A stretch of DNA of 64,000 bases from Rickettsia sp. MEAM1 (Bemisia tabaci) (lineage in GTDB: Bacteria > Pseudomonadota > Alphaproteobacteria > Rickettsiales > Rickettsiaceae). The translations under genes were made by a program, and so were the position numbers. The DNA is taken from assembly GCF_002285905.1 (NCBI RefSeq), contig NZ_CP016305.1, forward strand, positions 930,001-994,000, given 5' to 3'. This document shows, in pieces, positions 1 through 64,000 of the stretch (the first letter of the stretch is position 1; each line of letters starts with the position of its first letter). Below the pieces are notes generated by a model, which saw only the letters and a program-made list of their open reading frames with translations, did not search any database and had not been told where the DNA came from.

Positions 1-443
1 TCGGTAAGTATTCGCCTTTTATCATCGTTGCCGTCAAAATTTATACCAAACATATCGTAAACTTCACGCTCATACCAACAAGCAGCATTAAATATATTGA
101 TTATAGATGGTACGCTTTCTTTTTCAGACACATAAGTTTTAATGATAAGACGTTTATTTAGTTTTAAGCTTAATAAATTATATACTACTTCGAACCTCTT
201 ATTTATTAAGGTTGTCTTTTCTGGATTCCCGCTTTTGCGGGAATGACATCTTGTAAGAAAATCAGCACCAAATAAGTCGGTTAGTACAGTAAAACGTAGC
301 TCTTCTGATTCTTTTAAAGCTTTTAAAAAAGGTATTAAAAAATTCGGCTCAACTTTATACGCTAGGTAATCCTTAACCGTGATGGGATTTATCAATATAC
401 TTGATTTAGCGGCAAGCTTTTCAATGATTTTTTCGAGCGTCAT
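1..443 (-). CDS. nuoC: NADH-quinone oxidoreductase subunit C, N-terminal part (cut by window edge)
   Basis: Peripheral-arm subunit of respiratory complex I (30-kDa subunit family), which helps pass electrons from NADH to ubiquinone at the inner membrane. The start ATG is at 443 and the frame stays open to the window edge, giving about 147 residues. Family motifs visible are [12 protein letters not shown] and, near the edge, [13 protein letters not shown]. It overlaps nuoB by 23 bp, so the two are co-transcribed and probably translationally coupled. Odd feature: between GADF and KRFEVVY lies an extra stretch ([15 protein letters not shown]) encoded by a palindromic repeat arm at 221-247. The frame is kept, so the protein is probably functional with a surface insertion. 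Confidence 0.93.
221..247. repeat. Family A palindromic arm inside nuoC
   Basis: A 27-bp hairpin of the CTGGATTCCCGC...GCGGGAATGAC type lies in frame within nuoC and encodes the extra residues after about position 65. The same arm recurs between genes elsewhere in the window. Confidence 0.85.
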
Positions 444-945
444 ATTTAAAACCTGTAGTGCGTTTGATTTTCTTTTGTAATTGCATAAGCCCGTAAATTA
501 AAGCTTCCGCCGTAGGAGGGCAGCCAGGAACATACACGTCAACCGGTACGATGCGGTCACAACCTCGTACTACTGAATAAGAGAAGTGATAATACCCACC
601 GCCATTAGCACAGCTACCCATTGAAAGCACCCATTTAGGTTCAGCCATCTGGTCGTATACTTTGCGTAATGCTGGTGCCATTTTGTTGGTAAGCGTTCCT
701 GCAACTATCATAAGATCGGATTGTCTTGGGCTTGGTCTAAACAGCATACCAAAGCGATCCATATCATACCTACTTGCCGCTGCCTGCATCATCTCAACCG
801 CACAACAAGCAAGCCCAAAAGTCATAGGCCATAATGAATTGCTTCTCGCCCAGCCGATGACATCATCGACTTTGGTTAATAAGAACCCTCGATTTGAAAG
901 CTCATTATTCAGCAATTCATCTTCTTGATAAAAATTATTATGCAT
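421..945 (-). CDS. nuoB: NADH-quinone oxidoreductase subunit B
   Basis: Complex I subunit that carries iron-sulfur cluster N2, the last electron carrier before quinone. The 174-residue length is normal. Cluster ligands are visible as the tandem cysteines in [11 protein letters not shown] (C47, C48), the cysteine of MGSCANGGG (C112) and that of [11 protein letters not shown] (C142). It lies between nuoA and nuoC on the same strand and overlaps nuoC by 23 bp. The 177-bp gap to nuoA holds a family C repeat. Identification is secure. Confidence 0.97.
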
Positions 946-990
946 TTTTATTCTTACATAAAGTTAAATATAGTTGCGTAAATCGAGAAC

Positions 991-1087
991 GTCATTGCGA
1001 GAAGAAACTGCAAGTTTCGACGAAGCAATCTCATGAAGTAATATAATATTCCTGAGATTGCCACGTCGCTACGCTCCTCGCAATGAC
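991..1087. repeat. Family C palindromic element between nuoA and nuoB
   Basis: It starts GTCATTGCGAG and ends CTCGCAATGAC, with an inner pair GCAATCTCATGA / CCTGAGATTGCC. It would form a long stem in RNA from the nuo transcript. Related copies lie near 3554, 15968, 55637 and 61922. Confidence 0.85.
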
Positions 1088-1122
1088 GAAAGTTAAGCCC
1101 CAATATGAAATCCAGTATTTTC

Positions 1123-1497
1123 TCACTCCCAATCTAAAGCTCCTTTCTTCCATTCATATACAAATCCTATAGTAAGTACGAATAAGAAGAACATCATTGA
1201 GAAAAAGCCTATTTTGCCTATTGTTCCAAGGCTAATAGCCCAAGGAACTAAAAATGTGATTTCAAGGTCGAAGATAATAAATAAAATAGCAACTAAATAA
1301 AATCTTATATCAAATTTTGATCTCGCATCGTCAAAAGGCTCAAATCCGCATTCGTAAGGCTCTAATTTATCTTTATTATATTTTTTAGTAGCTAATAAAT
1401 TCGGTAGAATCATTATTAAGCTAGATACTAATGTTGCAATACCAAAAAATATAGCAATAGGTAAATATTCTTGTAAAAGTTCTGAGTTTTGCAGCAT
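1123..1497 (-). CDS. nuoA: NADH-quinone oxidoreductase subunit A
   Basis: Small membrane subunit of complex I (ND3 family) at the junction of the membrane and peripheral arms. The 124 residues show three hydrophobic helices and the conserved loop KLEPYECGFEPF, whose cysteine lies near the quinone site, followed by FDIRFYLVAILFIIFDLE. It is the first gene of the nuoA-nuoB-nuoC order on the minus strand. Confidence 0.96.
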   Translation of the reverse strand: MLQNSELLQEYLPIAIFFGIATLVSSLIMILPNLLATKKYNKDKLEPYECGFEPFDDARSKFDIRFYLVAILFIIFDLEITFLVPWAISLGTIGKIGFFSMMFFLFVLTIGFVYEWKKGALDWE

Positions 1498-1529
1498 ATA
1501 TTTTATTGTTATGTTTTGGTGTCATATGT

Positions 1530-1728
1530 GTCATCCCGTGGCTCCACCACGGGATGACAAGGTAATTAATCCTCGCAAGGCATTGTTGCGTGGATCGAAA
1601 AACTTGTACCATGTCATTCTTAGCAACGGCGGGAATCCAGCATAAAGCGAGATAACCTACGCTTTTAGTTTTAAAAATTTGCTGTATTTATAATTTTTTC
1701 TGGATTCCCGCCTACGCGGGAATGACAT
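1530..1728. repeat. Two palindromic elements upstream of nuoA
   Basis: A short hairpin of GTCATCCCGTGG type (1530-1558) is followed by a full-length element (1613-1728). The latter begins GTCATTCTTAGCAACGGCGG and ends CTGGATTCCCGC...GGGAATGAC around about 60 bp of inner sequence (AAAGCGAGATA...TGCTGTATTTA). The 1498-1792 gap holds nothing else recognisable. Confidence 0.85.
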
Positions 1729-1792
1729 AAGTGATCCACGCAACAATACCTCCTCGCAATGACACTATATTCTATATTTACCCCAAATAACA

Positions 1793-2992
1793 TTAATTAT
1801 CAATGACAATATCGGGTTTGACTAATAACTTCATTAAAATTAGTACCCAAATGCTGCTTGCCACCCACCATATTTGCCAAACATTATATGAAATCATGCC
1901 GATAATATAATAATTTATGAAACATGCATAAGAGCTTGCTCTAAAATTATCATTTCCTATATTACCAATTTGTTTGAGATATTTGTAAACCAAGCTTAAG
2001 AATAAAGCTAATCCTACTAGTCCCAGCTCAAGAGTAATTTGTAGTATATTATTATGCGGGTGAAGCGGCAAAGGATGCCATTTTTTATCTGTATAATCAA
2101 TCATTTCACTGTCTTTAACTTGGGTATATTTAGAAGAATTAAAGCCATTAATCATAAGCGGTTTTTCAGCAATTTTATTTGCAACGAAATGCCAGATAAA
2201 TAAACGATGTGCCGCTGATAGATGGGTAGATAAATATTTATCTGATAACTCCTTAGGATTAATTTGTACGGCTATAACTGGAAATAGTAACGAGCCGGTT
2301 ATTAGACCGAATATTATTAGTTTAGAAAATATCGGCTTTATAAGTCTTGCTAAAATAAATACTATCCCGCCTAAACTAAATCCTAGAAAACTTGCTAAAC
2401 TATCAGAGATACTTAATAAATAAAGTACTAAGATATATAATATTAGAGCGTGATAATATTTTTTATCATAAATTAAAATAGCTATTACTACCCACGCAGT
2501 AATTGAAAGTAAAGCACAACCTCGATCTAGCATATGAAGGTTAAAATTTGCCTTAAATATTCTAGTTAAAAAGCCATCAGAAAAATATTCGACAAAGAAT
2601 AGTAAAATTGCCGTAAGAGTACCAAATATTAAAGCTTTTTTAAGCTGAGGACGATTTTGAAATGGTTTGAAATTACTAACAACAAAGCCAAGAAATAAGA
2701 TTGTAAAGACTTGAACAAAATTAGTTAGGCTATTGATAGGTCTGATCGCAAATAAACAAGATATCAAGCACCAACCAGCGAATATTATTTCGGTATTATT
2801 TCTGCTATTTTTTGTGTCATTCCCGCGTAGGCGGGAATCCATTAAAATATTCTTTCTGGATTCCTGCTTTCGCAGGGATGACATGTATATGCAAATAATA
2901 CTCAACAAAAACACCGTAACAGTAGCTGCGACTGATAAGCCAGCAATCATGCCAAGGCTTGGGATTAAGAATATAAAAAAATAGTTTATCAT
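1793..2992 (-). CDS. O-antigen-ligase-like polytopic membrane protein with in-frame repeat insertion
   Basis: A 399-residue membrane protein with about ten hydrophobic segments. A periplasmic-type region carries AHRLFIWHFVANKIAEKPL and the stretch LPLHPHNNILQITLELG, typical of the Wzy/WaaL (O-antigen ligase/polymerase) family. Such proteins join or polymerise surface glycans on undecaprenyl carriers. Residues about 37-59 (RKQESRKNILMDSRLRGND) are encoded by a palindromic element at 2816-2884 and are not part of the fold; they fall in the loop between the first two helices. The exact glycan substrate cannot be read from sequence. Confidence 0.75.
   Translation of the reverse strand: MINYFFIFLIPSLGMIAGLSVAATVTVFLLSIICIYMSSLRKQESRKNILMDSRLRGNDTKNSRNNTEIIFAGWCLISCLFAIRPINSLTNFVQVFTILFLGFVVSNFKPFQNRPQLKKALIFGTLTAILLFFVEYFSDGFLTRIFKANFNLHMLDRGCALLSITAWVVIAILIYDKKYYHALILYILVLYLLSISDSLASFLGFSLGGIVFILARLIKPIFSKLIIFGLITGSLLFPVIAVQINPKELSDKYLSTHLSAAHRLFIWHFVANKIAEKPLMINGFNSSKYTQVKDSEMIDYTDKKWHPLPLHPHNNILQITLELGLVGLALFLSLVYKYLKQIGNIGNDNFRASSYACFINYYIIGMISYNVWQIWWVASSIWVLILMKLLVKPDIVIDN
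2816..2884. repeat. Compact family A element inside the ligase-like gene
   Basis: Two full arms lie nearly back to back: GTCATTCCCGCGTAGGCGGG from 2816, and CTGGATTCCTGC...GCAGGGATGAC ending near 2882. About 15 AT-rich bases separate them. The reading frame is open through the whole element. Confidence 0.88.
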
Positions 2993-2998
2993 GTTAAC

Positions 2999-3475
2999 TT
3001 AAAAACACTCTTTAGCAAAGATTTCATAAATAGGGTTTTCGAATGTGGAAAGTGAAATGCTGCCGGAGGTCATCCATCCTTGAAAAAGTAATTTAGGGTC
3101 TTCGTCAATTATATATTCCGTTATAGTCATCAATATATAATTATCTTCGTTATACGGATCAAGGTTTTTAACACATTTATGTATTTTGATTTTTATATTA
3201 CCAAAATATTGTTCTTCACCAACTTTAAACGTAAGTTTTTCAGATTTAGCAGTAGTCTTATTTAAGGCAATAATCTCACAGTTATCACAATTTTTGAATG
3301 CTGTACTATCACTAATGGCTTGATTAGAATTTAAAACCAGCGGATCATTATTAATAAGGTTAAATATATCATTCTCAATATCTTCAGTAGTCGTAACAGA
3401 ATCTAACTCTTCTGCAAATATAATAGGCGAGCAGGTAAATATAATAAATGCTAAAATGATCTTTAAATGCTTCAT
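2999..3475 (-). CDS. DUF2155 domain protein, secreted
   Basis: 158 residues with an N-terminal signal peptide (hydrophobic IILAFIIFTCSPIIFAEE). The C-terminal domain resembles DUF2155: a short cysteine pair (CDNCEIIALNKTTAKSE), FKVGEEQYFGNIKIKIHKC, LFQGWMTSGSISLSTFENP and a final cysteine. Family members are periplasmic alphaproteobacterial proteins of unknown role. The gene ends 6 bp before the ligase-like gene starts, so the two are probably co-transcribed. Confidence 0.75.
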   Translation of the reverse strand: MKHLKIILAFIIFTCSPIIFAEELDSVTTTEDIENDIFNLINNDPLVLNSNQAISDSTAFKNCDNCEIIALNKTTAKSEKLTFKVGEEQYFGNIKIKIHKCVKNLDPYNEDNYILMTITEYIIDEDPKLLFQGWMTSGSISLSTFENPIYEIFAKECF

Positions 3476-3553
3476 AAGTAAATTAATTATAGTTTTTTAA
3501 ATTATATACTATGAGAGATTAATGGCAACTAGGTTTTGTGGTAAGTTTTTATC

Positions 3554-3639
3554 GTCATTGCGAGGAGAGGCGAAGCATCGACGCGGCAATCTCAGGATGC
3601 TTGACAAGATTGCTTCGTCGCTTTGCTCCTCGCAATGAC
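3554..3639. repeat. Family C palindromic element
   Basis: Begins GTCATTGCGAGGAGAGGCG and ends CTCCTCGCAATGAC with inner GCAATCTCAGG / GATTGCTTCGTCG. It abuts the left end of an IS6 copy by about 10 bp. Confidence 0.85.
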
Positions 3640-3649
3640 GAGTTAGGTA

Positions 3650-4510
3650 GGCACCGTCAAGTTAAGTAAATTAGTGTCACAAAGTACTATATTTTTAGAT
3701 TTCAGACAGCAAGAAGTCTTTGAGTAGCTTCATCCCAAATGGATTTAGCGGACGCAAATGCAATTCTTTGCTCAGATGCTGTTTTAGTATATCTTCCAAC
3801 ATTTACAGCAAATATATTTCTGACTTTTCCCATCAGTGATAATGTACATTGTGCTGAATTAGGATGCTTAAATTTAATCAGTATCTTCTCTTTTCTCCTA
3901 GTTGGCTGATGGGCATTCTCAATCCGATTATTTAGTCTTTTATCGGTACGATGCTTAGTCCTAGGACACATATACCTAACTGGTTTAATGTAGCTTTTTA
4001 GCTTATCAGTCACAATAACCCTTGGACATGGATAATTACCCAATAATCTTGATAAAAAGCGAATAGCTGATTTCTTGTTACGACGCTTCTGCAGTAATAC
4101 TTCTAATTCATGTCCCTCAGAGTCAACAGCTCTCCATAATATGAATACTTCACCTTTGATCTTGATATTCATCTCATCCAAATGCCATTTATCAGTTGGC
4201 TTTCGCTCTCTCTTACTAATAACATCTTGAAAATAAACTACAAACTTATAACACCAAAACCTTACAGTCTCATGACTTAATATAATACCTCGATAAGCCA
4301 TCTGCTCTTGAACATCTCGGTAACTATTATTAAAGCGATGATATAACCATACTGTATGGCTAATAATGCTTGCTGGAAAACGATGTCTATTCGGGGCTTG
4401 AGTAATATGCATAGCGGTAAAATCTAGGATAAATTGTTACTGCTATTCTATAAATCATTCCCTGTAATTGCTCAATACTTAATTTATACCTCCCTTAACT
4501 TGACGGTGCC
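3650..4510 (-). mobile_element. IS6-type insertion sequence, copy 1 (861 bp)
   Basis: The ends are 17-bp perfect inverted repeats GGCACCGTCAAGTTAAG (3650 inward, and the complement ending at 4510). The boundaries are supported by comparison with two further 861-bp copies whose flanks diverge exactly there. One transposase gene lies inside on the minus strand. The 8 bp outside each end differ (gttaggta versus aaccaata), so no target duplication is visible. Confidence 0.93.
3702..4412 (-). CDS. IS6-family transposase (copy 1)
   Basis: 236-residue DDE transposase of the IS6/IS240 type. The catalytic acidic residues fall in WHLDEMNIKIKG (first D), VIVTDKLKSY (second D) and NNRIENAHQPTRRKEK (E). 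An N-terminal helix-turn-helix-like region (SYRDVQEQMAYRGIILSHE) probably contacts the terminal repeats. It is identical to the two other copies at 5707 and 14597, which points to recent spread and a probably active enzyme. Confidence 0.93.
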   Translation of the reverse strand: MHITQAPNRHRFPASIISHTVWLYHRFNNSYRDVQEQMAYRGIILSHETVRFWCYKFVVYFQDVISKRERKPTDKWHLDEMNIKIKGEVFILWRAVDSEGHELEVLLQKRRNKKSAIRFLSRLLGNYPCPRVIVTDKLKSYIKPVRYMCPRTKHRTDKRLNNRIENAHQPTRRKEKILIKFKHPNSAQCTLSLMGKVRNIFAVNVGRYTKTASEQRIAFASAKSIWDEATQRLLAV

Positions 4511-4718
4511 AACCAATATTATAATCTTTGTAAAAGCTAAAATGCAACTTTTCTTTCAAGCTTTATTAAATTATGTGTTACTCAAAAGCAACTTATCAAT
4601 CAATTGATTTTCTAAATTGAATTTATATTTTTGATACATTTTAAATTTATTATATTACTTATATATTAACTTTTCTTGTTATATTTTTTAAAAAACAAAT
4701 TATTATAAAGGAATTAAT

Positions 4719-5588
4719 ATGTATCATATTGAAGAGGGAATTGAATTAATTTCTCAAAAATTTCTTGCTTTATGGAAATATGAATTGTTTCCTATTGCTA
4801 ATAACCAGATCACAGTAAGTAATATTTGTATTTTCATATTACTTTTATTATTTGGCATTAAATATTCAGAACGCCTATCTAGATTTGTTAATAACTTTAT
4901 AAGTCATAGATTGAAAGGAAATAATACTAGTGCAAGCATTTTAAGTAAGCTAATTATATATTCAATACGTATTTTATATATAATTATTGCTATGTCTCTA
5001 GCTAATATCCCTATGGGAAGCTTAGCCATTTTAGGCGGAGCATTAGCATTCGGTTTAGGATTCGGTACGCAAACATTAATTACTAATTTTATTAGCGGAA
5101 TTATTATAATGATCGAGCAACCAATTAAAGAGGGGGATATAATTGAAATAAAAGGGGTAATCGGAAAAGTAAAAACAATAGGCATTAGATGTATTATTCT
5201 AAAGACTACTACTAATCATTCTATCCTTATTCCTAGTAGTGAAATTATTTTAAATAATGTAACAAATTGGACTCTAGATAATGATATAGTAAAATATCAG
5301 GTAGAAATAACATTCCCGAGTAGCGAAACTAAATTAAATCCTGAAAGTTTGATGGATAAACTTAAAACATCAATAGGCAAATTAGATTTTATAATTCCTA
5401 ATGAAGAAGCGAATGTATTTTTAACAAAAGTAGATAATAACGGCTTAACTTTCTATATTAGATTCAATATTGATATTAAGAAAAACTCTGATTTTGAATA
5501 TATTAAAAATAATTTAAATATTGCTTTATATTCACAACTTAAAAATTATAATATTGTTTTAAATCACTTAGATTGTACAAAAATATAA
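4719..5588 (+). CDS. Small-conductance mechanosensitive channel family protein
   Basis: 289 residues. Hydrophobic helices near residues 28-45 and 75-95 are followed by the MscS pore helix signature LGGALAFGLGFGTQTLITNF. Then come GIIIMIEQPIKEGDIIEIKG and the beta domain (VIGKVKTIGIRCIILKT), with an alpha-beta C-terminus. MscS channels open under membrane tension and vent solutes during osmotic downshock. A ribosome site AAAGGA lies 7 bp before the ATG. The gene stands alone between two inverted IS6 copies, so it may be cargo or just a gene trapped between insertions. Confidence 0.88.
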   Translation: MYHIEEGIELISQKFLALWKYELFPIANNQITVSNICIFILLLLFGIKYSERLSRFVNNFISHRLKGNNTSASILSKLIIYSIRILYIIIAMSLANIPMGSLAILGGALAFGLGFGTQTLITNFISGIIIMIEQPIKEGDIIEIKGVIGKVKTIGIRCIILKTTTNHSILIPSSEIILNNVTNWTLDNDIVKYQVEITFPSSETKLNPESLMDKLKTSIGKLDFIIPNEEANVFLTKVDNNGLTFYIRFNIDIKKNSDFEYIKNNLNIALYSQLKNYNIVLNHLDCTKI

Positions 5589-5596
5589 TAGAAAAG

Positions 5597-5608
5597 GGCA
5601 CCGTCAAG
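5597..5608. repeat. Extra 12-bp IS6 end abutting copy 2
   Basis: GGCACCGTCAAG occurs here immediately before the true IS6 end (GGCACCGTCAAGTTAAG at 5609). It looks like the remnant of another IS6 end or a short tandem duplication formed at insertion. Confidence 0.8.
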
Positions 5609-6469
5609 GGCACCGTCAAGTTAAGGGAGGTATAAATTAAGTATTGAGCAATTACAGGGAATGATTTATAGAATAGCAGTAACAATTTATCCTAGATTTT
5701 ACCGCTATGCATATTACTCAAGCCCCGAATAGACATCGTTTTCCAGCAAGCATTATTAGCCATACAGTATGGTTATATCATCGCTTTAATAATAGTTACC
5801 GAGATGTTCAAGAGCAGATGGCTTATCGAGGTATTATATTAAGTCATGAGACTGTAAGGTTTTGGTGTTATAAGTTTGTAGTTTATTTTCAAGATGTTAT
5901 TAGTAAGAGAGAGCGAAAGCCAACTGATAAATGGCATTTGGATGAGATGAATATCAAGATCAAAGGTGAAGTATTCATATTATGGAGAGCTGTTGACTCT
6001 GAGGGACATGAATTAGAAGTATTACTGCAGAAGCGTCGTAACAAGAAATCAGCTATTCGCTTTTTATCAAGATTATTGGGTAATTATCCATGTCCAAGGG
6101 TTATTGTGACTGATAAGCTAAAAAGCTACATTAAACCAGTTAGGTATATGTGTCCTAGGACTAAGCATCGTACCGATAAAAGACTAAATAATCGGATTGA
6201 GAATGCCCATCAGCCAACTAGGAGAAAAGAGAAGATACTGATTAAATTTAAGCATCCTAATTCAGCACAATGTACATTATCACTGATGGGAAAAGTCAGA
6301 AATATATTTGCTGTAAATGTTGGAAGATATACTAAAACAGCATCTGAGCAAAGAATTGCATTTGCGTCCGCTAAATCCATTTGGGATGAAGCTACTCAAA
6401 GACTTCTTGCTGTCTGAAATCTAAAAATATAGTACTTTGTGACACTAATTTACTTAACTTGACGGTGCC
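5609..6469 (+). mobile_element. IS6-type insertion sequence, copy 2 (861 bp)
   Basis: Same 861-bp element and 17-bp terminal inverted repeats as at 3650, in the opposite orientation. With copy 1 it brackets a 1.1-kb segment carrying the MscS-type gene. Flanking 8-mers do not match. Confidence 0.93.
5707..6417 (+). CDS. IS6-family transposase (copy 2)
   Basis: Identical in protein sequence to the transposases at 3702 and 14597: 236 residues, DDE motif intact (LDEMN, VTDK, IENAHQ). The start ATG lies 98 bp inside the left end. IS6 enzymes work by replicative transposition and form cointegrates, so pairs of copies can drive inversion or deletion of the DNA between them. Confidence 0.93.
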   Translation: MHITQAPNRHRFPASIISHTVWLYHRFNNSYRDVQEQMAYRGIILSHETVRFWCYKFVVYFQDVISKRERKPTDKWHLDEMNIKIKGEVFILWRAVDSEGHELEVLLQKRRNKKSAIRFLSRLLGNYPCPRVIVTDKLKSYIKPVRYMCPRTKHRTDKRLNNRIENAHQPTRRKEKILIKFKHPNSAQCTLSLMGKVRNIFAVNVGRYTKTASEQRIAFASAKSIWDEATQRLLAV

Positions 6470-6636
6470 CTCCCAAGTGCCGGATCAATCCCAAGTACTA
6501 TCATTGTTACCCCTACCGTATCATCCCGTGACTTGATCACAAGATCTATAAAATAATTTTTAAAATACTAAATCCTGTGTACAAGCTATGGGATCACAGC
6601 TTCGTATATCCATATATACATTTAATAAATAAAGAG

Positions 6637-6763
6637 TTGGTAGACGAAGCTCAATTTGGAAAAGAGCAAGGCGGCTTGAAGCTGATAACCGCAGCGTATA
6701 CTTAATACGTGAGGATTATCAGCAAAAGACAACGACGCCAATTTTTCAAATTCAGCGAGTATA
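6637..6763. repeat. Family D repeat at the 3' end of era
   Basis: About 120-bp imperfect palindrome with core GCGTATACTTAATACGTGAG. Flanking blocks are CAATTTGGAAAAGAGCAAGG and CGCCAATTTTTCAAATTC, and it ends CGAGTATA. That end supplies the last codons and stop of era. Upstream, 6470-6636 holds a degenerate B-type arm and nothing coding. Confidence 0.8.
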
Positions 6764-7630
6764 CTGATAATAATCAGGATTATCTTCCCATAGCTCCCGC
6801 ACCTTGACAAATAAAAACAAATGCACGGGGAAGCCAAAAAACTGTTCCATCTGTTTGCGAGATTTCATTCCGAGTTCTTTGATTTTTGAGCCGTTTTTAC
6901 CGAGTATTATAGTTTTGTAGCTTTCTCTTGAAACTACTATAACCTGATTAATCTTTACTGATTTATCTTCAAGCTCTTCCCATTTTTCGGTTTGCACTGT
7001 TAGCTTATAAGGCAGTTCTTGCTGTAAACCTAAAAATAACTGCTCTCTTGTAATTTCTGCGGCGATAAAACGCATCGGCAAATCAGTTATGTCATCCTTT
7101 TCATAAAGCCAAGGAGCGATTTTTGCTTTACTTGTTATATATTCAAGTAGCTTATCAACATTCTCACCCGATATAGCAGAAATAGGAAAAAGCAAACTAT
7201 CAGGATAATTTTCAGCTAAAAAAGCTTTAGTGTCGTCTATATATTTCGATTCGACATCTATTTTGTTTAATAAAATTACTGGTATAACATTAAGCGAGCG
7301 AAGTTTATTTAAAATATCATGAGTTATGTTATCTAGCGGCTTCAAACTATCAATAATTAACATGACAATATCGGCACTATGCAGGCTAGACCAAGCACAT
7401 CTAACCATTGCCTTTTCTAAAGTCCCTTTCGGCTCAAATATCCCTGGTGTATCATATAAGATTATTTGGGTATCTTTTAGGGTAATAATGCCGGTAATGA
7501 TCGACCTAGTTGTTTGAACTTTTGGGGTAACTATCGAAAGCTTTCCACCAATTATTCTATTTAGCAAAGTGGACTTGCCACTATTTGGTCTGCCGATAAT
7601 ACAAACTGAGACTGTTTTTTGTTTAATCAT
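6752..7630 (-). CDS. era: GTPase Era
   Basis: 292-residue essential GTPase that binds 16S rRNA and helps mature the small ribosomal subunit. G1 is [13 protein letters not shown] (residues 11-23), G3 [10 protein letters not shown]4 LLNKIDV and G5 ISAISGEN. The C-terminal KH domain contains [20 protein letters not shown]. It is last in lepB-rnc-era and overlaps rnc by 8 bp. The last residues (YTR) and the stop come from the family D repeat that begins TATACTCG here, so the native C-terminus has been slightly changed. Confidence 0.96.
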
Positions 7631-8309
7631 TTTTTAGCCTATGCAATAAACTTCTCGCAGCGTTTTTTTCAGCTTCTTTTATAGAGTGTCCCTTACCTGT
7701 TTGCTCGTAGCCGTTTATTTTTACTGATACTGTAAAGGTTGACAAGTGAGCTACGCCCTCTCTTTTAATAAGTCGATATATCGGGATATGATGATCTTTG
7801 CTTTGTGCCCATTCTTGTAAGGCGGTTTTAGGGTCATAATCTGTTAAATCTTTGACTTTTATAAATTCAGCCCATAATTTCCCTATAATATTATGAATTG
7901 TAGTAATATCACTATCGAGATATATAGCTGCGATTAAAGCTTCTGTAACATTTTCAATATTATTAGGATTATCACGCCCGCCGGCTATTTCTTCGCCATG
8001 CGTCATAATAATATAATTTTTTAAACCAAGCTTAGCTCCTACAACACAAATTGTTTCCTTACAAACTAAATATGATCTAATTTTAGCTAAGTTTCCTTCG
8101 TTATATTCTTTAAAATTATTAAATAAAATTTCTGTGATAATTAAATTTAATACCGCATCTCCTAGAAATTCCAACCGCTCATAATCTTTATTAGCCTTAT
8201 ATTCATGATGCTGTCTTAAAGAGGGATGACTTAAGGCTTCTGTTAAAAGTGCCTTATTCTTAAAATTATAATCTAGTAATTTTTCTAACTCCTTAAATGA
8301 CTCCATCAA
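7623..8309 (-). CDS. rnc: Ribonuclease III
   Basis: 228-residue double-strand-specific RNase that processes rRNA precursors and structured mRNAs. The nuclease signature [12 protein letters not shown] is near residue 43, with a second acidic patch at [14 protein letters not shown]. The C-terminal dsRNA-binding domain spans about residues 155-225 ([11 protein letters not shown]...[14 protein letters not shown]). It overlaps lepB by 4 bp (ATGA) and era by 8 bp, the classic lep-rnc-era operon. Many transcripts here carry long palindromes that would be natural substrates; that link is inference. Confidence 0.97.
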
Positions 8310-9103
8310 TCCTCTATGCTGTATAGATTTCTAAATATCCTATTAAACCTAATAGACTCTACCCAAGGCTTTAACTTTAATATCAGATTAACAACCCCTA
8401 TATCACTATCCCACCATGTTATTTTTGTTGAAAACCAAATAAATTGTGCTTTGGCAATAAAATTCTCAAACGGCACAAAACCTAAATCTATCCTACTATC
8501 ATTTGACTGATCTCTATTATCACCTATAAAGAAATATTCCCCTTCCGGTACATAAAAAGCATCTGTGTTACCATATTTATCATTAGACATAATTCCTAAA
8601 ACAGGAGCAAGCTTATAAGAAAAATATGTTTTGCCATTTGGCAATGTTTCTTTAAATTTTAAATATTTTCTTCCCTCTTCACTAACATAAGTTTCTGACT
8701 CTATACGCTCTATTTTTTCATCATTAATATATATTACATCATCAATTAATTGCACTTTATCCCCGGGAAGCCCTATCAAACGCTTTATATATCTAGTATT
8801 CATTTCGTGAGGAGGACGAAAAATTATGATATCGCCACGCTCTGGCGTGCGAGCAAATATTCGTCCTTTAAATAAATGAATAAAATCAAAAAAAGATAAA
8901 GAATAATTACTATATCCATAACTATATTTTGTACCAAAAATTCGATCATTTTCAAGTATAGTAGCTTTCATTGACCCAGTCGGAACAACAAAAGATTCTA
9001 TTATTAATATTCTAATCATTAGTGCAACAACTACTACTAAGATAAAAGATTTCCATTCTTGAGCAGTTGTTTTATTATTGTTTGATTCAGTATTTGTTTG
9101 CAT
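8306..9103 (-). CDS. lepB: Signal peptidase I
   Basis: 265-residue inner-membrane serine protease that removes signal peptides from exported proteins. One N-terminal membrane helix (residues 19-36) precedes the catalytic serine in PTGSMKATI (S44). The general-base lysine lies in [14 protein letters not shown], and the box [11 protein letters not shown] follows. It is the first gene of lepB-rnc-era. Confidence 0.97.
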
Positions 9104-9150
9104 AAAGTTTTTTTTAGTTATATTTATTTGCTGTGTTATTAATGCTCGTA

Positions 9151-9275
9151 CAGCATGTTTCAGAAAGCTCTAGACAAGATGAATTTCAAGGTGAGCCTGC
9201 GGAGCGTATATTAAATACGTGAGCAAAGGCGAATCCTGCAAAATTCGCTTGTATCGAGCTTTATAGAATGTGCTG
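9151..9275. repeat. Family D repeat
   Basis: Imperfect palindrome bounded by CAGCAT / TGCTG with inner AAAGCTC / GAGCTTT and the core GCGTATATTAAATACGTGAG. It lies in the 353-bp gap between nuoF and lepB, which otherwise holds only the B element at 9311. Confidence 0.8.
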
Positions 9276-9310
9276 TATGTCATCCTTAGGGCGTCAACTT
9301 AAGTACCGGT

Positions 9311-9432
9311 GTCATCCCGTGGCTTGACCACAGGATCCAGCATAAAGCGAGATAAAATCGAGCTTTTAGCTTTAAAAACTTGTTGTATTTAGGCTTCTTT
9401 TTCTGGATACCGTGGTCAAGCCATAGGATGAC
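9311..9432. repeat. Family B palindromic element
   Basis: Starts GTCATCCCGTGGCTTGACCA and ends GGTCAAGCCATAGGATGAC. The inner sequence (AAAGCGAGATAAAATCGAGC...TTGTTGTATTTAGG) is shared with the A elements at 1613 and 18505, so A and B are arm variants of one family. Confidence 0.85.
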
Positions 9433-9456
9433 AGCACTGATCAATACAATGACATT

Positions 9457-10713
9457 TTATTGCTGCATTCTTTCTTCAATCTCGCTTCTGAAATGACGTA
9501 TAAGCCCCTGAATTGGCCAAGCGGCAGCATCACCTAAAGCACAAATAGTATGCCCCTCTATTTCCTTTGTAACTTCAAGAAGCTGATCTATCTCGGATTT
9601 TTTGGCATCACCTTTAACGAGCCGCATCATAACACGCCACATCCAGCCTGTACCCTCACGGCACGGCGTACACTGACCGCAAGACTCGTGCATATAGAAC
9701 TTACTAAGACGTGCTATTGCATAAATAATATCAGTTGATTTATCCATAACAATAATCCCACCAGTACCTAAACTAGAGCCTGCTGCCTTTAAGCTATCAA
9801 AATCCATATCGGCAGTTTCGCATAGAGACTTAGGAAGCAGAGGAACAGAAGAGCCACCTGGTATTATGGCTTTAAGGTTATCCCAACCGCCACGAACACC
9901 ACCTGCATGTTTTTCGATTATTTCTTTTAAAGGAATCCCCATTGCCTCTTCAACATTACAAGGCTTATTAACATGACCTGATATACAAAAAATCTTAGTA
10001 CCGGTATTATTTGGCTTACCGATGGATGCAAACCAGCTAGCTCCTCGCCTTAAAATAGTTGGTACTACCGCAATAGATTCAACATTATTTATAGTAGTTG
10101 GACAGCCATACAACCCAAAGCCCGCCGGAAAAGGCGGCTTTAGCCTCGGCATACCTTTTTTACCCTCTAAACTTTCAAGCAGTGCTGTTTCTTCGCCGCA
10201 AATGTAAGCCCCAGCTCCACGATGCAAATAAATATCACAATTAAAGCCTGAACCGCAAGCATTTTTTCCTATCAAGCCATCTTTATATGCTTCATCTAAC
10301 GCACGCTGAATATTGGAAGCTTCGTTGTAAAACTCCCCTCTAATATAGATATAACAGCTATTTGCTCCTATGGCAAAACTGGCAAGCAAACACCCTTCTA
10401 TTAACTTATGTGGTTCATATCTTAATATATCCCGATCTTTGCAAGTGCCGGGTTCAGATTCATCAGCATTAACTACTAGATAAGATGGCTTTTTTGATTC
10501 TTTAGGCATAAAAGACCATTTAGTGCCGGTAGAAAATCCTGCACCACCTCGTCCTCTAAGTCCTGATTTCTTAACTTCTTCAATAATCCACTCTTTGCCT
10601 TTATTAAGCAATGCTTTAGTATTATCCCAATCACCACGCTTCTTGCTAGATTTCAAATCATGGCTCTGCTCACCATGTAAATTAGTAAAAATTCTATCTT
10701 CTTTTTTCAGCAT
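9457..10713 (-). CDS. nuoF: NADH-quinone oxidoreductase subunit F
   Basis: 418-residue subunit where NADH is oxidised by FMN in complex I. NADH/FMN-binding glycine-rich segments are [16 protein letters not shown] (about residues 50-65) and [19 protein letters not shown]. Cluster N3 ligands lie in [12 protein letters not shown], with the fourth cysteine in HTICALGDA. It is separated from nuoABC by about 8 kb, as in Rickettsia generally, where nuo genes are split into groups. Confidence 0.97.
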
Positions 10714-10771
10714 AAATTACTCTTAAGGGTTATGGAATATACTAATTATGTCATCCCTGTAACTCATTTAC

Positions 10772-10797
10772 GTCATTCCCGCGAAAGCGGGAATGAC
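10772..10797. repeat. Minimal palindromic hairpin
   Basis: A perfect 26-bp hairpin GTCATTCCCGC/GAAA/GCGGGAATGAC between secF and nuoF. An identical one lies at 23721. Confidence 0.85.
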
Positions 10798-10812
10798 ATA
10801 ATACTCATTACA

Positions 10813-11733
10813 TTAAACTGTTTTCTTCTCAAATTTTCTATTGGCAAATATCGTAAGTATTGGAGCGGAAATAAAAATAGATGAATAAGTCCCTGCTATT
10901 ATTCCAAAAAATACCAGTACGCTAAAACTACGGATTGCCTCACCACCAAAAAGAACCAGTGCCAAATTAGCAAGTAGAGTTGTCACTACTGTTAAAATTG
11001 TTCTGGATAGAGTTTCGTTGATACTTAAATTTATAATTTCCGTGATGCCTTTTTTATGATATTTACGTAAATTTTCCCTAATCCTATCATATATCACCAC
11101 CGAATCATTAACAGAATATCCTATGATAGTTAACACTGCTGCAATGGTGCTTAAGTTAAAATCAAGTTTTGTTATACTCATAAACCCTAGTGCTAATATA
11201 ACATCATGCACTAAAGCAATAAGTATACCAAGCCCGAAATACCATTCAAAACGCACCCAAATATAAACCATAATTGCCGCAAACGAAAATAGCATCGCCA
11301 TAGTACCCGCCTCAATTAGCTGCCTACCGACCTGCGGACCAACAAAATCTACCTTACGATATTCAAAATTATAAGGAAAATTATTTTGTAAAGCTGTCTT
11401 TATTAGCTCAATATTTTTCATTAAATTATCTTCGCTACTACTACCAAATCTAATCGATAAGTCACGCTCACTACCAAAGTTTTGCAGCACTACTTCACCA
11501 ATTCCAAGCTCACCTAAAACTTGACGCATTTTTGGTAAATCTGGCGTTTGGTCAAGCCTTACTTCTATAACTATACCTCCGGCAAAATCAATACCGAAAT
11601 TAAATTTGTACATACCAATCCAAATAAAGCTAATGAGTGATAAAATAATTGAGAAAGTGTAACTGACTTTTTTAAAATGCATAAAATCAAAATCGATTTT
11701 ATTAGGCAAAAGCCTCAAAGGATAAATTTGCAT
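10813..11733 (-). CDS. secF: Protein translocase subunit SecF
   Basis: 306-residue inner-membrane protein that works with SecD to use proton-motive force in late export steps. The first helix is near residues 24-42, followed by the SecF signature [14 protein letters not shown]. The C-terminal five-helix bundle includes [17 protein letters not shown], the RND-type SecD/SecF motif. No secD lies next to it. Confidence 0.96.
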
Positions 11734-11807
11734 TATTAATATTTTATTGAATAAGAATGATATTTGTATTATATAGTAGTAAATTCAAAAAGGTTAAATA
11801 ATTTTTT

Positions 11808-12044
11808 ATGTCTGAAGTAGTAGTAAAAGAACAATTAGAGCAATATTTAAGCAAAATAGAACGGTTAGAGCAAGAAAAAGCTGATCTATCTGAAGAAATT
11901 AAGGATATTTTTCAAGATGCTTCTTCACACGGATTTGATGTTAAAGCGATGAAAACTGTTTTAAAGCTAAAAAAACTTGATAAAGATAAACTAGCTGAAC
12001 AGGACGCTATGCTTGAGCTATATAGAGATACTTTAGGAATATAA
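11808..12044 (+). CDS. GapR-like DUF2312 DNA-binding protein
   Basis: 78 residues, mostly charged coiled coil (QLEQYLSKIERLEQEKADLS), then the conserved KDIFQDASSHGFDVKAMKTV and KKLDKDKLAEQDAMLELYRD. This matches the UPF0335/DUF2312 family that includes GapR of Caulobacter, a nucleoid protein that binds overtwisted AT-rich DNA ahead of forks and polymerases. It stands alone and diverges from secF across a 74-bp AT-rich gap that probably holds both promoters. Confidence 0.88.
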   Translation: MSEVVVKEQLEQYLSKIERLEQEKADLSEEIKDIFQDASSHGFDVKAMKTVLKLKKLDKDKLAEQDAMLELYRDTLGI

Positions 12045-12072
12045 GTATACTAGTCTACTAATTTTTCATTTA

Positions 12073-12106
12073 TGAGAAGTAACCACTATAGTAAAATTAC
12101 TTCTCA
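12073..12106. terminator. Possible shared hairpin between gapR-like gene and lpxA
   Basis: A 10-bp perfect stem TGAGAAGTAA / TTACTTCTCA spans the lpxA stop codon between convergent genes. No strong T-run follows on either strand, so its role as a terminator is uncertain. Confidence 0.4.
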
Positions 12107-12891
12107 AAAGAACAAACTGATCTATTACTGCCCTGCTCAAGGAAATCTATAATTTGCATTACTATAGAATTGTTTTTATATTTCTCTTGAGCTTGCTTGA
12201 TTCGATCAGCGAAATTACCCTCACCTAAAAAGATTTCTTGAACTATTTTTAAAGCGTTTAAAGACTCTGCTTTATCAAACCCTTTCCTATTCATGCCGAT
12301 TAAGTTTAGCCCCTCAAGTACTGCACGTTTGCCGCTTGCAAGACCAAAAGGGATTACATCAGCTCCAACTGGTGATAAGCCGCCAATCATTGAGTGTTTA
12401 CCAATTCTTGCATATTGATGAACCGCAGATAAGCCACCAATTATGACATAGTCTTGTACTTCTATATGTCCAGCTAGGCTTACATAATTAGCAAACACTA
12501 CATTATTACCAATTTTGCAATCATGACCGATATGAACACCAACCATAAATAAATTATTATTTCCTATGCTTGTAATCATTCCGCCGCCTTGGCTTCCTGC
12601 CTGCACTGTAACATATTCTCTAATAATATTGTTAGAACCAATTATCATATTTGACCGCTCATTATTATATTTTAAGATTTGCGGAGGTTGACCAATAGAC
12701 GCAAACGGATAAATTACTGTATTTTCCCCGATTTCAGTAATCCCCTCAATAACTACGTGAGACTTTAGTTCTACATTATCATGCAGTATTACTTCTGGAC
12801 CAATAATACAGTATGGACCAACTTTTACGTTCTTACCAAGTTTTGCACCTTCAGCAATTATACTAGTTGGATGTATATTAGAATTTGACAC
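12097..12891 (-). CDS. lpxA: UDP-N-acetylglucosamine O-acyltransferase
   Basis: 264-residue cytosolic enzyme for the first step of lipid A synthesis, acylating UDP-GlcNAc at O-3 from acyl-ACP. The left-handed beta-helix hexapeptides run from the N-terminus. The catalytic histidines sit in MVGVHIGHDCKIG (H120, H123), and a helical C-terminus follows. It is the last gene of lpxD-fabZ-lpxA, 10 bp after fabZ. Rickettsiae make lipid A, which fits. Confidence 0.96.
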   Translation of the reverse strand: MSNSNIHPTSIIAEGAKLGKNVKVGPYCIIGPEVILHDNVELKSHVVIEGITEIGENTVIYPFASIGQPPQILKYNNERSNMIIGSNNIIREYVTVQAGSQGGGMITSIGNNNLFMVGVHIGHDCKIGNNVVFANYVSLAGHIEVQDYVIIGGLSAVHQYARIGKHSMIGGLSPVGADVIPFGLASGKRAVLEGLNLIGMNRKGFDKAESLNALKIVQEIFLGEGNFADRIKQAQEKYKNNSIVMQIIDFLEQGSNRSVCSFEK

Positions 12892-12901
12892 TACTATACC
12901 C

Positions 12902-13339
12902 TTAAGATTTATCTTTTATCATTGCAGTAAATTTACTCTCCGCTGCCATTTCACCATCAACTTTAACCGTACTTGAAAACTTCCATACATTAGCTCTTTG
13001 CTGATCAATAGTAGCATGAATATGCATTGTATCCCCAGGCTGGACAACTTTGCGAAATTTTGAGTTCTCGATAGCCATTAAAAATACTTCTTTATTTTTA
13101 GTAGAGCCGAGAGATTTAGCAACTAATATAGCTGCAAGCTGTGCCATAGCTTCAACCATTAAAACCCCAGGCATAACAGGTCTTGCTGGAAAATGTCCTG
13201 TAAATTGTGGCTCATTAACAGTAACATTTTTAATGCCAGTTATTGATTTATTAGGATCAATTTCAACTACTTTATCCACTAATAAAAACGGATAACGATG
13301 AGGTATCAAATCCATAATTTCGGTAATATCGATAGTCAT
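12902..13339 (-). CDS. fabZ: 3-hydroxyacyl-ACP dehydratase FabZ
   Basis: 145-residue hot-dog-fold dehydratase of fatty acid synthesis. It draws on the same 3-hydroxyacyl-ACP pool as LpxA and LpxD. The catalytic pair is H49 in [13 protein letters not shown] and E63 in MVEAMAQLA. It lies directly between lpxD (adjacent base) and lpxA, an arrangement that balances lipid A and phospholipid synthesis. Confidence 0.97.
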
Positions 13340-14368
13340 TTATTTAGATCTCTTATTTATTAATTGTTTCATAATAATAGATTGTCTGTGCCAATCCATA
13401 ATAGGTACAGCTGGACTACCGCCAACAATCTTACCCGCTTCTATATTTTGTGCTACACCGCCTTGCGCTGCTACCTGAGCTCCATCACCTATATTTAAAT
13501 GTCCAGCGACTCCCACTTGCCCTCCAAGAGCACAATATTTACCAATTACGCTACTTCCGGCTATGCCTGCTTGTGCTACAATAATAGAGCCTTTACCTAT
13601 TTTGACGCTATGCCCGATCTGCACTAAATTATCTATACGGCATAAATCTTCTATAATAGTATCTTGCAGCGATCCCCTATCAATAGTAGTGTTAGCACCG
13701 ATTTCAACATTATTACCGATTTTAACGATTCCGGTATGAAATATTTTATGATGCATACCTTTTTCAGTAGAAAAGCCAAACCCGTCTTGGCCAATTCTTG
13801 CTCCTGAAAGTACTACAACATCATCTCCTATAACAGAATAATTTATTGATACATTAGATTCAATTCTAGCATTTCTGCCAATAACCACTCCTGTACCTAT
13901 AAAGCTGCCTGCTTCTATTATACTATCATCACCTATAATAACATTATCCTCAATAACTGCATTATGACCTATATAACAATTTTTACCTATAGTTGCTGAT
14001 TCTGCAACATAAGCTGATTTCATTATTTTAGCAGTATACGATTTTACTGGAGCATAGAAAAAATCTATTAGCTTGCCGTAAGCAAAATATGAATTTTCAG
14101 CACGCAATAAAACAGTATTGGGATTTACTTCTCCAGCAAAATCTTTTGGCACAATACAAGCTGCAGCTTTAGTATTTTTTAAAAATTGAGAATATTTAAT
14201 ATTGCTCAAAAAGCTAATATCATTAGAAGAGGCTTCTTGTAAAATTTTAATATCATGAATAGCTACATCTTCATGAATTTTAGGAGCTTCTATAAAATCT
14301 TGTAGGAAATCTGCAATTGCCGTTAGCTTTCTTGGTCCCAGATTCCTATAAAAATTACTATTTACCAT
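13340..14368 (-). CDS. lpxD: UDP-3-O-acylglucosamine N-acyltransferase
   Basis: 342-residue enzyme that adds the second hydroxyacyl chain to the lipid A precursor. An N-terminal uridine-binding domain (to about residue 105) is followed by a hexapeptide beta-helix. The catalytic histidine region is [15 protein letters not shown], and a C-terminal helical tail ends [15 protein letters not shown]. It heads lpxD-fabZ-lpxA. Upstream lie a broken repeat arm and an IS6 copy, so its promoter must lie in the 130 bp between. Confidence 0.96.
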
Positions 14369-14455
14369 GCAGAATTTTAGCGGATTTAATTTGTCCCGTA
14401 AAGTATATAAGCGATAGCTTTATTATGCAACAACATTTGCAAGAAGTTTTGTATT

Positions 14456-14498
14456 GTCATCCCGTGGCGACGTTGCCAACGTGTGGATCAGTTTTTCC
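14456..14498. repeat. Partial family B arm interrupted by IS6
   Basis: GTCATCCCGTGGCGACGTTG and a degenerate return arm (GTGTGGATCAG) run straight into the IS6 left end at 14499. No matching continuation is evident at the other IS end. Confidence 0.55.
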
Positions 14499-15359
14499 GG
14501 CACCGTCAAGTTAAGGGAGGTATAAATTAAGTATTGAGCAATTACAGGGAATGATTTATAGAATAGCAGTAACAATTTATCCTAGATTTTACCGCTATGC
14601 ATATTACTCAAGCCCCGAATAGACATCGTTTTCCAGCAAGCATTATTAGCCATACAGTATGGTTATATCATCGCTTTAATAATAGTTACCGAGATGTTCA
14701 AGAGCAGATGGCTTATCGAGGTATTATATTAAGTCATGAGACTGTAAGGTTTTGGTGTTATAAGTTTGTAGTTTATTTTCAAGATGTTATTAGTAAGAGA
14801 GAGCGAAAGCCAACTGATAAATGGCATTTGGATGAGATGAATATCAAGATCAAAGGTGAAGTATTCATATTATGGAGAGCTGTTGACTCTGAGGGACATG
14901 AATTAGAAGTATTACTGCAGAAGCGTCGTAACAAGAAATCAGCTATTCGCTTTTTATCAAGATTATTGGGTAATTATCCATGTCCAAGGGTTATTGTGAC
15001 TGATAAGCTAAAAAGCTACATTAAACCAGTTAGGTATATGTGTCCTAGGACTAAGCATCGTACCGATAAAAGACTAAATAATCGGATTGAGAATGCCCAT
15101 CAGCCAACTAGGAGAAAAGAGAAGATACTGATTAAATTTAAGCATCCTAATTCAGCACAATGTACATTATCACTGATGGGAAAAGTCAGAAATATATTTG
15201 CTGTAAATGTTGGAAGATATACTAAAACAGCATCTGAGCAAAGAATTGCATTTGCGTCCGCTAAATCCATTTGGGATGAAGCTACTCAAAGACTTCTTGC
15301 TGTCTGAAATCTAAAAATATAGTACTTTGTGACACTAATTTACTTAACTTGACGGTGCC
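14499..15359 (+). mobile_element. IS6-type insertion sequence, copy 3 (861 bp)
   Basis: Identical in length and 17-bp ends to the copies at 3650 and 5609. Flanking 8-mers (gtttttcc and catttaat) do not match, so no target duplication is visible. It lies between lpxD and the ELM1-like gene and disrupts neither. Confidence 0.93.
14597..15307 (+). CDS. IS6-family transposase (copy 3)
   Basis: 236 residues, identical to the transposases at 3702 and 5707 with an intact DDE triad. Three identical copies within 12 kb, none decayed, contrast with the eroded Rpn gene in the same window and suggest recent transposition. Confidence 0.93.
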   Translation: MHITQAPNRHRFPASIISHTVWLYHRFNNSYRDVQEQMAYRGIILSHETVRFWCYKFVVYFQDVISKRERKPTDKWHLDEMNIKIKGEVFILWRAVDSEGHELEVLLQKRRNKKSAIRFLSRLLGNYPCPRVIVTDKLKSYIKPVRYMCPRTKHRTDKRLNNRIENAHQPTRRKEKILIKFKHPNSAQCTLSLMGKVRNIFAVNVGRYTKTASEQRIAFASAKSIWDEATQRLLAV

Positions 15360-15376
15360 CATTTAATTACCAGCTT

Positions 15377-16405
15377 TTATATTAAAGGTTTAATAATCTC
15401 AGCTACTCTTTCAGCTTCATCTAAATGTGGATAGCTATACTCTTCTAATTTCGTTACAGACTCATCAAACATTCTTGCTATTTTCAGCTCAACTAGTTTT
15501 TTTACAAAAATTTTGTGCTTTGCAGAATTAAAATTTGAAGGGCAGAATATATAAAGAGGTTTGCCGCTTGAAGCTGCTTCGCTGCACATTGATATAGAAT
15601 CGGCTGTAGAGATTATATATTTTGCCTCAGCGAGCATAGCGATATATGGGTTAAACCCTGTATCAGTAGTTGGGTCATAAATAATTGTCGAAGCCGGCAT
15701 GTTATTTTTAATAATTGTTTTTACCGAATCAGGTGTTCGTCTGCTAAAACTAATGAAAAAAGAAATTTTTTGATTATCATATATTCTTTTTAATAATAAA
15801 GAAAAATGAATAGCTTCTTTTTCAGTGAAATTAAATTTCTTATTGTTCCCACCGATTATTAAGGCAATAAATTCTTTAAGCTTAGGGTAGTGTTTTTGTA
15901 GTTCTGCCTCTGCTGTAGCAAATTTAGCAATTACGTTATTGATAGCTCCGTTTATTGGGATGATGTTGTCATTGCGAGGAAATGCATAGCATTGACGAAG
16001 CAATCTAGTGAAAAAGTCCTGAGATTGCCACGCTCCTTGCAGTCGCTCGCAATGACCTTGATCATGATAGGGTAAAATGACTGCCTCAAACGCTTCATAA
16101 GATAAATTAGGTTGCATTATTTGAATCAGTTTAATTTCTTTTTTTAACTTGTTTTTTAAATAAAATGCTAAAGCTGCTGTTCTTCTTCCAGCAGTAATAA
16201 TTATATCAGGTAGAGGCTTATCTAAAATATCCCGTAATATCTCTTTTTTTATATGAATAGGATAATATTTAAGTAAAAAGTTTGGCAGCTTAGCTAAGCA
16301 ATTATATTCAAGCCTAATGACTGTATATTCTTTGGATAATTTTTCAGCAAATGCAATTGCTTGATGCGTGTTGCCGGTTCTATCGTCAGCAATTACCCAT
16401 ATCAT
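15377..16405 (-). CDS. ELM1/GtrOC1-family protein with in-frame repeat insertion
   Basis: 342 residues resembling the mitochondrial-fission ELM1 family (DUF1022), which has a glycosyltransferase-B-like fold. Signatures are WVIADDRTGNTHQAIAFAE at the N-terminus, IITAGRRTAALAFYL, LIIGGNNK, and a C-terminal STADSISMCSEAASSGKPLY. Function in bacteria is unproven; a glycosyltransferase role is plausible. Residues about 117-146 come from a family C repeat inserted exactly between LPYHD and NIIPINGA, in frame. It overlaps the Mrp-type gene by 4 bp. Confidence 0.78.
   Translation of the reverse strand: MIWVIADDRTGNTHQAIAFAEKLSKEYTVIRLEYNCLAKLPNFLLKYYPIHIKKEILRDILDKPLPDIIITAGRRTAALAFYLKNKLKKEIKLIQIMQPNLSYEAFEAVILPYHDQGHCERLQGAWQSQDFFTRLLRQCYAFPRNDNIIPINGAINNVIAKFATAEAELQKHYPKLKEFIALIIGGNNKKFNFTEKEAIHFSLLLKRIYDNQKISFFISFSRRTPDSVKTIIKNNMPASTIIYDPTTDTGFNPYIAMLAEAKYIISTADSISMCSEAASSGKPLYIFCPSNFNSAKHKIFVKKLVELKIARMFDESVTKLEEYSYPHLDEAERVAEIIKPLI
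15968..16056. repeat. Family C element inside the ELM1-like gene
   Basis: Starts GTCATTGCGAGGAAATGC and ends GTCGCTCGCAATGAC with inner GCAATCTAGTGA / TGAGATTGCC. The frame is open through all 89 bp. Its translation is unlike the rest of the protein. Confidence 0.88.
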
Positions 16406-17358
16406 AAATACTCCTTTAAAGGTAATGTTAGTAAGTCAGTAAGTGGCAGTGATTTATCGCAAGCATCCGCTATTTTTGGCATAACAGGAATTTGGGCTAT
16501 TAAAGGTATGTTATATTTTTGTGATAAATGATTACCACTATTACCATCAAATAAATCGCTCATATTCTCGATTATTCCGAGTATCGGTAAATTTAATTTT
16601 TGATATAAATCTATCGAGCGTACGACATCTATTCCCGACATTTTTTGCGGAGTAGTTACTATTATCACGCCATTTAGATGATAATTCTCCAGCATACTTA
16701 AATGAATGTCGCCTGTTCCTGGTGGCATATCGATAATTAAATAATCAAGGTTATCCCATTTTGTCACCGATAATAATTGATAAATAGTTTTACTAGCCAT
16801 AGGACCACGCCAAATAATTGCGGAATAATCTTTAACGAAGAAGCCTATAGACATTACCTCGATATTTTTTGCTCTTACCGGTATTATTCGCCCACCCACT
16901 GTTTGCGGCACTTCATTAATACCAAATATATGGGGAATTGAAGGTCCATAAATATCAGCATCAACTATGCCAACTCGGTAATTCTCTAAACTTAATTGCT
17001 GAGCAATAAGAGCCGAAATAGTAGATTTGCCGACTCCTCCTTTACCTGAAGCGACTAGGATAATCTTTTTAATATTCTCTACAAAATGTTTGGGTTTTTG
17101 AGGTTTTTTTTCCACTATTCTACTTTCAGTAAAAACAATAGTTATTTTACCTATGCCGACTATTTCATTAAGCTTTTTAATTGCTTCATTCTTTATTTCT
17201 TCTGCTTCTAATTTGTCAATGCCTGATATATCTATTGAAAAACCAACATTATTATGTTTAATTATAATATTTGATATAACTTGTTTTAAAAAAGTACCGT
17301 CTTTAAAAGCAATATTATGCAGTTTATCAATAATTTGGTTTTGGTGTAAATGAGCCAT
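16402..17358 (-). CDS. Mrp/NBP35-type iron-sulfur carrier ATPase lacking the CxxC
   Basis: 318-residue P-loop ATPase of the Mrp/ApbC family, which carries Fe-S clusters to target enzymes. An N-terminal MIP18-like (DUF59) domain spans residues 1-70. The deviant Walker A is VASGKGGVGKSTIS (about residues 107-120), followed by GIVDADIYGPSIPH and LIIDMPPGTGDIHL. Odd: after ENMS, where family members usually carry a CxxC for the cluster, this protein reads DLFDGNSGNH with no cysteines. It may have lost or replaced that mode of binding. It overlaps the ELM1-like gene by 4 bp. Confidence 0.88.
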   Translation of the reverse strand: MAHLHQNQIIDKLHNIAFKDGTFLKQVISNIIIKHNNVGFSIDISGIDKLEAEEIKNEAIKKLNEIVGIGKITIVFTESRIVEKKPQKPKHFVENIKKIILVASGKGGVGKSTISALIAQQLSLENYRVGIVDADIYGPSIPHIFGINEVPQTVGGRIIPVRAKNIEVMSIGFFVKDYSAIIWRGPMASKTIYQLLSVTKWDNLDYLIIDMPPGTGDIHLSMLENYHLNGVIIVTTPQKMSGIDVVRSIDLYQKLNLPILGIIENMSDLFDGNSGNHLSQKYNIPLIAQIPVMPKIADACDKSLPLTDLLTLPLKEYL

Positions 17359-17465
17359 AATTAAATTTCCTTTTTAAGTCTGCTATAAGTTCACAACTTG
17401 ACGTTAAATACTATAATATATATAATCACTAAATCTTCAAATTTCAAAATTAATATAAAAAGCAA

Positions 17466-18503
17466 ATGCTTAGTAAAAAATATATCCCAATTTTCAAAAA
17501 GTCTCCGTGGAAAGATTTTGATAACGATAAAGATGATAACATATTCACAAGACCAAGAAAAAATCAATTTAATTTTGATAAATTTCAGTTTCAATTTAAT
17601 TTCAGTACAAAAACAATAATTTTAGTTGCTCTAGCATCTTTTGTTTTGTGGCTTGCCTCAGGTATTTATGAAGTAAAAGAGGGTGAAGAAGCGGCTGTAA
17701 CAAGGTTTGGACGTTTTGTTCGTAAAGGTTACGCTGGTCTTAATTATCGTTTACCTGCCCCATTTGAAAAAGAAATAGTCGAGAAAGTTAAACAATCAAG
17801 ACGAATTGAGATTGGATATCGTACAAATAATTCTGTGCGTAGTGGTGGTGATACCAAAAATATTGCCGGTGAAAGTATTATGTTAACTGGTGATGAGAAT
17901 ATTGTTGCTTTAAATTGTGACGTAATGTGGCATATTAGTAATCTTGAGGATTTTATGTTTAACGTACAAAAGCCTGAAGAAACAGTTAAGTCAACAGTAG
18001 AAAGTGCTGTTAGAGAAGTGATAGGGAACACACCCATTTCTTGGGTCTTATCTGATCAGAAGCAGGAAATTACTCATAAAATAGAAACATTAGCACAAAA
18101 AATTCTAGATAGTTATAACGTTGGAGTAATGATTGAAAAGGTACAATTGTTAAAAGCTGAGCCACCTGCTGAGGTAATAGATGCTTATAGAGATGTGCAG
18201 ACTTCCAAGGCAGATAAAGAAAAAGAAATAAATCAAGCTCAAGCCTATAATAATAAAGTATTACCAGAAGCTAGAGGGGCAGCAGCTAGAATTATAGAAG
18301 AAGCAGAAGCCTATAGAGAGGAAATAATATCAAAGGCCGAAGGAGATAGCCAAAGATTTAGTGCAATTTATAACCAATATGCTGCAAATAAGCAAGTAAC
18401 TAGAGACAGGCTATATTTAGAAGTAGCTGAAGAAGTATTAAGTGGCTCAAGTAAGACTATTATTAATAATGCGTTGCTGCCACATATGGCTATTAAGCCT
18501 TAA
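17466..18503 (+). CDS. hflK: Membrane protease modulator HflK
   Basis: 345-residue SPFH-domain membrane protein that forms the HflKC complex around FtsH and controls its access to membrane substrates. One N-terminal membrane helix (about residues 50-68) precedes the SPFH region (YEVKEGEEAAVTRFGRFVRK). A long helical stretch rich in Glu and Ala (EARGAAARIIEEAEAYREE) follows. It heads hflK-hflC-degP and diverges from the Mrp-type gene across a 107-bp AT-rich gap. Confidence 0.94.
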   Translation: MLSKKYIPIFKKSPWKDFDNDKDDNIFTRPRKNQFNFDKFQFQFNFSTKTIILVALASFVLWLASGIYEVKEGEEAAVTRFGRFVRKGYAGLNYRLPAPFEKEIVEKVKQSRRIEIGYRTNNSVRSGGDTKNIAGESIMLTGDENIVALNCDVMWHISNLEDFMFNVQKPEETVKSTVESAVREVIGNTPISWVLSDQKQEITHKIETLAQKILDSYNVGVMIEKVQLLKAEPPAEVIDAYRDVQTSKADKEKEINQAQAYNNKVLPEARGAAARIIEEAEAYREEIISKAEGDSQRFSAIYNQYAANKQVTRDRLYLEVAEEVLSGSSKTIINNALLPHMAIKP

Positions 18504-18504
18504 T

Positions 18505-18620
18505 GTCATCCCCAGCAACGGCTGGGATCCAGAATAAAGCGAGATATATCGAGCTTTTTATTTTAAACATTTACTGTATTCATGTTTATTTTTCTGGATT
18601 CACGCCTCCGCGGGAATGAC
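18505..18620. repeat. Family A element between hflK and hflC
   Basis: Starts GTCATCCCCAGCAACGGCTG and ends CTGGATTCACGC...GCGGGAATGAC, with the shared inner AAAGCGAGATATATCGAGC. It fills most of the 201-bp spacer inside this operon. Confidence 0.85.
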
Positions 18621-18704
18621 ATAAAAAACAGTTCTCGATTTATGCAACAACATCGGTCAAGCCGTAGTGTGGCATACAAAAAACAATAAAAAATGTTAAA
18701 TTAA

Positions 18705-19562
18705 ATGCAAAAGATTTACTATATAATTTTTACGGCTATTTTTGGGCTGATATCAATTTCTAGCTCACTATTTTCAGTTGATCAACGTCAATCTGCTGTA
18801 GTATTCCAATTTGGTGAAGCAGTAAGAACCATAGAAAAACCTGGGCTGCATATTAAAGTTCCGTTAATTCAAAATGTTGAATTTTTTGATAAGCGTCTTT
18901 TAGATGTTAAAGTTGAAGCAAAAGAGTTAACGGCTGCTGATGGTAAAAGAGTTATTGTTGATGCTTATGCTAAGTTTCAAATTAATAATCCTGTAATGTT
19001 TTATAAAACTGTTCATGATTATCAAGGAGTCAAAATTAGGCTGACTCGTAACCTTGAATCTTCAATGCGAAAAGTAATAGGTAAGATTTCGCTAAGTAGT
19101 TTATTATCACAAGAGCGTAGTAATGTAATGCTTAATATTTTAAATCAAGTAGATGGTGAAGCTAAAAGCTTTGGTATTGATGTAGTTGATGTTAGAATTT
19201 TAAGATCTGACTTACCAAAAGAAAATAGTGCGGCTATTTATCGTCGTATGCAAACTGCTCGTGAAAAAGAAGCGACACAAATTAGGGCAGAAGGGCAAGA
19301 AGAAAGTGTTCGTATTCGCTCAAAAGCAGATAAGGAAAGTAAGATAATACTTGCTAAGGCTTACAAAGATGCCCAAATTATCAAAGGTGATGGTGACGAG
19401 AAAGCGGCTAAAATATATAATTCTGCTTATTCTGCCGATCCAGAATTTTACAAATTTTATAAGTCGCTTTTAGTATATAAAAATTCTTTAAAGAAAGAAG
19501 ATACTAATTTTATCATTTCGCCCGATGCTGAAGTTTTAAAATATCTTAATTTAGCTAAGTAG
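18705..19562 (+). CDS. hflC: Membrane protease modulator HflC
   Basis: 285-residue partner of HflK. An N-terminal membrane anchor (residues 4-22) is followed by the SPFH domain (VDQRQSAVVFQFGEAVRTIE, GLHIKVPLIQNVEFFDKR). The C-terminal helical region carries the family segment YRRMQTAREKEATQIRAEG. Its stop precedes the degP start by 3 bp, so those two are coupled. Confidence 0.95.
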   Translation: MQKIYYIIFTAIFGLISISSSLFSVDQRQSAVVFQFGEAVRTIEKPGLHIKVPLIQNVEFFDKRLLDVKVEAKELTAADGKRVIVDAYAKFQINNPVMFYKTVHDYQGVKIRLTRNLESSMRKVIGKISLSSLLSQERSNVMLNILNQVDGEAKSFGIDVVDVRILRSDLPKENSAAIYRRMQTAREKEATQIRAEGQEESVRIRSKADKESKIILAKAYKDAQIIKGDGDEKAAKIYNSAYSADPEFYKFYKSLLVYKNSLKKEDTNFIISPDAEVLKYLNLAK

Positions 19563-19565
19563 TAT

Positions 19566-21107
19566 ATGAATCTGAAAATATTTTTTGTTATAATAATTTT
19601 AATATTTAATAACAATGTTTTAGCGAAAGAAAATAATAAATCTTCAAAAGCAATAGATTTCGAAGAGGAAAGTGAATTTACTGAAATAAATTCCGTACCT
19701 CTAAAAGTAAATAATGCATCACGTTATAGTTTTGCTGATATAGTCGAGCCTTTAATCCCTGCTGTTGTTAATATTTCTACTATAGAATATGTTAATAATA
19801 AGGCAGAAGCTGCAGAAAAAGACCCTTTACAAGAAAAAAAACCTCTGGATTTCATTAATGATTTTCTAGAACGTCTTAACATACCTCTTAATCTTGAAGA
19901 AGTTGACCCTACTCCAAAAGCGATGCCGCTCGGTTCTGGCTTTATTATTGAACCTAATGGTTTGATAGTTACAAATTATCACGTGATTGCTAATCTTAGT
20001 AAGATTAATGTAAAATTAGCTGATAACACTGAATTACCAGCTAAACTAATAGGTAGTGATACTAAAACTGATTTAGCTCTTTTAAAAATAGATGTTGAAG
20101 AACCGCTGCCTTTCGTTGAATTTGGTGATTCAAATGATGCAAGAGTAGGAGACTGGGTTATTGCGATCGGTAATCCTTTTGGTAATCTTGGCGGTACTGT
20201 TACTGCGGGTATTATTTCTTCAAAAGGACGAGATATTGATATCGATACTAATAATATAGTCGATAATTTTATCCAAACAGATGCGGCAATTAATAACGGC
20301 AATTCTGGTGGTCCTATGTTTAATCTGGATCAAAAAGTAATTGGGGTAAATACGGCAATTTTTTCACCGCTTGGCACTAATATAGGTATTGGTTTTGCTA
20401 TCCCTTCAAATACTGCAAAGCCTATAATTGAGCGTCTTAAAAAAGATGGTAAAATAAATAGAGGTCGTCTTGGTGTAACAATACAAGATTTGACCGAAGA
20501 AATATCAGAAGGTTTAGGGCTAAAAGATACTAATGGTGTGTTAGTTGCTAAAATACAAAAAGATGATCCAGGTGATAAAGCAGGCATCAAAACAGGCGAT
20601 ATAATATTAGAGTTTGCAGGGCAGGCAGTTAAAAATACTAAAAGATTACGTGTAATTGTTGCTGATATTCCTGTCGATCAAGAAGTGAAAGTAAAAGTAT
20701 TAAGAGATGGAGAAACAATAGAATTACCAATAAAAATGACTTCAGATAATGAGGAAGTTAAACAAGAAGCTCTAGAAGAAAATATAGAAAAAGTTACCAA
20801 GAAAGAAGATAATGGTACGTCTATTACAAAAAGTAATATCACTTTTAGTAACTTGACTGAGGAATTAAAGCAAAAATTTGCTATATCTGCTGATAAGGTA
20901 GGATTAGTTATTACAAACGTTGATGAAGAAGATAGTAGCTTTAGAGTTGGTGATTTAGTAAGTAATGTTAACCAAGAAAGCATAAGCGATATAAATAAAC
21001 TAGAAGAATTATATGAAAATGCTAAAAAATCAGAAAAGCAAAATATTTTGCTTTTGATTGAGAGAGATGATAGTAGTATGTTCGTTCCATTATCGGTTAC
21101 TAATTAA
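19566..21107 (+). CDS. degP: Periplasmic serine protease DegP/HtrA family
   Basis: 513-residue envelope protease/chaperone that degrades misfolded exported proteins. The signal peptide is residues 1-20. The trypsin-like catalytic triad is H139 (TNYHVIA), D169 (TKTDLALLK) and S247 (NNGNSGGPMF). The first PDZ domain spans about residues 300-390 (GRLGVTIQDLTEEI), and a second, more divergent one runs from about 430 to the end. It lies 3 bp after hflC, a common alphaproteobacterial arrangement joining two membrane quality-control systems. Confidence 0.95.
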   Translation: MNLKIFFVIIILIFNNNVLAKENNKSSKAIDFEEESEFTEINSVPLKVNNASRYSFADIVEPLIPAVVNISTIEYVNNKAEAAEKDPLQEKKPLDFINDFLERLNIPLNLEEVDPTPKAMPLGSGFIIEPNGLIVTNYHVIANLSKINVKLADNTELPAKLIGSDTKTDLALLKIDVEEPLPFVEFGDSNDARVGDWVIAIGNPFGNLGGTVTAGIISSKGRDIDIDTNNIVDNFIQTDAAINNGNSGGPMFNLDQKVIGVNTAIFSPLGTNIGIGFAIPSNTAKPIIERLKKDGKINRGRLGVTIQDLTEEISEGLGLKDTNGVLVAKIQKDDPGDKAGIKTGDIILEFAGQAVKNTKRLRVIVADIPVDQEVKVKVLRDGETIELPIKMTSDNEEVKQEALEENIEKVTKKEDNGTSITKSNITFSNLTEELKQKFAISADKVGLVITNVDEEDSSFRVGDLVSNVNQESISDINKLEELYENAKKSEKQNILLLIERDDSSMFVPLSVTN

Positions 21108-21157
21108 GTATCATGTCGTGGTGGTGTTATCTGCGTGGATTGAAAAACGCCCTCGAT

Positions 21158-21279
21158 GTCATCCCGTGGCTTGTCCACGGGATCCAGAAAAAAGCGAGAA
21201 AAATCGAGCTTTTAATTTTAAAATTTGCTATATTTAGGCTTTTTAAGTAATGGATCCCTTGAATAAATCACGGGATGAC
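21158..21279. repeat. Family B element
   Basis: Starts GTCATCCCGTGGCTTGTCCA and ends AATCACGGGATGAC, with inner AAAGCGAGAAAAATCGAGC and TTGCTATATTTAGG. The 21108-21349 gap holds this and a partial second hairpin. Confidence 0.85.
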
Positions 21280-21349
21280 AGAGAGAGAATGATCCAAGCC
21301 ACGGGATGACATAAACCATATAAAATAAAAACAACCAATACCATAATTT

Positions 21350-22096
21350 ATGAGTGAAAAAATTGCAATTTTAAGTGCATATAGTTTTGTAAATATAGAA
21401 GAGCCGGAAAGCTTAATACCGAAACTATTATTTGTCGGTAAAAGAAAATATCTTAAAGGTACTATCTTATTATCGAAAGAAGGTTTTAATGGTTCTTTTT
21501 CAGGTTCATATGAAAGTGTAAATCTTGTACTTGAAGAATTAAAAAAACTAACTAATGCGAAAAACGTGAATGTTAAAATAAATTATAGCGAAATACATCC
21601 TTTTCAAAAGTTAAAAGTCAGGCTTAAAAAAGAAATCGTTGCGATGAATGTTGACAATTTAAATGTTAATCTGTTTAAAGGCAAGTATATAGAGACAAAA
21701 GATTGGGATGAATTCATTACGAAACAAGATGTTATAGTAGTGGATACACGTAACGACTATGAAGTGGAAGTCGGTACGTTCAAAGCAGCAATTAATCCAT
21801 ATACTGAAACATTTAAACAATTTCCAGCTTGGGCTCTGCAAAATGCTGAATTACTTAAAGGTAAGAAAATTGCAATGTTCTGTACCGGCGGCATACGTTG
21901 TGAAAAATCTACTAGCTTACTGAAAAGTATGGGGCATGAAGAGGTATATCACTTAAAAGGTGGTATATTGCAATATTTAGAAGATACGCAAAATAAGAAT
22001 AATTTATGGCAAGGTGAGTGCTTTGTTTTTGATGATAGAAGAGCGGTGGCGGATGATCTAGCACCTGCTGAAGGGTACTGGCTCGAGAGAAAGTAA
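21350..22096 (+). CDS. trhO: tRNA uridine(34) hydroxylase, rhodanese-type (TrhO/UPF0176)
   Basis: 248 residues of the UPF0176 family, which includes TrhO, the oxygen-dependent enzyme that makes 5-hydroxyuridine at tRNA position 34. The N-terminal acylphosphatase-like part contains [12 protein letters not shown]. The rhodanese domain includes [20 protein letters not shown], with active cysteine C178 in [12 protein letters not shown]. The enzymatic role is inferred from the family. A family D repeat starts right at the stop codon. Confidence 0.9.
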
Positions 22097-22222
22097 TACT
22101 CGCTTTGTTTGAAAAATTGGCTACGTTGTTTTTTGCTTTTAATCCGATACTATACTATATGCACGTTGCGGTTAAAAGCTTCAAAACTCCTTGCTCTTTT
22201 CCAAATAAAGCTTCGTCTTAAA
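22097..22222. repeat. Family D repeat between trhO and sdhC
   Basis: Begins TACTCGCTTTGTTTGAAAAA at the trhO stop, then a degenerate core (ATACTATACTATATGCACGT) and the return block CTCCTTGCTCTTTTCCAAAT. Confidence 0.7.
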
Positions 22223-22248
22223 AGTATAATACAAACCAATAATATAAT

Positions 22249-22626
22249 ATGACTAAAACCAAACAAGAAATTTATAATAAGCGTCCTATTTCGCCGCATC
22301 TAACTATATATAAGCCGCAAATAAGTTCTACCTTGTCGATTTTGCATCGTATGACAGGGGTAGCTTTATTTTTTGCAGTTTCAATTTTGGCATGGTGGTT
22401 TATTCTTAGTAAATTTGATAGTAATTATATACAGCTAGCTAATTGTTGTTGCATTATAAAAATATGTTTGATACTAACTAGCTTTGCTTGGTTTTATCAT
22501 TTATGCAACGGCATCAGGCATTTATTTTGGGATATTGGATTAGGCTTTTCTATAAAAGCAGTTAATTTAACAGGCTGGAGCGTGGTTATTTGTTCTGTCT
22601 TATTTACGATATTGTTGTGGGTGTGA
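22249..22626 (+). CDS. sdhC: Succinate dehydrogenase cytochrome b556 subunit
   Basis: 125-residue membrane anchor of complex II that helps bind heme b and ubiquinone. The family signature RPISPHLTIYKPQ at residues 14-26 is followed by SSTLSILHRMTGVALFF. Two further helices follow, the middle one starting near the conserved HLCNGIRHLFWD with candidate heme-ligand histidines. It is first of sdhC-sdhD-sdhA, but a GIY-YIG gene separates it from sdhD here. Confidence 0.95.
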   Translation: MTKTKQEIYNKRPISPHLTIYKPQISSTLSILHRMTGVALFFAVSILAWWFILSKFDSNYIQLANCCCIIKICLILTSFAWFYHLCNGIRHLFWDIGLGFSIKAVNLTGWSVVICSVLFTILLWV

Positions 22627-22736
22627 AATGTACAATGCTATTCCAACGTAGGCACATAAGTTTTAAGTCAAAAGAAAAAAGTTTTTGATGTTATTTTGGT
22701 ATGAGTTTCACTTACGTGTATTGAGAAAAGCGTTCT

Positions 22737-22768
22737 ATGTCATTCCCGCGTAGGCGGGAATCCAGAAA
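22737..22768. repeat. Left 32-bp arm flanking the GIY-YIG gene
   Basis: Family A arm beginning ATGTCATTCCCGCGTAGGCG. It is the perfect reverse complement of 23065-23096 on the other side of the gene. Confidence 0.92.
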
Positions 22769-22789
22769 AAATAAAATTAAAGTAATAAA

Positions 22790-23093
22790 AATGTATTGGG
22801 TATATATATTATGTTCCGATCGTAATGGTACTTTATATATTGGTATTACTAATAATATATTGCGTCGTGCTTATGAACATAAACAAAAAGTGATTAAAGG
22901 ATTTATATCAAAATATAATATTATAAAACTTGTTTATACAAAAGAATTTGCTGACATCAAAGAAGCTCCTACTAGAGAAAAAGCTTTAAAAAAATGGAAT
23001 CGTGGCTGGAAAATAAAATTGATAGAAAGTATTAATCCTAAATGGAACGATTTAGGCGAGTGTATTTCTGGATTCCCGCCTACGCGGGAATGA
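22790..23093 (+). CDS. GIY-YIG nuclease family protein
   Basis: Small single-domain nuclease of the UPF0213/GIY-YIG type, 100 residues from the ATG at 22790. The fold is complete: VYILCSDRNGTLYIGITN (both tyrosine motifs), then the arginine in LRRAYEHK, and the metal-binding glutamate in APTREKALKKWNR. I chose 22790 rather than the in-frame ATG at 22737. The extra 18 residues from 22737 (SFPRRRESRKN) are the translated repeat arm, and homologues start at MYWVYIL. The last residues (SGFPPTRE) are also repeat-derived. It interrupts sdhC-sdhD in the same orientation. Confidence 0.88.
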
Positions 23094-23096
23094 CAT
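23065..23096. repeat. Right 32-bp arm flanking the GIY-YIG gene
   Basis: Perfect reverse complement of 22737-22768, ending GCGGGAATGACAT. It includes the GIY-YIG stop codon. Confidence 0.92.
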
Positions 23097-23152
23097 TAAA
23101 AGGATTGAGAAGCTAAAACAAATAACAAAAAAAATGTGTTTAGAGAAAATTA

Positions 23153-23530
23153 ATGACATATGATTTTAGAGCAGAGATTGTAAAAGCAAAAAATACTGGT
23201 TCTGCTAAAAGTGGTTCACATCATTGGTTACTACAAAGAATTACCGCTATTATATTAGTGTTGTGTTCTGTATGGTTACTATATTTTACGTTAGCCCATA
23301 AAAACAGTGATGTAAATATTATTATTTGGGAGCTGAAAAGACCTATTAATTTAATACCTTTATTAATCGCAGTAATTACTTCTTTATATCATGCCATGCT
23401 TGGAATGCAGGTAGTAATAGAGGATTATGTAAGCTGCAACAAGTTACGGAATACATTAATTATAGCAGTGAAGCTATTTAGTATTTTAACTATCATAGCT
23501 TTTATAGTAGCTGTGTTTTATGGAAAGTAA
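23153..23530 (+). CDS. sdhD: Succinate dehydrogenase hydrophobic anchor subunit
   Basis: 125-residue second membrane anchor of complex II. The signature GSAKSGSHHWLLQRITAII lies near residue 17, and HAMLGMQVVIEDYV contains the heme-proximal histidine and the quinone-site aspartate-tyrosine (DY) pair. There are three helices. Separated from sdhC by the GIY-YIG unit and from sdhA by repeats. Confidence 0.94.
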   Translation: MTYDFRAEIVKAKNTGSAKSGSHHWLLQRITAIILVLCSVWLLYFTLAHKNSDVNIIIWELKRPINLIPLLIAVITSLYHAMLGMQVVIEDYVSCNKLRNTLIIAVKLFSILTIIAFIVAVFYGK

Positions 23531-23666
23531 ACAAGCATCAGAAGCGTATGATGCAGAGAATGCAAGGTTAATAATATTAAGGGAAGCTGTAAGGGTAGGA
23601 ATACATCACGCTGAAAATGATATATTCAGCAAAAAATTAATTTTAGATTTAATTGATGATGAGTAA
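23520..23666 (+). CDS. Small ORF, possible antitoxin remnant (48 aa)
   Basis: An ATG-initiated 48-codon frame overlaps the end of sdhD by 11 bp. The predicted peptide is helical and acidic (ENARLIILREAVRVGIHHAE, then LDLIDDE). Its ARL-x-x-LREAV-x-x-GI pattern resembles the C-terminal half of ParD-type antitoxins, but no DNA-binding N-terminus and no toxin gene is present. I cannot assign a function; it may be a relic. Confidence 0.4.
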   Translation: MESKQASEAYDAENARLIILREAVRVGIHHAENDIFSKKLILDLIDDE

Positions 23667-23681
23667 ATTTTTGTAAAACGT

Positions 23682-23868
23682 CATTGCAAGGAGCAAAGGT
23701 TCTTGTTGCATAGCTCCGATGTCATTCCCGCGAAAGCGGGAATGACATATAAGGCATTTTCCGAGCCATACAACAAAGCCGGAGCAAAGCGACAAAGCAA
23801 TCTAGAAAAAATAATAAAAATACTAAAGTATTTTTAGCTGGACCCCGTGGACAAGCCACGGGGTGACA
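23682..23868. repeat. Cluster of palindromic repeats before sdhA
   Basis: Partial C arm near 23682, a perfect 26-bp hairpin (23721-23746) identical to that at 10772, another degenerate C arm, and a B-type hairpin (GGACCCCGTGGACAAGCCAC) near 23840-23868. Nothing coding is seen here. Confidence 0.75.
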
Positions 23869-23916
23869 ATAGTGGAAGAAATCCATACAAACATTTAAAA
23901 ATAGAAAATTAACTTA

Positions 23917-25707
23917 ATGACCAAATCGTATAATATAATTCATCATAAATTTGACGTAATAGTCGTAGGGGCAGGCGGTGCAGGTTTACGTGCTGCGTTC
24001 GGTATGGCTAAAGAAGGTCTTAATACGGCTTGTATATCGAAGCTATTCCCTACTCGTAGCCATACGGTTGCAGCACAAGGTGGTATTAGTGCAGCTCTTG
24101 GGAATATGGGGGCGGATGATTGGCGTTGGCATATGTATGATACAGTTAAAGGTTCTGATTGGTTAGGCGATCAGGATGCAATCGAATATATGTGCAAGAA
24201 TGCTCCGGATGCGATTTTAGAGCTTGAGCATTACGGCGTACCTTTTTCAAGAACCGAAGAGGGAAAAATTTATCAGCGTCCTTTTGGTGGTATGACTACT
24301 GAGTACGGCAAAGGTAAGGCAGCACAACGTACATGTGCGGCAGCAGATCGTACTGGACATGCTATACTTCATACTTTATATCAACAATCATTAAAGCATA
24401 AAGTACAGTTTTTTATCGAATATTTCGCTATTGATTTATTAATGGAAGATGGTGAATGTAGAGGGGTAGTTGCATGGAATTTAGATGATGGTAGTCTGCA
24501 TTGTTTTAGAGCACATAATGTAGTGCTTGCAACGGGCGGATATGGGCGTGCTTATTTTTCAGCAACTTCCGCTCACACTTGCACGGGTGATGGGGGTGGT
24601 ATGGCGATTAGAGCAGGCTTGCCGCTGCAAGATATGGAGTTTGTCCAGTTCCATCCGACCGGAATATATTCAGCTGGTTGTCTTATAACAGAGGGAGCTA
24701 GAGGTGAGGGTGGTTATCTTGTTAACGCTAATGGTGAGCGTTTCATGGAACGTTATGCACCGGCGGCAAAGGATTTAGCATCACGGGATGTGGTTTCAAG
24801 AGCGATGACTATAGAAATCCGTGAGGGGCGAGGAGTTGGAGAGCATAAAGATCATGTATTCTTGCATTTAAATCATTTATCACCTGAAATTTTACATAGT
24901 CGTTTGCCTGGTATTTCTGAAACAGCTAAAATTTTTGCTGGTGTTGATGTAACAAAAGAGCCAATTCCGGTACTTCCGACAGTACATTATAATATGGGCG
25001 GAATCCCTACTAATTATCATGGTCAGGTAATAATTAAAGACGGCAAAAACCATAATAGCGTAGTAAAAGGTCTTATGTCGATCGGTGAAGCTGCTTGTGT
25101 ATCAGTGCATGGTGCTAATCGTTTAGGGTCAAATTCTTTGCTTGATTTAGTAGTATTCGGCAGAAGTGCAGCACTAAAAGCAGCTGAGCTTATTAAGCCA
25201 GCAAGTCCGCATAAACCTGTATCAGAAGAATCACTTGAAAAAATTATTAGTAGATTTGATAAAATTCGTCATAGTAGCGGTAATATTTTGGTTGCAGATT
25301 TAAGGCTCAAAATGCAACGAACTATGCAAAGTCATGCTTCAGTATTTAGAACTCAAGAAGTGCTAGATGAGGTAGCAGAAATGATTAGCGAGATAAGAAG
25401 CGGTTATAAAGATATAAAAATTAATGATAAATCTTTAATTTGGAATAGCGATTTAGTTGAAGCTTTAGAGCTAGATAATTTACTTGATCAGGCTTTAGTA
25501 ACTGTATATTCAGCAGCTGCAAGAAAAGAAAGTAGAGGAGCACACGCAAGGGAGGATTATCCTGATCGTAACGATAAAGATTGGATGCAGCACACTCTTA
25601 GTTGGGTTGACGAAGCCGGCAAGGTAGGGCTTGATTACAAACCTGTTACTTTAACTACTTTGAGTGATGAAGTGAAAGCAATCCCACCAGCGAAGAGAGT
25701 GTATTAA
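23917..25707 (+). CDS. sdhA: Succinate dehydrogenase flavoprotein subunit
   Basis: 596-residue catalytic subunit of complex II that oxidises succinate to fumarate with covalent FAD. The FAD-binding Rossmann motif [14 protein letters not shown] lies at residues 16-29. The flavin-linking histidine region is [13 protein letters not shown], active-site residues include [20 protein letters not shown], and the C-terminal conserved segment is [15 protein letters not shown]. sdhB is not next to it, and is often unlinked in Rickettsia. Confidence 0.97.
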
Positions 25708-25713
25708 AAAATT

Positions 25714-25810
25714 GTCATTGCGAGGAAAAACTGTAAGTTTTGACGAAGCAATCTCATGAAGTACTATGTCATTTGTTTTCTGGACCCTGTGGACAAGCCA
25801 AGGGGTGACA
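25714..25810. repeat. Partial family C arm joined to a B-type hairpin
   Basis: GTCATTGCGAGGAAAAACTG plus GACGAAGCAATCTCATGA, without the normal return arm, then CTGGACCCTGTGGACAAGCC. Mosaic of two families, just after sdhA. Confidence 0.65.
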
Positions 25811-25935
25811 GGGGAAAATGATCCACGTGGGCAATGCCTCCGTGGAACGACATAAACAAGCCATGCAATAACGTCCTTTGCTCTTTGCAATGACAAAAAT
25901 CTGGCACAATAGCTAAAAATTATATCACTAAAAAT

Positions 25936-26592
25936 ATGTTTGAATATTTAATAAAATTTTCTCCAAAAATTCTTTTTATTGTAGAAGGGACTTTGGTCAC
26001 TTTAAAATATAGCGTTATTGCTGTTATATTTGGCTTAGTTATAGGAGTATTGCTAGCACTTTGTAAAGTAAATAAAAATCGTGCATTAAGACTTTTCGCA
26101 GATTTTTATACTTCCATTTTTAGAGGTACGCCTTTATTAATCCAATTAAGTATTATATATTTTGCATCGCCTTATTTAATAGGTATTAAATTTACTGTAT
26201 TTATGGCAGGTGCTATTTCTTTTTCTCTTAATTCAGGTGCTTATGTTTCGGAAGTAATAAGAGCAGGAATTAATGCAGTTGATAAAGGACAGTTTGACGC
26301 GGCAGAAGCTCTTGCTATCCCCCAATTTTTGATTATGAAAGATATAATTTTGCCACAAGCAATTAAAAATATTTTTCCATCGCTAACCAATGAGCTTATT
26401 AATTTAATCAAAGAGTCAGCCATTATTTCAATGTTTGGAGAAATGGACTTGATGAAAAGAGCACAAATTGTATCGCTTGAGACGTATAATTATTTTTTCC
26501 CAATGATTGTTGCCGCTTGTTGTTACTATATTTTAGTGCTGCTAATAAGTTTTATAGCAAGAATAATAGAGAAAAAACTAATTGTTAGTTAA
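25936..26592 (+). CDS. Polar amino acid ABC transporter permease (GlnP-like)
   Basis: 218-residue inner-membrane permease of the His/Glu/Gln/Arg type. The N-terminal family motif GTLVTLKYSVIAVIFGLVIG is followed by FRGTPLLIQLSIIYF. The ATPase-contact (EAA) loop is DAAEALAIPQFLIMKDIILPQA. It would import an amino acid with an ATPase not found here and perhaps the binding protein at 57787, which is unlinked. Substrate unknown. Confidence 0.9.
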   Translation: MFEYLIKFSPKILFIVEGTLVTLKYSVIAVIFGLVIGVLLALCKVNKNRALRLFADFYTSIFRGTPLLIQLSIIYFASPYLIGIKFTVFMAGAISFSLNSGAYVSEVIRAGINAVDKGQFDAAEALAIPQFLIMKDIILPQAIKNIFPSLTNELINLIKESAIISMFGEMDLMKRAQIVSLETYNYFFPMIVAACCYYILVLLISFIARIIEKKLIVS

Positions 26593-26696
26593 AACATACT
26601 TGCTTTTATGGAAAAAGTAATTATAATTTAAATTTAGTGTAATTTAATTTGAAAGTGTAAATATATTATTTGCATTTGTAAAATCATTTAAAATTC

Positions 26697-26723
26697 AAAG
26701 GGCAAAAGTAGTTTTTGCCCTTT
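26697..26723 (+). terminator. Strong hairpin after the ABC permease gene
   Basis: AAAGGGCAAAA / TTTTTGCCCTTT with a 4-5 base loop, about 105 bp after the permease stop and before the ribosomal cluster. The descending stem is itself T-rich. Likely a factor-independent terminator. Confidence 0.65.
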
Positions 26724-26734
26724 AATCATCCTAT

Positions 26735-26858
26735 GTACCTTTGATATTTCAAGATTTAGTACGTCAAATTTCGGGATTCGTCTTTGCTCACGTACTATTT
26801 GTACGCTGTGCAGTCTCACCGCTTATTTGACTTCCAACTTTTGAAATCTCTGTGGTAC
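26735..26858. repeat. Family D repeat in the rpsL leader
   Basis: Bounded by GTACC / GGTAC, with TATTTCAAGATTTAGTACGT, a core CTCACGTACTATTTGTACGC and the return block CTTCCAACTTTTGAAATCTC. It ends about 28 bp before the rpsL start, so it is probably transcribed in the rpsL leader. Its closest relative in the window lies inverted between rpoB and rpoC. Confidence 0.78.
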
Positions 26859-26886
26859 TTGTAAGTTTTTTTGGAGTGTTTTTTTA

Positions 26887-27276
26887 ATGCCAACATATAA
26901 TCAATTAGTACGTTTTGGAAGAAAATCAAAAGTTCGTAAAACTAAATCTCCTGCGTTAGAGGCTAATCCTTTTAAAAGTGGAGTTTGTTTAGTAGTAAAA
27001 ACTGTTACTCCTAAAAAGCCTAACTCAGCTCTTCGTAAAGTAGCAACTGTGCGTTTAAGTAATAAAAGAACAGTAAATGTTTATATTCCTGGTGAAAAGC
27101 ATAGTGTGAAAGAGCACGATAGAGTATTAGTAAGAGGCGGGCAGGTTCCTGATCTTCCAGGGGTAAAATATCACGTGGTACTCGGTGCTTATGATATTGC
27201 CGGAGTTAAAGGGCGTAAACAAGGTCGTTCACGTTATGGTGCTCCTCGTAAACAAGTTGTAGCTATAAAAAAATAA
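26887..27276 (+). CDS. rpsL: 30S ribosomal protein S12
   Basis: 129-residue decoding-site protein of the small subunit. Conserved loops [15 protein letters not shown] and [18 protein letters not shown] are present. First gene of the long cluster rpsL-rpsG-fusA-tRNA-secE-nusG-rplKAJL-rpoBC. Confidence 0.98.
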
Positions 27277-27301
27277 TTATTAGTTAGAGAGAAAAAGTCA
27301 A

Positions 27302-27793
27302 ATGTCACGTCGTCACGCCGCAGAAAAGCGAGTAATTTTACCTAATATGAAGTATAACAGTGTTTTACTTTCTAGGTTTATCAATAATATTATGAAAGAG
27401 GGAAAAAAAGCTCTCGCAGAAAAAATAGTTTATTCTGCTTTCGATAAAATTGAAAAGAAACATAAAGCTGATCCATATCAGACTTTCAGCAATGCTATGA
27501 ATAATGTAAAGCCATATTTGGAAGTAACTTCTGTAAGAGTAGGAGGAGCTAATTATCAAGTTCCAACTCTGGTTGATGAAAGAAGAGGCTATGCTCTTGC
27601 ATCTCGTTGGATTATTACAGCGGCAACAAAACGTTCTGAAAAAATGATGATTGATAAACTCGCTGAAGAATTATTTGAAGCTTCAAATAATAGAGGTGTT
27701 GCTATTAAGAAGAAAGAAGACACTCATAAAATGGCTGAAGCTAATAAAGCTTTCTCACACTTTAGCCCTAAAAAAACAAAGCAGGGTAACTAA
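27302..27793 (+). CDS. rpsG: 30S ribosomal protein S7
   Basis: 163-residue primary 16S rRNA-binding protein that nucleates head assembly. The N-terminal segment [17 protein letters not shown] and the conserved [20 protein letters not shown] are present. The C-terminal tail ([11 protein letters not shown]) is a few residues longer than common bacterial forms. It follows rpsL by 25 bp and precedes fusA by 2 bp. Confidence 0.98.
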
Positions 27794-27795
27794 AT

Positions 27796-29877
27796 ATGAG
27801 TAAAAAGCTTGAAAATATCCGTAATATCGGTATATGTGCTCATATTGATGCAGGTAAAACTACTACTACAGAACGTATTCTATATTATACAGGTAAATCC
27901 CATAAAATAGGTGAAGTTCATGAGGGCGGTGCTACCATGGACTGGATGGAGCAGGAGCAAGAACGTGGTATAACAATTACCTCAGCTGCTACTACTTGTA
28001 GATGGCAAGATAAACAAATTAATATTATTGATACTCCTGGACACGTTGACTTTACAATTGAAGTAGAGCGTTCTTTACGTGTTCTTGATGGTGCTGTTGC
28101 AGTATTTGACGGCGTTGCAGGTGTTGAACCTCAATCTGAAACAGTATGGAGACAAGCTGATAAATATAATGTTCCTAGAATGTGTTTTGTCAATAAAATG
28201 GATAGAATGGGAGCAGACTTTTATAGATGCGTTGACATGATCAAGGATCGTTTAGGAGCAAAACCTTTAGTTATTCAGTTGCCTATAGGTATTGAAGAAA
28301 ATTTCAAAGGAGTTGTTGATCTTGTTAAAATGCAAGCAGTAGTTTGGAAAGACGAGTCTTTAGGTGCTGAGTATTCTTATCAAGAAATTCCTGATGACAT
28401 GAAAGCAAAAGCAGAAGAATATCGTGCTAATTTGCTTGATATGATTGTTGAGCTAGACGATAAAATCATGGAAAAATATTTGTCTGGTGAAGAAGTAACT
28501 GAAGAAGAAATTAAGAAATTAATTAGAAAAGGTACTATTACGGCAGCTTTTTATCCAGTTTTATGTGGTAGTGCATTTAAAAATAAAGGCGTACAGCCTC
28601 TACTAGATGCTGTAGTAGATTATTTACCATCACCTATTGACATTGCTACAGTAAAAGGCGTTGAAGTCAGTACAGGTGAAGAAAAAGATTTCCCTATTTC
28701 TGTTTCTGAGCCATTTTCTGCCTTAGCATTTAAAATTATGAATGATCCATTTGTTGGTTCATTAACTTTTATTAGAGTGTATTCAGGTAAGATTACTTCC
28801 GGAACAACTGTTATTAATACTGTAAAGAATAAAAGAGAGAAAATAGGTAGAATGCTATTAATGCATGCTAATAACCGTGAGGATGTAAAAGAAGCATCAG
28901 CAGGTGACATAGTAGCATTAGCAGGGCTTAAAGATACCACTACTGGTGATACATTATCAGATGAAGATAAAAAAGTAATTCTAGAAAGAATGGAATTCCC
29001 TGAGCCAGTTATTGAGCTTGCAGTAGAGCCTAAGTCAAAGGTTGATCAAGAAAAAATGGGACTAGCTCTTTCTCGTTTAGCAGCTGAAGATCCTTCATTT
29101 AGAACTTCAACTGATCAAGAAACAGGGCAAACTGTTATTAAAGGAATGGGTGAGCTTCATTTAGAAATCATCATCGATCGTATGAGAAGAGAGTTTAAAG
29201 TTGAAGCAAATATTGGAGCTCCTCAAGTTGCGTATCGTGAAACAATTACTAAAGCTTGCGAAATTGATTATACCCATAAAAAGCAATCAGGTGGTGCAGG
29301 TCAATTTGCACGTGTAAAAATTATTTTTGAACCTTTAAAAGATGTAAAAGATCTAAAAGAAGAAGATAAAAATAAGAGCTTTATTTTTGAAAGTAAAATT
29401 GTTGGTGGTGCTGTACCTAAAGAATATATTCCTGGTGTAGAAAAAGGATTAAATAACATTAGGGAAACAGGCGTAATTGCAGGTTATCCTATGATCGATT
29501 TTAAAGCTACATTAATTGATGGTACTTTCCATGATGTGGATTCTAGCGTACTTGCGTTTGAAATTGCAGCAAAAGCAGCATTTAGAGAGGGGATGCCTAA
29601 AGGTAATCCTAAATTACTTGAACCTATTATGAAAGTTGAGGTAATTATACCAGATGAGTATATGGGTGATGTTATTGGTGATCTAAATAGTCGTAGAGGA
29701 CAAGTTCAAGGTATGGAGCCAAGAGGTAATGCTCAAGTGATCAAGGCATATGTTCCTTTAGCTGAAATGTTTGGTTATGTTAATACGCTTAGATCTTTAT
29801 CGCAAGGTAGAGCTCAGTATAGTATGGTATTTAATCATTATGATCAAGTGCCAACTCAAGTTGCAGATACTATTTAA
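27796..29877 (+). CDS. fusA: Elongation factor G
   Basis: 693-residue translocation GTPase. G1 [15 protein letters not shown] (near residue 15), G2 [13 protein letters not shown]3 DTPGHVDF and G4 VNKMDRMG. Domains II to V follow, with domain IV carrying [16 protein letters not shown]. It follows rpsG by 2 bp. tuf, which follows fusA in many bacteria, is absent; a tRNA gene comes next instead. Confidence 0.98.
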
Positions 29878-29906
29878 GCTAAAAAATAATATTTATTATT
29901 AGCTTA
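29875..29906 (+). terminator. Weak hairpin after fusA
   Basis: TAAGCTAA / TTAGCTTA around an AT-rich loop beginning at the fusA stop codon. AT-only stem and no T-run, so possibly a partial terminator or processing site before the tRNA. Confidence 0.35.
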
Positions 29907-29988
29907 AAAGTAAAGTAAGATTATAAATATTATATTTAAATAAAAAGGTTGCCAATAAATTTTGTTGATTTTTTATTTAAAATATGAT

Positions 29989-30064
29989 AGGAGTGTAGCT
30001 CAATTGGTAGAGCGCCGGTCTCCAAAACCGGAGGTTGCGGGTTCGATGCCTGTCGCTCCTGCCA
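29989..30064 (+). tRNA. trnW: tRNA-Trp (CCA anticodon)
   Basis: 76 nt including an encoded 3' CCA. The acceptor stem AGGAGTG pairs with CGCTCCT, with one G-T pair. The D-arm is GCTCAATTGGTAGAGC, the anticodon stem CCGGT/ACCGG carries loop CTCCAAA (anticodon at 30022-30024), and the T-arm contains GGTTCGATGCC. It lies between fusA and secE, as usual near secE, and is probably cut out of the surrounding transcript. Confidence 0.97.
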
Positions 30065-30105
30065 TTACAAGTAATAGGGTTTTTACTATAAAATAACTTA
30101 TAAAT

Positions 30106-30306
30106 ATGTTTAAAGAATATAAAATATACAAGTTTTTTGAACAAGTTAAACAAGAAGCTTATAAAGTAGTTTGGCCCACTAAAAAAGAGTTAACTGCTTC
30201 GACTTTAGTAGTCATAGTAGCGGTTTTTGTTTTTAGCCTAATTTGTTTAGTGCTCGATTATGGTATACATAATATAATACAAATTTTACTTAACATCGGT
30301 AAATAA
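30106..30306 (+). CDS. secE: Preprotein translocase subunit SecE
   Basis: 66-residue short form of SecE that clamps SecY in the translocon. The amphipathic segment [18 protein letters not shown] (about residues 17-34) is followed by one membrane helix. Located between tRNA-Trp and nusG, the usual context. Confidence 0.95.
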
Positions 30307-30324
30307 GTTATCAAGGAATAAATT

Positions 30325-30888
30325 GTGGCAGAACAAAATATAGATGATATATTGTCAAATTCTGAAAAAGATACAAAAAAGTGGTATGTTATACATACTG
30401 CATCAGGAGCAGAAAATCGTATAAAACGAGTGATGCTTGAGAGAATTAGCAAGCAAAAAATGTCAGATTTTTTTGATGATATATTAGTACCGGTTTTTGG
30501 TGTTTCCGAAGTTAAACGCGGTAAAAACGTCAAGGTAGAAAAAAAATTAATGCCTAGTTATATTCTAATAAAAATGAATATGACAGATAAATCTTGGCAT
30601 TTAGTAAAAAATATACCAGGAGTAACAGGTTTTTTAGGTAGTAAAACTACTCCAAAAGCTCTTACGGAAAGCGAAATACAGAATATTAGATTAGAAACCG
30701 AAGCAAAAGATGCAAAATTATATGAGGTCGGTGAAATAGTAACTGTTACAGAAGGACCTTTTGAAACCTTTACAGGTACTGTAGAAGAAGTAGACCAAGA
30801 AAAAGCTAGATTAAAAGTTTCAGTATCAATATTTGGCAAAGCAACGCCTATAGAGTTGAGCTTTACTCAAGTAAAGAAAAACGACTAA
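30325..30888 (+). CDS. nusG: Transcription termination/antitermination protein NusG
   Basis: 187 residues from a GTG start at 30325, chosen because AAGGA lies about 8 bp upstream and the product begins MAEQN. The NGN domain opens [17 protein letters not shown]. The C-terminal KOW domain includes [19 protein letters not shown]. NusG binds RNA polymerase and links it to Rho or the ribosome. It lies 18 bp after secE. Confidence 0.97.
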
Positions 30889-30980
30889 TGTAAATAAATG
30901 AATAGAATTATTATTTGATTATCTTTAAAGATAAAAAAATTTAAGGCTATAATTAAGAGAGAAAAGAAGGATATTCGTAA

Positions 30981-31415
30981 ATGGCACAAAAAATAGAAGG
31001 TTATATTACCTTGAATGTAAATGCTGGTGAAGCTACCGCTGCTCCTCCTATAGGGTCAACGCTTGGACAAAGAAAAGTTAATATCATGGAATTTTGTAAA
31101 GCTTTTAATGCTGTTACACAAGGTATTGAAAAAGGAACACCTCTTCCAACTGTTATTACTATATATGCAGATAAAAGTTTTACTTTTATAGTTAAAACAC
31201 CGCCGGCATCTTATCTTATAAAGAAATATGCTAAAGTTAAAAAAGGGTCTGGAGCTACTAAAAAGGAAGCTGTGGTAGGTAAAATCACTATGGATGATTG
31301 CCGTGAGATTGCAAAGTTAAAAATGCCTGATTTAAATACAAAAGATATTAAAGCTGCAACAAAGATTATTTGCGGAAGTGTGGCATCTATGGGAATTGAA
31401 GTTGTAGGGAATTAA
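30981..31415 (+). CDS. rplK: 50S ribosomal protein L11
   Basis: 144-residue protein of the GTPase-associated centre. The N-terminal domain carries [21 protein letters not shown], and the rRNA-binding C-terminal domain includes [18 protein letters not shown]. It is preceded by AAGGA and lies 5 bp before rplA. Confidence 0.97.
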
Positions 31416-31420
31416 TTATT

Positions 31421-32140
31421 ATGTCAAATAACAAAGATGTTGCTATAAAATCTAGCGGCGGTAAGAAAATAAGAGAAGCACGCGTTAAAGTAAGATCGGA
31501 TAGTTTATATAATTTAACAACTGCGGTTGAGAGATTAAAATCTGCTTCTTATGTTAAATTTGATCCAACCTTAGAAATAGTTATGAAGCTTGGAATTGAT
31601 CCAAGACATTCTGATCAAATGGTACGTGGTGTAGTGAATTTACCAGCAGGAACAGGTAAGACTGTAAGAGTTGCTGTTATTTGTAAAGAAGAAAGAGAAG
31701 AAGAAGCTAAAGCTGCTGGTGCAGATTTAGTAGGCTCAAGCAATATTATTGATGAAATTAAAGCTGGTAAGATCAATTTCGATGTATGTATAGCTACTCC
31801 CGATATGATGGCAGCTATAGGTTCAGTTGCAAGAATTTTAGGACCAAAAGGTTTAATGCCGAATCCTAAACTCAGAACTGTGACATTAGATATTAAGGGT
31901 GCTGTTAAGAATGCTAAAAGTGGTCAAGTAGAATATAGAGCAGAAAAAGCAGGTATAATTCACGCAGGTCTTGGAAAATTATCTTTTCTGGATCAGGATT
32001 TATTAAAAAATTTGAAAGCGTTTATTGATGCAGTAGTTAAAGCAAAACCTACTGGAGTGAAAGGAAGTTATTTAAAAGCAATATATTTATCTTCTACTAT
32101 GGGTGCATCAGTACAAATAGATTTAGCTAGTATAGCATAA
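31421..32140 (+). CDS. rplA: 50S ribosomal protein L1
   Basis: 239-residue L1-stalk protein. The signature [32 protein letters not shown] lies in the second half (read as two conserved blocks). In many bacteria L1 represses its own rplKA mRNA. 5 bp after rplK. Confidence 0.97.
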
Positions 32141-32316
32141 ACTAAATTTAATACATTTGAGTCTATATTTTTTAGCTATCTAACTTATTGATTTATGCAA
32201 AGTCTAATATATATTAAACTTATTTGTACTAAATTTTATAAATATAGCTTAAAGTAAAACTTCAAATATTAATCTAAATTTTTGTAAGTAGACTAATAAA
32301 GTATAAAAAAATAGCT

Positions 32317-32344
32317 ATCTTAATAAATAATAAGTTATTAAGAT
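32317..32344 (+). promoter_or_regulatory. Hairpin in the rplJ leader
   Basis: A perfect 10-bp stem ATCTTAATAA / TTATTAAGAT lies 46 bp before the rplJ start in a 249-bp leader. In other bacteria L10 with L7/L12 binds a leader structure here to repress translation. Whether this hairpin has that role is inference. Confidence 0.4.
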
Positions 32345-32389
32345 AAATATAGAAACATCTCAAGTGTTGTAACAAGGAGAATTAATAGA

Positions 32390-32899
32390 GTGTTAAGATC
32401 AGAAAAACTGGAAGTTGTAGAAGAAATAGCAAGTATTTATAAAGATTCACCATCTGTAATCGTTGCTCATTATCACGGATTAACTGTTAGTGAAGTCAAT
32501 TCACTTAGGGAGTCTCTTAAGTCTAAGGATGCAGGTTTTAAAGTTGTAAAAAATACTTTAGCAAAAATAGCAGCAAATAAAGCAGGTCTTGATGATATCG
32601 TAAGCTTATTTTCAGGGCCTACCGCTATTGTTTATTCTAAAGAACCGGTTGAAATGGCAAAATTAGTAGTTAATTTTGCTAAAAGCAATGAAAATCTTAA
32701 GATTGTTGGCGGTATAGTCGATAAACAAGTATTAAATGAACATTCAATAAAAGAACTTTCTAAGTTACCTTCATTAAATGAGCTTAGAAGTAAAATTGTT
32801 GGGTTATTACAAGCTCCGGCTACTAAGATTGCAGGCGTTTTACAAGCACCGTCTTCAAGCTTAGCCAGGGTAGTACAAGCAAATGCTAGTAAAAATTAA
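32390..32899 (+). CDS. rplJ: 50S ribosomal protein L10
   Basis: 169-residue stalk base protein that anchors L7/L12 dimers. The start is a GTG with AAGGAGA 10 bp upstream. Conserved segments are [29 protein letters not shown] and a helical C-terminus ([19 protein letters not shown]) that binds L7/L12. Confidence 0.96.
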
Positions 32900-32937
32900 T
32901 TCAGATAATAATATATAAAAGTAAAAAGGAAAAAATT

Positions 32938-33309
32938 ATGGCAGATTTAGCTAAAATTGAAGAACAATTATCATCTTTAACATTAATGCAAGCAGCTGAG
33001 CTTGTAAAAATGTTAGAAGAAAAATGGGGTGTATCTGCAGCAGCACCTGTAGCTGTAGCAGCCGCTGCCGCTCCTGCTGCTGAAGCAGCTGCTGAAAAAA
33101 CTGATTTTGAAGTAGTTTTAGCTTCTAGTGGTGATAAAAAAGTGGAAGTAATTAAAGTTGTAAAAGAAATTACAGGTCTTGGCTTAATTGAAGCTAAAAA
33201 ATTAGTTGATGAAGCTCCAAAGCCAATTAAGAGTAATGTGAAAAAAGCAGAAGCAGAAGAAATTAAAAGCAAATTAGAAGCTGCTGGAGCAAAAGTAGAA
33301 TTAAAGTAA
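32938..33309 (+). CDS. rplL: 50S ribosomal protein L7/L12
   Basis: 123-residue stalk protein that recruits translation GTPases. The N-terminal dimer domain (residues 1-32), Ala-rich hinge (about 35-55) and C-terminal factor-binding domain ([20 protein letters not shown]) are all present. A strong hairpin follows at 33373. Confidence 0.97.
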
Positions 33310-33372
33310 TTTTATTTTTATAATAAATTTTTTACGTTAATATAAAATTTAAAATTGCTTATTAGAATTTTT

Positions 33373-33412
33373 AAAAGCCTTATTTTAGTAGTTAAATTTA
33401 AATAAGGCTTTT
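33373..33412 (+). terminator. Terminator or attenuator between rplL and rpoB
   Basis: A long perfect stem, AAAAGCCTTATTT / AAATAAGGCTTTT, begins 64 bp after rplL. The descending arm ends in a short T-run. Comparable to the rplL-rpoB attenuator known in enterobacteria, which lowers polymerase output relative to ribosomal proteins. Confidence 0.7.
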
Positions 33413-33927
33413 AGCTATTTTGTTAATGAATTACTTTTTTATAAAGTGATTTGTTAGTAATTTCTAGTAGTTAACGCTAAGTTAAAAATTACCATTAAAA
33501 ATTTTTATCAAAATTATCTTCATTTAACAAAAATTTTAGTTAATGTAGTTAAGTTATGAAACTGTAAAACCGTATTTACGTTAATAACTTAAACTCTAAG
33601 CATTAAAAATTAAAAGTTAATGATGCAGATTTAAGATAAGAATTTAATCTTAAATTCGACTAAAAAGATTAGGACTCTAGTAAGACTTGTCCTTAATTAT
33701 AAGTGAAGATTTACCGTAAGTTATATTAAAAAGATTTACAGTATAAAAATGATAGCAAAAGCCACCTTAAGCTATTATTTTCCTTGTTTTTTCAGTATTA
33801 AGACAAGATTTTATAAAATCTTATCATAATGCTTGCGTTAATAAAGTTTAATAATAAGTCTATTTTAAGTTTCTTTAACTATTAACTTCAATGTTGATAG
33901 TTAATTTTTTATCAGTCAGGAGATTAT
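33413..33927. promoter_or_regulatory. Non-coding 515-bp leader upstream of rpoB
   Basis: No credible reading frame and no palindromic repeat of the A-D families is seen. The stretch is very AT-rich with many TTAA tetramers (GTTAACGCTAAGTTAA, TAGTTAATGTAGTTAAG, ACGTTAATAAC) and the ribosome site CAGGAG 9 bp before the rpoB ATG. It plausibly holds a promoter for rpoBC, but I cannot place one. Confidence 0.4.
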
Positions 33928-36900
33928 ATGGTTTCATTAAGGGATAATATTGAAGTACAACCCTTGTCACATAATAAAAGAGTAAGAAAAAATTTTGGTC
34001 ATATAAATTTAGTAGCAGATATACCGAATTTAATTGAGATTCAAAAAAATTCATATGAAAAAAATTTTCTACAGCTAGATACAAAAGATTCCGAAAGAAA
34101 AAATAAAGGCTTACAATCTATATTAAATTCAATTTTTCCTATCTCTGATCCTTCTAATATTGCTAACTTAGAATTCGTTAAATATGAATTTGATAATCCA
34201 AAATATGATGTAGAGGAATGCACTCAAAGAAGCTTAAGTTATGATTCTTCTCTTAAGGTAACCTTAAGGTTAAGTATTTGGGATATAGACGAAGATACTG
34301 GTAGCCGAGAGATTAAAGGTATCAAAGAACAACAAGTATATATGGGTAACATCCCATTAATGACTAAAAATGGTACTTTTATCATTAATGGTACAGAAAG
34401 AGTAGTTGTATCGCAAATGCATCGCTCACCTGGGGTGTTCTTCTATCATGATGAGGGCAAAGTTCATTCTTCTAGAAAACTTTTATATTCTGCACGTGTT
34501 ATTCCATATAGAGGATCATGGCTTGATTTAGAGTTTGATACTAAAGATATTATTTATTTTAGAATAGATAGAAAAAGAAAACTTTATGCTACTACTTTGC
34601 TTAAAGCAATTGGCATGAGCACAGAGGAAATTATAAAATTTTATTATGATTCAGTAAATTATAAAGTTGTTAAAAATAAGGGATGGGCAGTTAAATTTAT
34701 GCCTAGCCATATTACTGCACATAGATTAACAAGTGATTTAATAGATGCTGATACAGGAAATGTTTTACTTAAAGCGGGACAAAAAATTACTCCTAGTTTA
34801 GCTAAAAAATATGCTGGGGAAGGGCTTAATAATGAAGGGCTTAATAATATTTTAGTATCTCATGAAGCTTTAATTGGTAAATATTTATCTGAGGATTTAA
34901 AAGATCCTGAAAACGGTGAAGTATTAGCAAAAATCGGCGAAATGGTTACTGTTGAGTTACTTAGTGTAATTAGTGATCTGAAAATTAAAAATATTAGCGT
35001 ACTAGTAATTAATCCTCAATCCGGTCCATATATAAGAAATACTTTATTTTCTGATAAAAACCAGGATCGTGAATCAGCATTATTTGATATTTTTAGAGTA
35101 TTAAGACCTGGCGAACCTGCTAATATTGAAGCTGCTGAAAGTTTATTTTATAATTTATTCTTTGACCCTGAAAGATATGATCTTTCAGAAGTAGGTCGAA
35201 TAAAAATGAATTCAAGGTTAGAATTAAATATCTCTGATGAAACTACTGTTTTAACTACAGATGATATAAAAAATATACTAAGAGTTTTAGTAGAACTTAA
35301 AGATGGCAAAGGGATTATAGACGATATTGATCACTTAGGTAACAGAAGAGTTAGATCGGTTGGTGAATTGATAGAAAATCAATTCAGGATAGGTCTTGTT
35401 CGAATGGAAAAGTCAGTGATTGAAAGAATGTCGGCAGGTGATATTGATACAGTAATGCCTCACGATTTAGTGAATTCTAAAATTTTGGTTTCAGTAGTAA
35501 AGGAATTTTTCAGTACTTCGCAATTATCTCAATTTATGGATCAAACAAATCCATTATCTGAAATAACTCATAAAAGAAGATTATCAGCATTAGGTCCTGG
35601 TGGTCTTAGTCGTGATAGAGCCGGCTTTGAAGTGCGTGATGTGCATCCAACTCACTACGGTCGTATTTGTCCTATTGAAACACCTGAAGGTCAAAATATC
35701 GGACTAATTAACTCTATGGCGACTTATGCTAGAATAAATAAGCATGGTTTTATAGAAAGCCCATATAGAAAAGTCAAAGACGGACATGTAACCGATGAAG
35801 TAGTATATCTTTCAGCTATTGAAGAAGGGAAGTATAAGATCGGTCAAGCAAATTCTAAGGTTGATAAAGATGGAGTATTGCAGGGCGAATTTATTAATTG
35901 CCGAGTTGAAGGTGGCAATTTTGTAATGGTAGAGCCACATGAAGTAGACTTCATTGATGTAACGCCTATGCAGGTTGTATCTGTTGCAGCTTCTCTTATA
36001 CCGTTCTTAGAAAATGATGATGCTAACCGTGCTTTAATGGGATCAAACATGCAAAGGCAAGCGGTTCCTTTAATTAAAACTGATGCACCTTTTGTGGGTA
36101 CAGGGGTTGAGGGAGTAGTAGCAAAAGATTCTGGAGCATCTGTGCTTGCATTAAATGATGGTATAGTTGAGCAAGTAGATTCAAATAGAATTGTAATTAG
36201 AGCTATTGGTCAAAAAACCGAAAGTGCACCTTCAGTTGATATTTATAACTTATTAAAATTCCAAAAGTCTAACCATAATACTTGTATCAATCAAAAGCCT
36301 TTAGTTAAGGTTGGTCATTATGTTAAGAAGAATGATATTATAGCTGATGGGCCTAGTACCGATAATGGTGAAATTGCTTTAGGCAGAAACGTTTTAGTCG
36401 CTTTCTTACCTTGGAATGGATACAATTTTGAAGATTCAATTTTAATATCAGAGCGAATAGTAAAAGAAGACGTATTTACTTCTGTCCATATTGAAGAGTT
36501 TGAAGTCATAGCAAGAGATACTCGCCTTGGTCCTGAAGAAATTACGCGTGATATACCTAATGTAAGTGAAGAAGCACTTCGTCATCTTGATGAGGTCGGA
36601 ATAATTTATGTAGGTGCAGAAGTAAAAGCAGGTGATATTTTAGTAGGGAAAGTAACGCCGAAAAGTGAATCACCTATTACTCCTGAGGAAAAATTACTGA
36701 GAGCTATTTTTGGAGAAAAAGCTTTTGATGTGAAAGATTCATCGCTGCATGTTCCTTCCGGGGTTAGCGGAACGGTAGTAGAAGTAAGAGTATTCTCTCG
36801 TCGAGGTGTTGAAAAAGATCAGCGTGCTATTGCTATTGAAAAACAACAAATTGAGAAATTAGCAAAAGACCGTGATGATGAATTAGAAATTATCGAGCAT

Positions 36901-38061
36901 TTTGTATTTAGTTGGCTTGAGAAGCTTTTAGTAGGACAGATAAGTATTAATAGTCCTAAGACAGTAAAGACTGGGCAAACTATTACAAGCGAAATATTAA
37001 AAGGTTTATCTAAAGGACAACTTTGGCAGTTTACTGTTGAAGATGCAAATGTAATGAACGAAATAGAACAGCTCAAAAGTCATTATGATGGTAAGAAAGA
37101 AGCTCTTAATAAAAGGTTTGCTACTAAAGTAGAAAAATTACAAAGTGGAGATGATTTACCTCAAGGTGCTTTAAAAGTTGTAAAAGTATTTATTGCAACT
37201 AAGCATAAATTACAGCCTGGTGATAAGATGGCGGGAAGACACGGAAATAAAGGGGTTATTTCACGTATTGTGCCAGAAGAGGATATGCCATTCTTAGAGG
37301 ATGGAACTGTAGTTGATATTGTTCTCAATCCTTTAGGTCTTCCTTCTCGTATGAATATAGGGCAAGTGCTTGAAACTCATCTTGGTTGGGCATCAGTGAA
37401 TCTAGCAAGAAAAATAGCAGGTTTAGTAGAAGAATATAAAACTAACCATGTAAGTATTGAAAAGATTAAAAAGTTTTTAATCGAGCTATATGGTGAAAAT
37501 ATTAACCATATACTTGAAAAATCTGAAGAGGAAATTATTTCATTCTGTAATGAAGCTGCTAAGGGAGTATATTTTGCAACTCCAGTATTTGATGGTGCAA
37601 AGGTTGAAGACGTTAAGGATATGCTAAGGCTTGCAGGTCAAGATCTTTCAGGGCAAGTAAAGCTAATTGATGGTAGAACTGGTGAATATTTTGATCGCTT
37701 AGTAACTGTAGGGCAGAAATATTTATTAAAGCTACATCACTTAGTAGATAATAAAATTCACTCTCGTTCTATAGGTCCTTATAGTTTAGTGACTCAGCAA
37801 CCTCTTGGAGGAAAATCGCATTTTGGTGGTCAGCGTTTTGGGGAAATGGAATGCTGGGCATTACAAGCATATGGGGCTGCTTATACTTTACAAGAAATGT
37901 TAACTGTTAAATCAGATGACGTAAATGGTAGAATTAAGATTTATGACTCTATAGTGCGTGGTGAAAATAATTTTGAGTCTGGTATTCCTGAATCATTTAA
38001 CGTGATGATAAAAGAATTTAGATCTTTATGTCTTAATGTAAAACTTGAAGTGACATCTTAG
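33928..38061 (+). CDS. rpoB: RNA polymerase subunit beta
   Basis: 1377-residue core subunit. Conserved blocks include [21 protein letters not shown], the rifampicin-region segment [40 protein letters not shown], and the C-terminal [23 protein letters not shown]. Odd: residues about 298-307 ([10 protein letters not shown]) come from a perfect 15-bp tandem duplication at 34819-34848. It is followed by rpoC after 250 bp containing a family D repeat. Confidence 0.98.
34819..34848 (+). repeat. 15-bp tandem duplication within rpoB
   Basis: GAAGGGCTTAATAAT occurs twice in tandem and adds five residues (EGLNN) to the beta subunit without breaking the frame. Confidence 0.9.
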
Positions 38062-38169
38062 GATTATTAAATAAAACTATTAAAATTTTCTATTAGGAGG
38101 AGCATATAATGCTGCTCTTGAAAGAAAGGAAGTATACTCACACAACAACTCTAATAAAGAAGTATAATG

Positions 38170-42430
<4,261 letters not shown>

Positions 42431-42438
42431 GGTTAAAA

Positions 42439-42477
42439 AGCAATCTCATAAGGAAATATATTCCTGAGATTGCTTCG
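42439..42477 (+). terminator. Repeat-derived hairpin just after rpoC
   Basis: AGCAATCTCATAAGGAA / TTCCTGAGATTGCT forms a stem 9 bp after the rpoC stop. The sequence is the inner part of a family C repeat, so a fragment of a palindromic element may act as transcript end. Confidence 0.5.
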
Positions 42478-42534
42478 TCAAAATTCAGCTATTAATTAAA
42501 AAAAATATAGAGTCTTGTTATACTGACTAAAGAT

Positions 42535-42568
42535 AGTATTATCCGCTTTTTTCTCAACGGATAATACT
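42535..42568. terminator. Bidirectional terminator between rpoC and the DUF378 gene
   Basis: An 11-bp perfect stem AGTATTATCCG / CGGATAATACT around CTTTTTTCTCAA, lying between two convergent genes. Confidence 0.6.
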
Positions 42569-42579
42569 AAAGTTATTAA

Positions 42580-42816
42580 TTATTTCCCCTTTTCCACACC
42601 TGGTTTACAGAATAATTTTCCTAAACATAAAAATGAATATATCCCACAAAAACCAATAATTATATAAAGTAACTTAACAATAATTGGAAATGAACCGAAT
42701 AAAAGTGTTACTAGGTTAAAATTGAATAATCCAATTAGCCCCCAATTTATAGCACCTATAGAAGATAGTAAATGTATAGTAGTGATAAGTGGATTACTAG
42801 AAGTATTTATTAGCAT
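42580..42816 (-). CDS. DUF378 small membrane protein
   Basis: 78 residues with two hydrophobic helices and the DUF378 pattern LSSIGAINWGLIGLFNFNLV followed by LLYIIIGFCGIYSF. Function unknown. It stands alone, downstream of and convergent with rpoC. Confidence 0.8.
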   Translation of the reverse strand: MLINTSSNPLITTIHLLSSIGAINWGLIGLFNFNLVTLLFGSFPIIVKLLYIIIGFCGIYSFLCLGKLFCKPGVEKGK

Positions 42817-42948
42817 AGTTTGCTCTCCATATTATTGATGTTTAAGTAAATCTAGACTTCAAAACAATTTACCATACAATTATAATTTCCTATTTTTAGA
42901 TAGATGTCCATTTAAATTTTTATATTTGTAAAATTATTTTACAAGTTA

Positions 42949-45900
42949 TTAATTTTTCTTAAATGTTTGGTATATTACAGGGATAACAAAAATTGTAAAT
43001 ATAGTGCCAATGCTTAAGCCACCAACTATTACAAGACCAATAGAATTACGGGCAGCAGCTCCCGCACCTGTTGCAAAAATTAGTGGTATACTACCTACGA
43101 CAGCAGCAAGTGTAGTCATTAAAATTGGTCGCAGGCGAAGAGTACAAGCTTCTATTATAGCATTTCTAATATTTGCTCCTTTTTCCCTTAGTTGGTTAGC
43201 AAATTCTACTATCATAATAGAGTTCTTAGTGATTAAACCAATTAAAGTAATAAGCCCGATATTGCTATACATATTAAGGCTGTTACCTGAAATCCAAAGA
43301 GTAAGCACCCCACCGGTTATTGAAAAAGGTACAGCAAGCAATATTAATAACGCATCAACAAAGCTTTCAAATTGTGCTGCAAGCACCAAATAAATGAATA
43401 TGAGAGCAAAGCCAAATGTCATAAGCATATTACTATCTGCTTCTTTCATTTGTTTAATTTCTCCGATATATTCGAGTATAGTGTTACTCGAATCAAGTAA
43501 GTTAGCTGCTATTTTATTAATTTCGTTAATCGCATCTTCAATTTTGCTATCAGGGCTAAGGTCGGAAGAGATGGTAACAGATTTTGAGTTGTTATAATGG
43601 CTATATGATTTTACGGATATTTTTTCTGTGATATTAGCTATTGATTCAAGGGGCAGCATATTATTATTTTTTGTCGGTATCAGAATTTTACTAAAATCAC
43701 TAATGCTACTGCGGTCTTTTTGATTAAATTGCAGCATCACTTCATACAGATCGTTCCCCATTCTAAAATCACCTACTTGTTGACCTACCAGTAAATACTG
43801 CACTGTTTTACCAATATTTGCCATATTCATTCCATATAAATAAGCTTTATCACGATTAATTTCGATAGCAATAGTTGGCATTGCTGATTGTAGGTCCCTA
43901 TTAACATTAGAAAAAATCGGGTTTGCTTTCATTATATCTATAAATTGCTGCGATATTTTATCTAGATCATCATACTCAAGATTTGTTTGAATAGTAAATT
44001 CGATAGGGCTACCTCCGCCACTACTGACCATTGAGCGAGGATCCATAGCAAAAACTTGCATACCTGCTATCTCGGAGAACTGCTTATTTAGCATATTCTT
44101 AATTGTTTCTTGCGATCTAGAACGCTGCTTCCAATCTTTTAATGGTACGAAAGAAAAGACATTATCACTACCTCCTGCTCCTATTACCATTAAGTAACCT
44201 GCTATATCTTTGTAATTAGCAAGGATTTTCTCGGCTTCTATTACTACTTCAGTAGAATGTTCTAAGCTGGATCCTTCCGGTCCTTTAAAAGATAATTGCA
44301 AGAATCCATCATCTTCTTGGGGTATAAAGGTTTTTTGCACAAATTTAAAACTGATGATTAATACCACAAACGACGCAGCAATAATTAAGATAAATTTCTT
44401 TTTATTATCAAAAGTTAGATTTAGGTAATGAATATATCTATCCTGTATTAATTGTAAAAGCTCATTGAATTTAACTAAAAACTTAAGAGTCGGAGCGTTA
44501 TGTTTAGTAATCATACGGCTTGACATCATGGGTGTTAAAGTTAAGGCTACAAATCCTGAAAATAAAACGCAAAACGCTAAAGTCCATGCGAATTCTATGA
44601 ATAATTTCCCAACAAACCCATCTATAAATCCAACAGGTAAAAATACAGCAGCAAGTGTAATAGTCATTGCAATAATTGCGAACCCTATTTCTTTAGATGC
44701 GAGCAATGCCGCTTCCATGGGTTTATGACCCATTTCATTGTATCTAAATATATTTTCAAGCATAACTATTGCATCATCTACCACAAGCCCGATTGCAAGG
44801 ATCATAGCAAGTAGCGTAAAGATATTGATAGAAAACCCCATAGCATACATTACGCTGAAAGTACCTATTAATGATACAGGAATAGTAACAAATGGAATTA
44901 GGGTAATTTTAGCAGAGGCAAGAAATAAATATGTTACTAAAATCACTAATATTAAAGCTTCAAAAATGGTTTGAAATACTGCATAAATTGAATCTCTAAC
45001 AGGTTTTGCTCCATCATACGCAATATTTAAGCTTATTCCTTTAGGAAGTGACTCTTTTACTTTTTCAATCTCTTTTGTAACATCATTTGATAAATCTATA
45101 ACATTGGCCTTAGATTCTTTGATAAGCCCAAGAGCAATAGAATTTTTCCCATTATACCTAAATAATACTTCACTATCTGGAGCAGTTAAATATACTTTAG
45201 CTATATCTTGTAGTTTGATTATACTATTATCTTGGACTTTTATTATAATATTGCCAAATTCTTCTGGTTTAGATAAAGAACCTTCAAGAGTTACTATAAA
45301 ATTATTTACTCCAGTTTTAATGTTACCAGCAGGATAATCTTTATTCTGCTCTCTTATGGCAACCTCAATATCTAATAAAGAAATTTTATGTTGATATAAT
45401 TTTTTAGGATCAGGCTCTATTCTCATTATATATTCATTGCCGCCATAAATTTGTGACTGTCCTACGCTTTCTAGTTTATCTAAAGGAGTTTGCAAATAAT
45501 CTTCAACAATTTTTGTTAACTCTAAATCATTATATTGTTCACTTTCAACGCTTATAAAAAGACTTGGAAAGCTATCAGCATCAAGCTTTGCAACTGAAGG
45601 TGCTTTCATATCCTGTGGAAACATATAAGTTATATCTGATATTTTAGAGCGTACATCGTTTAATGCTACTTCAATATCTGTAGATAATAAGAAAGATAAA
45701 GTAATACTACTTTGCCCAGTGATACTTTGCGAGGTTATATAATCTAGGTTTTTAACTGTTTTTAAAGCCTTTTCTATTCGGGTTGTGATTTCTTTTTCCA
45801 TATATAAAGCATCAGCACCAGCATAAAAAGCATTGACGTTTATAATAGGAATTGAAATATCTGGCGTACCTCTAATTTGTAACTTAGTGAAAAAAATTGT

Positions 45901-45975
45901 TCCAAGAACTAAAATAACTAAACTTAAAACAGTTGCAAATACTGGACGTTTTATGCAAATTTCAGATAATAACAT
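42949..45975 (-). CDS. RND-family efflux permease (AcrB/MexB-like)
   Basis: 1008-residue inner-membrane pump with the typical 12-helix, two-porter-loop layout. Proton-relay acidic residues are in the helix 4 motif GLVVDDAIVMLENIFR. Other RND segments are ATVLSLVILVLGTIFF at the N-terminus and GLITLIGLITKNSIMIVEFAN in the second half. Such pumps export drugs, lipids or other amphiphiles with an adaptor protein and an outer-membrane channel, neither of which is adjacent. Substrate unknown. Confidence 0.93.
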   Translation of the reverse strand: MLLSEICIKRPVFATVLSLVILVLGTIFFTKLQIRGTPDISIPIINVNAFYAGADALYMEKEITTRIEKALKTVKNLDYITSQSITGQSSITLSFLLSTDIEVALNDVRSKISDITYMFPQDMKAPSVAKLDADSFPSLFISVESEQYNDLELTKIVEDYLQTPLDKLESVGQSQIYGGNEYIMRIEPDPKKLYQHKISLLDIEVAIREQNKDYPAGNIKTGVNNFIVTLEGSLSKPEEFGNIIIKVQDNSIIKLQDIAKVYLTAPDSEVLFRYNGKNSIALGLIKESKANVIDLSNDVTKEIEKVKESLPKGISLNIAYDGAKPVRDSIYAVFQTIFEALILVILVTYLFLASAKITLIPFVTIPVSLIGTFSVMYAMGFSINIFTLLAMILAIGLVVDDAIVMLENIFRYNEMGHKPMEAALLASKEIGFAIIAMTITLAAVFLPVGFIDGFVGKLFIEFAWTLAFCVLFSGFVALTLTPMMSSRMITKHNAPTLKFLVKFNELLQLIQDRYIHYLNLTFDNKKKFILIIAASFVVLIISFKFVQKTFIPQEDDGFLQLSFKGPEGSSLEHSTEVVIEAEKILANYKDIAGYLMVIGAGGSDNVFSFVPLKDWKQRSRSQETIKNMLNKQFSEIAGMQVFAMDPRSMVSSGGGSPIEFTIQTNLEYDDLDKISQQFIDIMKANPIFSNVNRDLQSAMPTIAIEINRDKAYLYGMNMANIGKTVQYLLVGQQVGDFRMGNDLYEVMLQFNQKDRSSISDFSKILIPTKNNNMLPLESIANITEKISVKSYSHYNNSKSVTISSDLSPDSKIEDAINEINKIAANLLDSSNTILEYIGEIKQMKEADSNMLMTFGFALIFIYLVLAAQFESFVDALLILLAVPFSITGGVLTLWISGNSLNMYSNIGLITLIGLITKNSIMIVEFANQLREKGANIRNAIIEACTLRLRPILMTTLAAVVGSIPLIFATGAGAAARNSIGLVIVGGLSIGTIFTIFVIPVIYQTFKKN

Positions 45976-46271
45976 TTGATTTGATGTTCTCTTTGATATA
46001 TTTATTGTAAATTTTTACTTGAATTATTTAATTATATCCAGCTTTAAAAGCATAACTGATGTAAAATGGCTACATTTTTTTATCAATTATACAATTATAT
46101 ATATCTTTAAAACTTTATAAATAACGGATATTTGCAGTAAAATAAGAGTTTGTTATAATTAAATAACCTAGTTAAAAAATAAAAAAATATATTGATGTGC
46201 ATTATTGCTAGTTGTATATGTTGTACTACGACAGTAATGTATTAATCCATTAAATAGAGAGTTGATTTTTT
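45976..46271. promoter_or_regulatory. AT-rich divergent promoter region
   Basis: 296 bp between the RND gene (minus) and the HU-like gene (plus). It holds no repeat of families A-D and no reading frame. GTTATAATTAAATAACC near 46153 is a palindromic AT stretch that could include a -10 element for the HU-like gene. Assignment is weak. Confidence 0.35.
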
Positions 46272-46598
46272 ATGAGTACACAACCTAAAAAAATGAATAA
46301 GACAGAATTTATTGCTTTTATGACTGAGCATGGTCACCACCATAAACATCAGGGGCATAAATCATTTACAAAAGCTGATGCAGAAAAGGCACTTAATTGG
46401 GTGCTTGAATCTATAATTTCTGCTACTAAACATCAACATAGTGTTAATATCACAGGTTTTGGTTCGTTTGGAATACAAAGCAGAAAATCAAGAGAGGGTC
46501 GTAATCCAAAAACAGGAGCAAAAATGACCATACCTGCTTATAAGCAACCTGTATTTAAAGCTGGAAGTAAACTTAAAGAAGCTTGTAATAATAAGTAA
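46272..46598 (+). CDS. HU/IHF-type DNA-binding protein with histidine-rich insertion
   Basis: 108 residues. The HU/IHF signature GFGSFGIQSRKSREGRNPKTG is intact, as is the C-terminal FKAGSKLKEA, so it should bend and compact DNA as a dimer. Odd: between the first helix (KTEFIAFMTE) and second (KADAEKALNWVLESI) lies HGHHHKHQGHKSFT, with six histidines in 11 residues. Ordinary HU has a short turn there. Metal or pH sensing is possible but not shown. Single gene with its own AT-rich upstream region. Confidence 0.88.
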   Translation: MSTQPKKMNKTEFIAFMTEHGHHHKHQGHKSFTKADAEKALNWVLESIISATKHQHSVNITGFGSFGIQSRKSREGRNPKTGAKMTIPAYKQPVFKAGSKLKEACNNK

Positions 46599-46616
46599 TT
46601 TATATTTTTTCCTATA

Positions 46617-46663
46617 GTACCGCAGTTAAGCCTGAGGTACAGTCGTGGGACTGTTAGCAGTCC
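46617..46663 (+). ncRNA. Tandem hairpins between the HU-like gene and holB (possible structured RNA)
   Basis: Stem 1 is GTACC / GGTAC (46617-46640). Stem 2 is GGACTG-TTAG-CAGTCC (46648-46663). The segment is more GC-rich than its surroundings and is not one of the A-D repeats. It does not match 4.5S, 6S, RNase P or tmRNA by eye. Could be a leader or 3'-end structure. Confidence 0.25.
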
Positions 46664-46732
46664 TATAGCTTTGGTGGTATAATTATGTTTCAAGGATTAT
46701 GGCATTAAAAGAAGCCTTAACTATTAGTTTAT

Positions 46733-47533
46733 ATGATAATTGAGCATCTAGAGTTTAGTTTAAAACATAAAAAGCTACATAATAGCTGGCTTATTGAAGC
46801 AGAAAATATAGAGCAAGCTTTGAAAGATATAGAGAAATTTGTATGTTCAAAGCTTTTAAAAAATAATATTCCTCTCGAAAATAATCCTGACTATCATCTT
46901 ATTGTTAGGGAAATTTCTGCTACATCTAATGCTAAGAATATTTCTATTGAGCAAATAAGAAAATCACAAGAGTTCTTAAGTAAAACTTCTGCAATTTCAG
47001 GTTGTAAGGTTGCCGTAATTTACTCAGCTGATCTTATGAATCTGAATGCTGCAAATTCATGTCTAAAGATTTTAGAAGACACTCCTAAAAATAGTTATAT
47101 ATTTTTGATCACTTCAAGAGCTGCAAGTATAATTTCTACGATCAGATCAAGGTGTTTTAAAATTAGTACTAAATCGTTTGAAAGTCATTCTGAAGAAGAA
47201 TTATATTCTAAATTTATTCAGCCTATAGCAGATAATGAAAACTTAAATTCTAAATTAGAGTTTATTAAGCAATTTAATGCTAAAGATAGAGAGTTATGGT
47301 TAGATTTTACTGATAATATACTCCTATTAATGAATAGAATTCTAAAAAAATCTTCAAATATTGATGTTGAGTTTTCTGATTTAGAAAATAAAATATTTCA
47401 TGCATTACCGGATCGTAACCTTTCTTATCTAATTCAAAAATTTGCTGACATAAAAAAGCTAATATATAATACAATCGATTATGATTTAGATTTAAAAGCT
47501 AGTTATATATTAGTGATGGAAGAGTTTTCTTAA
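46733..47533 (+). CDS. holB: DNA polymerase III delta-prime-like subunit
   Basis: 266 residues resembling the clamp-loader delta-prime subunit. Recognisable parts are an N-terminal LKHKKLHNSWLIEA, ISIEQIRKSQEFLSKTSAISG, and the sensor-like segment NLNAANSCLKILEDTPKNSYIFLITSR. The P-loop and zinc site of DnaX are absent, as expected for delta-prime. It would load the sliding clamp with DnaX and HolA. The 135-bp gap upstream holds the hairpins at 46617. Confidence 0.82.
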   Translation: MIIEHLEFSLKHKKLHNSWLIEAENIEQALKDIEKFVCSKLLKNNIPLENNPDYHLIVREISATSNAKNISIEQIRKSQEFLSKTSAISGCKVAVIYSADLMNLNAANSCLKILEDTPKNSYIFLITSRAASIISTIRSRCFKISTKSFESHSEEELYSKFIQPIADNENLNSKLEFIKQFNAKDRELWLDFTDNILLLMNRILKKSSNIDVEFSDLENKIFHALPDRNLSYLIQKFADIKKLIYNTIDYDLDLKASYILVMEEFS

Positions 47534-47538
47534 GGTCT

Positions 47539-47805
47539 TTATTCATCAAATATGGTGTTAATAAGTACAGTACTGCCTATTGTTTCCACATGTTTTTCAA
47601 ATAATAGAATATTATCTATATTAGTTTCAGTTGAGGCTTTAAAATTATCAGTTTGTAAGATTGATTTGGCACAATTAATAATATCTAGATTATTATTAAG
47701 TAATTCGCATATTAATAATACTGTATCCTGAACAGCTAGCTTTGCTATTTGATCGTTTATAGATTTAGGGTGAGATTCAAAATTTATTAGTTTTTTAAAT
47801 TTTTA
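47539..47805 (-). pseudogene. Gene remnant without start codon
   Basis: A minus-strand frame of about 88 codons reads INFESHPKSINDQIAKLAVQ, then VLLICELLNNNLDI, and ends TVLINTIFDE. An upstream stop leaves no ATG, and no methionine occurs in it. Composition looks protein-like, so it is probably the C-terminal part of a decayed gene of unknown family. The rest of 47806-48065 is AT-rich DNA with nothing recognised. Confidence 0.45.
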
Positions 47806-48065
47806 ATAAGTTTTCTTTACTTAGTTATTTGCAAGTTCTTTAGATTCTTGTTTTTTGGTAATTTCAGCAATTTAATATTTTTGTAAATTTTTATCTTATT
47901 ATAAGACATTTTGGCATAATATGACTCTAATTTTCAAGGTTTATTTGAAGAATATATTTTTTATCAAAAAACTAACATGTTGTATAAAAGTCACAAATAT
48001 TATTGTTGCTAAAATATGTTCAGAGAAATATATTAGATTAAAACTTGATTCAAATATGTATTTTT

Positions 48066-49415
48066 ATGTTTAAAACTTTAACGCAAAATTTAACGAAGAT
48101 TTTTGATCGGCTAGTAAGCTCAGGGCTTTTAACTGAAGAGCAAATAGATGCTGCTTTAAGAGATATAAGAGTTGCTCTTTTAGAATCGGATGTTGCTCTA
48201 CCTGTAATAAAAAATTTCGTAGCAGAAGTTAAACAAAAAGCCTTAGGGCAAGAAGTTATCAAATCTGTTTCACCTGGGCAGATGATAATTAAAATTATCC
48301 ATGAAGAGATGATAAATATTTTATCGTCTAATGAAGATGAAATAAAACTAAATTTAAATGCAAAACCGCCAGTAAATCTTTTAATGGTAGGGCTGCAAGG
48401 TAGCGGTAAAACTACAGCAAGTGGCAAACTGGCATTGCGTCTTAAAAACCAGAATAAAAAAGTCTTATTAGTTTCTCTTGATACTTATAGACCAGCAGCA
48501 CAAGAGCAGCTAGAAATACTTGCAAATTCGGTAAAAATTAATTCACTGCCAATTGTTAAAGGTGAGAAGCCTCTTGATATAGTTAAAAGAGCAATGGCTG
48601 AGGCTAAATTATCGGCATATGATGTGGTGATTTATGATACTGCCGGAAGAACGCAAATTGATCAAGAAATGATGAATGAGGCGATAGCTATTAAGAAGCT
48701 AGTAGAGCCAACCGAAACGTTGTTAGTAATCGACAGCATGACAGGGCAAGATGCGGTAGTTACGGCTAGTAGCTTTAATGAGCAGCTAGAAATTTCAGGA
48801 TTAATTTTGTCAAGAATTGATGGTGACTCTAAGGGTGGTGCGGCATTAAGTGTAAAATATATTACGCAAAGACCAATTAAGTTTTTAAGCAGTGGCGAGA
48901 AACTAACCGATTTAGAAGAGTTCGATGCTAAACGTATAGCGTCTAGAATACTTGATATGGGGGATATTATCTCTTTCGTTGAAAAAGCAGCAAGTATAGT
49001 AGATAGAGAACAAGCAGAAAAAACAGCAGCTAAATTAAAAAAAGGTAAGTTTGATTTAAATGATTATTTGCAACAAATGAAAAGTATAAAAAAGATGGGT
49101 GGTTTTGGTAGTATACTTAGTATGCTTCCAGGTAGTGGTAAGATTATGGACCAGATAGATCAATCGAAGTTAAATAGTAAAATAATCGAACATCAAGAAG
49201 CAATTATTTTATCTATGACTCCGAAAGAAAGAAGAAATCCCGATATTATTAATGCTTCTCGCAGAAAACGTATAGCTTTGGGTGCTGGAACTACAGTGCA
49301 GAAAGTAAATATCCTGTTAAAACAATTTAAGCAAATAAGCGATATGATGAAAAAAGCAAGCAACATGAATCCTAAAAACTTGCTTCGTAGTGGACTTGGA
49401 AAGTTGTTTTCCTAA
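48066..49415 (+). CDS. ffh: Signal recognition particle protein Ffh
   Basis: 449-residue SRP GTPase that binds signal sequences and delivers ribosomes to FtsY. I chose the ATG at 48066 (MFKTLTQNLTKIFDRL), the usual N-terminus; a TTG 21 bp upstream would add an unusual extension. N domain residues 1-85; G domain has GLQGSGKTTASGKLA, DTYRPAAQEQL and YDTAGRTQID. The M domain starts near 320 with GSILSMLPGSGK and methionine-rich helices. Confidence 0.96.
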   Translation: MFKTLTQNLTKIFDRLVSSGLLTEEQIDAALRDIRVALLESDVALPVIKNFVAEVKQKALGQEVIKSVSPGQMIIKIIHEEMINILSSNEDEIKLNLNAKPPVNLLMVGLQGSGKTTASGKLALRLKNQNKKVLLVSLDTYRPAAQEQLEILANSVKINSLPIVKGEKPLDIVKRAMAEAKLSAYDVVIYDTAGRTQIDQEMMNEAIAIKKLVEPTETLLVIDSMTGQDAVVTASSFNEQLEISGLILSRIDGDSKGGAALSVKYITQRPIKFLSSGEKLTDLEEFDAKRIASRILDMGDIISFVEKAASIVDREQAEKTAAKLKKGKFDLNDYLQQMKSIKKMGGFGSILSMLPGSGKIMDQIDQSKLNSKIIEHQEAIILSMTPKERRNPDIINASRRKRIALGAGTTVQKVNILLKQFKQISDMMKKASNMNPKNLLRSGLGKLFS

Positions 49416-49431
49416 AAGCAAACCACCACTT

Positions 49432-49836
49432 TTAATGTCCCCCTTCGGGGATCAAAAATCCCTCGCCTTTAGGCGAAGGGAAGATATAATGAAATTGCTT
49501 TAGCAATGAATTTATATCAAGAAATGAGAAGTTATAGAAAGAATAGTCATAGTCAGTATGATTTAAAAGTGCATCTTATATGGATACCAAAATATAGGAA
49601 GAGAATATTGATAGGCAAAGTATCGGAAAGGACTAGAGATTTACTGAGGCAGATTTGTATGGAACATGAAGTACATATAATTTCAGGGAAAATATCATGT
49701 GATCACGTACATATGTTTATCTCATATAAGCCGCAAATATCTCTTAGCAAGTTAGTGGTGAACCTGTGAATGATGATCGATTTCTAATCGATTCCACTTT
49801 ATAACCCCTCAGCTTATAGCTGAGGGTTGTTTAGTT
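49432..49836 (+). mobile_element. IS200-type element with internal deletion (405 bp)
   Basis: Shares both ends with the full copy at 55065. The left end has hairpins CCCCTTCGGGG and CCCTCGCCTTTAGGCGAAGGG; the right end has CCCTCAGCTTATAGCTGAGGG. It lacks a 160-bp internal block corresponding to 55392-55551. It could still be moved in trans because both hairpin ends survive. Confidence 0.88.
49506..49769 (+). pseudogene. Truncated IS200-type transposase
   Basis: The first 80 or so residues match the full transposase at 55159, including the HUH motif CDHVHMFISY. The 160-bp deletion shifts the frame so the protein ends SKLVVNL and loses the catalytic tyrosine. Cannot be active alone. Lacks the two-base AT insertion seen in the full copy, so its frame extends upstream to MNLYQE. 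Confidence 0.88.
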
Positions 49837-49914
49837 AAAAATATTATATTATTATTGTACTATTAGTAGAAATACATATAATGCCTTTTATATTAATAGT
49901 GTACCAATAATTAA

Positions 49915-50465
49915 GTGTCTACAAAGCCTAAACACGACGAAATTATAAGAAGTGCGTTTGAGAATCCTTTAGTTTCTAAAGAATTTTTTCAAATGCATTT
50001 ATACTCGATGAACTTCAAAAATTGGCGTTGTCGTTCTATAAGATCTGCGGTACTCACGTATTAAGTATACGCTCCGTTCCTCGCCTTATGAACTCCTTGC
50101 TCTTTTTCAAATAAAACGAGTATACAGCTGATCTTTTGCCTAAATTTGCTAAAATAGATATTGGTATTGATCATATAGAACTAATTTTATACTACACTTT
50201 GACCAGAATTAAACAAGATGATATAATAGAAGTAGAAAAACTACTTAAATCAAAATTAAATCCTAAAAAAAGAGAAAACATTATGAAAAGTATAGCTCAC
50301 CATTGGATACAACAAGGTAGAGAAGAAGAAAAAGCTATTATGGTAGAGAAAATGCAGGAAGAAAAGATTGCCATAGCTAGAAATTTAATTAAAGCAGGTC
50401 TAAAAATTGATTTAATTGCTACCTCAACTGGTTTAAATGAAGACGAAATCAAAAAACTTAAATAA
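49915..50465 (+). pseudogene. Rpn-type PD-(D/E)XK nuclease gene, broken by a repeat
   Basis: A GTG-initiated start reads STKPKHDEIIRSAFENPLVS then KEFFQMHL, the N-terminus of Rpn/transposase-like nucleases common in Rickettsia. A family D repeat (50000-50124) interrupts it. After the repeat the frame resumes far downstream in the protein (LPKFAKIDIGIDHIELILYY ... HHWIQQGREEEKA ... EIKKLK), so the middle, including most of the nuclease domain, is gone. Confidence 0.75.
50000..50124. repeat. Family D repeat inside the Rpn-type pseudogene
   Basis: Bounded by TATACTCG / CGAGTATA inverted ends. Core CTCACGTATTAAGTATACGC, flanked by CAAAAATTGGCGTTGTCG and CTCCTTGCTCTTTTTCAAAT. The clearest example of the family's ends. 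Confidence 0.85.
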
Positions 50466-50470
50466 GCCAA

Positions 50471-50647
50471 TCGTCAAAATTAAATCCTAAAAAAAGAGAG
50501 AACATTATGGGAAGCATAACTCATCATTGGATACAACAAGGTAGAAAAGAAGAAAAAATTATTATGGCAAAAAAAATGATGAAAGAAAGACTTCCCTTAG
50601 AGTCTGTTATAAAAATTACGAAATTATCTAAAGCAGAAGTTGAGTAG
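50471..50647 (+). pseudogene. Second Rpn-type C-terminal fragment
   Basis: A 58-codon frame repeats the end of the preceding fragment in diverged form: KLNPKKRENIMGSITHHW, IQQGRKEEKIIMAKKMM, then a different tail ending SKAEVE. It probably derives from a second Rpn copy or a partial tandem duplication. hemW starts 12 bp later. Confidence 0.65.
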
Positions 50648-50659
50648 TTAAAGTAAGTT

Positions 50660-51832
50660 ATGTTTATGAAAGAAGTTAAGGCGAATGATTTAAGCATATA
50701 TATTCATTGGTCTTTTTGTTTGTCTAAATGTCCTTATTGTGATTTTAATTCCCATATAGCGAATAGTATAGATGATGATAATTGGCTTAAATCTTATGAG
50801 AAAGAAATAGAATATTTTAAAGATATTATTCAAAATAAATATATAAAATCTATTTTTTTCGGCGGCGGCACTCCTTCTTTGATGAATCCTAAAATTGTCG
50901 AGGGAATAATAAATAAAATTAGTGAGCTTGCAAGAATAGATAAGCAAACTGAAATAACGCTAGAGGCTAACCCAACTTCATTTGAGACAGAAAAATTTAA
51001 GGCATTTAAAGCCGCCGGTATTAATCGTGTTTCAATTGGGGTGCAATCTTTAAGAGAGGATGACTTAAAAAAGCTTGGCAGAACTCATGATTCATTGCAG
51101 GCTATTAAAACGATTGAATCCGCTAATAAAATTTTTTCTAGAGTTTCGTTTGATCTGATATATGCTCGCAGCGGTCAGGAATTAAAAGATTGGCAGCAAG
51201 AATTAAAACAAGCAATGGAACTTGTTACTGGGCATATTTCTCTTTATCAGCTTACTATCGAAAAAGGTACACCGTTTTATAAGTTGTTTCATGATGGTAA
51301 TTTGATCCTCCCGAATTCTGATATGGCTGCTGAAATGTATGAGTGGACGAATGATTATCTAGAATCTCAAAATTATTTTAGATATGAAATATCTAATTAT
51401 GCTAAAGAGGGACAAGAATGTGTGCATAATTTAACCTATTGGAACTATAATGATTATTTAGGTATAGGTCCTGGTGCTCACAGTAGAATAATTGAAAATC
51501 CTAGTTCAGTATCGGCGATTATGATGTGGCATAAACCAGAAAAATGGTTAGAAGCAGTTAATAATAAAAATAATGGTATTCAAACTAATTCTAAGTTAAC
51601 CAAGCAAGAGATAATTGAAGAAATTTTGATGATGGGATTACGCCTTAAAAAAGGCATAAATATTTCTGCATTGGAGCAGAAAATAGATGCAAAATTAGAG
51701 AATATTTTAGATATTAGCAGCCTTAACCACTATCAAGAATTAGATTTAATTAGGTTAGATGAAAATCTCTATTTAACCGATAAAGGGCTAATGCTACATA
51801 GCTATATAGTTCCAAGGCTTTTGCAAACCTAA
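50660..51832 (+). CDS. hemW: Heme chaperone HemW (radical SAM, HemN-like)
   Basis: 390-residue radical-SAM protein. The cluster cysteines C20, C24 and C27 lie in SFCLSKCPYCDFN. FFGGGTPSLM and NRVSIGVQSLREDDLKKLGR are typical of HemW. The cysteine preceding the CxxxCxxC motif in true HemN is not present, which favours HemW, a heme-binding chaperone for respiratory enzymes. An alternative start two codons in (MKEVKAND) is equally plausible. It directly follows the Rpn debris. Confidence 0.9.
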   Translation: MFMKEVKANDLSIYIHWSFCLSKCPYCDFNSHIANSIDDDNWLKSYEKEIEYFKDIIQNKYIKSIFFGGGTPSLMNPKIVEGIINKISELARIDKQTEITLEANPTSFETEKFKAFKAAGINRVSIGVQSLREDDLKKLGRTHDSLQAIKTIESANKIFSRVSFDLIYARSGQELKDWQQELKQAMELVTGHISLYQLTIEKGTPFYKLFHDGNLILPNSDMAAEMYEWTNDYLESQNYFRYEISNYAKEGQECVHNLTYWNYNDYLGIGPGAHSRIIENPSSVSAIMMWHKPEKWLEAVNNKNNGIQTNSKLTKQEIIEEILMMGLRLKKGINISALEQKIDAKLENILDISSLNHYQELDLIRLDENLYLTDKGLMLHSYIVPRLLQT

Positions 51833-51837
51833 AAATA

Positions 51838-51860
51838 GAGAGTACTAACTCTGTACTCTC
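51838..51860. terminator. Bidirectional terminator after hemW
   Basis: GAGAGTAC / GTACTCTC stem with a 7-base loop followed by CTTATTTTCTT. Lies between convergent hemW and the ferritin-like gene. Confidence 0.7.
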
Positions 51861-51873
51861 CTTATTTTCTTAG

Positions 51874-52320
51874 TTAATCGTTAAGTTGCTTTTCTATCCA
51901 TTTTTTATGTTTTTGTTCATCCTTAAAACCCTGTTCTAAAACCTTCTCTGCATCATGCCATTTATCAGCATGATTATTTAGCCTTTCATAAGCAGTGTTA
52001 GTATCTTCTTCATTTGAAAGCATAGCATGTAATATAGCTCTATCGCCAATCTGTGTAGCAAGTACTACTTTGCCTTTTGTTAGCCATTGTTTACTGCTAG
52101 GACCCGTTATTTCGTATTCTTTATGTTTTGATAACAGTTCATTTAATTCTTTTACATGTCTTTCGTGATCTTCCTTAAACCTTTGTAATTGTATTTTATA
52201 ATTCTCATCGGTAATTCTATTAATGGCGGCTTCATATGCTTCTATAGCATCATAATCAAGTTCAACCAATTCCTTTATTGCATCTACAAAATTATTTTGG
52301 ATTCCTACTAAAGTTGTCAT
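51874..52320 (-). CDS. Ferritin-like four-helix-bundle protein (DUF2383-like)
   Basis: 148 residues, almost wholly helical, with repeated acidic/histidine motifs of a ferritin-like fold: ELDYDAIEAYEAAINRI, FKEDHERHVKELNEL, NEEDTNTAYERL and DEQKHKKWIEKQL. The paired E/H spacing suggests a di-metal site. Resembles the PA2169/DUF2383 group of unknown function; a stress or iron role is a guess. A strong ribosome site (AAGGAGG) lies just upstream. Confidence 0.75.
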   Translation of the reverse strand: MTTLVGIQNNFVDAIKELVELDYDAIEAYEAAINRITDENYKIQLQRFKEDHERHVKELNELLSKHKEYEITGPSSKQWLTKGKVVLATQIGDRAILHAMLSNEEDTNTAYERLNNHADKWHDAEKVLEQGFKDEQKHKKWIEKQLND

Positions 52321-52490
52321 TTTATCCTCCTTAATTATTTTATTGCAACTATAAGGTTACGCCTTAATATTTTTCAAGTCAAGGTTAAAAAACAACAGTT
52401 AAACAAAATTTTTATATGTAAATAAAAAATAGTTTTTATATTATAATAATAACAATTTATAATTATTTATTTTTATAATATTTTTAGATA

Positions 52491-53318
52491 TCAACTCCTT
52501 AACAATTCATTAATACTAACTTTAGCTCTCGTATTTTTATCAACCTGTTTTACGATAACAGCACAATAAAGTCCTGGTTTATCTGCTTCTTTATTAGGTA
52601 ATACTCCTGGTACTACTACAGAGTAGGGAGGTACTCTGCCATAGATAATCTCACCACTATCTCTATAAACTATTTTTGTAGAAGCTCCAATGAAGACACC
52701 CATACTAACTACCGCTCCTTCTTCTACTATAACCCCTTCAGCAATTTCCGATCTTGCCCCAATAAAACAATTATCTTCAATAATAACAGGCTTTGCTTGA
52801 AGTGGTTCAAGCACGCCACCGATTCCAGTACCGCCTGAAATATGGCAATTTTTACCGATTTGAGCACATGAACCAATAGTAGCCCATGTATCAATCATTG
52901 TTCCCTCATCTATATAAGCACCGATATTGATAAAAGACGGCATAATGACGACATTTTTAGCAATATATGTGCCGGTTCTAACAAAAGATCCTGGGACTTT
53001 GCGTATGCCAGCCTCTTTAAATTTATTAAGCTCAGCATCGAAAGGGAATTTAGGGGCAACTTTGTCATACCAACTATTATAATTATTATTATAAAGCTGT
53101 GATTCAGTCGTCATAAAATATAAAAGAATTGCTTTTTTTACCCATTCATTAACTTGCCAACTATTTTCTTGTCTTTCACAAACACGAATAGTACCTTTAT
53201 TTAGGCTTTCTATAACATCGTGCAGTATTTTTTTTAATGCTGAAAGTTTTACGGAATCTTGTAATAGCTTGTCCTTTATTTGCCAAGCTTCTTTAATTTC
53301 TTTGATGTATGTGAACAT
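52491..53318 (-). CDS. dapD: Tetrahydrodipicolinate N-succinyltransferase
   Basis: 275-residue enzyme of the succinylase route to diaminopimelate, needed for peptidoglycan. Helical N-terminus, then hexapeptide beta-helix with [38 protein letters not shown] and [16 protein letters not shown]. Single gene, diverging from the zinc-ribbon gene. dapB lies at 56571. Confidence 0.96.
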
Positions 53319-53362
53319 AATTTTTAACTGTTATATTGCTAAAAAGCATAAATAACCTTATC

Positions 53363-54031
53363 ATGAAGTCAAATATAAAAAAATTTACTATGTATATTAG
53401 TTGTCCTAATTGTCAAACAAAATTTATTGTCTCAAATAATCAAATAGGTATTAACGGACGACGAGTTAAATGCTCTAAATGTAGGCATATCTGGTATCAA
53501 AAATTAGATTATAATACCAGTAAATTAAGTGATTTTGATGAAGATAAATTCGAAGCCGTTAAAACACCTATTAAAAATGGATATGGTAATCAATTTTCTG
53601 CAAACGTACCAGTGATTTTGCCATATATTCCACCTAAGCCAAAATATAACGTCTTTCCATTCTTGTGGACTAGCTTTATAATTTTTTGTTTAGCTATATT
53701 ACTGCTAGATAGCTTTAAATCCTTGAGCAAGTATGATCAGCTAAAAATAGAGGAAATTAAATTAGGAAGCTCACATAATGCTGGTAATATAAAAATGTTT
53801 TATAAAATATCTAATAACTCTGATTATTTAATATCTAATCCTTTAATTAAAGTTAGGGCGATGGATGGTAATAATAGAGTTCTGGATGAATATGTATCTA
53901 TTACAAAGCTCAAAGCAAAAATTCCTCCAAAGCAAGATACGTATGTAGAAATGGAAATCAAAGGGCTTCCAGCTGCTGCAAAATATATTGATGTTACTGT
54001 GGGAAATAGGCTTGGGTTGTTATTAGAATAG
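53363..54031 (+). CDS. MJ0042-type zinc-ribbon membrane protein
   Basis: About 222 residues from the ATG at 53363. The N-terminal zinc ribbon is [19 protein letters not shown] then [13 protein letters not shown], the two CxxC pairs of the MJ0042 domain. A membrane helix ([18 protein letters not shown]) and a DUF3426-like periplasmic domain follow, ending [13 protein letters not shown] shorter start at 53390 (MYISCPNC) is possible; an upstream TTG at 53336 is less likely. Function unknown. Confidence 0.72.
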
Positions 54032-54034
54032 ATT

Positions 54035-54135
54035 TGTCATTTCGAGGAAAAATTGAAAATTTTGTACGCGTGCAATCCAGTAAAATGCATAGCATTTTTA
54101 TTATTTTTTTCTGGTTTCCCACCACAAAGGAATTA
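54035..54135. repeat. Degenerate palindromic element
   Basis: TTTGTCATTTCGAGGAAAAA ... TTTTTCTGGTTTCCCACCAC looks like a decayed mosaic of C and A arms between the zinc-ribbon gene and rsmE. Confidence 0.5.
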
Positions 54136-54151
54136 CTCCAAATGCTTTTTG

Positions 54152-54865
54152 TTACCTAACTAAATTTACTTGAGCAAGTGCTGCTATAGCGGCTGTTTCA
54201 GCTCGTAAAATATTCTTTCCTAAACTTATAGAATGTGCGTTCTTATACGACGCAAGCAAAGCAATCTCGTCATTAGTAAATCCGCCTTCTGGTCCAATCA
54301 CAATCGAAATATCAGTAATATCTTTGTTAGAAGATTTAAGCTTTAATATAGAATTCTCTTCTTTCTCATGCTCGTTTGCATATAACACAAAATTATTATT
54401 CTTTTTTAGATAATTTTGTATAGAAATAGCAGGCTCTATTACTGGAGGATTTAATCGCTCAGATTGTTCAGTTGCTTCAATAACGCATTTTGTTAAACGC
54501 TCAATATTTACTGATCTAAATTGACATCTTTCAGTAATTAAGGGAATAATTTTAGTTACACCAAGCTGCGTAGCCATATTTATTGCAAGCATTAACTTAT
54601 CTTGTTTTATTATAGACATAGCAAGCGTTAATGAAGATTCAGCACAAGGTTTTCTCAAGCATTCTTGAATTGTAATAGCAAGGTTATTCCTATCTAATTT
54701 AGCAATCTGTGCAAGGAATTCTCCATCGGTGCCATTAAAAATTCGAAATTGATCATTTACCTTAAGACGTAATACAGTTTTAATATAATGAGTGTGATCA
54801 CTACTTAGTTCGATCTTGCTATTTTCGGCTAAATGGTTATTAATATAGATACGATTAAATTTCAT
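54152..54865 (-). CDS. rsmE: 16S rRNA m3U1498 methyltransferase
   Basis: 237-residue SPOUT methyltransferase acting on the 16S rRNA decoding region. An N-terminal PUA-like domain ([19 protein letters not shown]) is followed by the knotted SAM site [14 protein letters not shown] and [17 protein letters not shown]. It diverges from the tiny gene at 54877 by 11 bp. Confidence 0.94.
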
Positions 54866-54876
54866 AAATTGATATC

Positions 54877-55020
54877 ATGGATAATAAAAAAGATAATATA
54901 TTAGAAGAAGAAAATTTGCCAAAGGAAAAAGAAATGCCAAAGGAAATCGGTGGGGCTAAAGGTCTAGAGCCAACAAGATATGGTGATTGGCAGTATAAGG
55001 GTAAAGTAACAGATTTTTAG
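54877..55020 (+). CDS. SDHAF4-like DUF1674 protein (47 aa)
   Basis: A 47-residue gene with the DUF1674 signature at its C-terminus: KEIGGAKGLEPTRYGDWQYK then GKVTDF. Mitochondrial members (SDHAF4/Sdh8) bind the flavinylated SdhA and help assemble complex II. A similar role for the sdhCDA products in this window is reasonable inference. The N-terminus is charged and disordered. It diverges from rsmE by only 11 bp. Confidence 0.85.
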   Translation: MDNKKDNILEEENLPKEKEMPKEIGGAKGLEPTRYGDWQYKGKVTDF

Positions 55021-55064
55021 CTGGACTTAAGGTTAGCAAGCAACTAGGGCATTGCTTGCGTGGG

Positions 55065-55631
55065 TTAATGTCCCCCTTCGGGGATCAAAAATCCCTCGCC
55101 TTTAGGCGAAGGGAAGATATAATGAAATTGCTTTAGCAATGAATTTATATCAAGAAATATGAGAAGTTATAGAAAGAATAGTCATAGTCAGTATGATTTA
55201 AAAGTGCATCTTATATGGATACCAAAATATAGGAAGAGAATATTGATAGGCAAAGTATCGGAAAGGACTAGAGATTTACTGAGGCAGATTTGTATGGAAC
55301 ATGAAGTACATATAATTTCAGGGAAAATATCATGTGATCACGTACATATGTTTATCTCATATAAGCCGCAAATATCTCTTAGCAAGTTAGTACAGTATTT
55401 AAAAGGCATTAGCTCAAGAATTTTATTGCAAGAATTTACTCATTTACGAAAACAATTTTGGGGCAATCATTTGTGGGCTAGGGGCTATATGGCAGTCAGT
55501 TCAGGTAATATAACTGATGAAATGATACAGCACTATATTGATGAACAGGAAGGTGAACCTGTGAATGATGATCGATTTCTAATCGATTCCACTTTATAAC
55601 CCCTCAGCTTATAGCTGAGGGTTGTTTAGTT
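55065..55631 (+). mobile_element. IS200-type insertion sequence, full copy (567 bp)
   Basis: The left end hairpin pair and right end hairpin match the deleted copy at 49432. Sequence identity between the two begins at TTAATGTCCCCC and ends at TTGTTTAGTT. No inverted terminal repeats, as expected for single-strand HUH transposition. Confidence 0.92.
55159..55599 (+). CDS. tnpA: IS200/IS605-type TnpA transposase
   Basis: 146-residue HUH-Y1 transposase that cuts and joins single-stranded DNA at hairpin ends. The HUH pair is in CDHVHMFISY and the catalytic tyrosine in MIQHYIDEQEG. Length is normal for the family. Compared with the copy at 49506 it has two extra bases (AT) just before the start. 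That closes the upstream frame and makes MRSYRKN the N-terminus. Confidence 0.95.
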   Translation: MRSYRKNSHSQYDLKVHLIWIPKYRKRILIGKVSERTRDLLRQICMEHEVHIISGKISCDHVHMFISYKPQISLSKLVQYLKGISSRILLQEFTHLRKQFWGNHLWARGYMAVSSGNITDEMIQHYIDEQEGEPVNDDRFLIDSTL

Positions 55632-55636
55632 TTTCC

Positions 55637-55735
55637 GTCATTGCGAGGAAATTACGAAGTAATTGACGAAGCAATCTCATGAGTCAAATATTGCTTTATG
55701 AGATTGCCACGCCCCTTACAGTTGCTCGCAATGAC
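55637..55735. repeat. Family C palindromic element
   Basis: Starts GTCATTGCGAGGAAATTACG and ends GTTGCTCGCAATGAC with inner GCAATCTCATGA / TATGAGATTGCC. It starts 6 bp after the IS200 right end. A short family D fragment (AAGCAAAAGACAATGTC) follows near 55780. Confidence 0.85.
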
Positions 55736-55814
55736 GATTTGGTATCCACACAAGTAATGCCGCCATGGGGGAAGATTATAAGCAAAAGACAATGTCAAAT
55801 AAAATGAGTATATA

Positions 55815-56528
55815 TTAATCTCTTCTGTTGCCTAAAAATCTCATTAGATATAAGAAAAGATTTATGAAGTCTAGATATAATGTAAAAGCTGCCATAATAG
55901 AAAGCTTTTGTCCTGTTTCATCATTTCCTGCCATGTAATACATAGATTTAATTTTTTGAGTATCCCAAGCAATTAAACCCATAAATACAACTATTCCTAT
56001 GAGAGAAGTAGCAAAAGAAAGACCTGAACTTTTTAGGAACATATTAACTAATGAAGCAATTATAAGACCTATAAGACCCATTGCACAAAATGAACCCATA
56101 GATGTTAAATCTCTATTTGTGCTATAACCATATAGGCTCATTGCTCCAAAAACAGAAGCACAAATAAAGAAAGTACGAGCTATTGATTCACCAGTATAGA
56201 CAAGAGCTAAATATGAAAGAGACATACCTGTTAAAGCGGCATAAACCCAAAATAATATTTGTGCTGTTTGCAAGTTCATACGCCCAAATCCCATAAAGAA
56301 ATATAAAGCGATGCCAAGAGGAGCAAACATTATAAGCGTTCCAAAACCTGTTTGAAACATTAAATTATATAAAGGCTCAACTGATATAGTTGTTACCGCA
56401 GCTATGCCAGTTAGTAATAATGCTAAAGCCATATAATTATATACTTTAAGCATATATTTTCTTAGACCTTCATCAAAAGTTTTGTTTTTAGATGATGAAG
56501 CTGTCAAAGTTTTTGTATAATCGATCAT
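55815..56528 (-). CDS. Bax inhibitor-1/YccA family membrane protein
   Basis: 237 residues with seven hydrophobic helices. Family segments are LRKYMLKVYNYMALALLLTG at the N-terminus, MSLYGYSTNRDLTSMGSFC and GLIAWDTQKIKSMYY near the C-terminus, which carries the aspartate of the di-acid pH sensor. Bacterial members interact with FtsH or act as calcium leak channels. The role here is not known. Confidence 0.93.
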   Translation of the reverse strand: MIDYTKTLTASSSKNKTFDEGLRKYMLKVYNYMALALLLTGIAAVTTISVEPLYNLMFQTGFGTLIMFAPLGIALYFFMGFGRMNLQTAQILFWVYAALTGMSLSYLALVYTGESIARTFFICASVFGAMSLYGYSTNRDLTSMGSFCAMGLIGLIIASLVNMFLKSSGLSFATSLIGIVVFMGLIAWDTQKIKSMYYMAGNDETGQKLSIMAAFTLYLDFINLFLYLMRFLGNRRD

Positions 56529-56570
56529 AAGAAACCTTAAGATTATGTTTATATAGTATAATATAGTCCT

Positions 56571-57323
56571 TTAAATGGGCTTTTTCAAGTGATAATTAAT
56601 TAAATTTTTATAAAAATCGAGCATAGAATATAAACCAGCTTGTTTATCTTGTAGCCAAATTGCCGCCCTTATTGCCCCATCGGCAAAAGAATTCTTGTTA
56701 AGAGCTTCATGCTTCAAATTAATAGTTTCATCATCGCCTAAGAAAAATATTTCATGAGTGCCGTGTACATTACCGCCACGAAGCGAAGAAATACCGATTT
56801 CATTATTTCTTCTTGTTTTATTGCCTCGGTTAAATGTTATATCTAGTTCTTTTTCAGCTGTAATCATTTCAGCAAGCATAATAGCAGTGCCTGAAGGAGC
56901 ATCTTTTTTAGCCCGATGATGAGCTTCTAAAATCTCAATATCGTAATCATTCAATATTTTTGTTGCTTCTTTTGCTAAATAACCGAGTAAATTAGCACCT
57001 ATACTCATATTTGCAGAATATAAAATAGGTAAGGTTTTTGCTGCTTTTTCTAAAAGTTTAAACTGTGAGGAAGTAAGACCGGTAGTTCCAATTACTAATT
57101 TGGTATCATATTTTAAAGCACTATCAACTAATTTTTCTAATATTTCAGAAGTAGAGAAATCAATAACTATGTCAGAATTTTTACATAAATCATTTAGCTC
57201 ATGTAAATCATGGGTGCTATTAAATTTTGCTGAAATTTTACAATTTTTAAAGTTATCTATTCTCTCTAAAATAGTTCTACCCATTTTACCAGTAGCACCG
57301 CTAAGACCTATATTTATAATCAT
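56571..57323 (-). CDS. dapB: 4-hydroxy-tetrahydrodipicolinate reductase
   Basis: 250-residue NAD(P)H-dependent reductase of the diaminopimelate pathway. Nucleotide-binding motif [13 protein letters not shown] (residues 6-18). The active-site motif is [20 protein letters not shown], containing the catalytic histidine pair. It overlaps the flavin reductase gene by 4 bp. With dapD at 52491 it supplies peptidoglycan precursors. Confidence 0.96.
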
Positions 57324-57802
57324 ATTAATTTTATGTAAGATTTATGATGATATATTAAAGGTTTTGAGTCGTTTTTAATAGCAGTATTTATTACTTTACC
57401 AATAAATATAACATGATCACCGCCATCATAGGTGGCATGCTTTAGGCATTCTATATGACAAATAGCTCCATTTATTAAAGGACAAGAAGTAGCAGGTCCA
57501 AGTTCATAGGCAATTGCTGCAAATTTATCAGTATGTGATTTTGCAAAATGTTCTGAAATATCAACTTGATTGTCTGCTAAAATACTAATGGCAAATTTAC
57601 TACTGTTTTCAAAACCTTTTATGCTAAAAGAATTTTTATTAAGACAAAATAATACTAATGGCGGTTTTAAAGATACGGAGGTGAAAGAACTAGCAGTAAA
57701 GCCAAAAAACTTATTATTTAAATTAGTAGTTATGATTGTTACTCCAGCAGGAAAACAGCTCATAGCATCTTTAAATTGATTTTCTGTTACTGTCCCAGCC
57801 AT
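57320..57802 (-). CDS. Flavin reductase-like domain protein
   Basis: 160-residue FMN-binding split-barrel protein. Signatures: [34 protein letters not shown] and [10 protein letters not shown] near the C-terminus. Probably a reductase that supplies reduced flavin, but the partner is unknown. It overlaps the binding-protein gene by 16 bp and dapB by 4 bp, so the three form one minus-strand unit. Confidence 0.88.
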
Positions 57803-58512
57803 TTCTTCATAATTTTATTGATAGTACCATCTTTTTTCAATGAATCTATAGCTTCATTAATTTCTTTAATTAATCCTGAATTTTTAGACAAGCCTAAAGC
57901 AAATTCTGAAGAAAATTCCTCTAAAGTATAACTTGCTAAATTCGGATTTGATTCTTGTAACTTTTTATTTTGAAACTCTTCAGAAATAATAACATCTACG
58001 ACTTTAGCTTTTAATTCTTCAACTAACATTAAACTATTTGCTAAGGAATGAACTTTAATATTCATTGTTTTAGAAAGCTCTTCAGCTTTTTTTTCTAATA
58101 CACTACCTAATTGCACACCAATTATTTTGTTATCTAAATCACCAATACTTTGTACATTGTCCTCTAACCTGTATAATACAGCAAATTTTGCTGTAGCATA
58201 ATTATCGGAAAAGCTGATATATTCCGCACGTTCTGGTGTTACTGAAAGTTCTGCAACTGCAATATCGATATTTTCGCTTACCAAAGCTGCAAGTAAGCCA
58301 TTAAAGTCAAAGTTTTTTATAATGACTCTTGTATTTAAACGCTCGCCTATTGCGTTGATAATATCTATATCAATCCCAACAATTTTACCATTTTGAATAA
58401 ATTCATAGGGTGGATTGTCTGCTGAAGTTCCAACGATTAAAGTTGCTTCTTGCTCTTTTTTTTCACAAGAAATTAATAATAAAGATAATAAAAGTACTTT
58501 AAAAAATTTCAT
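57787..58512 (-). CDS. Amino-acid ABC transporter substrate-binding lipoprotein
   Basis: 241 residues from the ATG at 58512. I prefer this start because it gives a clean lipoprotein signal ([17 protein letters not shown]) with the lipobox cysteine at 16. The longer frame to 58563 begins inside a palindromic repeat. Family 3 solute-binding motifs are [21 protein letters not shown] and [19 protein letters not shown]. It may feed the GlnP-like permease at 25936; no ATPase gene is seen here. Confidence 0.9.
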
Positions 58513-58549
58513 AAAGAGTAATATTTTAGTTTGAATGTTTTTACCATGC

Positions 58550-58627
58550 ATCATCCCGCACACTTGTAGCGGGATCTTGTGTTCCAGTCTGTATACTGAG
58601 ATCCCGCTACAAGTGTGCGGGATGACA
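58550..58627. repeat. Long palindromic element upstream of the binding-protein gene
   Basis: Near-perfect arms TCATCCCGCACACTTGTAGC and GCTACAAGTGTGCGGGATGA around TTGTGTTCCAGTCTGTATAC. A distinct arm type related to family A/B by its GTCATCCCG ends. It lies between gatB and the binding-protein gene. Confidence 0.85.
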
Positions 58628-58635
58628 AAGGATAA

Positions 58636-60087
58636 CTATGAACCAAGCTTATCCTTCAACAGCTGATTCACAAGACCAGGGTTTGCCTTACCGCCGGTTT
58701 TTTTCATTACTTGACCAACGAAAAAGCCGAATAATTTATCCTTACCGCCTCTATATCCTTCAACCGAATCAGGGTTTTCGCTGATTACTTCGTCAATTAC
58801 AGCATTTAGTACATTAGAGTCTGAAACTTGTACTAGCCCTTGTTCTTCTACAATTTTATCAGCTGCTTTACCGGTTTCAAACATAATTTCGAAAACAGTC
58901 TTAGCAATTTTACCGGATATGATATTATCTTCTATCAATTTAATTAATTTTGCAAAATCGTTAGGCGTAATTTTACACTCGCTTATTTCGGTCGAAGCTT
59001 TATTAAGCTGTCCAAACAATTCATTAATTAACCAGTTAGCAAGCAGTTTAGGATCACATTTATTTGCTGCTTCTTCGAAATATTTAGCAGCCGACTCATC
59101 AGCTACGATTACTTCAGCATCATATTTGCTTAAACCGAATTTGGTTATATATTTATCTATTTTCTGATCTGGTAGCTCAGGCAAGCTTGCTTTTAATTCA
59201 TTTATCAGCTCATCAGAAAGAATAACCAGTAATAAATCAGGATCAGGGAAATAGCGATAATCAGCTGCTTCTTCTTTCGAACGCATCGTTTTTGTCTCAT
59301 CACTATCGGCATTAAACAAGCGTGTTTCTTGGATTACAGATTCACCATTTTCAATCAAATCTACTTGTCTTTTAGCTTCAAACTCTATAGCTCTGACAAT
59401 ATTACGTATTGAGTTGATATTCTTAATCTCGCATCTTGTTCCAAGGGGTTCACCTGTACGCCTTACCGATACATTAGCATCACAACGCATAGAACCTTTT
59501 TCCATATCCCCATCACAGCTACCAACATAACGAAGCAAGCTTCTGAGCTTCTTAACAAATTCTGCTGCTTCATCGGGTGAAGATATATCAGGTTCGGTTA
59601 CGATTTCCATAAGTCCAATACCTGCACGGTTTAAATCTATAAAGCTATAATGCGGTGATTGATCATGCATAGACTTACCAGCATCTTGCTCTAGATGCAA
59701 GCGATTAATACGGATAGTTTTCAGCTCACCAGTACTTGTTGATATTTCCATAGTACCATCCTGCACTATCGGATAATAAAACTGAGAGATCTGGTAACCT
59801 TGCGGCAGATCGGCATAAAAATAATTCTTACGATCAAATACAGAATATTTATTTACCTTTGCCTTAAGTCCAAGACCTGTTTTAATCGCTTGATGAACAC
59901 AATACTCATTAAGTACTGGTAGCATACCTGGCATTGCCGCATCAACGTAAGATACTTGTGAATTTGGGCTTGCTGCAAATGTTGTACCGCTGCCTGAAAA
60001 AAGCTTAGATTTTGAGGAAATTTGAGCGTGAATTTCAAGCCCAATTACATATTCCCATTTTCCGCTACTACCTTCAATATATGCCAT
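58636..60087 (-). CDS. gatB: Asp/Glu-tRNA amidotransferase subunit B
   Basis: 483-residue subunit that binds misacylated tRNA and activates the side chain with ATP, using ammonia from GatA. Conserved blocks: [40 protein letters not shown] and [18 protein letters not shown]-terminal YqeY-like tail contacts tRNA. Second-last partner of gatC-gatA-gatB, 2 bp after gatA. Confidence 0.97.
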
Positions 60088-60089
60088 AA

Positions 60090-61571
60090 TTAAAATCCTT
60101 TCGGCTCAAATTTAATATGTTTAACACCTGACTCTATGGCAGATGCTACTCTTAAAACATTATATTCATCTAATTGCTTACCTATAACTTGCATACCAAG
60201 TGGTAGCCCTCTGTTTGACAAGCCTGCCGGCACTGAAACACAAGGCAGCCCTGCTAAACTTGCAGGAATGGTAAATAAATCATTTAAATACATAATAGTT
60301 GGATCATTTTGTTTTTCACCGATTCTAAATGCTTCTGTTGGAGCAGATGGCAGTAAAATAGCATCTACTTTTGCAAAAGCATTATTAAAATCATCAGCAA
60401 CAAGCCTACGCACTTTTTGTGCTTTTAAATAATATGCATCCATAAAGCTAGAAGAAAGTACATATGTCCCGATCATGATACGGCGTTTTACTTCATCACC
60501 AAAACCGGACGATCTCGTTATTTCATACATCTCGTCTAGGCTCATATTTTCTTTCTCTACTCTAAGCCCATACCTTACGCCGTCATATCTAGATAAGTTT
60601 GAAGAGGCTTCAGCAGGTGCTATAACATAATAGACAGCCACACCATATTTAGCATGTGGCAGAGAAATATCAACTATTTCAGCACCAGCATTCTTAAGCA
60701 GCTCTATAGTAGAGTGCCACATCTTCATAATATCAGGTTCGATAATTCCGCCCTCTCCAAGACTTAGAGGTACGCCTATTTTCATGCCTTTTATAGAACT
60801 TCCGATAGCAGGTTGTAATTGCGGTACTTCTGCCTTAATAGAAGTAGAATCTCTTTCATCAAAACCCATCATTGCTTCAAGCATAATAGTGCTATCTAAA
60901 ACGCTTCGGGTAAATATACCAGCCTGATCAAGAGAACTTGCAAACGATACCATACCATATCTTGAGCAGCGTCCATATGTAGGCTTGAACCCAACTAAAC
61001 CAGTAAAGCTTGCTGGCTGACGCACCGAACCGCCTGTATCACTACCAAGAGCAGCGTTAGCCATAAAGCCGCTTACTGCCGCAGCTGATCCGCCCGAGGA
61101 ACCACCTGGAACTAAATCGGCATTATCGTCGTTTGCTTTCCATGGGCTAATTACATTACCAAAACAGCTAGTAATATTTGCTGATCCCATAGCGAATTCG
61201 TCCATATTGGTTTTACCGAGCATTACCCCGCCTTTATTAAAAATATTCTGCGTAACACCTGATTCATAATTAGGAATAAACTCTCTTAATATATTAGAAC
61301 AAGCAGTTGTTCTAATCCCTTTTGTACAAAAAAGATCTTTAGCAGCGAAAGGTATTCCCTCAAGAGTTCTCGGCTGATTCTTGGCATAATTTTGATCAGC
61401 TGCTTCTGCTTGATTTAAAGCTAGATCAAAAGTCTCTGTAACATAAGCATTTAGGTTTTTATGTTTTTCTATTTGCTTAATATGAGCATTAACTAATTCT
61501 TTGCTGGTAAATTCTTTATTCTTTAAGCCTTTTAGGCTATCTGCTACACTTAACTTATTTAATTCCGTCAT
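60090..61571 (-). CDS. gatA: Asp/Glu-tRNA amidotransferase subunit A
   Basis: 493-residue amidase that releases ammonia from glutamine. Catalytic lysine K78 in [12 protein letters not shown], the Ser-Gly motif [12 protein letters not shown], and the nucleophile S182 in [13 protein letters not shown] chose the ATG at 61571 (MTELNKL); a TTG 12 bp upstream would overlap gatC. Without Gln- or Asn-tRNA synthetases, this route makes Gln-tRNA. Confidence 0.96.
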
Positions 61572-61572
61572 A

Positions 61573-61875
61573 TTATTCAACAACCTTTGGAGTAATAAAA
61601 TATTTCACTTCTTTAGCAAGCTGCTTGCTAGCCCCCTGAACATTATCAAATAATTCATTTGAATGGTCTTTGCTTGTAACTTCATCAGCTCTCATTCTTG
61701 CTTGCATTTCACAAACAGAAGTTAAAGGCTTAACATCGGTGCAATCTATTTCATTTAAAATATCGATCATATCCATTATAGAGCTAAGCCTGCTAGAAAA
61801 TTCCTCTACCTTATCTTCCTCAAATTTAAGCCTTGCAAGCTTTGCTATTTTTTTTACTTCTTCTTTTGTAATCAT
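61573..61875 (-). CDS. gatC: Asp/Glu-tRNA amidotransferase subunit C
   Basis: 100-residue stabilising subunit that wraps between GatA and GatB. Signature [20 protein letters not shown] at the N-terminus and [20 protein letters not shown]. First gene of gatCAB, with gatA starting 1 bp after its stop. Confidence 0.95.
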
Positions 61876-61921
61876 AATTTATTTTGTTTTCTTTATTCGG
61901 TTGTTTCGTGGATACCAAATC

Positions 61922-62012
61922 GTCATTGCGAGGAGATTCGTAGAATCGACGCGGCAATTTCAGGAGTTTGCTTTATGAGATTGCCACGCTCCTTGCAGTC
62001 GCTCGGAATGAC
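61922..62012. repeat. Family C palindromic element
   Basis: Starts GTCATTGCGAGGAGATTCG and ends CAGTCGCTCGGAATGAC, with inner GGCAATTTCAGG / TGAGATTGCC. Between gatC and frr. Confidence 0.85.
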
Positions 62013-62022
62013 AATTGAATTA

Positions 62023-62583
62023 TCACACAGTCATTATTTCTTGCTCTTTCTGCTTTATCGCCGAATCAACTTTGCTACTATATTCATCAGTTAGTTTTTG
62101 TACCTGTTCTGCTAAACTATGATGTTCATCTTTTGCTATAATATTATCTTTTCCCATTTTTTTAAGTTCTTCATTGCCGTCTCTTCTAATATTACGCAAT
62201 GAAATTTTAGTATCTTCACCATATTTATGAGCAAGTTTTGCAAGTTCTTTACGTCTTTCTTCCGTTAAAGCTGGTATAGGTAGTCTAATTAATTGCCCAT
62301 CTGATGATGGAGTTAAGCCAAGATTTGCTACTGTAATTGCTTTTTCTACTGATGATACCATAGATTTATCCCAGACCTGCACGTTAATTGTTCGTGCATC
62401 TGGAGTTGTTAGAGAGGCAACTTGTGAGAGTGGCATTCTATCGCCATAAGCTTCTACAGTTACGCTATCAAGTAAATTAACTGAAGCTCTGCCGGTACGA
62501 AGTCCTTTAAGCTCATGATCTAAAACTTTTAAAGCCTTATCCATTTTTTCTTGTAAATTTTTCTTAAGAGTTGCTTTATCCAT
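62023..62583 (-). CDS. frr: Ribosome recycling factor
   Basis: 186-residue tRNA-shaped protein that splits post-termination ribosomes with EF-G. Conserved segments: [15 protein letters not shown] near residue 25, [21 protein letters not shown] and the C-terminal helix [17 protein letters not shown]. Follows pyrH after 257 bp of repeats. Confidence 0.97.
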
Positions 62584-62643
62584 AATTTTTTATCCATATG
62601 TTATTATTTTAGTGTATAAAAGTGGCAGTATTGCTTCACCATT

Positions 62644-62765
62644 GTCATTCTTAGCAACGGCGGGAATCCAGGAAAAAAGTCTGTCATACTAGCTAGCTTG
62701 TACCTTAGGTATCTCAGGACACATTCTATGGCACAAGATCCCGTTACAAGCGCACGGGATGATAT
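62644..62765. repeat. Mosaic palindromic element between pyrH and frr
   Basis: A left arm like the 1613 element (GTCATTCTTAGCAACGGCGG) is joined to a right arm like the 58550 element (AGATCCCGTTACAAGCGCAC). The two arms come from different variants. The rest of the 62584-62840 gap holds a partial C-like arm. Confidence 0.65.
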
Positions 62766-62840
62766 GGTACACGTTTTTCGATCCACGCAACAATGCCTCC
62801 TCGCAATGACGTTTTCCAGCTAATTCTTACGAGCAATATA

Positions 62841-63560
62841 CTAATCTTCGATTGTAGTATATTCCCCTTGATCTTGAACTACCTTAGCAATGTTACCTTT
62901 TTCTTTTATTGAAAATACCCTTATAGGTAGCTTATTTTCTCTTGCAACTGCTATAGCTGCTAAATCCATAACTTGTAGGTTGTTAGTTATAACATCTTTG
63001 TAGTTAATAGTGAAATATTTTTTAGCATTCGGATTTTTTTTCGGATCAGAATCATATACACCATCAACTTGCGTTGCTTTTAGCAAAACATCACAATTCA
63101 TTTCTATTGCACGTAGTACGGCTGCACTATCGGTTGTACAAAACGGATTACCAGTGCCGCCGGCAAAAATTATTACCCGACCTTTTTCCATATGTCTTTT
63201 AGCTCTGCGACGAATATATGGCTCGCATACGGTCATCATTGGAATAGCCGATAGAACTCTTGTATAGATGTCTAGGCTTTCTATAACATTTTGCAGTGTT
63301 AAAGCATTAATAACTGTTGCGAGCATACCTATATAATCGGCTGATGCTCGATCCATACCAACTAATGCTGCATTAATCCCTCGATAAATATTTCCGCCGC
63401 CAACTACGATGGCAACTTCTACACCTAAATCAATAAGTTCTTTAATGTCTTCAGCAATCTTTTTTATTGTATCATAATCATGACCAAATTGCTTATCACC
63501 CATCAAAGCCTCACCTGAAACTTTCAACAAAACCCGCTTATATTTTAAATTTGATGTCAT
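62841..63560 (-). CDS. pyrH: Uridylate kinase
   Basis: 239-residue UMP kinase. N-terminal phosphate-binding motif [15 protein letters not shown], then [35 protein letters not shown] and [13 protein letters not shown]. Upstream of frr as in many bacteria. It overlaps the mnhE-like gene by 4 bp. Confidence 0.97.
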
Positions 63561-63871
63561 ATCCTCAAAATTCTTTTAATTTTTTTAATCATTTTACCAT
63601 TATGTAAATCATCAATCGATGATTTATCGAGTGCATGCACTAATAACATATTATTATTTATGTCTAATGTTACTGTACCGGGAGTTAAAGTAATTGAGTT
63701 ACCATATATTATTTCACCGATATCTTTTAGTCCTTCTGCATCAACCCATTCAAAAACTGGTTCTACAACTATATTTCTTTGCCAAATTATTTTAATAACT
63801 GAGAAAGCTGACTTGCATATTTCCCAAAATAACCAAGGAAAATATAATATAATTGAAATTTTAGTGGGCAT
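63557..63871 (-). CDS. MnhE-like Na+/H+ antiporter subunit (short)
   Basis: 104 residues. The C-terminal part shows the MnhE/MrpE signature [20 protein letters not shown] then VHALDKSS. The hydrophobic start ([19 protein letters not shown]) matches the middle of full-length family members of about 160 residues. One N-terminal membrane segment therefore appears to be missing. It overlaps pyrH by 4 bp and the upstream frame by 11 bp. MnhE is part of a multi-subunit cation/proton antiporter. Confidence 0.72.
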
Positions 63872-64000
63872 TAGTATTTCCTGATAGCTTGATATTTGAA
63901 GTAAAAGGAATTAGCAGCATTATAAGTATAAATAATAACGCTATCATATTAAATATATTATTTATTGCAATTACAAATGCATCCGTATTTATTTTATTAG
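63861..64000 (-). CDS. C-terminal end of a membrane protein (cut by window edge)
   Basis: A minus-strand frame, open to the window edge, ends NTNAH with its stop overlapping the mnhE start by 11 bp. It contains the hydrophobic helix FNMIALLFILIMLLIPFTSN. The position suggests another Mnh/Mrp antiporter subunit, but the visible 45 residues are too few to say which. Confidence 0.45.
   Translation of the reverse strand, partial: NKINTDAFVIAINNIFNMIALLFILIMLLIPFTSNIKLSGNTNAH

What the first reader, a model, noticed from the sequence alone, without database searches (positions are those of the whole stretch)
22737..23096. GIY-YIG nuclease gene enclosed by perfect 32-bp copies of the genome's palindromic repeat arm
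The nuclease gene at 22790-23093 sits between arms at 22737-22768 and 23065-23096 that are exact reverse complements. The same arm (GTCATTCCCGC...GCGGGAATCCAG) occurs many times in this window without a gene, where two arms bracket only a short loop. The simplest reading is a full-length element in which the loop is a nuclease gene, with the geneless copies as its non-autonomous derivatives. This parallels REP sequences and their RAYT transposases but uses a GIY-YIG enzyme. The unit also splits sdhC from sdhD, normally adjacent. Seen: arms, gene, position. Inferred: that the nuclease recognises the arms or mobilises them.
Basis: partly seen in the sequence, partly recalled or inferred. Interest (0 to 1): 0.85.

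Follow-up and report, generated by a model that had tools for sequence, protein, structure and literature searches.

The report
Nuclease gene framed by matching hairpins
In this Rickettsia genome, and in many other bacteria, a tiny gene for a DNA-cutting type of enzyme sits between two inverted copies of a short hairpin repeat that matches that particular enzyme, so a common family of bacterial repeats thought to lack an enzyme of its own probably has one.

Summary
The 32-bp arms are perfect inverted copies of a CGTC-type REP (YGTC tag, 8-bp stem, CCAG tail), tags outward. In 23 Rickettsia genomes I examined 78 copies of this GIY-YIG gene. They fall into five enzyme classes, and 130 of 132 typed arms are the type that goes with the class; collapsed to 25 sites, 28 of 30 class-arm combinations match. 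In other bacteria, 66 of 103 homologues have tag-outward REPs on both sides, against 2 of 2631 control windows. In a later sample 19 of 27 had strong inverted repeats, against 0 of 241. Genomes with the gene carry these REPs far more often. Five genomes hold two copies that are alike only between, or within a few bases of, the arms' outer ends, so the unit is copied. Best reading: a REPtron-like element of the CGTC REP superfamily whose partner is a GIY-YIG nuclease, not a RAYT transposase. That the nuclease cuts the hairpins is inferred; that it mobilises them is unproven. No target duplication or clean empty site was found. Recalled closest enzyme: Ssn nucleases (paper not held).

The parts
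22737..23096 (+). whole unit: left arm, GIY-YIG gene, right arm (360 bp); two further copies in this genome, with the gene at G000:C1 1023368-1023667 (one stop codon inside) and 1034141-1034440
   Evidence: likeness between this copy and the 1034-kb copy ends within a few bases of the arms' outer ends
22737..22768 (+). left arm, CGTC-type REP (ATGTC tag outside, stem ATTCCCGC/GCGGGAAT, loop GTAG, CCAG inside)
   Evidence: folds as an 8-bp ssDNA hairpin, z -4.33
22791..23093 (+). GIY-YIG nuclease gene, 100 aa; carries Y5, Y16, R26, H30, E63, N82 (their catalytic role is recalled knowledge of the superfamily)
   Evidence: PF01541 E 9.3e-16; conserved columns over 107 homologues and in A3
23065..23096 (-). 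right arm, same REP in inverse orientation; encodes the last residues and the stop codon of the nuclease
   Evidence: z -5.00
23719..23748 (.). solo 30-bp palindrome with both tags (one of 13 class-A/A' solos in the genome)
10772..10797 (.). second class-A solo palindrome in the window
18505..18620 (.). geneless REP dimer with the spacer motif TAAAGCGAGATAAATCGAGCTTTTA (2 mismatches, at 18535)
21158..21279 (.). geneless class-B dimer (left arm GTCATCCCGTGGCTTGTCCACGGGATCCAG) with the same spacer motif (2 mismatches, at 21190)
22249..22626 (+). sdhC (context)
   Evidence: TIGR02970 E 1.9e-35
23153..23530 (+). sdhD (context)
   Evidence: TIGR02968 E 6.8e-27

Best explanation
The unit is an autonomous element of the CGTC REP superfamily, a REPtron built on a GIY-YIG nuclease. 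Steps: (1) shown: the gene lies between two REP hairpins in inverted orientation with the YGTC tags outside, and enzyme class and hairpin type go together. (2) inferred: the nuclease binds and cuts its cognate YGTC-hairpin-CCAG, most likely in single-stranded DNA as exposed on the lagging strand, during repair or during DNA uptake. (3) shown: near-identical units, bounded at or close to the outer tags, sit at different places of one genome; that they arose by copying of the unit is the inference. (4) inferred and least certain: the cuts release or expose the unit, or geneless dimers, and host repair and replication join it at a new site; a GIY-YIG enzyme is a hydrolase and is not expected to join strands itself. 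(5) pattern shown, mechanism inferred: because each arm is itself a palindrome, the two arms are also direct repeats, and recombination or slippage between them can leave one solo palindrome at the old site.
For: Class-to-arm match at 130 of 132 typed arms in 78 units of 23 Rickettsia genomes; within-genome label shuffles average 57.9, highest 88, in 10,000. With units collapsed by shared flanks to 25 sites, 28 of 30 distinct class-arm combinations match, and three sites hold more than one enzyme class. Inverted repeats at score 15 or more at 75 of 103 homologues against 14 of 2631 control windows, 18 or more at 60 against 6. Tag-outward hairpins on both sides 66 of 103, tag-inward 2 of 103, control 2 of 2631; 64 of 101 without two repeated loci. 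Later sample: score 18 or more at 19 of 27 against 0 of 241; 15 or more at 19 of 27 against 5 of 241. Stems covary at 8 of 8 pairs in 22 arms while tag and tail stay nearly fixed (these arms were picked by a hairpin finder, so their pairing percentage proves nothing, the compensating changes do). Gene and REPs in 289 genomes: 10 or more REP hits in 41 of 83 genomes with the gene and 13 of 206 without, odds ratio 14.5. Of ten pairs of units compared, five same-genome pairs were alike only within the unit: L031/L200 98.9%, L013/L029 95.8%, L028/L199 94.4%, L001/L002 94.3%, L019/L211 91.1%. The gene of the window's unit groups with the lineage's 1034-kb copy (support 99/99), not with the G013 unit that also lies between sdhC and sdhD. 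Solo and dimer forms at one site with closely similar flanks: L281, L282 against L269, L283; L251, L252 against L253.
Against: No target-site duplication and no clean empty site was found for the gene-bearing units looked at. By the strict finder 15 of 103 homologues had no REP and 20 a partial or mixed pattern; in the later sample the strict finder found both sides at only 9 of 27, with 9 none. A Neisseria gonorrhoeae homologue lies among dRS3 repeats, but the nearest ones have tags facing the gene. Geneless class-A/A' dimers do not derive from this gene. Many Rickettsia copies of the gene carry stops. Of the ten pairs, one was part of a larger duplication (L214/L215), one compared two genomes, and three were truncated or too diverged to place the ends. 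Near-identical units could also spread by recombination between REPs. Enzyme activity was not tested and structure prediction did not run.
Confidence: 0.66

Rival explanations
1. The nuclease is kept by the host (or by itself) as a site-specific cutter of single-stranded DNA that uses the REPs as marks, for example to limit uptake or recombination of DNA; the REPs around the gene regulate it, and the unit does not transpose by its own enzyme.
For: Recalled, not read here: the Ssn family in Neisseria is described as cutting ssDNA at a repeat of the dRS3 kind and affecting transformation. The Neisseria homologue here is 52% identical to the window's protein and sits among dRS3 repeats.
Against: Unit-bounded duplicates in five genomes, site-by-site presence and absence (7 of 23 at sdhC-sdhD; 4 of 23 at the A' site; 1 of 23 at the 1023-kb site) and frequent stops look selfish rather than host-maintained.
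Confidence: 0.25
2. Homing-like spread: the nuclease cuts a REP or solo palindrome at another site, and repair copies the gene-bearing unit in; REPs are homing sites, not ends.
For: GIY-YIG enzymes include homing endonucleases (PMC1564403, passages), and the closest PHROGs match of this protein is a GIY-YIG homing endonuclease family over its first 35 residues, E 5.2e-4. Gene-bearing, geneless and solo forms occur at the same sites.
Against: The arms stay intact on both sides of the gene, so the target would not be protected, unlike classical homing. Little homology, at most the arm itself, would be available at an unrelated REP.
Confidence: 0.15
3. Chance neighbourhood: REPs and small intergenic genes both gather in gaps, and the nuclease has nothing to do with the arms.
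For: The own genome holds 173 sites of this REP type, so some genes must lie near them; 147 of 2631 control windows have a REP on one side or in a mixed pattern.
Against: Class-to-arm match, tag-outward orientation, replication in a second sample, co-occurrence.
Confidence: 0.01

Closest known systems
CGTC-tagged REPs (CGTC-1; RPE-6 in Rickettsia conorii, dRS3 in Neisseria), Di Nocera et al. 2013, PMC3733652 (abstract and passages read)
   Same: Tag CGTC or TGTC, 8-bp stem starting AT, 4-nt loop, CCA tail, dimers with tags outside (their HH)
   Different: [quoted passage not shown] the passages seen speak of transposases only and do not name GIY-YIG (0 occurrences)
REPtron: REP plus TnpA_REP/RAYT (HuH enzyme), PMC8266576 (passages read)
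   Same: Small enzyme gene with REPs, enzyme-specific REP recognition, many REPs elsewhere in the genome
   Different: GTAG tag and an HuH enzyme shown to cut and recombine REPs in vitro; here CGTC/TGTC tag and a GIY-YIG enzyme, activity untested
Ssn site-specific ssDNA nucleases of the GIY-YIG superfamily (recalled, Nature Communications 2025; paper not held)
   Same: Same enzyme superfamily; the Neisseria relative lies among dRS3 repeats
   Different: Whether that work describes the inverted tag-outward unit, the class-to-arm match in Rickettsia or movement could not be checked
UPF0213 proteins (BH0048 1zg2, EF2693 1ywl); E. coli YhbQ (that it is UPF0213 is recalled)
   Same: Related by sequence (best PDB match E 1.9e-7; YhbQ 24% identity over 76 residues)
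   Different: yhbQ has no REP by the strict finder in 250 bp on either side
Rickettsia palindromic elements RPE-4, -6, -7 (PMC3767692, passages read)
   Same: ATGAC motif, i.e. the tag read on the other strand, frequent in RPE-4, -6 and -7
   Different: There treated as inserted sequences of uncertain common origin; 'nuclease' has 0 word-start occurrences

Membership tests
CGTC REP superfamily (arms) | unpaired CGTC/TGTC tag, 8-9 bp stem beginning AT, 4-5 nt loop, CCA tail | tested here: met
   criteria from PMC3733652
CGTC REP superfamily (arms) | many copies per genome, mostly as dimers with tags outside | tested here: inconclusive
   many copies: 173 sites. Dimers: nine distinct geneless class-A/A' dimers of 64-131 bp in 30 loci read; the share of dimers among all 173 sites was not counted
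REPtron (REP + RAYT) | enzyme is an HuH tyrosine transposase | tested here: not met
   only PF01541 GIY-YIG
REPtron (REP + RAYT) | enzyme gene flanked by its cognate REPs | tested here: met
REPtron (REP + RAYT) | GTAG tag | tested here: not met
   tag is YGTC
Ssn nucleases (recalled) | GIY-YIG domain protein with the active-site residues | tested here: met
   the residues' role is recalled
Ssn nucleases (recalled) | site-specific cleavage of single-stranded DNA | not testable with these tools
   needs an assay
GIY-YIG homing endonuclease | insertion destroys its own recognition site | tested here: inconclusive
   both arms are intact around the gene, which speaks against it if the arms are the site; the site of this enzyme is not known
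DDE-type insertion sequence | DDE transposase and target-site duplication | tested here: not met
   no such domain; no duplication seen in the flanks printed

The most novel reading that the evidence does not exclude
CGTC REPs, one of the two large REP superfamilies, are mobile elements driven by their own GIY-YIG nucleases: a transposition system that uses a hydrolytic hairpin-specific nuclease in place of a strand-joining transposase, with stem sequence and enzyme co-evolving in parallel lineages inside one genome.
Probability: 0.4. Interest if true: 0.88.

Novelty: new variant of a known kind. Interest (0 to 1): 0.72.

Why it matters
CGTC REPs were reported from five phyla (PMC3733652), and in the papers that I could see no enzyme was tied to them. 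A one-to-one pairing of enzyme class and hairpin gives ready cognate and non-cognate pairs with which to test recognition, and would help to explain how Rickettsia genomes filled with RPE-4 and RPE-6 (and possibly RPE-7, not tested). If the enzyme also moves the hairpins, it would be transposition by a hydrolase.

Tried and rejected
Considered and rejected: chance neighbourhood; a simple IS with a DDE transposase; geneless class-A/A' dimers as internal deletions of this gene. Looked for and not found: target-site duplication, a clean empty site for the window's unit, the gene in phage records (no match at E 1e-5 in 50,697 records), a convincing defence-system match (best E 0.022), an NCBIfam match, an Rfam match to the arms. 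Plasmid records: 33 matches, two looked at. Structure prediction gave no result. Arm length against enzyme distance was weak (r 0.10, 546 of 5000 permutations as high), stem sequence gave r 0.34, 0 of 5000 (52 of the 66 loci, those with arms up to 32 nt); common descent of the whole unit would give the latter too.

Literature: ten full-text searches; among the rows listed (listings only) no paper links GIY-YIG nucleases to CGTC REPs, but several listings were cut to 10-20 rows. RepRanger (PMC12306157, passages) has no word-start occurrence of GIY-YIG or nuclease. The library lacks most subscription papers. The Ssn paper was sought by one DOI from memory and is not held, so its content is recalled only.

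Choices that affect counts. One search used 109 loci (80 named, 29 of the class search); 6 with under 150 bp on one side were dropped; two pairs among the 103 are near-identical (L075/L082, L120/L155). One search used 78 of about 85 places listed; seven short fragments were not fetched. Class-D arms, with long variable loops, were called at a lower score (11 instead of 15) for all units alike. The REP finder was written after I had seen arms; apply the finder and the repeat score to a later sample (27 of 28 loci; L305 had a short flank). One search lists at most 26 hits per genome and models 26-nt arms only. Many Rickettsia units are orthologous; collapses them. Pairs were picked by eye. Genomes are related to each other and no tree correction was made.

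Full report
What is there. The window lies in a single-contig genome of 1,378,618 bp. A match to the Rickettsia rpsL leader and the repeats place it in Rickettsia; I did not determine the species. Between sdhC (22249-22626) and sdhD (23153-23530) lies a 360-bp unit, 22737-23096. Its two ends are 32-bp arms that are exact reverse complements. Each arm is a hairpin on its own: ATGTC tag, stem ATTCCCGC/GCGGGAAT, 4-nt loop, CCAG tail; as single-stranded DNA they fold with z of -4.33 and -5.00. The tags point outward and the tails point to the gene. The gene, 22791-23093, encodes 100 residues with one Pfam domain, GIY-YIG. Its stop codon lies in the right arm.

The unit recurs in its own genome. 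Three full copies (100, 92 and 81% protein identity, the last with one stop) have the same ends in different surroundings, and two distant relics of another class exist. The arm type (A and A' stems) occurs at 173 sites, with 0 for the reversed pattern. Twenty-six of such matches are the two strands of 13 solo palindromes. In 30 loci read there were nine distinct geneless dimers of 64 to 131 bp; by eye seven of them carry a related spacer.

Enzyme and hairpin go together. All 23 genomes of the genus in the search have matches to the gene. I read 78 units and typed them. By similarity the proteins fall into five classes: A (window), A', B, C and D; the arms also fall into five types. Of 132 arms that could be typed, 130 were the type that goes with the enzyme class; 56 units had both arms typed, 20 one and 2 none; left and right agreed in 55 of 56; 20 of 23 genomes hold two or more classes. 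Shuffling enzyme labels within genomes gave a mean of 57.9 and a maximum of 88 in 10,000 shuffles. Because many units are orthologous I merged units that share an outer flank: 25 sites remain, and 28 of 30 distinct class-arm combinations match. Three sites hold units of more than one class. At sdhC-sdhD, 7 of 23 genomes carry a unit, class A in two, B in one and C in four, each with its own arm type.

The pattern is general. Inverted repeats across the gene scored 15 or more at 75 of 103 loci and at 14 of 2631 control windows in the same contigs. A strict finder (GTC, stem of 7 or more, CCA, CTA or TCA) found tag-outward REPs on both sides at 66 of 103, tag-inward at 2, partial or mixed at 20, none at 15; controls gave 2, 0, 147 and 2482 of 2631. 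Without two repeated loci it is 64 of 101. In a later phylum sample, 19 of 27 scored 18 or more against 0 of 241 controls, 5 of 241 at 15; the strict finder gave both sides at 9 of 27, tag-inward 1, mixed 8, none 9, against 0 of 241 both-sided. The base before GTC is T or C in 122 of 126 flanks, while stems covary. Stem distance follows enzyme distance (r 0.34, 0 of 5000 permutations, 52 loci). In 289 genomes, 10 or more REP hits were found in 41 of 83 genomes with the gene and 13 of 206 without. E. coli yhbQ, a distant relative at 24% identity, has no arms. A Neisseria gonorrhoeae homologue (52%) sits among dRS3 repeats but not in a simple tag-outward pair.

Movement. I compared ten pairs of units. 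Five same-genome pairs share sequence that starts and stops at, or within a few bases of, the outer ends of the arms: 98.9% (G015), 95.8% (G014), 94.4% (G005), 94.3% (own) and 91.1% (G021). One pair was part of a larger duplication, one was between two genomes, and three were truncated or too diverged. A tree of the gene puts the window's copy with the 1034-kb copy and its counterparts in G012 and G019 (99/99), not with the G013 unit in the same gap. The other genome of the same species (G012) has no nuclease match between sdhC and sdhD but a geneless class-B dimer. At two sites, dimers and solo palindromes alternate between genomes with closely similar flanks, as expected if the arms, which are also direct repeats, recombine. 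No target duplication and no exact empty site was found. Three gene-bearing class-B units (L038, L207, L209) carry, upstream of the gene, the spacer motif of geneless dimers, which ties gene-bearing and geneless forms together for class B.

What it most likely does. The 107 homologues keep Y5, Y16, G18, R26, H30 and N82 in all and E63 in 99%; by recalled knowledge of the superfamily these include the catalytic residues. The nearly fixed tag and tail and the class-specific stem suggest that the enzyme reads its own hairpin. Cutting is therefore likely (inferred). That the cut moves the unit is a further inference: GIY-YIG enzymes hydrolyse and would depend on the host for joining. The main rival is a host-useful or self-regulating ssDNA cutter that does not transpose.

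Against what is known. Di Nocera et al. (PMC3733652; abstract and passages) define CGTC REPs and state that they apparently lack a dedicated transposase; their HH dimers, tags outside, are the frame of this unit. TnpA_REP REPtrons (PMC8266576, passages) are the functional parallel with another enzyme and tag. RPE-4, -6 and -7 share the ATGAC motif (PMC3767692, passages), which is this tag on the other strand. The Ssn nucleases are recalled from memory only; if that paper already describes the inverted unit, the novelty falls to new members of it. I file the unit as a new variant: REPtron-like with a GIY-YIG enzyme, and not as a member of the RAYT REPtrons, whose enzyme and tag criteria are not met.

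Noticed in passing
window 23105-23152; L043, L047, L051, L053, L055: In five of 23 Rickettsia genomes the sdhC-sdhD gap holds a related long sequence, in L053 an intact 291-aa ORF with HEPN and nucleotidyltransferase domains; the window keeps what looks like its 3' end beside sdhD.
   Followed up: partly
window 23520-23666: Small ORF (48 aa) that overlaps the end of sdhD, between sdhD and sdhA; no Pfam match at E 0.01.
   Followed up: partly
window 22731-22738 and other class-A/A' REPs of this genome: Of 44 distinct outer flanks, 43 end in T and none has G at positions -6 to -4; across 126 flanks of other bacteria only the base next to GTC is nearly fixed. May be a target preference.
   Followed up: partly
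L198 1489-1782: In Azospirillum lipoferum the same kind of gene lies between sufB and sufC, another operon split; its arms were not examined.
   Followed up: no
G000:C1 56983-57171 and 166668-166880: Two class-D GIY-YIG relics in the own genome with class-D-like arms near both, weak on one side of the second.
   Followed up: partly
window 26593-26735; 29989-30061: Rickettsia rpsL leader and a tRNA.
   Followed up: no
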